A stretch of 64,000 nt of DNA from assembly GCF_037975245.1 (NCBI RefSeq), contig NC_092571.1, positions 18,746,917 through 18,810,916 of the forward strand, in the 5' to 3' direction. The stretch comes from Apostichopus japonicus (lineage: Eukaryota; Echinodermata; Holothuroidea; Aspidochirotida; Stichopodidae). Below the pieces are notes generated by a model that had not been told where the DNA came from, ran no database searches, and worked only from the letters and a program-made list of their open reading frames with translations. This document shows, one piece after another, positions 1-64,000 of this stretch (position 1 is its first letter; each line of letters starts with the position of its first letter). Position numbers and translations under genes: made by a program.

Positions 1-3202
<3,202 letters not shown>

Positions 3203-3871
3203 CGGAACAAGGATACAGAGATGGAGAGAGTGTTTCAAGCATCCAAGATTAAAGTTTAATGCAGAGCAATCTTGAACGGAAAACTCGTAAACCATTCAAC
3301 ATGGCGACAAAACATTGCGTCTTCAAATGTTTGACAATGTTTCTGGTTTCGAAAGCGTAGATAAATAAGCAGATCACGTGACTACAAGAGGAGACAATCT
3401 GCCGTGAACTCGGCCTACAAACTTACTTGCGTAGTATCATGCTTATGAAACGTAACTGCAGCGGCTACGGAGACCAGAGGCCCGTTGATAATAATTGAGG
3501 CCGTTTCCTGTGGTTTCACTCTTTATCTTGACATTGTTTCCATTACTTAAAGGTGGCGGGTCGCTCTACTCGTAGGTAGGCCTTATGACTTAAATGTCTC
3601 CAGGGTAAGGCTATGTAGGTAACTGCGCATATATGATTACGGAACACACGTTTGGAATGGGTAAGGATGAAAACAGTATTAGTTTACAGAATTCTGGGTT
3701 GTGCAATAAAAGCTCTCATCGTAACGAGATGGCCGACCATGGCACATTAATAACAGACGTAGAGGTATACGCCGCGCAACTGATATAACCATTGGAACTT
3801 TGACAAAATGAATATTGGTAACTTATGGAGGAATTCAGTCCGACAGTAATGGTGATACATAGGCCACTCAC

Positions 3872-3998
3872 CTGTTCGGCTTTCTGAGGGAAGAAAGTTG
3901 TCAACCGTTATTGTGCAAAAAGAACCTCCTATGCGAGATGAAAACATGATTAGGGTACAGAGGAAGACGAAGCCGAAAGGGACACGGAAGGCATCCAT
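3872..3998 (-). CDS. Candidate signal-peptide first exon of an unknown secreted protein
   Basis: I do not recognise the protein. On the minus strand an ATG at 3998 (or an in-frame ATG at 4022) opens a segment of about 42 residues. It starts MDAFRVPF, continues through a hydrophobic core (GFVFLCTLIMF), and then has a small-residue stretch (SSRIGGS) that would suit a signal-peptidase site. It ends at a near-consensus donor (CAG/GTGAGT; GT at 3870-3871), leaving phase 1, the usual phase after a signal-peptide exon. A possible downstream exon with matching phase is 951-797, but this pairing is only a guess. The open frame runs past the donor, so a chance ORF remains possible. Confidence 0.3.
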
Positions 3999-5574
3999 CT
4001 TTGTAAGTTTATTGATGAACATCCTATCGGCTATGGTAACATATGGGACCAGTTCCGCAAAATCCAATACAACTAAACATATAAATAATATAAATGGAAG
4101 GTGGGGTGGCACATAGCAATGTATCCAGCCTTCAACTGACCTCACCGACCTAACGCACCATGTATTGCACGCGAGTCACAGCAATGGGTGGGACGCACAC
4201 ACGGAACTTCCCGCCCATAACTTAGTGGGGTTCAGGTGTCATCAAAACGGAAATCTGTCACTTTTGATTGCAATCACAGGCCGTTAAAAGCGACGTGAGT
4301 GCAGCCGTTGTTATGGCTTCCCACCGTTCAGGGTCTAACTCCCGATTCAGGCCAAGTACATCGATCGCGTTCTAACGGGCCCGATACAAGGTAAACATTA
4401 ATGAACGTGCTTGATATTGTTTCTGCGGGAGACATTCCACTTGTTTTACTTCTTCCCATATAGGTTTCCCGGGTCAGTATACACTTACTGTAGTAAATGA
4501 GGCATGTACTAACACCTATAGGAAAAGTATGAGTAAACACACCGACAGGAGGACAAACTGACACACGCATTCCTTGAATTATGCAAGATATTGTACAGAC
4601 AACACGTGACCCGGTCAGTAGCCTATAAGTTAACACTAATCTTCAGTACATGCGCGATTCCACCAAGAAATTATTCACAACTGATAAAGGCCTTGGTACC
4701 ATGTATATATGACATGAGTTTAAAAAGTTCTCCATTCCCGTAAGAAATGCTGGACTGTGAAATTATACTGGCATAAATCCCCCAAATCGAACCAAAGCAT
4801 TAAACACATGTAATTGTATTGCGGTAACATTCACTGGACTGGTCAACATGAGTTTTACAAGGTTGCATCACCGATATTGTTCAATCATATCAGCAACTTG
4901 AATCAGGTATAGTCCACCACACTTCTCTCTGAACTCACATATGTGCATAGAAAGCCGAAAACATCATTTATTTGTATAGCATGTTTAATGCTAAGGATAA
5001 AAAATACATCAATAAATACATATAAAGTAGCTCAGTTGAGTTTTATATTCAATATAACGCATCCAATTGCTAACTTGAGATATAATGTTTTCGATATTTG
5101 AGTCAGATCATGATCTGCCATTAGTCCAAGTCGTGATGTCACAGAGCCACTTCCAGGTAAAAACAAATGTTTTTCTTTACAATTGTTACACATTTTTCTA
5201 AATGAAAACACAATTTTTGTTCATTAAAATCATTGTCAATTTGTAACTGATACGTAGAACTTTGATATTTCAACAAAGAAATCCCAGATACTACACCCAA
5301 TGAGGAAAACAGTTGAAGGAAAAAATAAACACATTAAATTCCAGTCACAAGTGGTGGCTCTGTGTTGTCATGTTAGACTTATACTTCAAAGTCTTCTTAC
5401 ATACAGAAGGAGCGTGAAAGCAATGATATCTTAAAAAAGGAAGATGAGCTTTGAAAGCTTTTTGGTGGAGTCATTTATCTTTGGCTTCCCTATCATTCAT
5501 ATATCATTGAAAATTCTAGAGTTTATCTATCCTTTAATGATTCTTGATAAACTAGCAGTAAAAGTCATCATGAT

Positions 5575-5825
5575 TGACATCTCTCCCCCTTTAAACTTGT
5601 CTATTTGACAGATTAGAAAATCATGTTCTTTCTCTGTAAACCTTTCTAAATAAACTGGCAAATGTACACAATCATACCAGTTCATATTAATTTTAACTAA
5701 TTAAATATAATGTTTTTTGAGACTCCCTTAAACCTTCTCTCTTTGACAGATTAGAAAACCATGATTTTCCCCCAAAACCATGTTTTTAAATATACTTTCA
5801 AATGTAGATCATGGTATTGAATACA
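5575..5825. repeat. Diverged tandem duplication, about 140-bp unit
   Basis: Two adjacent segments (about 5575-5690 and 5720-5825) share the order of several blocks: CTTTAAACTTGTC versus CTTAAACCTTCTC, then the identical TTTGACAGATTAGAAAA, then a T-rich stretch and CAAATGTA. Spacing is preserved despite many differences, which suggests an old duplication or two copies of one repeat. Confidence 0.5.
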
Positions 5826-6092
5826 CTGCAAAATATTTCGTAAGTGGTGGAAAATAAACCTGGGTGATAGTCAAGTGATTACATGATCTATATACTGCAC
5901 AAACTTTCATACAGAAGTGGATTTGAGTTTTCCTGTTATACTTCTAATGCTTAATTATTTTGATAACATATGCCAGGAGTAAGACATATACCGTTGCACT
6001 TGTAACAGCTTTGTAAAGGCAACTATGTGTAAAATATGTAGGAAATCAGGCGTAAGCATATGCAGATATTACCAATTTAACCTGCATACTCA

Positions 6093-6345
6093 TTAATATG
6101 CTCATTATCAGCACGCAAAATAATAGGCTTCCTGAACGCAATATAAATGATCCACATACAAGTTTAAGATCTGTTCAAGCTTCCCTTCTTGAGATATCGT
6201 GTTTACAAGGTTTTCAGTTGGGCCCTGCCGACCTCAAACGACCTTTGACCTCCACCAAGAATAATAGGATTCTTCTATTTAACATAATGCATCCACATTC
6301 TAAGTATGACAATTATCCATGATTTCTATCTTGAGATATCGAGTT
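6093..6345 (+). repeat. Dispersed repeat fragment ('TTTACAAGGTTTTCAG' family)
   Basis: Contains TTGAGATATCGTGTTTACAA followed by GGTTTTCAGTTGGGCCC and CCTCAAACGACCTTTGACCT. The same order of blocks (GTTTACAAGGT-TTCAG, then CTCA-ATGACTTTTGACCTC) appears at 50310-50770. The later TTGAGATATCGAGTTTTC near 6331 may start a second unit. Likely a dispersed non-coding repeat; its class is not clear. Confidence 0.5.
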
Positions 6346-7646
6346 TTCTACATACACACGCCATCATGACTGCATTGGTTACGATTCTCATCGAACCAAA
6401 GAAAACTTACATTTTTTTGGGTTCAAATATCGTTTAACACCTCTTAAATATCACCTTGTAGCAAGAATGCAGCTACTCGAGGATTTATTTGTTACGCAAT
6501 AAAGCTGAAGAATTCCAAAATTGTACGGAATGGGACACTTTTACAAGCCTCGTTTTCCTTTGGTTAAATTTGGATAAAACACTAACATCAGATTATCACG
6601 TCATAAAAACTGGGACAAATAAACACAAAGTATTATTTATGTTTTTACCAATCTATTTAAGCCTACCACTGTTACACACGTGACCCCAAAACGTTTATGT
6701 TATAGCGATCTCTACACCATTCGGGTTCACACACTGTTACGGCGTTAACTTCTTGCTGTTTATTATTTCGTGTTTATCGTGCATATCAAATGCGAATTCA
6801 ACTGACTGTTAAAGAATACTTTATTTATGAAAAATAAATAGTTTAAGACGAGTCGGGCATGTTTAGATGAAATGAGGGTAAAGACAGAAACGTTGGAATG
6901 TATCTGCAAATTATTATACTGACATCTCAAGTTTATTTTGTTTTTTGAGTGAATACATAATTATAATACGAGACAGTCTGAAGAATGGAAAGTGGCTCGA
7001 AATCAGTACATTGGCCTAGTTAGGCTTAATAAACTAAGACAAATATCCGGATTTGTCGGTCATAATACTCAATAAAGCAAGTATTTAGGAAACCAGATGA
7101 AGCATGAATGTTATGAAAATATAATATTTTGAGTGGAACGTGTTTCAGGCCATGGTCATATTATCAACACACAAACTGTAGTCTACAGTTGATCTTTCGA
7201 TGCGTAACTTATTTAAGATGATATAAGCGTCAAAGGAATTGTGGTTGTTTTATTCAATTTCCGTTTGTCGGTTTGGCGCCTAATAATTTAATGCTGTGAA
7301 AGTATTTCATTAAGGTTTCAAAAGGCCCTTACTTCTATATATCATAGCAAACTTACTCTTCATTATTATATCAATTTATATTTGTTATTTATTATACTGA
7401 TTAGGCTATTAATCACGTAAAAATCAGTACACTATAAAATAAACTGTAACACCGAGGGTATATGATAATATTACAATAATTTGGCTAATTACATTGAGTT
7501 TGTGGGAGATATTTTCTTTTTACTTTGGAATAAATATTAACTCGCAACGAGTATTCAATCAACTGTAAATGTTACATGAATTTGTCAGACTTCCGTAAAG
7601 TTGCATCCTGCATGGTTAAATACATGCTGTAACCAAGAATGATAAA

Positions 7647-7698
7647 CACATTACCACATCATGAACTTCACATTACCACATTTCTTCACATTACCACC
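7647..7698. repeat. Short CACATTACCAC repeat
   Basis: Three copies of CACATTACCAC spaced by 12 to 20 bases. No function apparent. Confidence 0.6.
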
Positions 7699-8250
7699 TG
7701 TCATGCAATGGTAATGTTAACGCGATTTTGTTCTTTGTAACAAACGTTCTACTGATACTCGCAAGGGAAACCACGGAGGTAAGATCAGCTGGATAGTTGA
7801 TCTTAGCAAGGTCTCCTATAGCTCCCTTAAAGGTGGGGGGGGGGGCGAGTAGTCACCCAGAAGAAGACTCCGTTCAGACTTTGCCCAATAAATAACCTAT
7901 TTACATCTCATACACCAATGCAACTTCAACAAAAATAATTATATAGTTAAGAAAAAATATAACTAAATAAACTCTCTACTATGTAGTAGAGGGACATGTC
8001 ATCCCTCGAGAGTACTATGTTTGCTAAATTCATATTACTGTGTGATACCTATTTCAGTATTAGTACTTCCCTGGGCTAATTTCGCTACTTAACAACGACC
8101 AGTATACAATCAGTCAGTTCACTGCGGGTATATAAGCACTAAAGCACTTCTTATGAACGAATTTAATTGTTTTCGAGCTAACAGGATACCACCACCCCCC
8201 CTCCCCCTCCCCCTTCTCCAACTTACGTCTCATCCATTTCGCTAAGATCA

Positions 8251-8280
8251 TACCCCTAATCCCCCTAATACCCCTAATCC
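8251..8280. repeat. Short telomere-like (CCCCTAAT) run
   Basis: TACCCCTAATCCCCCTAATACCCCTAATCC: three imperfect CCCCTAAT units inside a pyrimidine-rich stretch. Too short and irregular to be a telomere; at most an interstitial telomere-like tract. Confidence 0.5.
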
Positions 8281-8518
8281 ACTAACTAGTAACAGCTCAA
8301 TGTGACTTAACGTGAAATCGTGAAATTAAAGGCAATTTTGCAAGGATATATGTTACAGTTACTACGGCGTTCACTCTATCCTCGCTCTCCACCCATGCAC
8401 ACACATGTACAGGAAATGGTACAGGCGTATGATGGCTCCAGATACAATATTAACAGAATACGTTGACGTTAACCTCTATATATATATAGTTAGTAAGTAT
8501 TGCATGAAGTTGCCTTAC

Positions 8519-8684
8519 CTTGTAGTGCCGAGTGTTGTTCGTCTCGTTCAGCCTTCAGTGGTATGGTTGGGAAACTGGCGGACGCCTTATTAGATGTGGC
8601 GGCGGTTGCCCTCGGCCCGCCCCTTCTGGAATACACCCCAGAGAAGCTCACAACAAACAAACACAGGAACAATGTTGATTTCAT
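8519..8684 (-). CDS. Candidate signal-peptide first exon of an unknown secreted protein
   Basis: I do not recognise the protein. On the minus strand an ATG at 8684 opens 55 codons that begin with a textbook signal peptide: MKST, a hydrophobic core (LFLCLFVVSF), then SGVYS before a basic RRGGPR stretch. The Ala/Thr/Ser-rich rest ends exactly at a strong donor (CTACAAG/GTAAGG; GT at 8517-8518), leaving phase 1. A basic site straight after the signal sequence is common in neuropeptide, antimicrobial-peptide and proprotein precursors, but no mature peptide can be named. The continuing exons were not identified. Of the unassigned ORFs in the window this one looks most like a real gene start. Confidence 0.4.
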
Positions 8685-10656
8685 TGCGATGAAGATCTCA
8701 CTCTCACTATTGTGCGCGTAAAAATGTTTAATAAACAAACAAAAAATTAAACAAGATACCTACAATCCTGTGATAGCAGGTGTTTAATATCTAGTAGCCA
8801 GCTACCAGGCAAGTAAGGACTGGAAACTAACTGTCGTAAGTTTTTGTTGAAGAATAAAATTACCAGGGTTCATAAAGTTTCTTTGAATTGAAGAGGAATA
8901 AAAATAAACAGCCAAGAAAAGTGTATCAACCGCGATCTATACGACGTGAGAAATTGTCAATATTCCTTTCCTCCTTTGATACAAAATTCTCCACTTTCGT
9001 TAACAAAAATCGATCAGACGAGGTAGGAATTTCTTTTCTTTGACGGGGAATCGAGGGGCGACTTCGTCGGTCAATTCTTTTTCACTTCTTTCCAATTGAA
9101 CATAAAAAGCACAGTAAGAGTTGGTTTACGTACAGACACCGTGCAATGAACCTTTCGATATTAAAAATAACGGACTGCACAATAGTATCGATGGCAAGTA
9201 TTCTTCGGCTCCAAGTGCCTGATGAGGGTCACGTGAGATTTTTCTTATCCCGATTGAGTTAATTATGATGGATAAATGCCAACTGGAGAACCACTATTAA
9301 GTTCCATAAGAAAAGAAAATATTTGTCAAAAGCTGTTGATATCCACTATTTGTGGGCTTCAGTTACGCAGGTTAGTTTGCCTATCAGTTGGCGAGCTGTG
9401 CGTGAACTCCAAAACTTAGGACAAGAAAAAAATACACATATTCTCTCATGAAGAATAGTTCAAAAGTACAACAGCTGCATGGCGACAAAGGAATGAACTT
9501 GCGTGGCGACGTGTTATGATGCAATGGATTGAGAGTTCTTTGAGGAGAGGAGCTTCTAAGCTGGCGAACTATATCAGGCATTCCCCACTGAATTAGCAAC
9601 AGTGATCTGCTAGATCGTGTACAATCAGTATTTATAGCGTCGGGCCAAGCTCAGGTCAAAACAACCAACGGGGAGGAGTGGCTTAGCGCTACTGGATGGG
9701 CCGTCTCGCCACTGACAAGAATTACTTAACCGTGAAATGGGCAAATTGGATTAATTACCAAATACAAGCAGGACCACTTAAGGTGCTAAATACCTAAAAT
9801 GATAGTGGTGTGAAGTAACGAGCCAGACGAGACATGCTGACAGCTCACAAAATGAAACATTTTACGTATCATAGGATAAACATAGCAGTATGTATACCTG
9901 AATGCAACATACCACATAACTATGTGTGATAATAAAGCCTAGGCTGGTATCAATGGTGAACCTTTTATAGAATACGAGTTTACTCTTAATTAGCTGTGAA
10001 AACGGGAGTGGGAGGGAGGGGTATAACCAGAAAAAAAATCATTAAACAGGCAGGCAGAAGAAAAGTATGTCAAACCCCTGGGAGTTATCGGGGTAAGTTA
10101 AAGCCAAATTATAGCTTCCATAATTCACAGAAACGATAGACGTCAGCCAGACACGTAATGGTTTGGCCCGTTAGACAGAATAATACTGCAGAACGAATAG
10201 CAATAACGAGTGATTCGGAAGGATTTCCTGAAATGTTTTAAGCATTTAAAGACCACCGAGGACCGGTACACCGCTCCTTAACTTCACCATCCTTTCAGGA
10301 AACTATTGATCGTATTAGCTTATGAAATTTACATCACAAAAATTACCTCCCGTTCGTTCTAAGTTAAAATTTATTATAAGTATAACAACATGGTTAATGA
10401 CCTAATCTCGGTTTATTGTAATTTCAATCATAATACCTGCGGTTAAAACAGCTACAAATATATATTCTACAACAAAAATAAAAATGATGTATAAAAATGC
10501 CAAATATCATCTAAAAGTTAGCATTATTATTTCGATAATGCATTGTTATGCAAGTCAAACAGGGAATCACGTTATTACATGTTAAAAGAATCGGTCTATC
10601 AAACATTGAGGCGAAGAATCACTTGTGGCACGAATAAACAAGCACATCCAGTGGTT
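8685..10656. other. Non-coding, no gene recognised
   Basis: Presumed upstream region of the minus-strand signal-peptide exon at 8519-8684, plus anonymous AT-rich sequence. The minus-strand frame at 9384-9599 contains a short hydrophobic stretch (MREYVYFFLVLSFGVHAQ) but stops after three more residues with no donor. Confidence 0.5.
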
Positions 10657-12046
10657 TCAGTTTAGTCTATGCTATATATTATACTCTGTCATTAATGATG
10701 AGGCTATTACATCAGTTTAGTCTATGCTATATTTAATACTCATTCACTAATGATGAGGCTATATTACTTTAGTTTAGTCTATGCTATATTTAATACTCAT
10801 TCACTAATGATGAGGCTATTACATCAGTTTAGTCTATGCTATATTTAATACTCATTCACTAATGATGAGGCTATATTACTTTAGTTTAGTCTATGCTATA
10901 TTTAATACTCATTCACTAATGATGAGGCTATATTACTTCAGTTTAGTCTATGCTATATTTAATACTTCATTAATGATGAGGCTATTACTTCAGTATAGTC
11001 TATGCTATATTTAATACTCTGTCATTAATGATGAGGCTATTACATCAGTTTAGTCTATGCTATATTTAATACTCATTCACTAATGATGATGCTATATTAC
11101 ATCAGTTTACTCTATGCTATATTTAATACTCATTCACTAATGATGAGGCTATATTACTTAAGTTTAGTCTATGCTATATTTAATACTCATTCACTAATGA
11201 TGAGGCTATATTACTTTAGTTTAGTCTATGTTATATTTAAGACTCATTTACTAATGATGAGGCTATTACTTCAGTTTAGTGTATGCTATATTTAAGACTC
11301 ATTCACTAATGATGGGGCTATTACTTCAGTTTACTCTATGTTATATTTAAGACTCCTTCCTTCATGATAAAGCTATTACTTCAGTTTACTCTATGCTATA
11401 TTTAATACTCATTCACTAATGATGAGGCTATTACTTCAGTTTACTCTATGTTATATTTAATAGGCCTACTCATTCGTTCATGATGAGGCTATTACTTCAG
11501 TTTACTCTATGCTATATTTAATACTCATTCACTAATGATGAGGCTATTACTTCAGTTTACTCTATGTTATATTTAATACTCATTCACTAATGAGGCTATT
11601 ACTTCAGTTTACTCTATGTTATATTTAATACTCATTCGTTCATGATGAGGCTATTACTTCAGTTTACTCTATGCTATATTTAATACTCTGTCACTAATGA
11701 TGAGGCTATTACTTCAGTTTAATCTATGCTATATTTAATACTCTGTCATTAATGATGAGGTTATTACTTCAGTTTACTCTATGTTATATTTAAGACTCAT
11801 TCCTTCATGATGAGGCTATATTACTTAAGTTTAGTCTATGCTATATTAAATACTCATTCACTAATGATGAGGCTATTACTTCAGTTTACTCTATGTTATA
11901 TTTAATACTCATTCGTTCATGATGAGGCTATTACTTCAGTTTACTCTATGCTATATTTAATACTCTGTCATTAATGATGAGGCTATTACTTCAGTTTACT
12001 CTATGTTATATTTAATACTCATTCGTTCATGATGAGGCTATAACTT
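10657..12046. repeat. Minisatellite, about 56-bp unit, about 25 copies
   Basis: Head-to-tail copies of a unit containing CAGTTTAGTCTATGCTATAT, TTAATACTCATTCACTAATG and ATGAGGCTATTACTT. Variants (TTTAGTCT/TTTACTCT, GCTATAT/GTTATAT, ATTCACTAA/TGTCATTAA/ATTCGTTCA) recur in blocks, showing that several units have been amplified together. The plus-strand frame at 11083-11295 is an artefact of the repeat. Confidence 0.95.
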
Positions 12047-12520
12047 AACGTATCATAATAAGCCAGCCACTTTAATCGATTCCAAAATTGTTCCTCGTCT
12101 ATCTTTGTTTGTTATTAATCCTTGGTGTTTGAACAAAGCCCCCCCCCCCCAGCATCATCCCGCCACCTCCGCACATACACAAGACTATATAATGTCACAT
12201 AGGTTGTCAAAAGAATCCTTGAAGTCTTACAAAACTATTTCATGAATAATACACTTTTGCAATCATTTGTCATTTCCGATTGATGTATTGATTTGCAATT
12301 AATATAGTACTTATTTCTTCCTTCTTGTCTCCAGGATCTACAAGACGGACAATATATAACAAATTGGAACATCTTCTTACATCTTTTTGGAGAATAAGTT
12401 AATAAAATCTTTAATTAATCAAGAGTATGCCTATGTCTTGGCAAATAAACCTGTGAAATTAAAAACGCCATATCATTGATTCCAAATACGACATAGGTTT
12501 GACTTGTTTACACCTGCAGT

Positions 12521-12842
12521 TCTTTCATCATCATTGTGCGTTCTATGCTATCTTATAAACTCAACCCAAGGAAACTCTGTCAATAATTGCTTTCCCTTGA
12601 ATTTCAAGTGGCATGACCCTGAACTTTTAAGTTTGGCGGCGCACTGCTGGGAAGCAGGACTTAACAAGTGTTTATCCTACATTGTTCCTAAAGAAAGATT
12701 ACAAACAGACCAAGAGCCAAGCAGTCGAAAGGGACATAATCAAAACCGTCAAATAATTGGGAGGAAACAGCTATTAAAGTTGAAAAACTTGACAATTCAA
12801 AGAAGTGAAATTCCGTTGTGTCGTGAACAGACCGCCTTTTAA
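12521..12842 (+). CDS. Possible terminal coding exon, unknown protein
   Basis: An open segment of about 106 codons starts at a plausible acceptor (TTGTTTACACCTGCAG, ending at 12520) and ends in TAA at 12840-12842. It has no ATG of its own, and an in-frame stop lies just upstream, so it could only be an exon joined to something 5'. The start is hydrophobic (VLSSSLCVLCYLI), followed by NNCFPLNFKWHDPELLSLA, two more Cys, then a basic Gln/Lys/Arg-rich tail. I recognise no family. ORFs of this length are expected a few times by chance in 64 kb of such base composition. Confidence 0.15.
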
Positions 12843-15800
12843 GACACAAAACTCATTGGAGATCATTGTAGTTCTGAAACTAGAAATTTGACCCGAGGGC
12901 AATCGGGTATGAAACGGATCAAGGAACGAACTTGTCGCGGAATATGTAGGCTTTCATCTCTTTCTCTATAGTCTATTATTCACTTTGCAACCTACACAAA
13001 CAGATATAAACGCGAACTACCTACACATTCGGTTATCGTTCAACCGATACGAGAGTAGCCTTCATAAAGGCGATAATTCACAAACGCGCTAGAGACATCA
13101 TGTTCGTGTACAAAATAATATACTATGTAAATTGAGAGCTCTGAGAAAGTTTGTTCAACTGTTCCACTGAGGATTCTTGACTGTAGTGTTTGTTTACACT
13201 ATATATTTGACGTGTTGAATAATTAGGCTAAGATAAGATGTAGGACAATGTGCATGGTATGCGAGTACGCCGTAGGCAGCCTTGTACACATATATGAAAC
13301 GGTAGGGAAGGAGGTTAGGGATATCTTTACCCTTCTTTCATTCCCGGCCAGCCTACAGGTGGAGTCTACCTGAGCATCAAATGATTCTTGAATTCAAGTG
13401 TTCATATAAATGCCCAGTCAAATAGATTTTGAGTAATGATGAATGTATACTTATTGATAAATGCAAGGAAAGGGGAAGAGTTTATATACACGCAAAAGGA
13501 ACATTCTCTAATTCAGAGTGGTTTAAACCCCACCCCTTCCACACCTCTTTGGACTACGCAACTGAGGCGAAGACGTGAATTATACCATATATGCTATCGG
13601 CATTCCAATGCTGAAGTAACATTGATCCACGTGGTGAGTGTCCGATCTCATCAACACCTTCTTAAACAACATTGGAGAACAGAACATGATTATCTTACCA
13701 GATATAATGAGTAAAGGCTATCCCCGGTATATTGACTGACCTTTGACCTTTGACATCACCATTTGCCATATATACCTATAGATCACACATTCAAGATTGT
13801 AAAAACATTAGTTGCTTCACGCTCCGACAGGAACCTGTAACCTACTTTCTGTACGCCATATTTACGACATTTTTCAGATAACACTGTCAAACATTATTAA
13901 TGTACAGCTATCCTTATACGTTCTTTTAACGACCACTAACGTTGGTAGATTTGATGACATTGCAATTACAGGATCATTAAGCATTTAAACAATTCATAAA
14001 CGTTAATATATACATTCATTCACGGCAGTGAAACGTAGAACAATGTGAAGCATCCTAGTCCGGGCTGTCATCGCGTAAGCAAGATGGGTGTCATTCGTGA
14101 AGGGGGACACGCTACATTCCCGTGTTAAAGGAATACAAAATGTTTTCAATTGAATGCATTTAATGCATATTGTTGTGTATGAAAATAGCTTATCATATCA
14201 TGTGAAAATAAACGATTTATTATTTATAAGGTAAGACTTAAAGCTTTATCTCTAGAGAAATCGATATATTATAACAGACACATAGGCTATACCCGTGCGT
14301 TCTTAATGCAGATGTACCTGGACTAACCTAATTTACATACGAATCTCTGGTCTGTGTTCACGTGATTAGACTGATGGCACCATGATACGGAAGAAGGCAT
14401 CCAAGTTCATAGTGTTCATCAGAAACTACATGCTAGAGAATGAAAGACCGGTAGATCTGATGCAATTTTAAATGTTAAACTTCAAACCAAACAGTGTCAC
14501 GATTTTCAATAAACATGCATACCCTACGTCCACCCTCCACTCGCGGAATGTGTGGCAGTGTATGAACTTCAACACAAACTGTGTCTAGTTCTGAGTGAAC
14601 TGCATTACTGTGGGAACTTTGGTAGTGTGGTACTTCATGTAACATAAACTCCATATTTACATTATTAAACGAATACACACACTAATGCATGATTCAGCGC
14701 CATTTTATGAGAGTAACAATATGGTAAACTGCGAATAAATTGTACAACACGGTTTTTCCAAACTCGCGATCTAATTCGATTTTCTATGAGCAGGTAGTTG
14801 TTTTAGAATCTCTCTCATTCTTAATATGCTTGAAATTTCAGAACGATGAATCATGCAAATATCCAATCACTTGTCAGATTCCCACTTGACGGGGTTTATT
14901 CTCGTCACGTGATTAATAACTTGATGTTATAGTTGCTTTCACTTTATGGGCTATTAAGTCGCAATCAATAGTTGGCGAAGACAACTTTGCTTTAAATGAT
15001 TACCATAACTTAAAACCATTTGATTTATCTTGAAGATGTGTTTAATTGGTGCGTAACATATTATGATATCTTTGGCATATGAAAGGGCCACTCACTGAAG
15101 GGTTAAAATTCCGCTTGGCATTTAAATGATTTGAATTCATCTATGATTGTAACTCATTGGTGCAGTTAATGAAGAGGAACCTGCGAAAAATATCCACAAA
15201 AATGTCTATGAGCGTAAAAGATTATTTTGGTTCGATAGGAATCGTAAAAAGATTGGATTCCTAGTGGTGTTGACGTCACTAGTAATTGTGACGACATAAA
15301 ATGAATAACCAACATTCCTAAGCTATACTACAAGAGTATCGTATAAAGAGTCATCCTCATGTAATACCTACATGTACCATATAGGATGAAGAATCTTATG
15401 CATTCATAAGGGGTCAAGATAGCATAGACACGTGGTTAGAAAAGAATGTAGACAATACTGAGTCATATCAGCTCAGTTTTGCAGGCCATTTTCGGGACGT
15501 CCGTTTTCATAATTGTCTTATTTGTAATAATTTAACTCTCTTCGACTTCTGAGTAAGGCTGAGTAAGCTAATCAAAATGCTTCTTGTCAATAATAGCTAA
15601 ACAATAATGAGAGAAAAAAGGAAAACAATTAAAGCTCGTACAATTACAAAAAAAATAAAATAAAAATGGCGGCGGATTGCCAATGACGCACTGGCTTAAA
15701 ACATGGGTCGAATGCATCCTGGCGTTACAGATATGTCACTGGTCCTATAGATAGGATGAAGGATTATTCCATTACATACATGTGTGCTGAGGATAGCTGT

Positions 15801-17628
15801 ACGTCAGTACACATTATCATAAAGAGATTACTTGAAGTAGGTATACATAATTCATATTTCTGTTCTTGTCAGATTCCAGAGTCACAGAACCGCTGCAAGT
15901 GTTCTACGCAAATACTAATCAGGTTGGTACCGAGTGGCCTTTGGTACTTTGATGTGTCGCTATAGCATATTTCATATAACATATTTCATATAGCATATTT
16001 AATATAGCATATTTCATATAGCATATTTCATGGTGATGGATAGAGCTAATTTTCGCTTTTCGCTATTGCTTAGTGTTGGTTGGTTCTGTCTTTTCCAGTA
16101 CCGTTGGGTCGTGACGTTTGGTTGGTGTCAAAATATTATATATTTTAGATAATTACATGTTTCTGTGCAAACCATTAACAGGTCTTGCTCATGATCTCGT
16201 AGCATCAACTTCCGCCTGTAAAACGTTTTCTTTTCACAAATCGTTATCCCAGACTCAATGTGCATTCGATGCCATGAGCAGTTTGAGTTTAAATAGGTCA
16301 CTGGGTCTCGACGATTGCACCACAATGTGTGATTTATATTGTAAGGTATTAACGGACGAAACAATGAATAATGACATCGCTATGTGAGCTAAACCAACAT
16401 ACACCAAGAAGAATATCGAGGCTATACGGAAACCCAGGAAAGACATTGACAACTTAAACTTTGAACGTTTGGACGATATAAGCTAGCAGTCATAAAAGTT
16501 AAATATCTTAAACATATAGCTTTTCACAAGTTGGTATCATCTTCAAAAAAAGGATACAATCTGAAAAACGTCCACCTTATTTAAAGTTTACACGGCAAAT
16601 TGATTCTGAAAACGGTTAATTTCACATACCACTTTGTATACAGACGTCTCAAATATCGCGACGTCTCAACTTATATCAAACTTCAAGCATTTTGTAAACA
16701 TTGTGCCAAATGTAGTTTCTATAATATTTGTCTTCTTACTGTGTTTGTTTCTTCTGCTCTTCCGTAGATACAGCTTAACGCAGTATGAAAAGATAGGCTA
16801 TTGCTCGATTAAAATTACGCACAGCATGAATGGTTACCATGACAACAATATAGATTGAGACGCGCCGAATATTTTACACAGTATTCCAAATTATGATAGG
16901 CTTACTGATTAGATATCGACGAACACATAAAACGTTCTAGTTGACCCATCTTCGAGACCTTCCAAATTAGCGAGATCTCTCGGTAGCCTTTGACCTCTTA
17001 CTGACACAGACAGTGCAAAGAATGGCGCCACGAACATAATTGGCCATTATACTTGATTTGTAGTGAGAATCGAGGTATATGAGCTACGTGTGAAATTACA
17101 TTCATGTTAAGACGAACCGTTGTGTGATCAGTGAGGTAACCATAGGTAACCAAAAACGACCTTTCACCAAACTCAAAGAACATCAAGAGAGAAGTATTTT
17201 CAATGTTATATTCGCCTCGTTGAAAATACTCTGCGCATGCTTAGAGTAAACTTGCTATCTAGACAAGGTGACATGAACCCAATCATCACCATTAACATTT
17301 TGACGGAGACGTCTTTGAAGGCAAACGCCCCAGAACAGCCAAACAAAATTTCTCTATATTCCGGGAAATCGGGGACTGTGCAATGTTTCTCGAAAACGTA
17401 GCAATTTTTTACAACTGCATCGCAACAGGAACGGCGAGAGTATTCATATGGTTGCTTATTTAACAGTCAATGCTTTTAACTTTGGAGACTTATATTTATT
17501 AGATTAAAAGGTTATAAATTCCAAGGCAACCAAACGATTTTAATGACATGTGCCTTTGATGTGATGTATGCATATTTAAAGGCGTGATAGAGAGACAAAA
17601 AGTCAGAGCGCAACGCAAGTACAGCTGC
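12843..17628. other. Non-coding, no gene recognised
   Basis: Anonymous AT-rich sequence with a small tandem repeat (15964-16031). One open segment, 16182-16340 on the plus strand, is bounded by an acceptor and a donor in matching phase and is discussed under findings. No RNA gene or transposon recognised. Confidence 0.5.
15964..16031. repeat. 14-bp tandem repeat, about 5 copies
   Basis: Five copies of AGCATATTTCATAT with single-base variants (AACATATTTCATAT, AGCATATTTAATAT). Simple AT-rich repeat without apparent function. Confidence 0.9.
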
Positions 17629-18092
17629 AAATGACATCACATAGCCACAAGTGTTCTTTACATGACAACATATAGCCACAAGTGTTCATGAAATGACATC
17701 ATAATAGCCACAAGTGTTCATGAATATAGCCAGAGGTGTTCATTAAATGACATAACATAGCTACAAGTGTTAATTAAATGACATTACATAGCCAGAAGTG
17801 TTCATTGAATGACATAACATATTCAGAAGTGTTCATTAAATGACATCACATAGCCACAAGTGTTTAATTAAGTGACATCATATAGCCACAAGTTTTCGTT
17901 AAATGACATCATATAGCTACATGTGTTCTTTACATGACATCATATAGCCACATGTGTTCTTTACATAAAATCACATAGCCACAAGTGTTCATTAAAGACA
18001 TCATATAGCCACAAGTTTTCGTTAAATGACATCACATAGCCACAAGTGTTAACAAGTGTTCATTAAAGACATCATATAGCCACAATTGTTCT
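17629..18092. repeat. Minisatellite, about 31-bp unit, about 15 copies
   Basis: Units of the form ATGACATCACATAGCCACAA followed by GTGTTCATTAA. They diverge by substitutions (GCTACA, GCCAGA, TTTTCGTT) and small deletions. There are no unique spacers between identical repeats, so this is not a CRISPR-like array. Confidence 0.93.
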
Positions 18093-18379
18093 TTAAATTC
18101 ATAACTTGTCAGGCAACAGGCTATATGAATACCCCACCCCTCCCGCGGTATGCGCCCACATTCCGCAGACCTTATGCAGAAATACCCCACCCCCCCACAC
18201 ACACACACTACGTCAAATAATCAAAGCGCAACAAACTAAACCCCTTGTTTTCGGGCGATTAAAATATCAAAATAAATATCGGTACAAGATTGCAAAGGGG
18301 TTCCAAAAAAACCCTCCCTACAAATAACTCACTCTACCCCTATCAATGGGCTATCCTACTGAAGGCAGACCAACCTAAC

Positions 18380-18446
18380 TCTCTCCTCCCACTCCTCCCC
18401 TCCTCCCCTCCTCCCCTTCTCCCCTTCTCCCCTCCTCCCCTTCCCA
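18380..18446. repeat. CTCCTCCCC polypyrimidine tract
   Basis: Near-pure C/T strand made of CTCCTCCCC and CTTCTCCCC units. A mirror-symmetric homopurine-homopyrimidine tract of this kind can form triplex (H-DNA). Confidence 0.9.
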
Positions 18447-20536
18447 ATCCACAACTGCGCCCATGTGTATGCATAGTTAGCATAATGACACAATACATAT
18501 CATGCTATGTGCACCATACCCACGTTACTCAAAACAATATTGTATCATATATGTTTAGCGATCGATTTCAAACGGGTTTTCTAGTCTGGTTATAAACCTA
18601 GCTGTGATAAAGTGCATTCTATGGGATAATTGGTTAATTAGTTCAATGATTTAATAATACCAGTGCTAAATAAACCTCGTTAGGTGTGAGACAACACTCA
18701 CGACGTCTACCATTTAAGTTTAGAGCCCAGACGACCATTAGATTGGCAATTGATCAATTGGGTATTAGGCCTAATTAGGATTACAATTAACGTATCCTTT
18801 TGTGATCAATGAACCGACTCTTTATCCGTGTAGCGGAACAGAGAAGGCCTGGAAGAGAACTGAAAGGGGAAAATATAACAGAAAACTACAGGATAAGTCA
18901 AGTTCAAGAAACATGATATGGATTAATTGATATCCAAAATGAAAAGGTTTTATATGGTTTGGGTGACAAGCATAGAATATCGTAAGTAAAATAAATCAAA
19001 TAAATTTGGGACAGTTTGTTTCTATTACAAGAAATCAGGAAAACAATGTAGACGTTTCAAAATTGAAAACTTCCTCTTTCACAATCATTAGGTTATTCAT
19101 TACTCGGTATTCTTTGTCTATAGATATAGAGATCATATAAGTTTGGTCAACGACCCTCGATCATAATATTGATAGTCGTGACAATACAAAGCCGAAATGC
19201 ATATCTAAGGTTGCTTCAAGGCGTGAGGTGGTGGGTGGGGTGGGGATAGGCATCAGGGTTGAGGGGAATTGGTTTTATGACACTTTCTCCTTTTGTTTCT
19301 CTTTTTCTCTAATTAGAACATTTTGGGTGTAATGACCTTGATATACGTTACGGTGTCGATCAGTTTGATAACAATTAACGTGCAAAAGGATTGAAAATAA
19401 ATACTTCGTTGTACATAATATAAGGCCATAATGACGTTGCTTATTGTTGTTGATGTCAGCAATGACGTTGTGAGAAGGCCTCTTTGTGGTAATGTTTTCA
19501 CATGAAGAAATCCAATTTATAGACATATGTTACGGGATTGGGCGGCCCCTGTCTATATAGAGAGAAAGAACCCCGCGGCTACTTATATCGTAAACAGAAA
19601 AACTAATCTATAGTAACTAATCATGAACAATCCCACAGGGTAACATGCCTAGATTTGCATAATACATACGTTACTTCATTTTTATTAATGACAAACGTTA
19701 CTGTACATAGTTTTTCTGGGGTGAAACACTTTTTTTTCATCTCTGCCCCCTTTTTGGTCCGCGAAAAATATAAGTTGTTTTTTAGTTGCCTGTCGTATAT
19801 TTATTCAGAAATGTATACAAGACGGAGTGGTATCCATGGCAACCCCCTTCCCCGTACCCTTGCCCTCTTTGTCCCCCTCCCCCTGCCTTCCTCGTTCCCT
19901 TTCGTTACTCCCATTCACACATATTTTATCAACACATGTTATATTTTGTTTGTCTTTGTCAACACACAGTAACCTTTGTAATGGATCCTTTGTGTAAGTT
20001 GAACCCCCCCCCCCTTCTTGACGTAATTAATTTTGTCATGAGGATATGGCTATGCAGAAGGGGTTACAAGAACATGTCTGTTATAATAACAAGATTGCAA
20101 TGTCCTACATTGGCTAACGATTGTTATACCGTACCGCCAGTAAAATGTATTGATACAAAAACAGTCCCCTTTGCACGAGACAGGAACTTTCAATTACCTA
20201 TATGAGTTGTACTGTCAGACGGTCAAAGAACCCTGTAATATATGATTCAGTGCAATGAATATACATTGGTTGATTGATTCATACCTCATTATCAAGCATC
20301 CCCGTCAAACTTCCAGAGTACAAAGCACGGATACAATGGATGGGCAGGTGAGAGGAGGGGGAGACAGGATGAAAACATCACTCTTACAATCACTCCACCA
20401 CTAGACCACGATAACACAGTAGCTTAATGCCTATGAGTATGACTTGCCTTCCCTGTGCCAATATGTTTTCATACTTGTATTACTCAAAATTGCACAAACA
20501 AATCTGACAGTGTACATCTCATTCTACATTTGAGAA
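18447..20536. other. Non-coding, no gene recognised
   Basis: No supportable gene. The plus-strand frame at 19786-20205 (139 codons) is Pro-rich only because it crosses C-rich runs, and it matches no family. Confidence 0.5.
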
Positions 20537-20917
20537 CAAGGGCGTAGGAACCGGGGGGGCTGGGGGCGCCAGCCCCCCCCCCCAGTGAAAAATATGGAGG
20601 GGCGGAAGTATCATTCCGCCCCCCCCCCCCCGCTTCGCAAGTCAGAAAACCCCTTTTTCATTTCCAAATGAGAAAAAAATCTCATTTGGAGCACCAAATT
20701 GCATCTAAGGCCAGGTGAAAATGCAAAATTATATACAAAATGGAGTGGGTGGGTTGAAGTGTGCTATATTGCACCAAACTGCATCTGAGGCCACCTGGAA
20801 ATGTAAAAAAAAATCCAAAGGGGAGGGGGCACCCCCTCCCCTTAGACCCCTCCCCCAGGTCGGCCATCAGTCTTCAGCCCCCCCCCCCCCACTCATAAGT
20901 ACCTTCCTACGCCACTG
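20537..20917 (+). mobile_element. Non-autonomous hAT-type element (MITE), copy A
   Basis: 381 bp bounded by CAAGGGCGTAGGAA on the left and TTCCTACGCCACTG on the right, a 14-bp imperfect terminal inverted repeat. It is flanked by an 8-bp direct duplication, TTTGAGAA (20529-20536 and 20918-20925). Eight-base target duplications with CAGTGGCG-type ends are typical of hAT elements. The inside has poly-C/poly-G blocks and no transposase, so it must have moved with an enzyme supplied elsewhere. A related copy lies in the opposite orientation at 34324-34688. Frames at 20682-20984 are artefacts. Confidence 0.85.
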
Positions 20918-21789
20918 TTTGAGAATAAAATGGCGAGTACTATCGAAAAATCAAGAAAATCAACTGAGAATTCTGCTAAGTTAATTGCAGCCAAAGTTAA
21001 GTGCGGTAGAGTGGAGGTTAAGGCCTTAAGCTTAGGCTAAGGGTAATGGACTGTTAGAAATATACTGTTATTAGTCTTTAGTAGGTGATAGACTACTAAT
21101 TGGTTCCGTTCAGTAATTCTAAAGCACCGGGTTGCTTAATCCTCGTTTTTAATAGGGAGATAAGTACACAAGGTCATGAAATGTGAAATCCGATTGCTTT
21201 TACGTTAGTTATTGTCATCGCGGATGTGGATATATAAACGAAACACCTCAGAAGTAGCACAGGTGTATATAGACAAACTGACTCCTGTGTTCATCTGCAG
21301 GTGTTTTCATTGCTACTTCTTCTTTAAATTACCAATAGGATTACTTGAGAATAACTGAGTAACAAGTATGATGTAGTCTTAACGCTAATACGACACATTA
21401 GGCGTAAGAAATGTCCATGGATTACAGAGAGCTTATAATTAATGAAAGGCGGATAAAGAGACGCCGGGAGCAAGATAAAGAATAACAAAGGTGATGAAGG
21501 TTACACATCACAAAGAATAAAGAGAAGGCTGTTATGGCCATTAGCTCAGTAAACAATTTATCGTAATTAATAGGGAGGTGATACATTTCAAAGAAGGGCT
21601 ATTCTCAGAAGTTATACGTGAAACACGTGACAATATTATTTACAAAGATGGAGTTAGTAAGGATAAGTGGATCAACAGCTGGATCTTGCTCGGGTCTGAC
21701 TCTACCCTCTGACGGAAAAAAAAGGAAAAACAAAAAGAATGAAACAAAGATCGAAACGTGTGTGCATCTCCAATAAAGTAAGATACCTC

Positions 21790-21955
21790 AATAAATATGA
21801 GTTATAGAATATTAAGTATAAGTTGAAATATGAGTAATAGAATAATATGTATGAGATGAAAAATGGGGAATAGAATATTACGTTTACGTTGAAATATGAG
21901 GAATAGTATACTAAGTATACGCTGAAATATGAGGAATAGTACATTAAGAATATCG
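21790..21955. repeat. Degenerate minisatellite, about 36-bp unit
   Basis: About five units built from GAAATATGAGGAATAGTA, CTAAGTATACG and variants. The period is a multiple of three, which keeps a minus-strand frame (YYSSYFSVYLV-like) open; this is not a gene. Confidence 0.8.
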
Positions 21956-22934
21956 TTGTTCGATATTGAATACCATTAGCCAGAACCTGGAATTCCCATT
22001 TACTTTGATGATGGGGTACATGAGCTTTAAATTCAGTAGATGATAAATGAAACCGTTCATCCCGCCCTAGTAAAATGTTACATTATACATCGTAAGAAAG
22101 CCGGTCATTCTCTTAAGGTTGGAATAATTGTTTTAGTCTTCGCATTCATTTGTGTCGGATCATATCCGGAGTCTGGTCGGGCTCACCTAACGGGTCCTCC
22201 CGTCCGAGTTATGTATTGTTTTTAACATACAGCAAAAAGAACCTAACGTTCAGGTCAGCTATTTATTCATACCTCAATCAAATAGCAGATAATGTATCAT
22301 GAGAAATGCAATGGGATTGCAAGGGTGTACGACAACATTCGATTGTTAATTACGACTATGATTGGTATAGATCCATATTTGTAATAATGGTGTGTATAGC
22401 GCCAGTTGTAATATTTGTCAGAGCATATGATACCATTATGGCTACATTAAGAAAGCAATTTTGGGACACTTTTACAATGTTTTGGTAGATATTAGTAAAT
22501 TATTTTATACTTGTAGTTTACAATATCTGTACTCATGTGTCCAAGCGCCCGAACCGTTATCGCCTTATGTGCTGGTCAATAACTCTCTACACTGGCTGTT
22601 ACTTTTACGCTAGAAGCCCGGCAGCCAGAACGCATGCTCTAAAACGGGATTTTACAACCGTTTGTGAAAAACGGTGCGACATTTTTTAATGGGTTTATTG
22701 AAACCTTTAATTCACCTGGTTATTGTCTGTTAAATAACAACTCCTCTAATAGTTTACTTAAAACTTTTCTTCTTTTATCAGGTCGAATTTTTCTCCACTT
22801 GTATACATTATTGAATTAATCCGTAATATCACAATTGCCTTAATATTGGCGAACAAATATCTTAGGAAAGTTATCCAAGAAAGAAAATGGGAACGAAAAA
22901 CCAAACAGCCGACCAACTGATCGTTTTCTACCGC

Positions 22935-23083
22935 AGTCCCCAGTCCCCAGCCGTATGATCCCTAGTCCCCACACCCAAGGTCCTCAGTCCCCAGTCCCCG
23001 GTCCCTAGCCGTAATCCCCAGTCCCCACGGCCCCAATCCCCAGGCCCCAGCGCCAGTCCCCAGTCCCGGGTCCCCAGGCATAG
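22935..23083. repeat. CCCCAGT-type GC-rich minisatellite
   Basis: Irregular runs of CCCCAGTCCCCAG with CCCTAG, CCCACGG and CCCGG variants, GC-rich in an AT-rich neighbourhood. It appears to be a local expansion of the CCCCAGTCCCC segment that occurs once in the sister unit (near 23226-23235). The G-rich minus strand could form G-quadruplexes. Confidence 0.85.
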
Positions 23084-23297
23084 AGACGGACTGTATGATC
23101 ATCCCCATCCGGTGCGTCTCACGGTCCCCTATAAGGGGAACATAATACTTTTTTTAAGGAAAAGTCGCCCAGGAAAGAACCTGGCCACGAAAACCAAACT
23201 ACCAAACGACTGATCCGCTCTCAACCCCAGTCCCCTTGCATCGGGACTGTGACTGTGTGATCATCGTCGGGTTTGCATCACCATTCCCCTCGAAAGG

Positions 23298-23365
23298 GAA
23301 CAGATACTACACATGATCTTAGCTTAAAGGCCGGAACATAATACTTCACTTGATCTTAGCCAAAA
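23298..23365 (-). pseudogene. Two U2 snRNA 5'-end-like sequences in tandem
   Basis: On the minus strand, 23332-23298 matches the conserved start of U2 snRNA (GGCCTTTTGGCTAAGATCAA followed by GTGTAGTATCTGTTC) at 32 of 35 bases by my alignment from memory. At 23365-23334, TTTTGGCTAAGATCAAGTG matches exactly before diverging. This part of U2 covers the end of stem I and the region leading toward the branch-point-pairing segment. The match stops after CTGTTC: the rest of U2, including the branch-point-recognition loop and Sm site, is absent, so these are not functional U2 genes. Confidence 0.75.
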
Positions 23366-23652
23366 TGTGTTCATTTTGTCTCCTTAATTGAAGGAAATTT
23401 ACAATTTTGTGCAGTAAATATATACAAAAATTCGTGTATTTGCGACAATTTTGAAAAACGTCACGTTAAGCATATAGCACAAACAACAAAAGTTTCACGC
23501 AAGAAACACATGCATTCATTTCAAATGCAATTGTAATTTAGACCCATTATGTGCATACTTAGGCACCTAATTCACTTAAAGAGAATATAACCCACATAAT
23601 TGTAGGTAACACCTTCACTATTAATATGCAAAATGACAGTGTCCCGATGTAT

Positions 23653-23900
23653 GGAGTCTTAGCTCAGTGGTTAACGCCGGTGCCTTTCAATCATAAGGTC
23701 CCGAGTTCGAGTCACTCCAGGATTAATGTATGTCGTCCAGTTACCAGTACAGAGTTGTTGACAATTGACAACTCATAACCATGGACGTTAAACATGAATC
23801 TAAGAGACTGACTTCAGTCAGCTTGCAGCCTTGATAGGCCAAATGGTGGCTTCTTCGCGAGTTCCTGCTTGCAGGAGGATCTAAAATACATACATACATG
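23653..23900 (+). mobile_element. tRNA-derived SINE
   Basis: The head looks like a tRNA: a GGAGTCT start, A-box-like TTAGCTCAGTGGTTAACG, a CCTT...AAGG hairpin, B-box-like GAGTTCGAGTC, and a partly complementary ACTCC end. A body of about 170 bp without coding follows, containing GACTTCAGTCAGCTTGCAGC and CTTCTTCGCGAGTTCCTGCT, then a tail of ATAC repeats (AAAATACATACATACATG). A and B boxes would serve as an internal RNA polymerase III promoter. A functional tRNA is unlikely because the acceptor stem pairs poorly and the sequence continues into a body and a simple-repeat tail. Confidence 0.8.
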
Positions 23901-26883
23901 GTAAATGATACAAAACGGTAATAAAGTGTGAATGGTACATCCACACAAAGGATAAATAATGGGTGCCACGGTCAGTATATACCCACCGTTAAAGACAATT
24001 TATTATTAATTAACGTTTTGCAATTAAAAGTGCTTCCAACTGTTATTCTACGACGAATAGTAAATGTTAATTACGGTTTTACGGTACTTTTACGTTCAAA
24101 ACGTCCTTTTATTGTAAAGAACGGACATTGAACGTTAACTAACAATGAATGCACATGCTAAACAACGTTTCCCGTTAATTTAGTTTTAAAACCCTATTAT
24201 TTTATACAGACGACATACCACAGTAATATTACGTCAAATTCCACCTTTAATTTTCTGTTAATTTGTTTGTTTAAAGTGTGCCTCTGGAGTAACTTGTTCA
24301 AGTAGAGGGCGTCAACGGTTTGATCGCGTATGCTATTAACGGTAGATTTAAAGGATTACGTTTATATAATTCGCTTTACTTTCCTCTAAAACATTAATGT
24401 CTCTGCAACATCGGTGACTAATGATAAAACTAACACATTCACAGTGTTTAGACTTCCTTTCCTCGTTGCGGGCATAATCAAACATACAAATAATATGTTA
24501 ACAGTGGGTGACATTACGTTTCCTAACAGATTGTCCAGTTATTTACCCAACAGGTAATCCCTAAAAAATTTAGGTGCTATAAATTCTTTGGTTATACTAA
24601 CATTCATTTAAATGGATAAATTAATCATTTGCAGCACTACAAAATGGACCAGTTGGGCATCCGTGATGCTTATCGCTGTGCTTTGCTGACTAGCTACATG
24701 GATCATCAGATATTAGATACATTCGCTGAACCGCTACACTAAAGTCTTGCTCACCAAGGCTATATTTGCTGCTAACTACTCCCCGAGGGTCGCCTGTCTG
24801 TCTATGGCATATATACATGATGGCGATACATGCGACCTTATCTTTACTGCAAGTTTCAGTAACATAAATCAAACCAAATCAGTTCACCCCCCCCACCCTC
24901 CTCCCTCACCTCCATATTTTATACCAAGTTAATAACTTTTCAGTCCAGTTTCCAACTTTGCAGTATATTTTATGTCCATATTCTTCAAATATGTCGGAAG
25001 TCTCTTAAATAATGGATCATGAGATGATATGGAGCCGATCATGTTGAATAAGTTCACAAAAACACAAATCTGTAGGATTATTGACGGTCTATAAGCCGAT
25101 TCTTGTACAGACAACGTTATACCAACGCACGATAAAGTACATTGACTTGAAGGCAATCAACAGCCAGACCGTTTTGAAAAGAAAGGTCAAATTCTTTCCA
25201 CCCTTGACACTTTGGCTGTTCATATATATAAATTGACTTAACAGATCACCTCTTTTCCTCGCATTGCTGTAGACTGGTGTTACACCACAGGTATATTTCG
25301 GCTACACGTCTTACTTTCCGAATTTAATAAGTGTCAATAGAGCATGGCTATATTATAATACTTCATTAGGTCGTGCAGGGAAGGATGAGATGGAGAGCGT
25401 AAGTGTTACCCTAATAATTCCTTATATTGAGCTCGGGATGGGGGTAGGAGGAGGATGGGAAACGATTGTAACTAAGTCACGTTGCAAACATGCATAAACA
25501 CACTGTCAAAGATATCTTAAATATTGATAAGATCTTCCTTTTCTATTGAGCATTAACTTAATCACTCTGATTAAGTAGAGGAAACCGAGAAGTACTTTGA
25601 TTTCTGATATTTATGCGGAAAATAACTTCATCCAAAATATGCGGCCCTGCGCCGGCAATCAGGGCAAAGTCACCGTTTGTTTCATCCTGCATCTGTTTCA
25701 TCCTGTTTCATCCTGCTATAAGAGCAAACTTAAAAGAACCCTTTGTAAAGTATTCGTTTCATAGTGCAATAAATTGTTAATAAATATATTGAATGTAACT
25801 TTAAGACTTCGGAACAAGATCATAAATATGATACTTTCCAAAAGCAAAGAAGGATAAAATCGATAGAAGCAATTTCCCTTTTATTATTTCACGTTACGTA
25901 TTGGTTCCCTAGACAATCAAATGGCGCCATGGTGGTAGGGTGACTTAACTCATAACGTAACTAGTATAAGAGTCACTGTTTCGATGTCTCCAGATTTAGA
26001 ACGTAATTTTTAAAACGTATTGATCCTGCTGCCACATTCATCCATGAGGAAAATTACCAGAGTTAATGAAGAAAACAGGTAGGGTCAACAAGAGGTAAAC
26101 GTGACTCCTTGTTGGTACAGGAAAGCAGGAACGCTTTGGAAACCTAATGTCAAAATGCGTCCTCGACTAAGAAAGAAACACGTGCTCTACCAGTATATAT
26201 AGAGAGAGTCATAGTTAACTAACTGCTAATCTGCTTCAAGAAACCTGTGTATAAAGTTAATGTATAAAGGTTAGAGGAAATGACGTCATCGGATCCTACA
26301 GCAGGATCTTCTTGAATTGCGAAATAAACTTAATACAGACTAAGGACACATTAACAGACATACGGACATACAACTACCAAATTACTATAAGACTGTAAGG
26401 TGGTGGCAACACCTATCCGCCATCATGTTTTATTGGTGATGCAGTTGAATGAGTCAATGCACTTCACATTAATCGTATAATTAGGGACTAGCACATCCCA
26501 GAAAAGCTTCGTTTTAAATTAGATTTAAACGTTAGACAAAAAATGGTGCATTCTGGGACATATTAGTCTAGACATTAGGCCTAAAGAATTAGGTCTTCAC
26601 GCAAGGTTGTGCTAACAACTCTTTTAAATTTGTGTGTTATTGAAAAAGTGATGTACCGCCCTAGATCCCCTCCCTTGGATGTATGACAGTTTTAATTTGG
26701 AAAAACAATACTCTATCAGCATTTATTTGAGAGAAACGGTGTTTCATATTCAAATATGAAACTTCATTCCGACTGGATTGAAGTCTACATTATACAGAAG
26801 ATGTAGATGTCCTACTTTGTTTATCAATGGAACGAAATTTATTACGTAACACTATAGGGGTAAGTCACTATCCAAACAAACGG
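23901..26883. other. Non-coding, no gene recognised
   Basis: AT-rich sequence with no supportable gene, RNA or transposon. A C-run near 24888 and a G-rich stretch near 25435 are the only local features. Confidence 0.5.
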
Positions 26884-27641
26884 ACAGTCTCCAGAGCCTG
26901 TCCCGTGTATCCACGGGTGAGTCTGTCCCGGACATCCACGGGTCTTTCTGTCCCGTGTATATCCCCCGGTCAGTCTGCCCGTATAACCACTGGTCAGCCT
27001 ATTCCGTACATCCACCGTTCAGCCTATTACGTACATACATAGGTCTATTCCGTACATACACCGGTCAGTCTGCCCAGTACATCCACCGGTCTGTCCCGTA
27101 CTTCCAGTGGTCAGTTTGTCCCGTACTTCCAGTCGTCAGTCTATTCCGTACATCCATCGGTCAGTCTACTCAGTAGATCCATCGGTCTGTCCAGTACATC
27201 TACCGGTCAGTCTACTCAGTACATCTACCGGTCAGTCTGTCCAGTACATCCAGTGGTCAGTCTGTCCAGTACATTTACCGGTCAGTCTATACCGTACATC
27301 CATCGGTCAGTCTACTCAGTACATCCATCGGTCAGTCTATTCCGTACATCTACCGGTCAGTCTACTCAGTACATCCATCGGTCTGTCCAGTACATCCACC
27401 AGTCAGTCTACTCAGTACATCTACCGGCTAGTCTATACCGTACATCCATCGGTCAGTCTACTCAGTACATCCATCGGTCAGTCTATTCCGTACATCTACC
27501 GGTCAGTCTACTCAGTACATCCATCGGTCTGTCCAGTACATCCACCGGTCAGTCTACTCAGTACATTTACCGGTCAGTTTGTCCAGTACGTCCACTGGTC
27601 AGTCTGTCCATTACATCCACCGTTCATTCTGTCCCGTACGT
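26884..27641. repeat. Minisatellite, alternating 25- and 21-bp units
   Basis: About 30 units of the type TACATCCATCGGTCAGTCTA plus CTCAG, mixed with a shorter form TACATCCATCGGTCTGTCCA plus G, which lacks four bases. The units become more regular toward the 3' side. Overlapping plus-strand frames of 196 and 157 codons (27107-27726) arise from the repeat and are not genes. Confidence 0.93.
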
Positions 27642-27857
27642 CCATGAGTATAGTATACACGCTCGCGAATTGCATTATGAACGCCATCGTGTGTTGACAC
27701 GAGGGCCCACTATGCTGACCATGTAAACAAATACATAGTCTACGGTATATTTAGAATTAATGTTTAATGAACAGGCATACGAGGCAGTAACGAACTGTAT
27801 CGTAAATTCAAGATATAGGCAGGTGAACCAACGAATAGATTCCCCCGGGAGAACACT

Positions 27858-29014
27858 GTAGGCTACATCGTGTGTAGGAGCTAATACTCATGACCTTTCA
27901 GGAATTAACATGTAGGCTACATCATGTATAGGAGCTCATACTCATGACCTTTCAGGAATTAACATGTAGGCTACATCGTGTGTAGGAGCTAATACTCATG
28001 ACCTTTCAGGAATTAACATGTAGACTACATTATGTGTAGGAGCTCATACACATGACCTTTCAGGAATTAACACGTAGCTACATCGTGTGTAGGAGCTCAT
28101 ACTCATGAGTCATGACCTTTCAGGAATGAACATGTAGGCTACATCGTGTGTAGGAGCTAACACTCATGACCTTTCAGGAATTAACATGTAGGCTACATCG
28201 TGTGTAGGAGCTCATACACATGACCTTTCAGGAATGAACATGTAGGCTACATCGTGTGTAGGAGCTAACACTCATGACCTTTCAGGAATGAACATGTAGG
28301 CTACATCGTGTGTAGGAGCTCATACACATGACCTTTCAGGAATTAACATGTAGGCTACATCGTGTGTAGGAGCTAATACTCATGACCTTTCAGGAATTAA
28401 CATGTAGGCTACATCGTGTGTAGGAGCTAATACTCATGACCTTTCAGGAATTAACATGTAGGCTACATCGTGTGTAGGAACTAATACTCATGACCTTTCA
28501 GGAATTAACATGTAGGCTACATCGTATGTAGGAGCTAATACTCATGACCTTTCAGGAATTAACATGTAGGCTACATCGTGTGTAGGAGCTCATACTCATG
28601 ACCTTTCAGGAATTAACATGTAGGCTACATCGTGTGTAGGAACTCATACACATGACCTTTCAGGAATTAACATGTAGGCTACATCGTGTGTAGGAGCTCA
28701 TACTCATGACCTTTCAGGAATTAACATGTAGGCTACATCGTGTGTAGCAGCTCATACTCATGACCTTTCAGGAATTAACATGTAGGCTACATCGTGTGTA
28801 GCAGCTAATACTCATGGCCTTTCAGGAATTAACATGTAGGCTACATCATGTGTAGGAGCTCATACTCATTACCTTTAGTCATGAATTAACACGTAGCTAC
28901 ATCGTGTGTAGGGGCTCATACACATGACCTTTCAGGAATTAACATGTAGGCTACATCGTGTGTAGGAGCTAATACTCATGACCTTTCAGGAATTAACATG
29001 TAGGCTACATCATG
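27858..29014. repeat. Minisatellite, 54-bp unit, about 21 copies
   Basis: Highly regular head-to-tail repeat. One unit holds GGCTACATCGTGTGTAGGAG, CTAATACTCATGACCTTTCA and GGAATTAACATGTA. Variants are few (CTCATACAC, AGCAGC, ATCATG), which indicates recent amplification or homogenisation. It lies about 200 bp from the preceding minisatellite but is unrelated in sequence. Confidence 0.96.
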
Positions 29015-29783
29015 TCACGGTAAGTCTGTAATCTCTACAATTGCCAGAAGTACTCCTGAGTCAATCTACGACCATATTACCGTATCGCTGTGAAATCTCT
29101 TCAAATCTTAAATTAAATTTAACTGTTTGAAATGGCCTTCGGCTAATTGATCTTAAGTTCTCTTGATGTAAACCACATTATATTCTTCGCAGTCGGTTCT
29201 TCTTTTGTTTTTAGTAATTATGAAAGCTCTCAGAAGGATCATTTTGTTTGAATTTCTATAAAACACGTGCAGGCGGCTGAAACCATAGTTTGATAAATCT
29301 AAATCCTCGCTGAATAATTAAAATACTGGCGTACATACTGACATAACCTGGTTATAGAACGATTGATCTGTAATATTCTGGAACCAAAGTCTCACAGTTA
29401 TGTACTACAACAAGCATCTTACAATGTAGTCTTACAAAGTAGACAAGGTAACAAAACCCTGACAATATTAGCTGGCCTTCTAGTTAACAACATTCTCACA
29501 ATGTTAGTACTGTAACAACATTCTCACAACGTAAGCAATTAATGAAACGGCATCTCACAATATCAGCAATGTAATGCTGAAGATTAAATATCATATTTGT
29601 TTAGGAAATATCACATTGGAGCACGCGACCACAAGACAAGAATGAACACTGCCCCCATCCCCAGCAACCCATATCGACTGTGTGTAACCATCTGATCATG
29701 ATGATAGTATCATAATGTTGATATTCCCCGTAAGAGGCATGGAGCCCGATCTGATCTGATCATATATATCGTCGTACTTACAC

Positions 29784-30041
29784 AGGCGCGTAGCGAGGAA
29801 TTTGCCAAGGGAGGGGCGAAGCCTGTATGTAAACTGCCTAAGCTTCACGCCACCATGAGTTGGCGCGAAGCGTAGAAGAAAATTTGGCCGAAAACGCCCC
29901 CCGGATCGCTGGAAATGGCACTTCTCAGACCTTGTAAATTGCATCTAAGCATTTTCTATTTTGAAATTACTAGCGATATCATAAAAAATATGCTGAAGGG
30001 GGACGGGGGACGGGGGCGCCCACCCCCTCGGCTACGCGCCT
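29784..30041. mobile_element. Short terminal-inverted-repeat element
   Basis: About 258 bp bounded by AGGCGCGTAGC on the left and GCTACGCGCCT on the right, a perfect 11-bp terminal inverted repeat. The right side carries GGGGGCGCCCACCCCC, giving an extra internal palindrome. No clear target duplication is visible, so the superfamily is uncertain, although the ends resemble the hAT-like elements nearby. The minus-strand frame at 29696-29944 runs through it and is not a gene. Confidence 0.65.
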
Positions 30042-33000
30042 AAATTTGCAACAATGTTGCCAACCTCAGAAAGTTAAAGGACATAAACTTACAAAATTGA
30101 AAGAAATGCAACAATCTGCTGTAAATTCCCTATAAATTATACATGCAATATGGTTTGCCTTAGACGATTAAATCAATGTGATATTGTCTGACGTCACAAT
30201 CATTACTGGGGGTGAAGACAAACAGCACAACTAATAGAAGACCAATGTCAATGTCTATTTTGGCAGACGGAAATCCCCTGAGCTCTAACTCCGATCAAAA
30301 TGAAGTATTAAAGATTATAAAAGTATTATTCAGGTGTTGTGTAACACGGGTACACCTGCTTCATATACCTACGCAGATACTGATATGCACCTTCTGTTAT
30401 TGTATATTAATGAATGCCATTGGTATAAATTAAGGAAATTTCCTTCAAAGTGGCATATTTCGAATTAATTTAATAAAATCTTTCCAAGCGGAGGTACCTT
30501 GATGGCTGTTTGTCGTTTCAGATTACCGTATCTCTCGTGTATTACATTCTCAGTTATTCGAAACCTTTAAATGCAGCTCTCCGAGTGATGATGCACACAA
30601 TCGAAAAATGATATGAAGTTAATGCTTGTGTAATCGTTTTTGTAACCTCTGTGAGGGTATGATTATTATTATTATTTTTAATGTAGAAGTATATTTAGGA
30701 GCGACCGGCCCACAGGTTTTTGTGAAACAAAGATCAAAAGTTCCCCTTAATAAGAAGTGTCCCTTTTTGCATTATTAGTAAATAGAAAGTGCATTTTTGT
30801 TATTTAAAAGGACTCTTTCTTGAGAAATCAAAAAAATATATTAATTGAAAAGTGCCGTTTTATTGAAACATTATAACTTTTGGAATTCGTGTTACAGAAT
30901 GCACAGAGCATCTATTTTGTTGGCTGGTGTTAAAGTTGATTGTGTGGTTTGTTACTTCCAAACTCAAAGTCACACATCTCCCTTCCCCTCCCCCTCCCCC
31001 GCATATACCCTCTATTACAGCCTCTGGTATAGTATCTTCTTATTTGCTCTTAATGACGATAAGCCTACACCGGGATATTTGTACGACATGGTATTTCTCT
31101 CTGCATCATAACCTTTCTTACTACAGTGATATACGACTCTTTGAGTTGGGCTACACCAGATGGATTAACGTATGAGGTACAATAATTCTCTCTCCACATT
31201 ACTGTATCTCAACACTCTGTTATAAGATACTGGCGACATCAACATCCATTGCACCATCCAAAGACATTTGTTTAAACCCTCCAGACTGACATCAGTTTTA
31301 TTTTCTCTCCGTTTCTGTTTATCGTTGGATGCTTTCATTTACATTTTATATGACGTCATCTAATCATTAAGAAGATGTGTTTTGTACAGTTCGTGGAAAC
31401 CATTGATAAACGAGGAACGAGTTTTAAGCGCGTCTAAACTGGCACGCCACAAGGCTACACCAGCAGAGACATTCATTCAGCCATCTTGTGTAAACCTAAA
31501 CTCAAAGGCAAAAATGAACATACGTCAAAAGAGGAAAATAAACCTTCGGCGAAATGAAAATTGAATTTCGGAGGAGACTTGTTGGCAGCGAAGAGTAAAT
31601 ATAATACAGGCGCTGAGAGTGAAAGAGGTTGCTAAATGTTTGAAGTCAGATGCTACAGACATGTTGTTTACATCACCCATCTGAGACTCCCCTGCAACGT
31701 GGGCGGTGTTTGACCCTCTGTAAAGTGCATGCTCCAACCAGCAGCACCAAAGCAAGTACTTACTTCATGTTTTACATTGCAAAATAAGGTCAATATAATC
31801 TACGAATGAAAGTGTCATTTGGAGACTTCGACAAGTTTAATGTGAAGACATAGGATACACATAATGCAGAACCCTAATTATTATTCTGATTATACTATTA
31901 CATCGCGATCATGTGATTGTAAAGATGTGGTAAAAGATCATTCAAGATTTAAAATATAAGTCAACAATTTGCTATTTACTAAATTATGAATTAAGGATCG
32001 GAACAACGCTGCATATATGGTGCAAAGCCATAAGTTTGCTCAAATCTGTCTCATTACTAACAAGAACAGATATGTAGAACAAAAACGAAATCAAGAGTAT
32101 AGTAAACAATGACAGCGATACAGATAACTTGCAGAACGTTAAAACGTTGGAATGAAGAACGAGCAGTGTTTGGCATATTCAGGTCCAAATCTTTATAGTA
32201 TATGACTCCATCTTCTAGGGTTATGTGACAGAACCGATAATAATAGTTTTCTTGGGCCGTCTCATTTGTAACTCTTGACTACAAGTACTTGATAAAAGCA
32301 AATGTAATTACCGCTGAAGACAAATTTTCACTTGAGTATAACAGAAGGTTTTCTTTTACCAATAAAGGATACAAGCAAATAATGTGATGTGGTAAGAATT
32401 CCGTAGAGTAAACAAACAAATCGTTTTAATTTAGGATTGTTTGCATTTGATCTTGAAAGTAAAAATGTAATGAGACTGTGTTATTAAAAGTCATGGGGTT
32501 TAGGTTTGATTGAATTACTAAAATTCTAACTTTTTTTTTCAATTTTTTATCAACTTAACCTTTGAGGCCGACACAGTATTACCATTTGACAGAAGAGATA
32601 TTGATAGATATTACCGCATCCAGCCGATTTTCTCTACGTGATATAGCGCCAAAGTATCGTTTCTTGTTGATGAAAGTCTGTGAAATTAACAGACGTATAC
32701 ATATATAGTTCCTGTAAGTAATCCAACAGAGAACAAGGGATTATAAATAGAAGCTTCCTGATTCAAGCATGTGTTACAAATTATTTTTGTCATTTTCTTG
32801 GTTGGAATACAATTTTTTAAATAACAATTGTGACTTAGTAACTACATCAAAAGGTCATTTTAAGCCGATTACAGTTAAAGTCCTCATCCGCTTTGTACAT
32901 CACGTGGGTACCTCCTTCATGGGATATAAGTCGGGCTTGATGATGAATTAAGTAGGCCTACATACAAAAACAGACCAATGACTAAATACGGTATATCAGC

Positions 33001-33137
33001 TTAAAGGCGTCCATATCGATCCCCATGCACGTCTCGATAATAGAGGCTGAGAGTTTCTTAACTTTTCGAGCTTTTCGACTCAATGTCGTGTAGTGTTTAT
33101 ATCAGACTATTAGTGTTTTACGTGGCCGGCCCATGGG
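30042..33137. other. Non-coding, no gene recognised
   Basis: AT-rich sequence without a recognisable gene. The frames here are short and none has both a convincing start and splice sites. Confidence 0.5.
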
Positions 33138-33145
33138 GCGTGGGC

Positions 33146-33522
33146 CAGTGGCAGAGCGTCCATACAGGCAGGGGGCGGATTCCCCCCCCCCCCCTTGACG
33201 GACTCAAATGTACTGCTGGCGCCCTTTTCAGCTCTTCACCACTTTTTACTTATTCGCGATTATTTACTTTTTTATTGCGCTCTCATCTACCTATTGACAT
33301 TTGTCACATTTTGTTGGCGATGACACCTATTTATTCTTCGTTAATCTTCAAATTAGCAAGGCCCGGAAAGGGTCATTTCCGGCGATATAGGGTGTATCTT
33401 TACTCAAAAAATTTCTGTACGCTCTGCGCCAACTTGTGGTGGCGCTCTGCTTAGATAAAGTCGAAAGCGCCCATACAGACCATTCTCGCCCCCTCTGACC
33501 AATACCCCTAGCTCCGCCATTG
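33146..33522. mobile_element. Non-autonomous hAT-type element (MITE), second family
   Basis: 377 bp starting CAGTGGCAGAGC and ending GCTCCGCCATTG, an imperfect 12-bp terminal inverted repeat. It is flanked by a perfect 8-bp duplication, GCGTGGGC (33138-33145 and 33523-33530). The eight-base duplication and CAGTGGC end place it with hAT-like elements. The interior carries a poly-C tract and no transposase. Its sequence differs from copies A and B, so it is a separate family. The 123-codon frame across it is not a gene. Confidence 0.85.
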
Positions 33523-34323
33523 GCGTGGGCAGGGGGTTACGCGCCGCGGGAACCAAAGCAACACGGCCAAACAGCACTACAAATACAATACTTCTCACAG
33601 GTTCAACATCTCCCAATCTACAACTAAGATCGACCGAGAAAAACAGGTCTATACAAAATGCAAAAAGTACGCCTCAGTCAGTCAGTCTCAGCCCGGAACT
33701 GGGACCCCCTTTCATGATAAGTAATATCATAACTACAACGTTATACGTGTTTCGTATTCAAAAGTGAAAATAACGTAGCCGTCCTCTTTAAAGTGAACTC
33801 ATCAAATATATTTCCGACTTCCCCTCCCTGCAATGATATACCCTTAATACCTTTCATTGATTGGTAAGAGGACCCATGTTTTCCTCTTGAGGTTACATTT
33901 TTAACCCGTGTCCGTTAACCATTCAGAGACTTATATGAGACTTGATGTTTCAAGGCTCCGTTCATAAACACTCACACAATATCAAAAAGATCTTCCAAAA
34001 TTACTTCTCAGTCGCGCTTTATTATGTAGAGAAAACATCATAATCGAGAACTAGAAATGAAAACAAACTTTTAAATTGCGGCTTTCTACGACTATTAAAC
34101 GAACATAATGAGATAATAGCATCAAATCAGTAACAGCAATAGAAGCAGGAAACCAGTGTGATACTCACACGTGCCTGTCCAAATATCCTGACATTAACAT
34201 TGATGAAAGTCGACATAGTTCTTCGTCTTCACAAATAATCAGCTTCTCTCTGCGGGCTAAAATAATCTCCTTTTAGGTTAAAGCAGCGCATTGAAATGGA
34301 TTGATATTTACCATATTTAGAAA

Positions 34324-34688
34324 CAGTGGCGTAGGAAGGTACTTTTGAGTGGGGGGGGGGGGGGCTGAAGACTGCTGGCCGGCCTGGGGGAGGGGTCTAA
34401 GGGAGTGTCCCCCTCCCCTTTAGATTTTTTTTGCATTTCCAGGTGGCCTCAGATGCAATTTGGTGCAATATAACACACTGCAACACCCACTCCATTTTGT
34501 AAATAATTTTGCATTTTCACCTGGCCTTAGATGCAATTAATTTGGTGCTCCAAATGAGACTTTTTCTCATTTGGAAATGAAAAAGGGGTTTTCTGACTTG
34601 CGAAGCGGGGGGGGGGGGGCGGAATGATACTTCCGCCCCACCATATTTTTCACTGGGGGGCTGGCGCCCCCCAGCTCCTACGCCCTTG
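34324..34688 (-). mobile_element. Non-autonomous hAT-type element (MITE), copy B
   Basis: 365 bp, inverted relative to the copy at 20537-20917 and colinear with it: the CAGTGGCGTAGGAA end, a poly-G block, CAGGTGGCCTCAGATGCAAT, CACCTGGCCTTAGATGCAAT, a CTCATTTGGAAATGA hairpin, a GCTGGCGCC block and the CCTACGCCCTTG end. It is flanked by the 8-bp duplication TTTAGAAA (34316-34323 and 34689-34696). Differences are mostly in homopolymer lengths and small indels, so both copies are fairly young. Confidence 0.87.
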
Positions 34689-34696
34689 TTTAGAAA

Positions 34697-37545
34697 CGTA
34701 CATGAATCCACTGGTGTTACTTATAGCTTGCATTACCAAGGTCTCAAGGTTCCATGCAGTGGTTACTTGTGCCATTATGGGACGGGGATGGGGGGGGGGG
34801 GGGTTATGAGCATCCCCGCCATAGAGGTAGCTGGACATCGGTGACGGTAGAGTCAAGACATTAAAAGTTATGTTATCAGTGGTGTGAAATGGTTTGGTGG
34901 GTTTGATCTGTACATGTCTGTATGTATGCTATATGTGTGTCCTGGCATAAAAGGAGGGCGTGAAGTGGAAAGTAGCACGGAAACACAAGACCAGGGCACC
35001 TCCTGCAATGGACCCTCCAAATAGCTAGGTAAGTGGACATCTCTGTCACAATTGAGTATACATTCAGCTGAAGTTATGAGCACCACACTGTACTAATGCG
35101 TTGGTTTTTATCAAATAGGCTGCTTGTAGGATGGGTTTGGGTGGGAAAATTGGGTGTAGAATTACCCCACCCGTCTTCAATGACATGCAGTTGATACTTA
35201 ACAGACCCCCCCCCCCCGTATGACATTGAATAAGTGTATTCCATCCCACTTCTTCCTGTCATTATGATCTTTAACTTGAGATAAGTACTTTCATATATTC
35301 GCCTCATCCTCACTACCTCTCCCCTCATCCCACCCCTGTATATGTACGGTAAGAACAAGTATAAAGAAACTTAGTCTGTATTCAAAACATTAAAAATGGA
35401 TCTGGAAGGCCGGGGCAGGGAAGGATGGGGAAGGAAAGGGAGGGAAAGGGGGGGGGGGGCGATGTACATGAGCGTGAAAGTCCTTCTTGTCCATGGGGTT
35501 TCTAATTATTCTTTTATCGTTTTCTCTTCAAATATATATATTTTTTTCTAAATTGGTTGCGTCACCCGACTTTATCTTGCATATATAGCCTACTTCAGTT
35601 TGGTAGTCAAAATGTTTTGCCCCATCTAGATATATTTAAATGAATGTTAATATGGCTAAATAGGTGGTCAGGTGTGTGGTGTGCTTCTGCCACTATCAAG
35701 ATCTTCTAGACAGGTGAACTAAGCTGTCGAAATCCTTTCAATATTGGAATTCTCCTTTAAAGGTAAATTCTTGGAAGATAGATTATTGAAAACTTCCGCA
35801 ACGGTAAATCTCTCCTCCACAAGTAATGAAAGATCTCTTTAATCTTATAGACTTTGAGGTTAAGAACCAGGTGTGGTATCAAGGCACAGTTTCAATTACC
35901 CGGTTTTGGAGTAGGTTTAAGTGGTAAGTTAGAGGTAATATACGGAGCGGAAATACTCGGTTAGTGGTGGGTAAACAGTATTACGTGGACCGCAGTTATG
36001 TTTGACGTCACACTGTCTAGAGACGAGAAGTTATTGGCGAAAAACAGAGCGAAGTTCTTTGAAACAATCGCTTCTCACACTCAAGCCTCTTACCTACCGA
36101 GATTGGCGCAAATCTTGAAGTTTACGTTATCTTAGCGGGCGTATGTGTGCATGCTGTTGTCTTTGATCAGTTAAGTTCCCAGAGCCCTACAGACGTCACC
36201 GTTGATGCATTACAGTTGGTTTTGGTTTAACGTATAGCTCAGTGATCCTGAATAGTAAAATTTTGCTTAAATCACTAGCTGACGTACGTACGTTATATAT
36301 CGCCTCCTGCTTAATAAATGCAGCGAGGGGATAGTACCTTCACTATCGTTTTTCCATTTACCCTTGGTAACCTACAGTAGCCTATCTTTCAATTGACAGA
36401 AGGGAATTTAATACCTACGATTAACCCTTTATTGATAACGTCGGTCGTCAAACTTCATTCGTTTGATTAAAAGAATGATCCCGTGATCAAACGGATATGT
36501 TATCAGTTTTACTGTAAATACATATGCTTAATACAAAATTCATAGGCTTAATACATGTGCTTAATACTTAGGCTTAATGCATAATGCATGTTTAATACAA
36601 TACAATACATGGCACTAATGCATGGACTGAACTAGGCTAAATAGGCTTGGCTAAATGCATAGAGCTAATGCATAGGCTATATACTGAATTCATTTATTTG
36701 TTTTATCGCCAAATATACGTAGGTTTAATACATAAGCTTACACATCACATACGTTACTACTTCAATTTGGGAATTTCACTTACGAGAATGACTTCAAGTA
36801 GGCTACTGAAGAAGAGAGAACTCTGTATATGCCTTCTGTCACATCAACAACAATCCACAAATAATTTCTACAGACCACCGAAAGTTCAAAACAATATGTA
36901 TCACGCAATATTGTGAACACTTGTTATTTTTCCTTAAATCCAGCCTGAGATTCAGGGATAATACTCATATGTCAAAGTTTTAATAAATTTAAAAGAAAAG
37001 TGAAGTATTTCTAGGATTAGGGAAAGGCACGCTATATGGATTTAGGTGTATTAGGCTATATGGATCGTGAAGGCCGTCTTACATCTGTTCTTGTGTTAGC
37101 ATTCAAGAGGTGTTTCCCTGAACACAAAATGTACAAGAAAGTCGATAGTTTGCCAAAACTAACTTGTTTCTACTTTTTTGCATTTACAGAGACACACTGG
37201 TGTCCTACGTTCATGTAAATACATTTGTAGTTTTATTTCAAATGAGAAGTCTGTTGCTGTAAAAGGCGTAAGACTGAGGATGGGGTCTGGTTGTCATGGT
37301 AACTATATTATGCCAATGTGAAGCAATAGGCACGGAGCAAGGGTTAAAATTTTAACATGAGGCTGTACGGTTTGGTTTCTGTGTTCAGGTTCTCTCCTAC
37401 ATGGCATCAGGTCTATGGGGGGGGGGGGGAAGCAGTCTTGTTCCCACACTAAGTTGTGGCTTTAAATTGCCAAGACCATCAACTTACACAGAAATGCTCA
37501 AATCTTTAGAAAATGGAGAAATAAACTTGTGGATTTGACCTGTCC
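34697..37545. other. Non-coding, no gene recognised; G/C homopolymers
   Basis: Contains G runs near 34790-34803, 35449-35459 and 37417-37429, a C run near 35207-35217 and a degenerate AT-rich repeat (36515-36735). No coding sequence recognised. Confidence 0.5.
36515..36735. repeat. Degenerate TAGGCTTAATACAT repeat
   Basis: Irregular copies of a motif like TAGGCTTAATACAT or ATGCATAGGCTAA recur across about 200 bp with variable spacing. Probably an old, decayed tandem repeat. Confidence 0.6.
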
Positions 37546-37635
37546 TCCTCCAGCCTATCCCTCCAGCCCACCTTACAGCCCACCCTCCAGCCCACCCCTC
37601 CAGCCCACCCTCCAGCCCACCCTCCAGCCCACCCT
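37546..37635. repeat. CTCCAGCCCAC minisatellite
   Basis: About seven copies of an 11-13 bp C-rich unit (CTCCAGCCCACC). Located about 1.1 kb downstream of the PSMC2 stop codon. Confidence 0.9.
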
Positions 37636-38760
37636 ACAAAGCCTGTGAATAGTATGGCAGGTTACAACTATGCAGACATTGATCAGAGCTTGAACTTAAA
37701 GATTGAGAGACAAACATACTGTTTATTCCAGAGAGGTTTAATAACATTAGCTGAGTAATCAGCATACAGGATGTGTTTGTAGGTTGATTTAACACAATCA
37801 ATGTTGCAACTTATAAAAAACAATGAAGATGAAAAAGTCCCAACAGTAAATAATTGAGACTGAAGAATGTACCAAATGACCACATAGAACATCATCAACA
37901 TTTAATTCCTTACAATGTTTCCAGTCATAAGTGGATATCTTACAATTCAACTTCTTTCCCTGGTAAGGTATTCTTCTGTAAATATTGACCTAGATAATTG
38001 TTAACCCTAATAACTCAGCAATAATATGTTACTGCATTTCTTGAGGATATCACAGACATTGTGTATTACTGGATTTAAAGGAAAAAAATCAACAATTTTA
38101 TCCCAAAAATCATACAACAGGTGATAAAGGCAAGCTCTGCCACTTTGTAAACAGTATCATTTTGGACATAGATGATGATGAAGGTTGTTAAATAAGGTTA
38201 AATTAACAACATACTGGAGTGGAAGTAAAACTGTAATCCAGCTTTACAGTAACACATGTACAAACATCTACAGACCAGGCTATATCAAGAAACAACTGAC
38301 ACTGCTAATGATAAACAATAAATGTATCAATTATTAAATATATCAAGTTACATTTTCTTCACATAGCCTGTTCCTTGGTGTCAAACTGTACTTGTAAGAT
38401 GGAAAAAACTTATTAGTTTCATGTAATTTGCTACCTGTCACATATATTTACCATACAATTAGAGTCTTTTACATGTTGACAAAAGCAGCAGAACAACTTA
38501 TAACTAGGATCCATCTTAAAACAAGGTATTAAAGTAAGCAGTCCATGTCAAAACAACACAACATGACACAGTCAGTTAAGATGTTGTCCAACTTAATATG
38601 TGTATCGTAGAAGGACTGTCAGTGAGGGCCTCTATACTGGCTGTCTCTTTGTTACCTGCATAGACATCATCCATTGATGAAGACAGATTACAAGACTCCA
38701 GTCTTGGTTTGAACTAACCCTCTATGCACATAGCCAGTCTCCTTACTGCTGTTTAATTAT

Positions 38761-46302
<7,542 letters not shown>

Positions 46303-48390
46303 TGTGGAATCTTGTGATGAAGTCTCTACTGGTTCGGCAACAAAGTGTATGCAAGTCGCAATTTTGAGTGACCAAATTACAAAACAATGTATATGCTATA
46401 TCCAGTAGGCAAGCGAAAGTTTGTGGTGGCGTACTCTGATATGGTGGCATACTCCTATTACAGTCTATGTCAGTCCGCCCGAATATTCTCCTATCTCAGG
46501 AAAAGTGCAAAATGCAGTAGGAGAACATTTGTTTTGAAATGTTGTCAATCACCATCTGGTTTTTGTGGCTTGCATGTTGAAGAGCATGAATGGAAATACA
46601 TGTGGTGCAAAAATTGGGTCAATTGAGGCAATTTAAACCACTTTAGGCCGCCCAGGAGCTGCGTACGAAAGAGGTTTGTTTACAAGTGACGAAAACTTCA
46701 GGCTCTGAAAGCAGAAAATCTACATGGTTATGATGCGTAAAATTGATGGTGCCGTGAATAGCCAACTCATCAGCTATCCAGTGATGGGTAGCGTTTAGCT
46801 AGTGAAAACTTTTATCTAGACTTAGAGCCAACATTACTTTTGTGATTTAGTGTGTAAGTCAATGGGGCTTTTAATGGGCGTCTGCTACCATATAGAATCG
46901 ACATCATTCTGCCTGAGTGTTCAAAGCAGCAAATGAAAATTAGTAGTTTTTACGTTTCATATACATTATAATCTGTCAAATAATTTTCCACTTTTATCGA
47001 AAGGTTTTTGAAGTGAAATGGTAACACTGCAGCTAGTCATAAAATGTAATAATTTCATGTAGAAGTCAAAATAGAAAATGGTTATTTGAAAATAAGACAT
47101 CGAAATGAAATATCTTCCACGAATTTCGCAAAAACATCAAACTTCGGTACAAAGAGTCCAAATTTTTAGGAACAATTCAAATTCCTGATATAAAAGTCGA
47201 TCCTCATTTGGAAGGGAAAGAATTTCCATAGTAAACAAGTTTCATTTCAAGAAATCATTGGCAATTGTGAGATAAAATGTCTTCAGCTGGAAACTGTTGA
47301 AGGTTTGATACAACCTGTTGAAATATCAATGTTTCTATATCGAAAAGATTTGAGCAAAAAGTAAACAGAAAAGTCAAAATTGAGTGAAGGCCTAAATGAA
47401 TACTGGAAACTTTGAGATGAAATTTTTTCGTTGGAAAGTCGGAACCCTATGGAAAAAAGTTGAAATTTGATGATAGAATGTTAAAGTTATAGCATCACTA
47501 ATTTCAAGGAACAAAGCAAAATGTTCATATAAAGGTAATTGAAATAGGTTGACGATTTGAGATTACAACTTGAAATTTCTATGTATCTAAAATACCTTTG
47601 AGACCGCATTAGTTTATCGCACAGATTATCCAGTTTATTTATCCTGATCTTAATCACATTAAATGATGTTGATGGAAAACAATTAGCCTATAGACACCCA
47701 TGGGAGATCAGTTGCATAAAACTTTGAGAGACCTGTTACATTTACTGTTGATGAAATTGGATTTGATTACGTTATTACAAAGATAAAAGACAAGTAATAA
47801 CTGGGGACATGGTAAGGATTAAAACAAATCTATTTATTTGCTAACATTGAAAAAGGCACATAAAATTTATTCAAAACAGGGATACAAAAATGTAATAAAA
47901 TAATGATGGATAAGACTCCCATGATAAACATCGTATCATTGCATTGCATGGATGGAAAGGGTACTTCAATGAATAGGGGTGGTAGTTATCTATATTGTTG
48001 ACACCATGTTACTGCAGTATTACATCAGCATGTCACTTCAGTAAGAGCGTAGTCTCTACAGTAATAATATTTACTATGTTACTATGTTAACCACTGACAT
48101 GGCCATTGTGGGGAGGTGGAGGGGAGGGGGTGTTTGCCAACTTTTTCAAACTTCTTTCAAATTGCTTACATTTTATAACACACACATGCAAAGTTGTATA
48201 CACATTCAAATTTAAACTGGTACTACAAAAATGATGGAAATGATAGCGCCATTTTGCATCTTAGTTCCCAACACTTTCCCCTGGGCACTTCCCCGGGACA
48301 TGCATCAGCCCCCCTCCCAATATTTTCTTTGATATTAACTCTTTTTTTTTATGTACAGTAGTGTGCTACTCGTTGTACACTGATTGGTTC
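46303..48390. other. PSMC2 upstream region and intergenic DNA
   Basis: Should contain the PSMC2 promoter and 5' UTR, but no element can be placed with confidence. A plus-strand ATG frame at 46387-46626 (79 codons) begins 85 bp from the PSMC2 start codon, matches no family and is not called. Further upstream the DNA is anonymous and A-rich. Confidence 0.5.
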
Positions 48391-48790
48391 AAACATAGAC
48401 TGTATGATAGATAGTCCATTGCTTAAACAATGGCGTATTGTACAACATTAAACATAGACTGTATGATAGATAGTCCATGGCTGAAACAATGGCCTCTTGT
48501 ACAACATCAAAGATAGACTGTATGATAGATAGTCCATGGCTGAAACAAAGGCTTATTGTACAACATCAAAGATAGACTGTATGATAGATAGTCCACGGCT
48601 GAAACAATGGCCTCTTGTACAACATCAAACATAGACTGTATGATAGATAGTTCATTGCTGAAACAATGGCCTATTGTACAACATCAAAGATAGACTGTAT
48701 GATAGATAGTCCATGGCTGAAACAATGGCCTTTTGTACAACATCAAATATAGACTATGATAGATAGTCCATGGCTGAAACAATGGCCTAT
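48391..48790. repeat. Minisatellite, about 60-bp unit, nearly 7 copies
   Basis: Units contain ATAGACTGTATGATAGATAG, TCCATGGCTGAAACAATGGC and CTATTGTACAACATCAAA. Variation is low and the last copy is truncated. It lies between ICMT and PSMC2. Confidence 0.93.
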
Positions 48791-49683
48791 TATTCAATAT
48801 AACATTATATTGTCATCAGCAGCAGGAACACTATAAAACTCTGATGACTGCAATATATAACACCTTATTTATAAAATAATTATTAAAATATACAAAAAAA
48901 GATTAAGTAACATTTCAAACATTCAATCTCTCATCATTAGCAAGGAAAATATTAATTTCAAAATATCAATTTTGTAATACAGTATTTTACAACCATTCAT
49001 TAAGAGTCTTACTGTCAGCCTCTTTGCTGTCAGGTCATACCAAATAACTTTCCAATATGAAATAAATTATGCTTTTGAAGCTGCCAACTGCTCAGCTGCA
49101 GGAATATTATAAAGTATTGTCACAGAATGATTTACATTTACAATATGTGAAATAATTGTTATGCTAGGGTTTATTTTTTAAATGTTAACAATTCCAGTCC
49201 CTTAAGACAGTCTCCTCTTAGGTCTAATAACAGTGACCGGTAAATCAAGAGGTTTGAGTGTTCCTTGTCTTAAATGCTTTCAGTCAGTTGTATCATTGAT
49301 CTACAGCAACTGAGTTTAAGACAAAAGATCAGATACTTCAAACTCCCAAGTATAATACCAACATGTTGTCAATACTTTCTTGTGAGCACCAACCAATTAG
49401 GACACAAACAAGGATTATGCAATAGACAATATAATAAGTACAGTCACTTATATGCAATGTGAAGATATGGATAATTCCTTGTAACCTAATTAAGATACCA
49501 AATCAGTATGGCTACAACTTCCGTTAACCATTTTGATTAATGAATGAAAGGTACACAGCTGTAATCAATTCTTTAAATGAGTTACTGCTGAAAACATTTT
49601 TTCTGAATTTATCTATTACATGATGGAGAAATAGGTCATATTTGAGATCACTTGAAAACACATACGTCCTTCCATTGCTCAAA

Positions 49684-49769
49684 CAGAGTGTGATAACAGA
49701 CCAGGTGAGTTCCCCCAACACAAGAGCAGAGTGTGATAACAGACCAGGTGAGTTCCCCCAACACAAGAG
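49684..49769. repeat. Perfect 43-bp tandem duplication
   Basis: Two consecutive copies of a 43-bp unit beginning CAGAGTGTGATAACAGACCA and ending in CCCCAACACAAGAG. The identity indicates a very recent duplication. Confidence 0.93.
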
Positions 49770-49958
49770 CATCAACTCTGTGAAAGATCCATCTTTTGTC
49801 TACTGTATGATTTGTTCAAGATTATTTCAAACCTGTTGTACAATACTGTATATTGAGTCCCATTCAAGAACTCAACTGATGTGACCAAAATATATCCACC
49901 AAAAGAAATGATAAATCAGTACTGGCATCAAGATAACAAGTATGAAATTAAAAATAGT

Positions 49959-50299
49959 ACCAAGTATGAGATTCACCAACATACCAAGTATGAGATTCAC
50001 CAACATACCAAGTATGAGATTCACCAACATACCAAGTATGAGATTCACCAACATACCAAGTATGAGATTCACCAACATACCAAGTATAAGAATCACCAAT
50101 GTACCAAGTAAGAGATTCACCAACATGCCAAGTATGATATTCATCAAAGTACCAAGTATGAGATTCACCAACATACCAAGTATGAGATTCACCAACATAC
50201 CAAGTATGAGATTCATCAAAGTACCAAGTATGAGATTCACCAACATACCAAGTATAAGATCCACAAACATACCAAGTATGAGATTCACCAACATACCAA
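49959..50299. repeat. 24-bp tandem repeat, about 14 copies
   Basis: Units ACCAAGTATGAGATTCACCA plus ACAT, with variants GTACC, ATCCACAA and TTCATCAA. The period is a multiple of three, so both strands stay open (LVNLILGM octapeptides on minus; MRFTNIPS on plus). These frames of 145 and 120 codons lack family similarity, and I treat them as repeat artefacts. Confidence 0.94.
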
Positions 50300-50309
50300 C
50301 ATAGATCAT

Positions 50310-50770
50310 TTTGAGTTAGCTTGTTTACAAGGTATTCAGTTTTTGACCACTCATGCCCTCATATGACTTTTGACCTCATCAAAAAAACAATATCAACCAA
50401 GAACTCATTCAAAGATATCTACATATTACTGCAGTATGAGACTAACCAAAGGTGAATTTATTGAGTCAGCCTGCACAATGTTTTCAGATGTTAGTCATTG
50501 CTGACTTCAATTGATCTCAAACCTTCACAAAACTATAAACCAAGAATTCTTTACAAATTACCTACACAAGCAATTCATCAACACTAAACTTATTGAGTAA
50601 ACCATTTTACAAGGTTTTCAGGGCCCAACCATTGCTGAACTCACATGACCTTTGGTTGCCCATACTTCTAAAGTGAGGGACAATAACTGACAGCTGTCCA
50701 TCCATTAGGTTTCAAGGTTTTTAGAGCCCAACCTTTGGTGAACTCACATGACCTTTGGTTGCCCATACTA
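50310..50770 (+). repeat. Dispersed repeat, 'TTTACAAGGT-TTCAG' family, several units
   Basis: Contains several units of the pattern (GTTTACAAGG)-TTTTCAG-(GGCCCAACC)-TGACC-TTTGG. Two of them, near 50615-50660 and 50715-50765, share GCCCAACC followed by TGCTGAACTCACATGACCTT or TGGTGAACTCACATGACCTT, then TGGTTGCCCATACT. Matches the order of motifs at 6093-6345. No coding potential. Confidence 0.55.
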
Positions 50771-52018
50771 CTAAAGTGAGACACAAATGTTGAATTTGGG
50801 ATAACTGGTTAAAGTTAAAAAAAAAGGATATTCTACTAAGAAAAATATAGCTTCTAATGAACTAATGAAAGACAAACATAAAATTAATTCTCATTCCTGA
50901 ACCTTGACTCAAAGGAACCAAACTCAAACCTTTCTTCACTCAGAGTCCCTAATAAACCTAAAGAAACCCTCTTATGATATTATACAAATTATTCTCCTTC
51001 TGACAATTGATCAGGTTTATTCTACTTTTTAATGACTACCTTGGGGAAAATATATTCCTAAAGTTGATTTGTAACCTTTAATATTTCATCAAATTGTTTT
51101 TTTTTTAATTGGCAAAAAATAAAACTGTCCTTGGATGAGTTTATACCTTATATTAAAGCAACTATTATTAAAATATGAAATAAAATTACACTATACATAG
51201 ATTGAATGACAACTAATGAACATAAGATTTAGCAGGGCTTGCAGAACAAATTGAAAAAAAAACAATTTAAATACCATTCTACTTTATGGGCTCATTGGTT
51301 AGAGTGGCTGGACTGCCAAGGCTAGGAAACAAATGGATATATTATGCAGCTTTCTAGGATCAAGAGAGAATTAGAAACATAAAGAATATTTTAAAACTTC
51401 AAATATTGTCTTAACTTTATATTGAATATTTGTCAATGGAAATGGTGTTAAAATATGCTCTTTTTGACCATACTTTTTATTGGAAGTTTACAAACCTTAT
51501 AGTTTTGACTCAATCACACAGTAATACATGGCACTGCTGTAGCCAATCTATACATTGACTTGTTTAAACATAGATCTGTTATATGTGTGGCTACCCCCTG
51601 ATCCCAAACGAAGGAAAGCATCAATTCAATTCACAGATATAAAGAATCTCAACCATTTTGATTGAATGCCTGGACTAAGTTGAACAAATCCTGCATTTGT
51701 AGAAACCCACTGATGTTTACTGCAAAGAACATTCTCCAGCTTGAACCTGTTTCTGACAGTTACACTGATAATTTAATTGTCAACCGTCTTTCAGTTGCAA
51801 TATACAGTAGGTCTAAGCTGTTTCAAAACAAGTTGTTATGTTTTGGTATTGCACACTTATGTCACCAAAGGCTGACTTCAAACTGATAGTTCTTTGAATT
51901 TTCTGGAAAGATGAGATAATCTGAAACTGGTTAAAAGTATGTTGCCATCATAGCTCTGTAGGCATTGGACAATCCTAGCTATTTGAGGTCCAGCATTGGC
52001 CACGTAGTCCAAGAAGTA
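50771..52018. other. Intergenic DNA downstream of ICMT
   Basis: AT-rich, no gene. A minus-strand AATAAA (51481-51476) lies about 540 bp after the ICMT stop and could serve its polyadenylation. GGGCTCATTGGTTAGAGTGG near 51285 resembles a tRNA 5' half (A-box-like) but has no B box. Confidence 0.45.
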
Positions 52019-55000
52019 TCAAAGTTCCATTCGGTACCCTTTGATGAAAGGAAGTTTGGTCCCAACTTGCCTCTGGTATTTCAGATAACTCTCACCGAAA
52101 AAATGAACTAAGGTTATTTCTTCATCCTCTACTCTTTCTTTGAAAAATCTCCAAGATGCAAATGTGTAGGCGAAGAGACATAAAGGGTTGCATAGCAGAA
52201 TCTGTTCAAGATAAAATGAATTATGAGGTAAGTTATTTGCCTAGAATGAGATTCAATCTAGTAACTAATGACCATTCCTTGTTCTTTACCAACTAGGGTA
52301 TCCAGTCCCTAGTTGGTGGTGATCCCTGTATAACCATGTCCTCACTGTGCATGCCACCCAGAAGCCACAGGTCCTTGCAAACAGTGTAACCTGAGATCAC
52401 AAATCTGTTTCATTGAAGACAACATACAAAATGCTGTATCTTAGTTGGCAGACAAGAGGACTTGTAAAATCTACTGTGATTGCTTTGAATTCTGTTTATT
52501 CCTACTGTTTGAATGAACAACTGCTGTTGATATTGGCACTTTATAAATGTTTTCTGATTGATTTATTATGTACCTGTACTCAATATATTCCCAATAAATT
52601 TTTCTTTTTGTTTCACAAAAAGACAATATTTATCCCATGTTTACAGTAGAAGGATGACTGCACTAATATTGTGATTCAGTTTAGACCATTTATTAGGGTA
52701 CTTGATGATAGGTTGAGATGTTTCATTGAACCTCAACAATCAATTAGCTGTAAAGACAAACTGTAAAGACTACCAAAAGACAAACTTGCTGCCAATTTAT
52801 AACAACAAGAAAACCAACGTATGTGAAGAAATGCGATCCCATGTATATACTATCAATATTTAACCATATAAGTACTGTAAATCTTGATAAAACATTAACC
52901 ATGCCCTCTTTAAAATCCCTAGCAAAATACCCAAATGACAAATGGGAGCAATGCTAGTAGCTTTAGGGACAACACAACTTAAAAGAAGTCACAGCAAATT
53001 CTGCAGATGACTAGACAGGTTTGCAGATCTTCTTTGGCATACACATCATCATAAACCAAAACAAGATAAAGGTATTGTTGCAAATTTATCAACATTACTG
53101 AATATTCTCAATTTTCTCTTAGAATAAGTTACCTGAGTGCCCACACTCCAGTAGAACCAGCCTACATATGATGGATGCCTGGACCAAGCATAGATACCAT
53201 GTGTCACCAAGTGGTGGTCTTCATCTTTAGTCATTTGTATATAATGGTTAAAACTCCTCCCAGCAGTAAGCATGGCTATCTTTCTCATAAACTCCCCTGT
53301 CAAACAGAGTACAAGTCCAACCAACATTATGGGCCAACACTTTATTGCTGAAATATAATCAAAATGTAAGCCAAAAACATAAATAAGATAATAGTGGAAA
53401 GTGGAAACATTATTTACAATTCTCTAATACTGCATTTATTATTCAGGTATTGAATTTCAATGTAGACAATTTCCAGAATAATTCTGGATTAAGATAATTT
53501 ACATATACTTACAATGTGAAGGTCAATAAACCTTGTCCACTTCCACAAATGAATAACATTACATGCTGGTCAACATGGGATTAACAATTAACACACAGCT
53601 CATTTTTGTGCATTACCACTGTGGAGAAGATACTAACATGAATAAATTCATATCCCAGTTCATACAGGAGCAGTGCTTGTACACTATTGTAAAAATTTCC
53701 AAAATTTAAACACTCTTAATTAATTGAGAGATACTTGTTACTTTGTTCTGACACCTATTCATTTACTTTTCCAGTTCATTACAATAATGCTGCATCATCA
53801 AATTTGGGAAGAGGTTGGGAGTCAGCGCAATGTGTCATCCCTTCCTCCTTCCCCCTCCTCTCCCCTATGTAAGGGCACCAGAAAAGAGAAATACTGTTGT
53901 TGAACTGAATAATGAGTGAACTCATTTATTTCGGGGAATGAATCCCTTAACATTGTCTTTACTAATTGCAGTTACAATTACACCAAGAATACTCACAAGG
54001 AAAGAAATACAGCTCTAAGAAAAATTCCATCCAGCTGGAGAAAGCAGCAATGGCATATGCAAAGCTATGGTTAAGAAGGAATGATTCCACCGTCAGACTT
54101 GGGTATTGGTACAAGGCTGTAAATATAAACTCTGAAAAGTGAAAGAAACTAAGAACACAAAGATACCAGCCAAACCCAGCCACTGGAAGATGACCAAGAC
54201 TGAGTATGGTTCCACCTCCAAAGACAATACCCAGAAATAAGGCCTGTAGGGACATCTGCAAAAGAAGAAAAGATGTATAGTCAAAGCATGTAACATCTGC
54301 AAAGAAGAAAGTATTGTCAAACAAAGAAATTAGTTGAGCCTTTGCAGATGGATGAAAAACCAGAAATATTTCATAGCATTTGGTCTCTTGCATGAAATAG
54401 TATCTGGTGAGACTCAGAACTTAAGCCAAATATAGGACTTAGGAGTCAAATTCATGGTCTGGGTGTCAAATTTGAATACAAAACAGAAGGGTTCAAATTG
54501 GCCAAATTTTCTTTCATAGACAGCGAGTCTAGGCAACCAGTTTTGTGAATGGCATCCAAGTTTTCAACAGCAAATTTATTGCAACAATTGGCTAGAAAAA
54601 AAGAAAAAAATTATATTACATATTTATCTATATATCTAACTTTGCTTTCCTTACCCAAAAGCATTAATTCCCTGGAACTGAGAACTGTTATTTTATGAAG
54701 GGATGCATACATGTTTGTAGGTGATCATCAATGTGCACTTGACACTTGCGGATATATACAAAATCACATGACCTGCTACCTATGAATCATTTTTGAAACT
54801 TGTGGGAAACCTTACAGGTTACTTTACATATTTCACGCTCATACTTACAGATGTGAATTTACACATTAAAGAGGTGTAATGTGCTGTTAACACAGCACTT
54901 GGAAATAAATATCTATGCAGGCCTATGTGAGTTTATGTAGGCCTATGTAAGTTTATAGGCCTGCTTTTGAAAAAGAAGTCAGTACAAGCAGTGTCTTAGA

Positions 55001-56062
55001 AATGGTGGAGCTATTCACCAAAACTATTAGCATAGCGCTCCTACTCATTAACCCAATCCCCGGGTAAATAAGTAATGCACTGCTGCTTATTTACCTGATT
55101 ATAGGTTAAATGAAACTGCTCTAATGCTTATTTTGGCAACCATTGAAAGATAAAAAATCATTTTTAGCACAACCTTGCATTTAAGACCTGATTATAAAAC
55201 CAAATTTATTGCCTAAATATGCCTCAGAATGCCCCCTTTGACATCTATATGTAATAGTTTATTTGTGTTCTTCTTGTGAGTGACCCAGACCTACTATACT
55301 AGAATTGACTTCAAGGACCTCAGGAGTCAGGGCCAAACCACTTTGAGACTGGACTGGACTACAAGGAAGGATAGGTGCACCGTCTTCAAATGTGACGGTT
55401 CGCTGGATAGACTGAATTGTAGTTAAGACAAGATTGGGGAATAGTTACACAGTATTGAATGTACTGTACATGTTGATTGAATAGTTTTAATTGTAGGGTC
55501 GTAAGAGTAGTTACACTGTCTTCAAATATAAAATATAATTGGTTGAATAAATCGAATTAATTAAGGTTGATTGTTTAACCAAAAAAAAGACCGATTCTGA
55601 TTGTTGATTTAAATGACCGATCTTGTGGGCCTGAGGTAGTGTGAAGCGAAGCAATATACAGTGCATATAGGCCTACAGTGCACCCACAATAATGTGCTCT
55701 TTCCGCCATACAAAAGAACTTTGCCGCCTGTAACATGGCAGAATGGCACTTTCTCTATGGTGGAAAGAGCACATTTTGTATAGTGGAATGTACCGATGCC
55801 GGAATGACACGGCACCTTCGTAGCCTAGTCTATGCCTAACGTACTGTAGGTCTCTTACCAATCGATGCTCACGTCGCCTTCTGTACCGTAATAGAATTGT
55901 GATGAAATTTATAAGAGCAAACGCGAATAAGAGCAACATATGATTAGATAGATTCTTATTATTCGCATTCCATAGGAACACGAGCAAGTAATGGAGAAAG
56001 AGCACAGAGTTTCCGATGAAAAACCATCGTAAACTAAGAGATGCCTCTGGAGGAATGGCCAT
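52019..56062 (-). CDS. ICMT: Protein-S-isoprenylcysteine O-methyltransferase
   Basis: ER-membrane enzyme that methylates the exposed isoprenyl-cysteine carboxyl of CAAX proteins (Ras, Rho, lamins) after prenylation and RCE1 cleavage, using S-adenosylmethionine. Four minus-strand coding exons: 55859-56062, 53997-54255, 53133-53347, 52019-52201. All introns are GT-AG with matching phases and the total is 861 nt (286 residues; human protein 284). The start is the ATG at 56062 (MAIPPEASLSL), in a strong context (A at -3, G at +4); the upstream open frame has no ATG. Exon 1 encodes the N-terminal membrane spans. Exon 2 has FLGIVFGGG, FHFSEF and ESFLLNHS; exon 3 has GEFMRK, AGRSFNH and the catalytic-core RHPSYVGWFYW (211-221). 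Exon 4 has CNPLC, ASWRFF, the conserved EDEEITLVHFFGE region and the C-terminus LPFIKGYRMEL. Nothing appears missing. Confidence 0.96.
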
Positions 56063-59000
56063 TTTGAAAAGTAATGGTACAGCGGTGGCACGGAAGAAAT
56101 CGAGCTTACATTGTCCTATGCACGTTTCCTCTTTCAAAAGGCAATATTGTTAGCGCAGAACTATTTTGATCAACCGATTTCTAATTTTTTTTACTGATCG
56201 ACAGCGTTTGTTCAAGTTTAAAGAAAAGGCTTTGCAGAAATTGCAGCCTAAGGGAGTTGAAATGCCGGATGAACTTGTCCGCGAACGATGATCCCCACAT
56301 GAATTGGGCGTAGGTTCTCCCGGTAACTAGTATTACAATACAAACAACAAAATTCTGCTGAACCCGTGATGTAGCCAAAGGATCATATATGTTCGACGGG
56401 ATGTACACACGTTTGGCGCGAGCCACGCAAGTCTCCAACTGAGCTTTCGTATATGTAGGCCTATATAAACCTACTCGATCGGTATCAATGTCCTAATATT
56501 CTTTCATAACGAGATTCACTGAAGCAGAACATGCAATTAAGAAGTTAAGATCGTCGAAGTTTGTTTTGTGTTGTGATGTTTAAAAACTTAGTTTCGTCGG
56601 GTTGCTACCTAATAAGTTATGCCTGTTATGTTGCAGCTCATGCCTACAACTTACAAGCGGCAGGCTACGACTTTTAAAACTCGTTCACAGTAACTGTCTG
56701 GAAATTATATTAGGATCACCGAGTCATTGCAACTTGTAGTTTAAACGTGGTGAAACGACCGACAGAAGTTGTTTCTCTCAGAGCTGGGAAATGAATAGAC
56801 AGATTGACTTGCCTTGATGTTGACGTCAACAAGTGTTGAAATGCTGTAGACAAGTATTTTAATTATAAATAGGAAATGAGTTTTCGACTAAACTTAACAA
56901 CATAACAAACGGCTGTATATCTCTAGTTGAATGATGTTCATTCGGTCACGGATGAAATATCAATATTGGCGCACTATGGAAATAGGAACAGGAGGGAGGG
57001 GGTGGGGTGGCGAAGGGAACTTTGAAATGTGATATGGGAGAAGGACGTGGGTGTGGTATGAAAGGAACACGATCAGTAGTAGCCGAACAGAGCAATGGGG
57101 AAAGATTCCACATGGACAAGATAGGATTTATAACATCTAGACTGGAAACTAGTGTAGGCTCCATGGTAGTAGCCTAAACCCTATCATTACCATTCTAGTG
57201 AATTTATCTACAATGGCTGGTGATCAATGTGACGTCATGTACAAAAAACCTGGCAGAATGATTTATTCGCCTATCCCCCCCCCCCCATATCTCGATATTT
57301 TACATGAGTACTTAAAGAATGAATAACATTAAAATTGTGTGTTATTCTGATCAACTCTTAATATTCAACATAATTTGGGTTCCTTGATACATGTCTGTGT
57401 GGTTCCATAATTTCTTTGAAATTTCATTGGTCAGTTTTTTATTTTTGGTCAGGTACCTTTTAAGGTCGAGTATCTTTTCATCTTATTGTCAAACACTAAG
57501 TACAGCTTTAACATATGGAAAACTGAGAAGAGCTATTTCTGCGTCCCCATGACAACAGAAGAAACAAAACATGACAAAACATTGGTTGTACGATTTCTAT
57601 TGGTTACCATGGTGATATTATAAACTTGATATGTTAGAATGTTTCATATAATATTCAATGAATAAAAATCCTTAAGGACGTTGATTTTAGCAAATTAGTA
57701 TCTTAAGATTATAAGGGTACCTAAATATTATTGCATCCAATGATACATTGAATTGCACATGTATTTGTAACCAAACAGAAAATAAACTTCAGATCTATAG
57801 TGTTGAAAATTGAAGATTGTTTCTTCGTAATACATGGTTCATAAAGAAAAATTATTAAGTCTTCTTGGTTTAAAATGCCAGTACTAAGAAAGCAATATTT
57901 CTTGGACGGCAAATTGACAAATTTTAAAGCTTTTCAAGAAAATCACAGATGTAAAAAGAACCCAATGGGGTGGAAATAAAGAAGAAAAATGTCTAAAAAT
58001 ACTGCTAGAGATTCACTAACCTTCCAGTGGATAAATTATTTAAAGATATTGTCATTACTTATATTCCAAGGTATATTAAATGTGCACTTACTGAAGAAAA
58101 CGTTTTGAGTACAAATATAACCGAACATGGAAGAAAACATTGTTTTCTCACAAAGTCAAGGTTTGTCACAATTATTTCCAACATAATTGAAGGTGGTCCT
58201 GATGGTGGTCCTTATGCACTTACTAAAGTGAAAGTGCTGCTAATTAATGTAACTGAAAGCTTTCCATATCTGGAAGTGAGCACAATGCACTCACAAATGG
58301 CTCAACATAACAGAAATAATGGTTTTGAAAACTAGTCAAGCTTGCAACAAATTTATCCACAAGATTTGAAGATGGTCCTGCAGTTGTTGGTCCTAGGAAT
58401 TCACTTACAAATATGAACATGTCTACACAACCTAAAACATATGAGGTGTTTACTCGCAAAGTCAAAGTAATGAGACATGTTTTAACTCCACTAAAGTTGA
58501 AAATGTTGGAAGAATTTTTGATAACTTATCTTTGGAACTGCCCCTCTGATCCCCTCCCTCCTCCACCCACAGAAAAAGAAAAATGATGAAGTAAAATGAT
58601 TACAAAAGAAAAACATGAACCGTGGTGCCTGGTTTTTTTCCAGAGCACCTCAAGCAAAGCATTCTCACTGTTGTAGAGAGATTAGTGACACTCACTTGAG
58701 GATTTAAGCCAATTCAATCACTAACATGCAGAGCTTTGGTCATTATTTTGCAACTTTCATTCTAAGGTTTATACAAGCTTCTGACAAAGGGAACAACTTG
58801 AATATGCGTGTGACATTCAACCAGAGAGGAAACGAAATACTGATCTGCTGCAAATATCTGTGAAGGTGAATGTATATAATTTAGACGGCCAGACATTTTG
58901 ATACTAGCAGGATCTTCCTCAGAGACAACTTCATATATAGAACTTCACTTTCAATCAACATTACAATTAATTAAGAATTTAAATATAAGCAGTTAAAATC

Positions 59001-59748
59001 TCATAACTCATTTTCTATGAAAACAGGTTTGTAATATTGACTAGCATGTAAATGAATTAAAACATGGATATTAAAACTAATATGAATAATCAGATAGACT
59101 GCCTTCAAGCTTTGGTTCTGAACCTATACAATAAATGTTAAAAATACACAAAAAGAAGTCTTAATAGACTATAAGTCAATTGAAAGCATTATTGGGGTTT
59201 CATGTCATTTATAAAATAGAACAGCTTTTCTTTGAGATATTTTTCTGTTTTGGTCATAAAATTCTTTCTAAGCACATGTTACCTTGACAATATGCAAATT
59301 AATCTCTTTCTTAACTGTTAGTTTATTTAATAAAAAACAAGAAACATGAAAGCAAATACTAAGAATGCAAATAAGATAAGTTTTAAATGAATGTAAACCA
59401 AAAAAGGTTTCTTCTGAGGAAAATAATGATAATGAAAATAAGCCGTAAAGCTAACCAAATAAGTTGTTTTTATTAATAAATTATTTAACTGACAAATCTC
59501 ATAATTTTTTATGGTATTTGATCTCATTTTTCTTTTTAAGAAGCTTACATTGAAAAAGATACCTATTAAGAGGGCGAGGTAGCTACATGAAAATGTCTTA
59601 TTCTCAGAAGTATTTGCCATAATGAAGATACCAATACCACACACAAGATATCACTCCAATGCAGTGTGGTTTGTCTCCCACTAGGCATTGCTACACTTTG
59701 AAACTACATTAATGAACACACTAACTAAACATATGAACAATCATCATA
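56063..59748. other. ICMT upstream region and intergenic DNA
   Basis: No gene recognised between ICMT and the ABC transporter. It contains the presumed ICMT promoter, G/C-rich stretches near 56990-57010 and 57276-57287, and a region at 58020-58450 with repeated GTGCACTTAC/ATGCACTTAC motifs. A minus-strand AATAAA (59327-59322), about 550 bp after the ABCB stop, may be its polyadenylation signal. Confidence 0.5.
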
Positions 59749-59880
59749 AAGATCTCATTAGCAGTGGATGGTGAATTTTATACTATTATAATTGAACACT
59801 GCTGTCATATACTCAAGATCTCATTAGCAGTGGATGGTGAATTTTATACTTTTATAATTGAACACTGCTGTCATATACTC
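59749..59880. repeat. 66-bp tandem duplication abutting the ABCB stop codon
   Basis: Two copies of a 66-bp unit (59749-59814 and 59815-59880) begin AAGATCTCATTAGCAGTGGA and differ by one base (ACTATTATA/ACTTTTATA). The second copy runs into the ABCB stop codon (59879-59881), so the duplication lengthens the 3' UTR without changing the protein. Confidence 0.92.
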
Positions 59881-62800
59881 AAGACTCAGCGGCCCTCCTT
59901 TGTCCACCTGTGATTGTGTAATAATGACCTTCTCGACTGACCAGTTCCTGGTGGCTTCCCTGTTCCACAACCTGGCCATTTCGCACTACAGCTATACTGT
60001 CTGCGTTTTGAATAGTGGACAGCCTATGAGCGATCACAATGCAGGTACGGCCTTCCATAGCTCTGTCCAGTGCCATTTGTACCACCTGTGAAACAAAAAA
60101 AGTGCAAACAATATGAAATTTTTCGATGGAAAGTTAGGTAACACAGCTATCCACAGTAATAATAACAATTTAACTGAAAAAGGAAAGAAATTTAGCCTTG
60201 AGCATGACGATTGGCTTTGATTTCAGGCATTTTAAGCTAGCCCTTCAATTTTGAATGTTTCTAAGCAATTGTAAGTATTATGCACCCATTAGTTACAATC
60301 GATCCATGCATTGGAGGGGGGGGGGGCTCTGGGGTGCTGTCCAATTTCAGATAAATTGTTATCTATCTCCTATCATTCTTTGACAAGGAAATTTCCCTCT
60401 ATTATACCGGCTGCCAGGTGGATGGGGGTGGGGGGGGGGCTCTGGGATGCTGTCTAGTTTCAGACAAACTGTTATCTATCTCCTATCATTGACAAGGAAA
60501 TATTTGTCATGTTATAGAGCGTTAGATACCTCTTCACTTTCAGATATTTGACTATTTAACTATATTTAACTATTTGTGATACATACCTTCTCTATGTTCC
60601 TATAATAAATATGAATGCATACCTTTTCGCTTTCAGTGTCAAGGGCTGAAGTTGCTTCATCCAAAAGAAGAATTTTGGGGTTTCTTGCGAGAGCTCTGGC
60701 AATAGCGACCCTCTGCTTCTGTCCACCTGACAACTGGGTACCCTTCTCACCAACAAGAGTGTCATAACCCTACCACAGAAAATAAATGTTAATTTAATAT
60801 GATAGAACACAAATTATCAAGGCCACTGTGGCTCACTAATAGGAGCCTTTCCATAGAAACACATTAATGTTACCTTAACAGTACACAAATTATCGGGGGC
60901 CACTGTGGCTCAGTAATAAGAGCCTTTCCATAGAAAAACATTAATGTTACCTTAACAGTACACAAATTATCGGGGGCCACTGTGGCTCAGTAATAAGAGC
61001 CTTTCCATAGGGAAAAATCAATGTTACCTTAACAGTACCCAAATTATCCAGGCCACTCTGGCTCACTTACAAGATCCCTTCCACAGAACATAACTTAAAA
61101 CTTATACGACAGGACAGAAAATATCAAAATCTTTCCTAAATGTCCTTGGTGCCTTCCAACAGGAAATGCTGATGCAATGGCTACACTGCCATATTCAAAA
61201 TAACCAGAGAGTTTGAAAACATTTGCAATACACAAAATGAATTTATTAGTTTGTGTTTTCCTCATTTTCATTTTTTTTAATACTTTTTGTCATGAAACAG
61301 TATTTTCTTGGACTACTGATAGGTACAACAGTGTTCAGAAAAGTAATAACTACAGATTATTTATAGGTTTAAGACTGAACATGGGCAGATTGTATGTTCC
61401 TTGGGGACATTCAACACAGTTGCCATGTTGTGGCAAAGGTTTGGTGTGGAGGAGAGAGGGAGGTGGGGGGGGGGGGATTGAGATGAGCTTACCAATGGCA
61501 GACCAGCGATAAAGTCATGAATGTTAGCCATCTTAGCTACAGCCTCCACCTCACTCTGGTTCAAGGCTTGAGGGACGCCATAGTTGATATTATCCTTGAT
61601 GGAACAGGCAAATAAAATTGGCTCTTGGCTCACAACACTCATGTTAGCTCTCAACCAACCAATGTTTACTTCTTTGATGTTATTCCCATCAAGGGTCTGC
61701 AAAGAAAGTTATATTTCTGTCAGTATTTAAGACTCGACATAACTAGTTATTAACAGAACTGCAAAATAGAACAATGAGAACTTGACAACATTTCGAACAA
61801 TGTATTCTCAATTATTAGTGAATCATGTTAATATAACATGTTAATATAACAAATTTTGAGACTTGGTAAGTTTTTACTAAGAAACTGCAATTACCTCAAA
61901 GGTTCCATGTCCACTTCTGCTACTGCTACACTTGTTCATGCTTTTTTTCTTGCAATTTTTTTACTGCATTCAGAAGAGGTTTGCCTCAATTGCAATTAAT
62001 TGATAATTGCAAATAGATTACTCATACACTGATAGATTCCTTGCTGTTGGTGTCAACCAGGTCGGTAGACAACATTTCATAATTTAGACTCAGTTTATAA
62101 CTGTGTACAAACAACTGCTGTATACATTTAATAATATGGTCATATTCTCTATCATTTCTAGTTTGATAACAAATGAACTATTTTCACAATTGAGAGTTTG
62201 AACACTCTTGGTAGAATCTGCATCCAAAGAAGTTTAAGTCTGAGTGGACAAATATTAGAATGACACTACAGCTGATAACCTTGTACCAGTAAACATGATG
62301 AAACAATGAAGCTTTGTTACATTTATCTGACATAAATACAAGTAATATTACTGCCAATGGCTGCTCTAATTATCAAGCATATTGCTAGATCAGCCGATTT
62401 GTTTGATTCAAGTCATGTAAAACTTACAATGCTTCCTCCAGCAACGTCATAGAAACGTTCTAATAAGGACACCAGTGTACTCTTGCCACAGCCACTCTCA
62501 CCAACCAAAGCGACTGTCTGACCTGGTTTCACCTTCAGGTTGAGTCCCTGGAGTACCCTAACATCAGGTCTTGTGGGGTACTCAAACTGAATACCACTGT
62601 AAGTTATGTCACCAGTGATTGATGCCTGTAGAAGAAAGTTAATCATAACAATGCTATTAGTGAGAAATGTATTTCAGGTATATTGATTTTGTGATTTCAG
62701 ATGTGATGGGCCAGCTAATACACAAGGTAAACATCAACAAAGAGTTTTAATAGAGCTGTGTATAATGTCAAGTGTACTACAGACTTACCAGCTAAGTGTC

Positions 62801-63953
62801 TTGCAGTAACCACCTTACATGGATGCTGACTAACTAAAACAAATCTAGTATACAATATAAACAAGAAATAATCCCAAGTAGTATCAGGTACCCTGGTAGT
62901 ATCAAGTAGTATCAGGTAATATCAGGTACCCTGGTAGTCAAGTAGTATCAGGTAATATCAGGTACCCTGGTAGCATCAAGTAGTATTAGGTAGTAGCAGG
63001 TACCCTGGTAGCCAAGTAGTATCAGGTAATATCAGGTACCCTGGTAGTCAAGTAGTATCAGGTAGTATCAGGTACCCTGGTAGTATCAAGTAGTATTAGG
63101 TAGTAGCAGGTACCCTGGTAGTCAAGTAGTATCAGGTAATATCAGGTACCCTGGTAGTCAAGTAGTATCAGGTAATATCAGGTACCCTGGTAGTCAAGTA
63201 GTATCAGGTACTCTGGTAGTATCAAGTAGTATTAGGTAATATCAGGTACCCTGGTAGTCAAGTAGTATCAGGTAGTATCAACTAGTATCAGGTACCCTGG
63301 TAGTCAAGTAGTAACAGGTACCCTGGTAGTATCAAGTAGTATTAGGTAGTATCAGGTACCCTGGTAGTATTAGGTAGTAGCAGGTACCCTGGTAGTCAAG
63401 TAGTATCAGGTAATATCAGGTACCCTGGTAGTCAAGTAGTATCAGGTAATATCAGGTACCCTGGTAGTCAAGTAGTATCAGGTACTCTGGTAGTATCAAG
63501 TAGTATTAGGTAATATCAGGTACCCTGGTAGTCAAGTAGTATCAGGTAATATCAGGTACCCTGGTAGTCAAGTAGTATCAGGTACTCTGGTAGTCAAGTA
63601 GTATCAGGTACCCTTGTAGTCAAGTAGTATCAAGTAGTTTCAGGTACCCTGTTAGGTCAAGTAGTATCAGGTACTTATCAGGCATTTAGGTAGCTATCTT
63701 CAAGCAAGGCTTTTGATTTAGAAACAGATTCTTTTTAAGTGGAGAAAGAAAGCTTAAGGGCTAATGCAGGAGAAGAAATTGTGACTTTAAACTCACAGGT
63801 CGCTTTCCCTGAGTGGAGTAGTTGTCAATCTGTGGTTCAGTATTAAAGAGATTAATCAGGAGACTGGCAGAATGTTTGGCTTTTGCAAAGTCAGGCAAAA
63901 AGGCAGAAGACTGACCCAAAGACACACCAGCAAAGGCAACACCAAACACCACC
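59879..63953 (-). CDS. ABCB1-like: ABCB full transporter (P-glycoprotein/MDR type), C-terminal part
   Basis: The last five coding exons of an ATP-driven exporter of the multidrug-resistance/bile-salt-pump group; the 5' part lies beyond the window. Exons (minus): 63797-63953, 62428-62625, 61493-61696, 60623-60769, 59879-60085, about 303 residues, GT-AG with matching phases. The first encodes the end of the last membrane helix and linker ([14 protein letters not shown], a pattern typical of the second half). Then come Walker [10 protein letters not shown], the Q-loop VSQEPILF, signature LSGGQKQR, Walker [13 protein letters not shown] and the H-loop [14 protein letters not shown]. The second nucleotide-binding domain thus has all its catalytic motifs and looks functional. 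It ends GGQRRAAES. Introns contain two minisatellites. ABCB1, ABCB4 and ABCB11 cannot be told apart from this part; invertebrate copies are often co-orthologous to all three. Confidence 0.94.
60807..61083. repeat. 77-bp tandem repeat, about 3.5 copies, in ABCB intron
   Basis: Units contain ACACAAATTATCGGGGGCCA, CTGTGGCTCAGTAATAAGAG and CCTTTCCATAGAAAAACATT. The segment GTGGCTCAGTAATAAGAGC is loosely like a tRNA A box, but no B box follows. It lies just upstream (on the minus strand) of the exon carrying the ABC signature. Confidence 0.9.
62875..63674. repeat. Complex minisatellite in ABCB intron
   Basis: About 800 bp built from short modules: CAAGTAGTATCAGGTA, ATATCAGGTA and CCCTGGTAGT. They combine into longer units of about 35-36 bp that are themselves repeated in blocks, a nested (higher-order) structure. 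It lies in the intron just 3' of the exon at 63797-63953, ending about 120 bp from that exon's donor. Confidence 0.95.
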
Positions 63954-64000
63954 CTACGATATAAGATAAAAATACAAAATAAATCCATAAAAACTGGTCA

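Follow-up and report, generated by a model that had tools for sequence, protein, structure and literature searches.

Two nested U2-headed SINE copies in the window

The window, i.e., the whole stretch of 64,000 nucleotides of Apostichopus japonicus DNA that was analysed (contig NC_092571.1), carries on its minus strand, at positions 22861–23365, two copies of one interspersed SINE family with a head derived from U2 snRNA. The head of the old copy, itself derived from U2, was the landing site of a young one, so that the two are nested and not in tandem, and their bodies are variants of different age within this single family. The young copy (23151–23332, minus strand) is 5′-truncated, starts at U2 nt 11, and matches the family query with 97.8% identity across 185 aligned positions. 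Its head (U2 nt 11–45; 23298–23332, minus strand) was placed via the Rfam U2 alignment and the host U2 sequence, agrees with canonical U2 at 32 of 35 nt (by eye), and is followed by a non-U2 body with an A-tract (23151–23297, minus strand). The limits of the young copy derive from a direct repeat, since the 14-bp sequence GGAACATAATACTT lies on either side of it, at 23137–23150 and 23333–23346, and is its target-site duplication (of up to 14 bp). The first duplicate (23137–23150) reads AAGTATTATGTTCC on the minus strand, in which AAGTA could partly be the 3′ end of the element; the second (23333–23346, minus strand) doubles as the end of the old U2-like head, where it reads GTATTATGTTC vs. GTATCTGTTC in U2 (cf. 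the heads of the old subfamily below).

The U2-like head of the old copy (23334–23365, minus strand) starts with a retained stretch (23347–23365, minus strand) in which TTTTGGCTAAGATCAAGTG exactly matches U2 nt 15–33. It is joined via a GTATTATGTTCCCC head–body junction to a diverged body (22861–23136, minus strand; 3′ end approximate), which blastn aligned to the family in pieces, i.e., at 22867–22941 (76%) and 23070–23142 (71%, E-value of 0.01), and which contains a GGGGACTGGGGAC-type minisatellite expansion with internal repeats (22945–23077, minus strand; bounds approximate). Minisatellite arrays also lie at 10656–12046, 26898–27644, 27852–29015, 49929–50299, and 62878–63682 of the window.

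The Rfam U2 model scored 28.8 bits at this locus (E-value of 7e-4 for the 651 bases searched; gathering score 46), a scan of the whole window at the Rfam gathering thresholds gave no match, and a tRNA search of the window found none. A preliminary description of this DNA had pointed out both minus-strand matches to the 5′ end of U2 (32/35 and the 19-base exact run), and these hold against canonical U2. It had also described the copies as a tandem array, which the GGAACATAATACTT direct repeat overturns by showing one SINE nested in the head of another.

The family is interspersed across the genome

The genome searched comprised 671.6 Mb in 35 contigs, a size well below that of crocodilian genomes. 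A first blast search yielded at least 53 matches on 20 of the 35 contigs (with the best 40 of 2280 candidates scored), while a 35-mer spanning the head–body junction was encountered at 887 places with at most two mismatches (reversed-pattern control, 0) and a body 37-mer at 1439 places with at most three (control, 0). Viral contigs contained the junction 0 times. The proposal of a transposable family with a recurrent head–body junction, which had been made to depend on further copies with that same junction in the genome, is borne out by these 887 places, many more than chance would give. A full copy consists of a U2 nt 1–45 head, a body of ~145 bp, an A-tract, and GTA, amounting to ~190 bp of non-coding DNA, and the hallmarks of a SINE (i.e., short, non-coding, interspersed, present in many copies, and common in structure) are all present.

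The copies sampled were best blast hits and exact-pattern matches, a non-random choice that favours good matches. Four partial matches (L072, L079, L081, and L091) were dropped from the 40 exact-junction loci, to which L080 contributes no row, the resulting table of 61 copies omits the arrays L039–L042 and the U2 loci L009–L038 except L011, and leaving out the piece L064 (query 142 on) gave a set of 60. A target duplication scoring at least 7 was found in 38 of the 61 copies vs. 1.9% of the swapped-flank controls, leaving 23/61 without one. Copies start at U2 nt 1 in 19/61 cases and at nt 1–8 in 46/61, and no U2 promoter was found upstream of the 19 that start at nt 1 (best match 11/25 bases). 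The A-tract is followed by GTA in 62 of 79 copies, with 17 tails lacking GTA. A defined 3′ tail, target duplications, and agreement of the heads with the genome's own U2 genes (45/45, see below), all of which the preliminary description had named as things to look for, are present.

When searched with the Rfam U2 model, four other copies scored 44.6–50.4 bits, and two of these (50.4 and 47.2) exceed the cut-off of 46. The continuous U2 match stops at nt 45 in all five Rfam alignments, with the rest of the model gapped. In Rfam at E-values up to 10, the body yielded only U2 and weak miRNA matches. A known RNA as the identity of the body was considered and rejected on these results; at E-values up to 5, the other matches were miRNA models and one snoRNA model, below cut-off and outside the SINE.

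Some copies recur in larger arrangements. Eight exact junction copies lie on one strand of C5:11042412–11065986 at a spacing of 2.7–4.1 kb, perhaps in a larger repeat unit carrying the SINE. Locus L039 (C13:20058500–20059800) has six bodies in a row at a U2-like target, with a step of ~160 bp and one partial head at its opening, and the old copies L102, L111, L118, and L120 sit in another repeat with a common CGTGCATATACGTGATGAGCGG-like upstream motif.

Host U2 genes and the LINEs and SINE bodies within them

The U2 model RF00004 located the host genes in a 645-bp tandem array on C16, with four more on C15 (the best 46 of 40,968 first-look candidates were scored, and 46/46 were over the cut-off). 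The SINE head equals host U2 nt 1–45 at 45/45 positions in all 30 fetched U2 loci (L009–L038). This includes a T at nt 30 (GATCATGTG), found in 30/30 of these loci and in the SINE head, at a position that is A in canonical U2 and lies within a very conserved region. Searching for the final 8 promoter bases joined to nt 1–45 picked out 68 array units. Of these, 63 continue with U2 CTTTT (some being broken thereafter by LINEs at nt 49–50); in the other five, nt 45 is followed by the SINE (three units) or by a LINE (two units).

Within the array (C16:31.01–31.17 Mb; L012–L038, L059–L061, and L143), at least three kinds of LINE are inserted in U2 genes. Among them are LINEs that encode a CCHC ORF1 and an ORF2 with APE and RT domains; Exo_endo_phos and RVT_1 were found in L059 and L060, both of which have long open ORFs, with 36% identity between the two ORF2s across 1139 aligned positions. 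The 3′ flank of the LINEs, TCTGTTC, is U2 from nt 39, i.e., the same 3′ position as that of the SINE, and the presence of GTA ahead of this flank is ambiguous in two of the three LINE types. Their 5′ joints in U2 are at nt 30, 31, 45, 49, and 50, and in the insertions L061 and L143 the joint at nt 45 coincides with the head–body joint of the SINE. Being of APE type with a 3′ flank at U2 nt 39, these LINEs have the features of Keno-type elements, and the SINE and the APE/RT LINEs use the same U2 site, a likeness of domains and target. The body gave no convincing match to the LINEs L059, L060, L061, and L012 (best blastn E-value of 0.085). These LINEs were rejected as the origin of either body or tail, an A-rich end being all that the 3′ sequences have in common, and it is the shared site that points to a partner among them.

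Four U2 genes of the C16 array hold the SINE body, namely those at C16:31132509, C16:31059492, C16:31133952 (L142), and ~C16:31021.8 kb (L138). In three of them, the U2 upstream region and nt 1–45 are followed by the body, AAAAAGTA, and then U2 from nt 39; L138 has two consecutive bodies and a deletion that removed the joint along with some of the first of them. Counted over the bases available for each locus, the upstream sequence is identical to that of a neighbouring U2 unit at 450/450 (L038), 449/450 (L018), 28/28 (L142), and 118/118 (L138) positions. The four embedded units differ in body variant, their 3′ joints all coincide exactly with the LINE site, and two of them show a step of 798 = 645 + 153 bases. 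It could also be that the embedded copies arose as products of the family instead of acting as its sources. While right about a SINE with a U2 head and wrong about its local tandem layout, the preliminary description missed these occupied U2 genes because they are located outside the window.

Subfamilies and their age

A 36-mer of the embedded type was found at 173 places with at most two mismatches, 62 of them exact, including two in the array. Twenty loci of this type were fetched, 19 of which are dispersed. Three of these 19 (L130, L132, and L133) are identical to an embedded copy at 189/189 positions, the other dispersed copies show 0–2 mismatches over 161–188 matched bases, and an A-tract with GTA ends all 19. 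Exact target duplications of 8–18 bp flank 15/19 (a raw count, with one in an AT repeat). The exceptions are L129 and L131 with 6-base repeats, L134 with none, and L123, in which the 8 matching bases belong to the head and so do not count. The first base of a duplication follows G, GT, or GTA (in L136, it precedes G), which suggests an RNA with AAAAAGUA at its end that is primed on a target TA.

The dominant older type, CCCTTTCGAGGGG, occurs at 887 places, and no source for it was found in the C16 array of the assembly. Its median divergence from its own consensus is 3.2% (n = 35, range 0–8.3%, selected by exact match) vs. near-identity among embedded-type copies, which makes the type found in U2 genes the youngest sampled. 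The subfamily with the old GTATTATGTTCCCC junction counts 64 places with at most two mismatches (i.e., the window and 63 others), and a U2-like head was readable by eye in 19/20 fetched copies. The GATCAAGTG of the old head in the window was considered as a fossil of ancestral U2 and rejected: 18 of the 19 readable old-subfamily heads have T at that base and L117 alone has A (by eye), so that the A in the window is probably private.

Target preference and dimeric copies

Target bases were tested on the 60 GTA-bearing copies among the 77 that remained after omission of L123 and the window, a set that includes L090 and L092, which share a flank. The bases following GTA favour the TCT of U2 (T in 40/60, p-value of 2e-8; C in 24/60, p-value of 3e-4; T in 28/60, p-value of 0.009), as does position 8 its U2 T (30/60, p-value of 0.002), all p-values being single-position and uncorrected with ten positions tested. 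At positions 7 (G in 6/60) and 9–13, the U2 base was not favoured in these 60 copies. GTATCT occurs at 7 insertion sites vs. 1.2 expected. The insertion sites retain a weak U2-like preference.

Genome-wide, a SINE tail falls exactly on GTATCTGTTCCC at 12 exact places in 11 loci (control, 0). Ten of these loci were read, nine of them dispersed, and six of the nine are body-GTATCTGTTC-body dimers within a single target duplication (L137, L148, L149, L150, and L151 by script, and L146 with its 13-base repeat by direct look-up). Not among the single-duplication dimers are L129 with a 6-bp repeat, L147 with none, and L123, which runs past the fetched stretch. L146 and L148 are 5′-truncated inside the first body, so that in each a single dimeric RNA was copied. 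In L123 and L149, the 5′ body resembles the young type more closely and the 3′ body the older one; L146 agrees with this order on ~30 nt, L148 leans the same way, and no older-first dimer was present in the ten loci, the other six being same-type pairs. The young-first order is what one would predict if a U2 gene already carrying a body were hit again upstream of it, and L138 is such a doubly occupied U2 gene, mirrored by the dispersed dimers. Insertion of one SINE into the head of another could account for some dimers.

Transcription and proposed cycle

U1 and U2 genes have external promoters, so that an snRNA head alone should not be transcribed, which makes SINEs with such heads a puzzle. 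A scan of the SINE sequence for A and B boxes scored no better than shuffles, although an A-box match with one mismatch is present at nt 18, and the element contains runs of T4, T4, and T5. Judged from sequence, an internal Pol III promoter is unlikely. No good match to an Sm site was seen by eye in the body when it was inspected for an Sm site and 3′ hairpin, and the predicted fold of the SINE RNA is better than that of shuffles (z −3.6), a value uninformative on function.

Taken with the occupied U2 genes, these data make it probable that the family is a non-autonomous U2-headed SINE with the U2 genes it invaded as its sources. The occupied genes would be transcribed from the U2 promoter, with a Keno-like LINE as partner and 5′ joining by homology. 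In such a cycle, the U2 promoter would transcribe U2 nt 1–45 together with the body, and a Keno-type U2-targeting LINE would reverse-transcribe the SINE RNA at nicked GTA|TCT-like sites. Insertion in a real U2 gene would put the product directly behind the U2 promoter and rebuild GTATCTGTTC, thereby making a new source that could be hit again and give rise to tandem bodies. Insertion elsewhere would leave a promoterless, dead copy whose U2 head could still act as a target, of which the nesting in the window would be an instance. As the U2 array evolves in concert, old sources would be lost and new ones fixed, yielding successive subfamilies. We lean, with some reserve, towards a promoterless SINE in a closed cycle through U2 genes: site-specific insertion would place it behind a Pol II snRNA promoter every time, the host 5′ end would be retained to serve as its head, to mimic the target, and probably to act as a 5′ homology arm, the rebuilt target would let insertions stack, and dead headed copies across the genome would become targets. 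Against U2 genes as sources stand the copies without a duplication (23/61) or without GTA (17/79) and the CCCTTTCGAGGGG type, which has no C16 source.

It seems unlikely that the head was gained once, when a reverse transcriptase switched templates to U2 snRNA (whole or in fragments), with the family spreading afterwards and the U2-gene insertions following later via shared target recognition and head homology. R2 elements with 5′ U12 snRNA or tRNA sequence are reported (PMC3414825), and head homology would also yield a seamless 5′ joint in U2 genes; two LINE insertions, however, have their 5′ joint at nt 45 as well, a coincidence expected from an insertion origin but not from a jump, even if this point is tempered by the other LINE insertions that join at nt 30, 31, 49, or 50. 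Moreover, a jump accounts for the origin only and not for present sources. An ordinary Pol III SINE with an internal promoter, whose copies embedded in U2 genes are passive insertions, would suit both the 887 dispersed junctions vs. four occupied genes and the near-match A box at nt 18. It is nevertheless quite unlikely, given the shuffle-level A/B box scores, the three internal runs of at least four T, the 46/61 copies starting at U2 nt 1–8 (including 19 at nt 1, without an upstream U2 promoter), and the dimeric copies, whose layout matches that of a U2 gene hit twice.

Chimeric joins of array units with SINE copies might be suspected, since an array as long and repetitive as that of U2 is difficult to assemble, but the four embedded units with their different body variants and their 3′ joints exactly on the LINE site, and the step of 798 bases seen in two of them, render such an artefact very improbable. 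We give hardly any credence to U2 processed pseudogenes multiplied with unrelated flanks by segmental duplication: some copies do lie in spaced repeats (C5:11042412–11065986) or in other repeats (L111/L118), yet flanks differ, separate target duplications accompany 38/61 and 15/19 sampled copies and exclude this origin for the family as a whole, and the same body and 3′ end recur on many contigs.

Relation to known elements and significance

SINEs with U1 or U2 snRNA heads, termed SINEU, were reportedly described from crocodilians by Kojima in 2015, their mobilisation being ascribed to a Tx1-group LINE via shared targets. The present family resembles SINEU as so described in joining a U2-derived 5′ head (the snRNA head that defines the class) to an unrelated body; it differs in having a host U2 array that holds the body at the head–body joint beside U2-targeting LINEs. 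U2 retropseudogenes comprise U2 sequence with target duplications and have no body and no family with a fixed joint; the present copies share the former two features and differ in having a body and a fixed joint. In literature on snRNA-headed SINEs and on SINEs in U2 genes, titles and opening parts of abstracts disclosed no U2-occupied SINE source, which is not a claim on all that is in print.

Keno and Utopia are U2 gene-targeting LINEs with a 3′ flank from nt 39, Keno being of APE type (PMC4640811). Tandem copies within U2 genes are at times seen for one Utopia family, and others show only a weak U2-like preference outside U2 (PMC4640811). The SINE uses the same U2 site, and the array LINEs are APE-type like Keno; Keno and Utopia are autonomous LINEs, in contrast to this non-coding element of ~190 bp (PMC4640811). 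The nearest mechanism met in the literature searched is that of the Drosophila R2 SIDEs and R2/R1 hybrid SIDEs, which are non-autonomous, co-transcribed with their target gene, and moved by a target-specific LINE (PMC3414825). The SINE is likewise a non-autonomous element in a multicopy RNA gene, with putative co-transcription, whereas R2 SIDEs are cut from the co-transcript by a 5′ ribozyme, insert in rDNA, and derive from LINE ends (PMC3414825). Unlike R2 SIDEs, the SINE retains host gene sequence as its head, has copies genome-wide, and has a body without LINE-end origin as judged against L059, L060, L061, and L012.

The occupied U2 genes offer a concrete answer, testable in one species, to the puzzle of how SINEs with snRNA heads are transcribed. 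By this route, a promoterless element would gain its promoter via its insertion site, which would account for both its 5′ end and its head–body joint, and the turnover of SINE subfamilies would be tied to the concerted evolution of the host RNA array.
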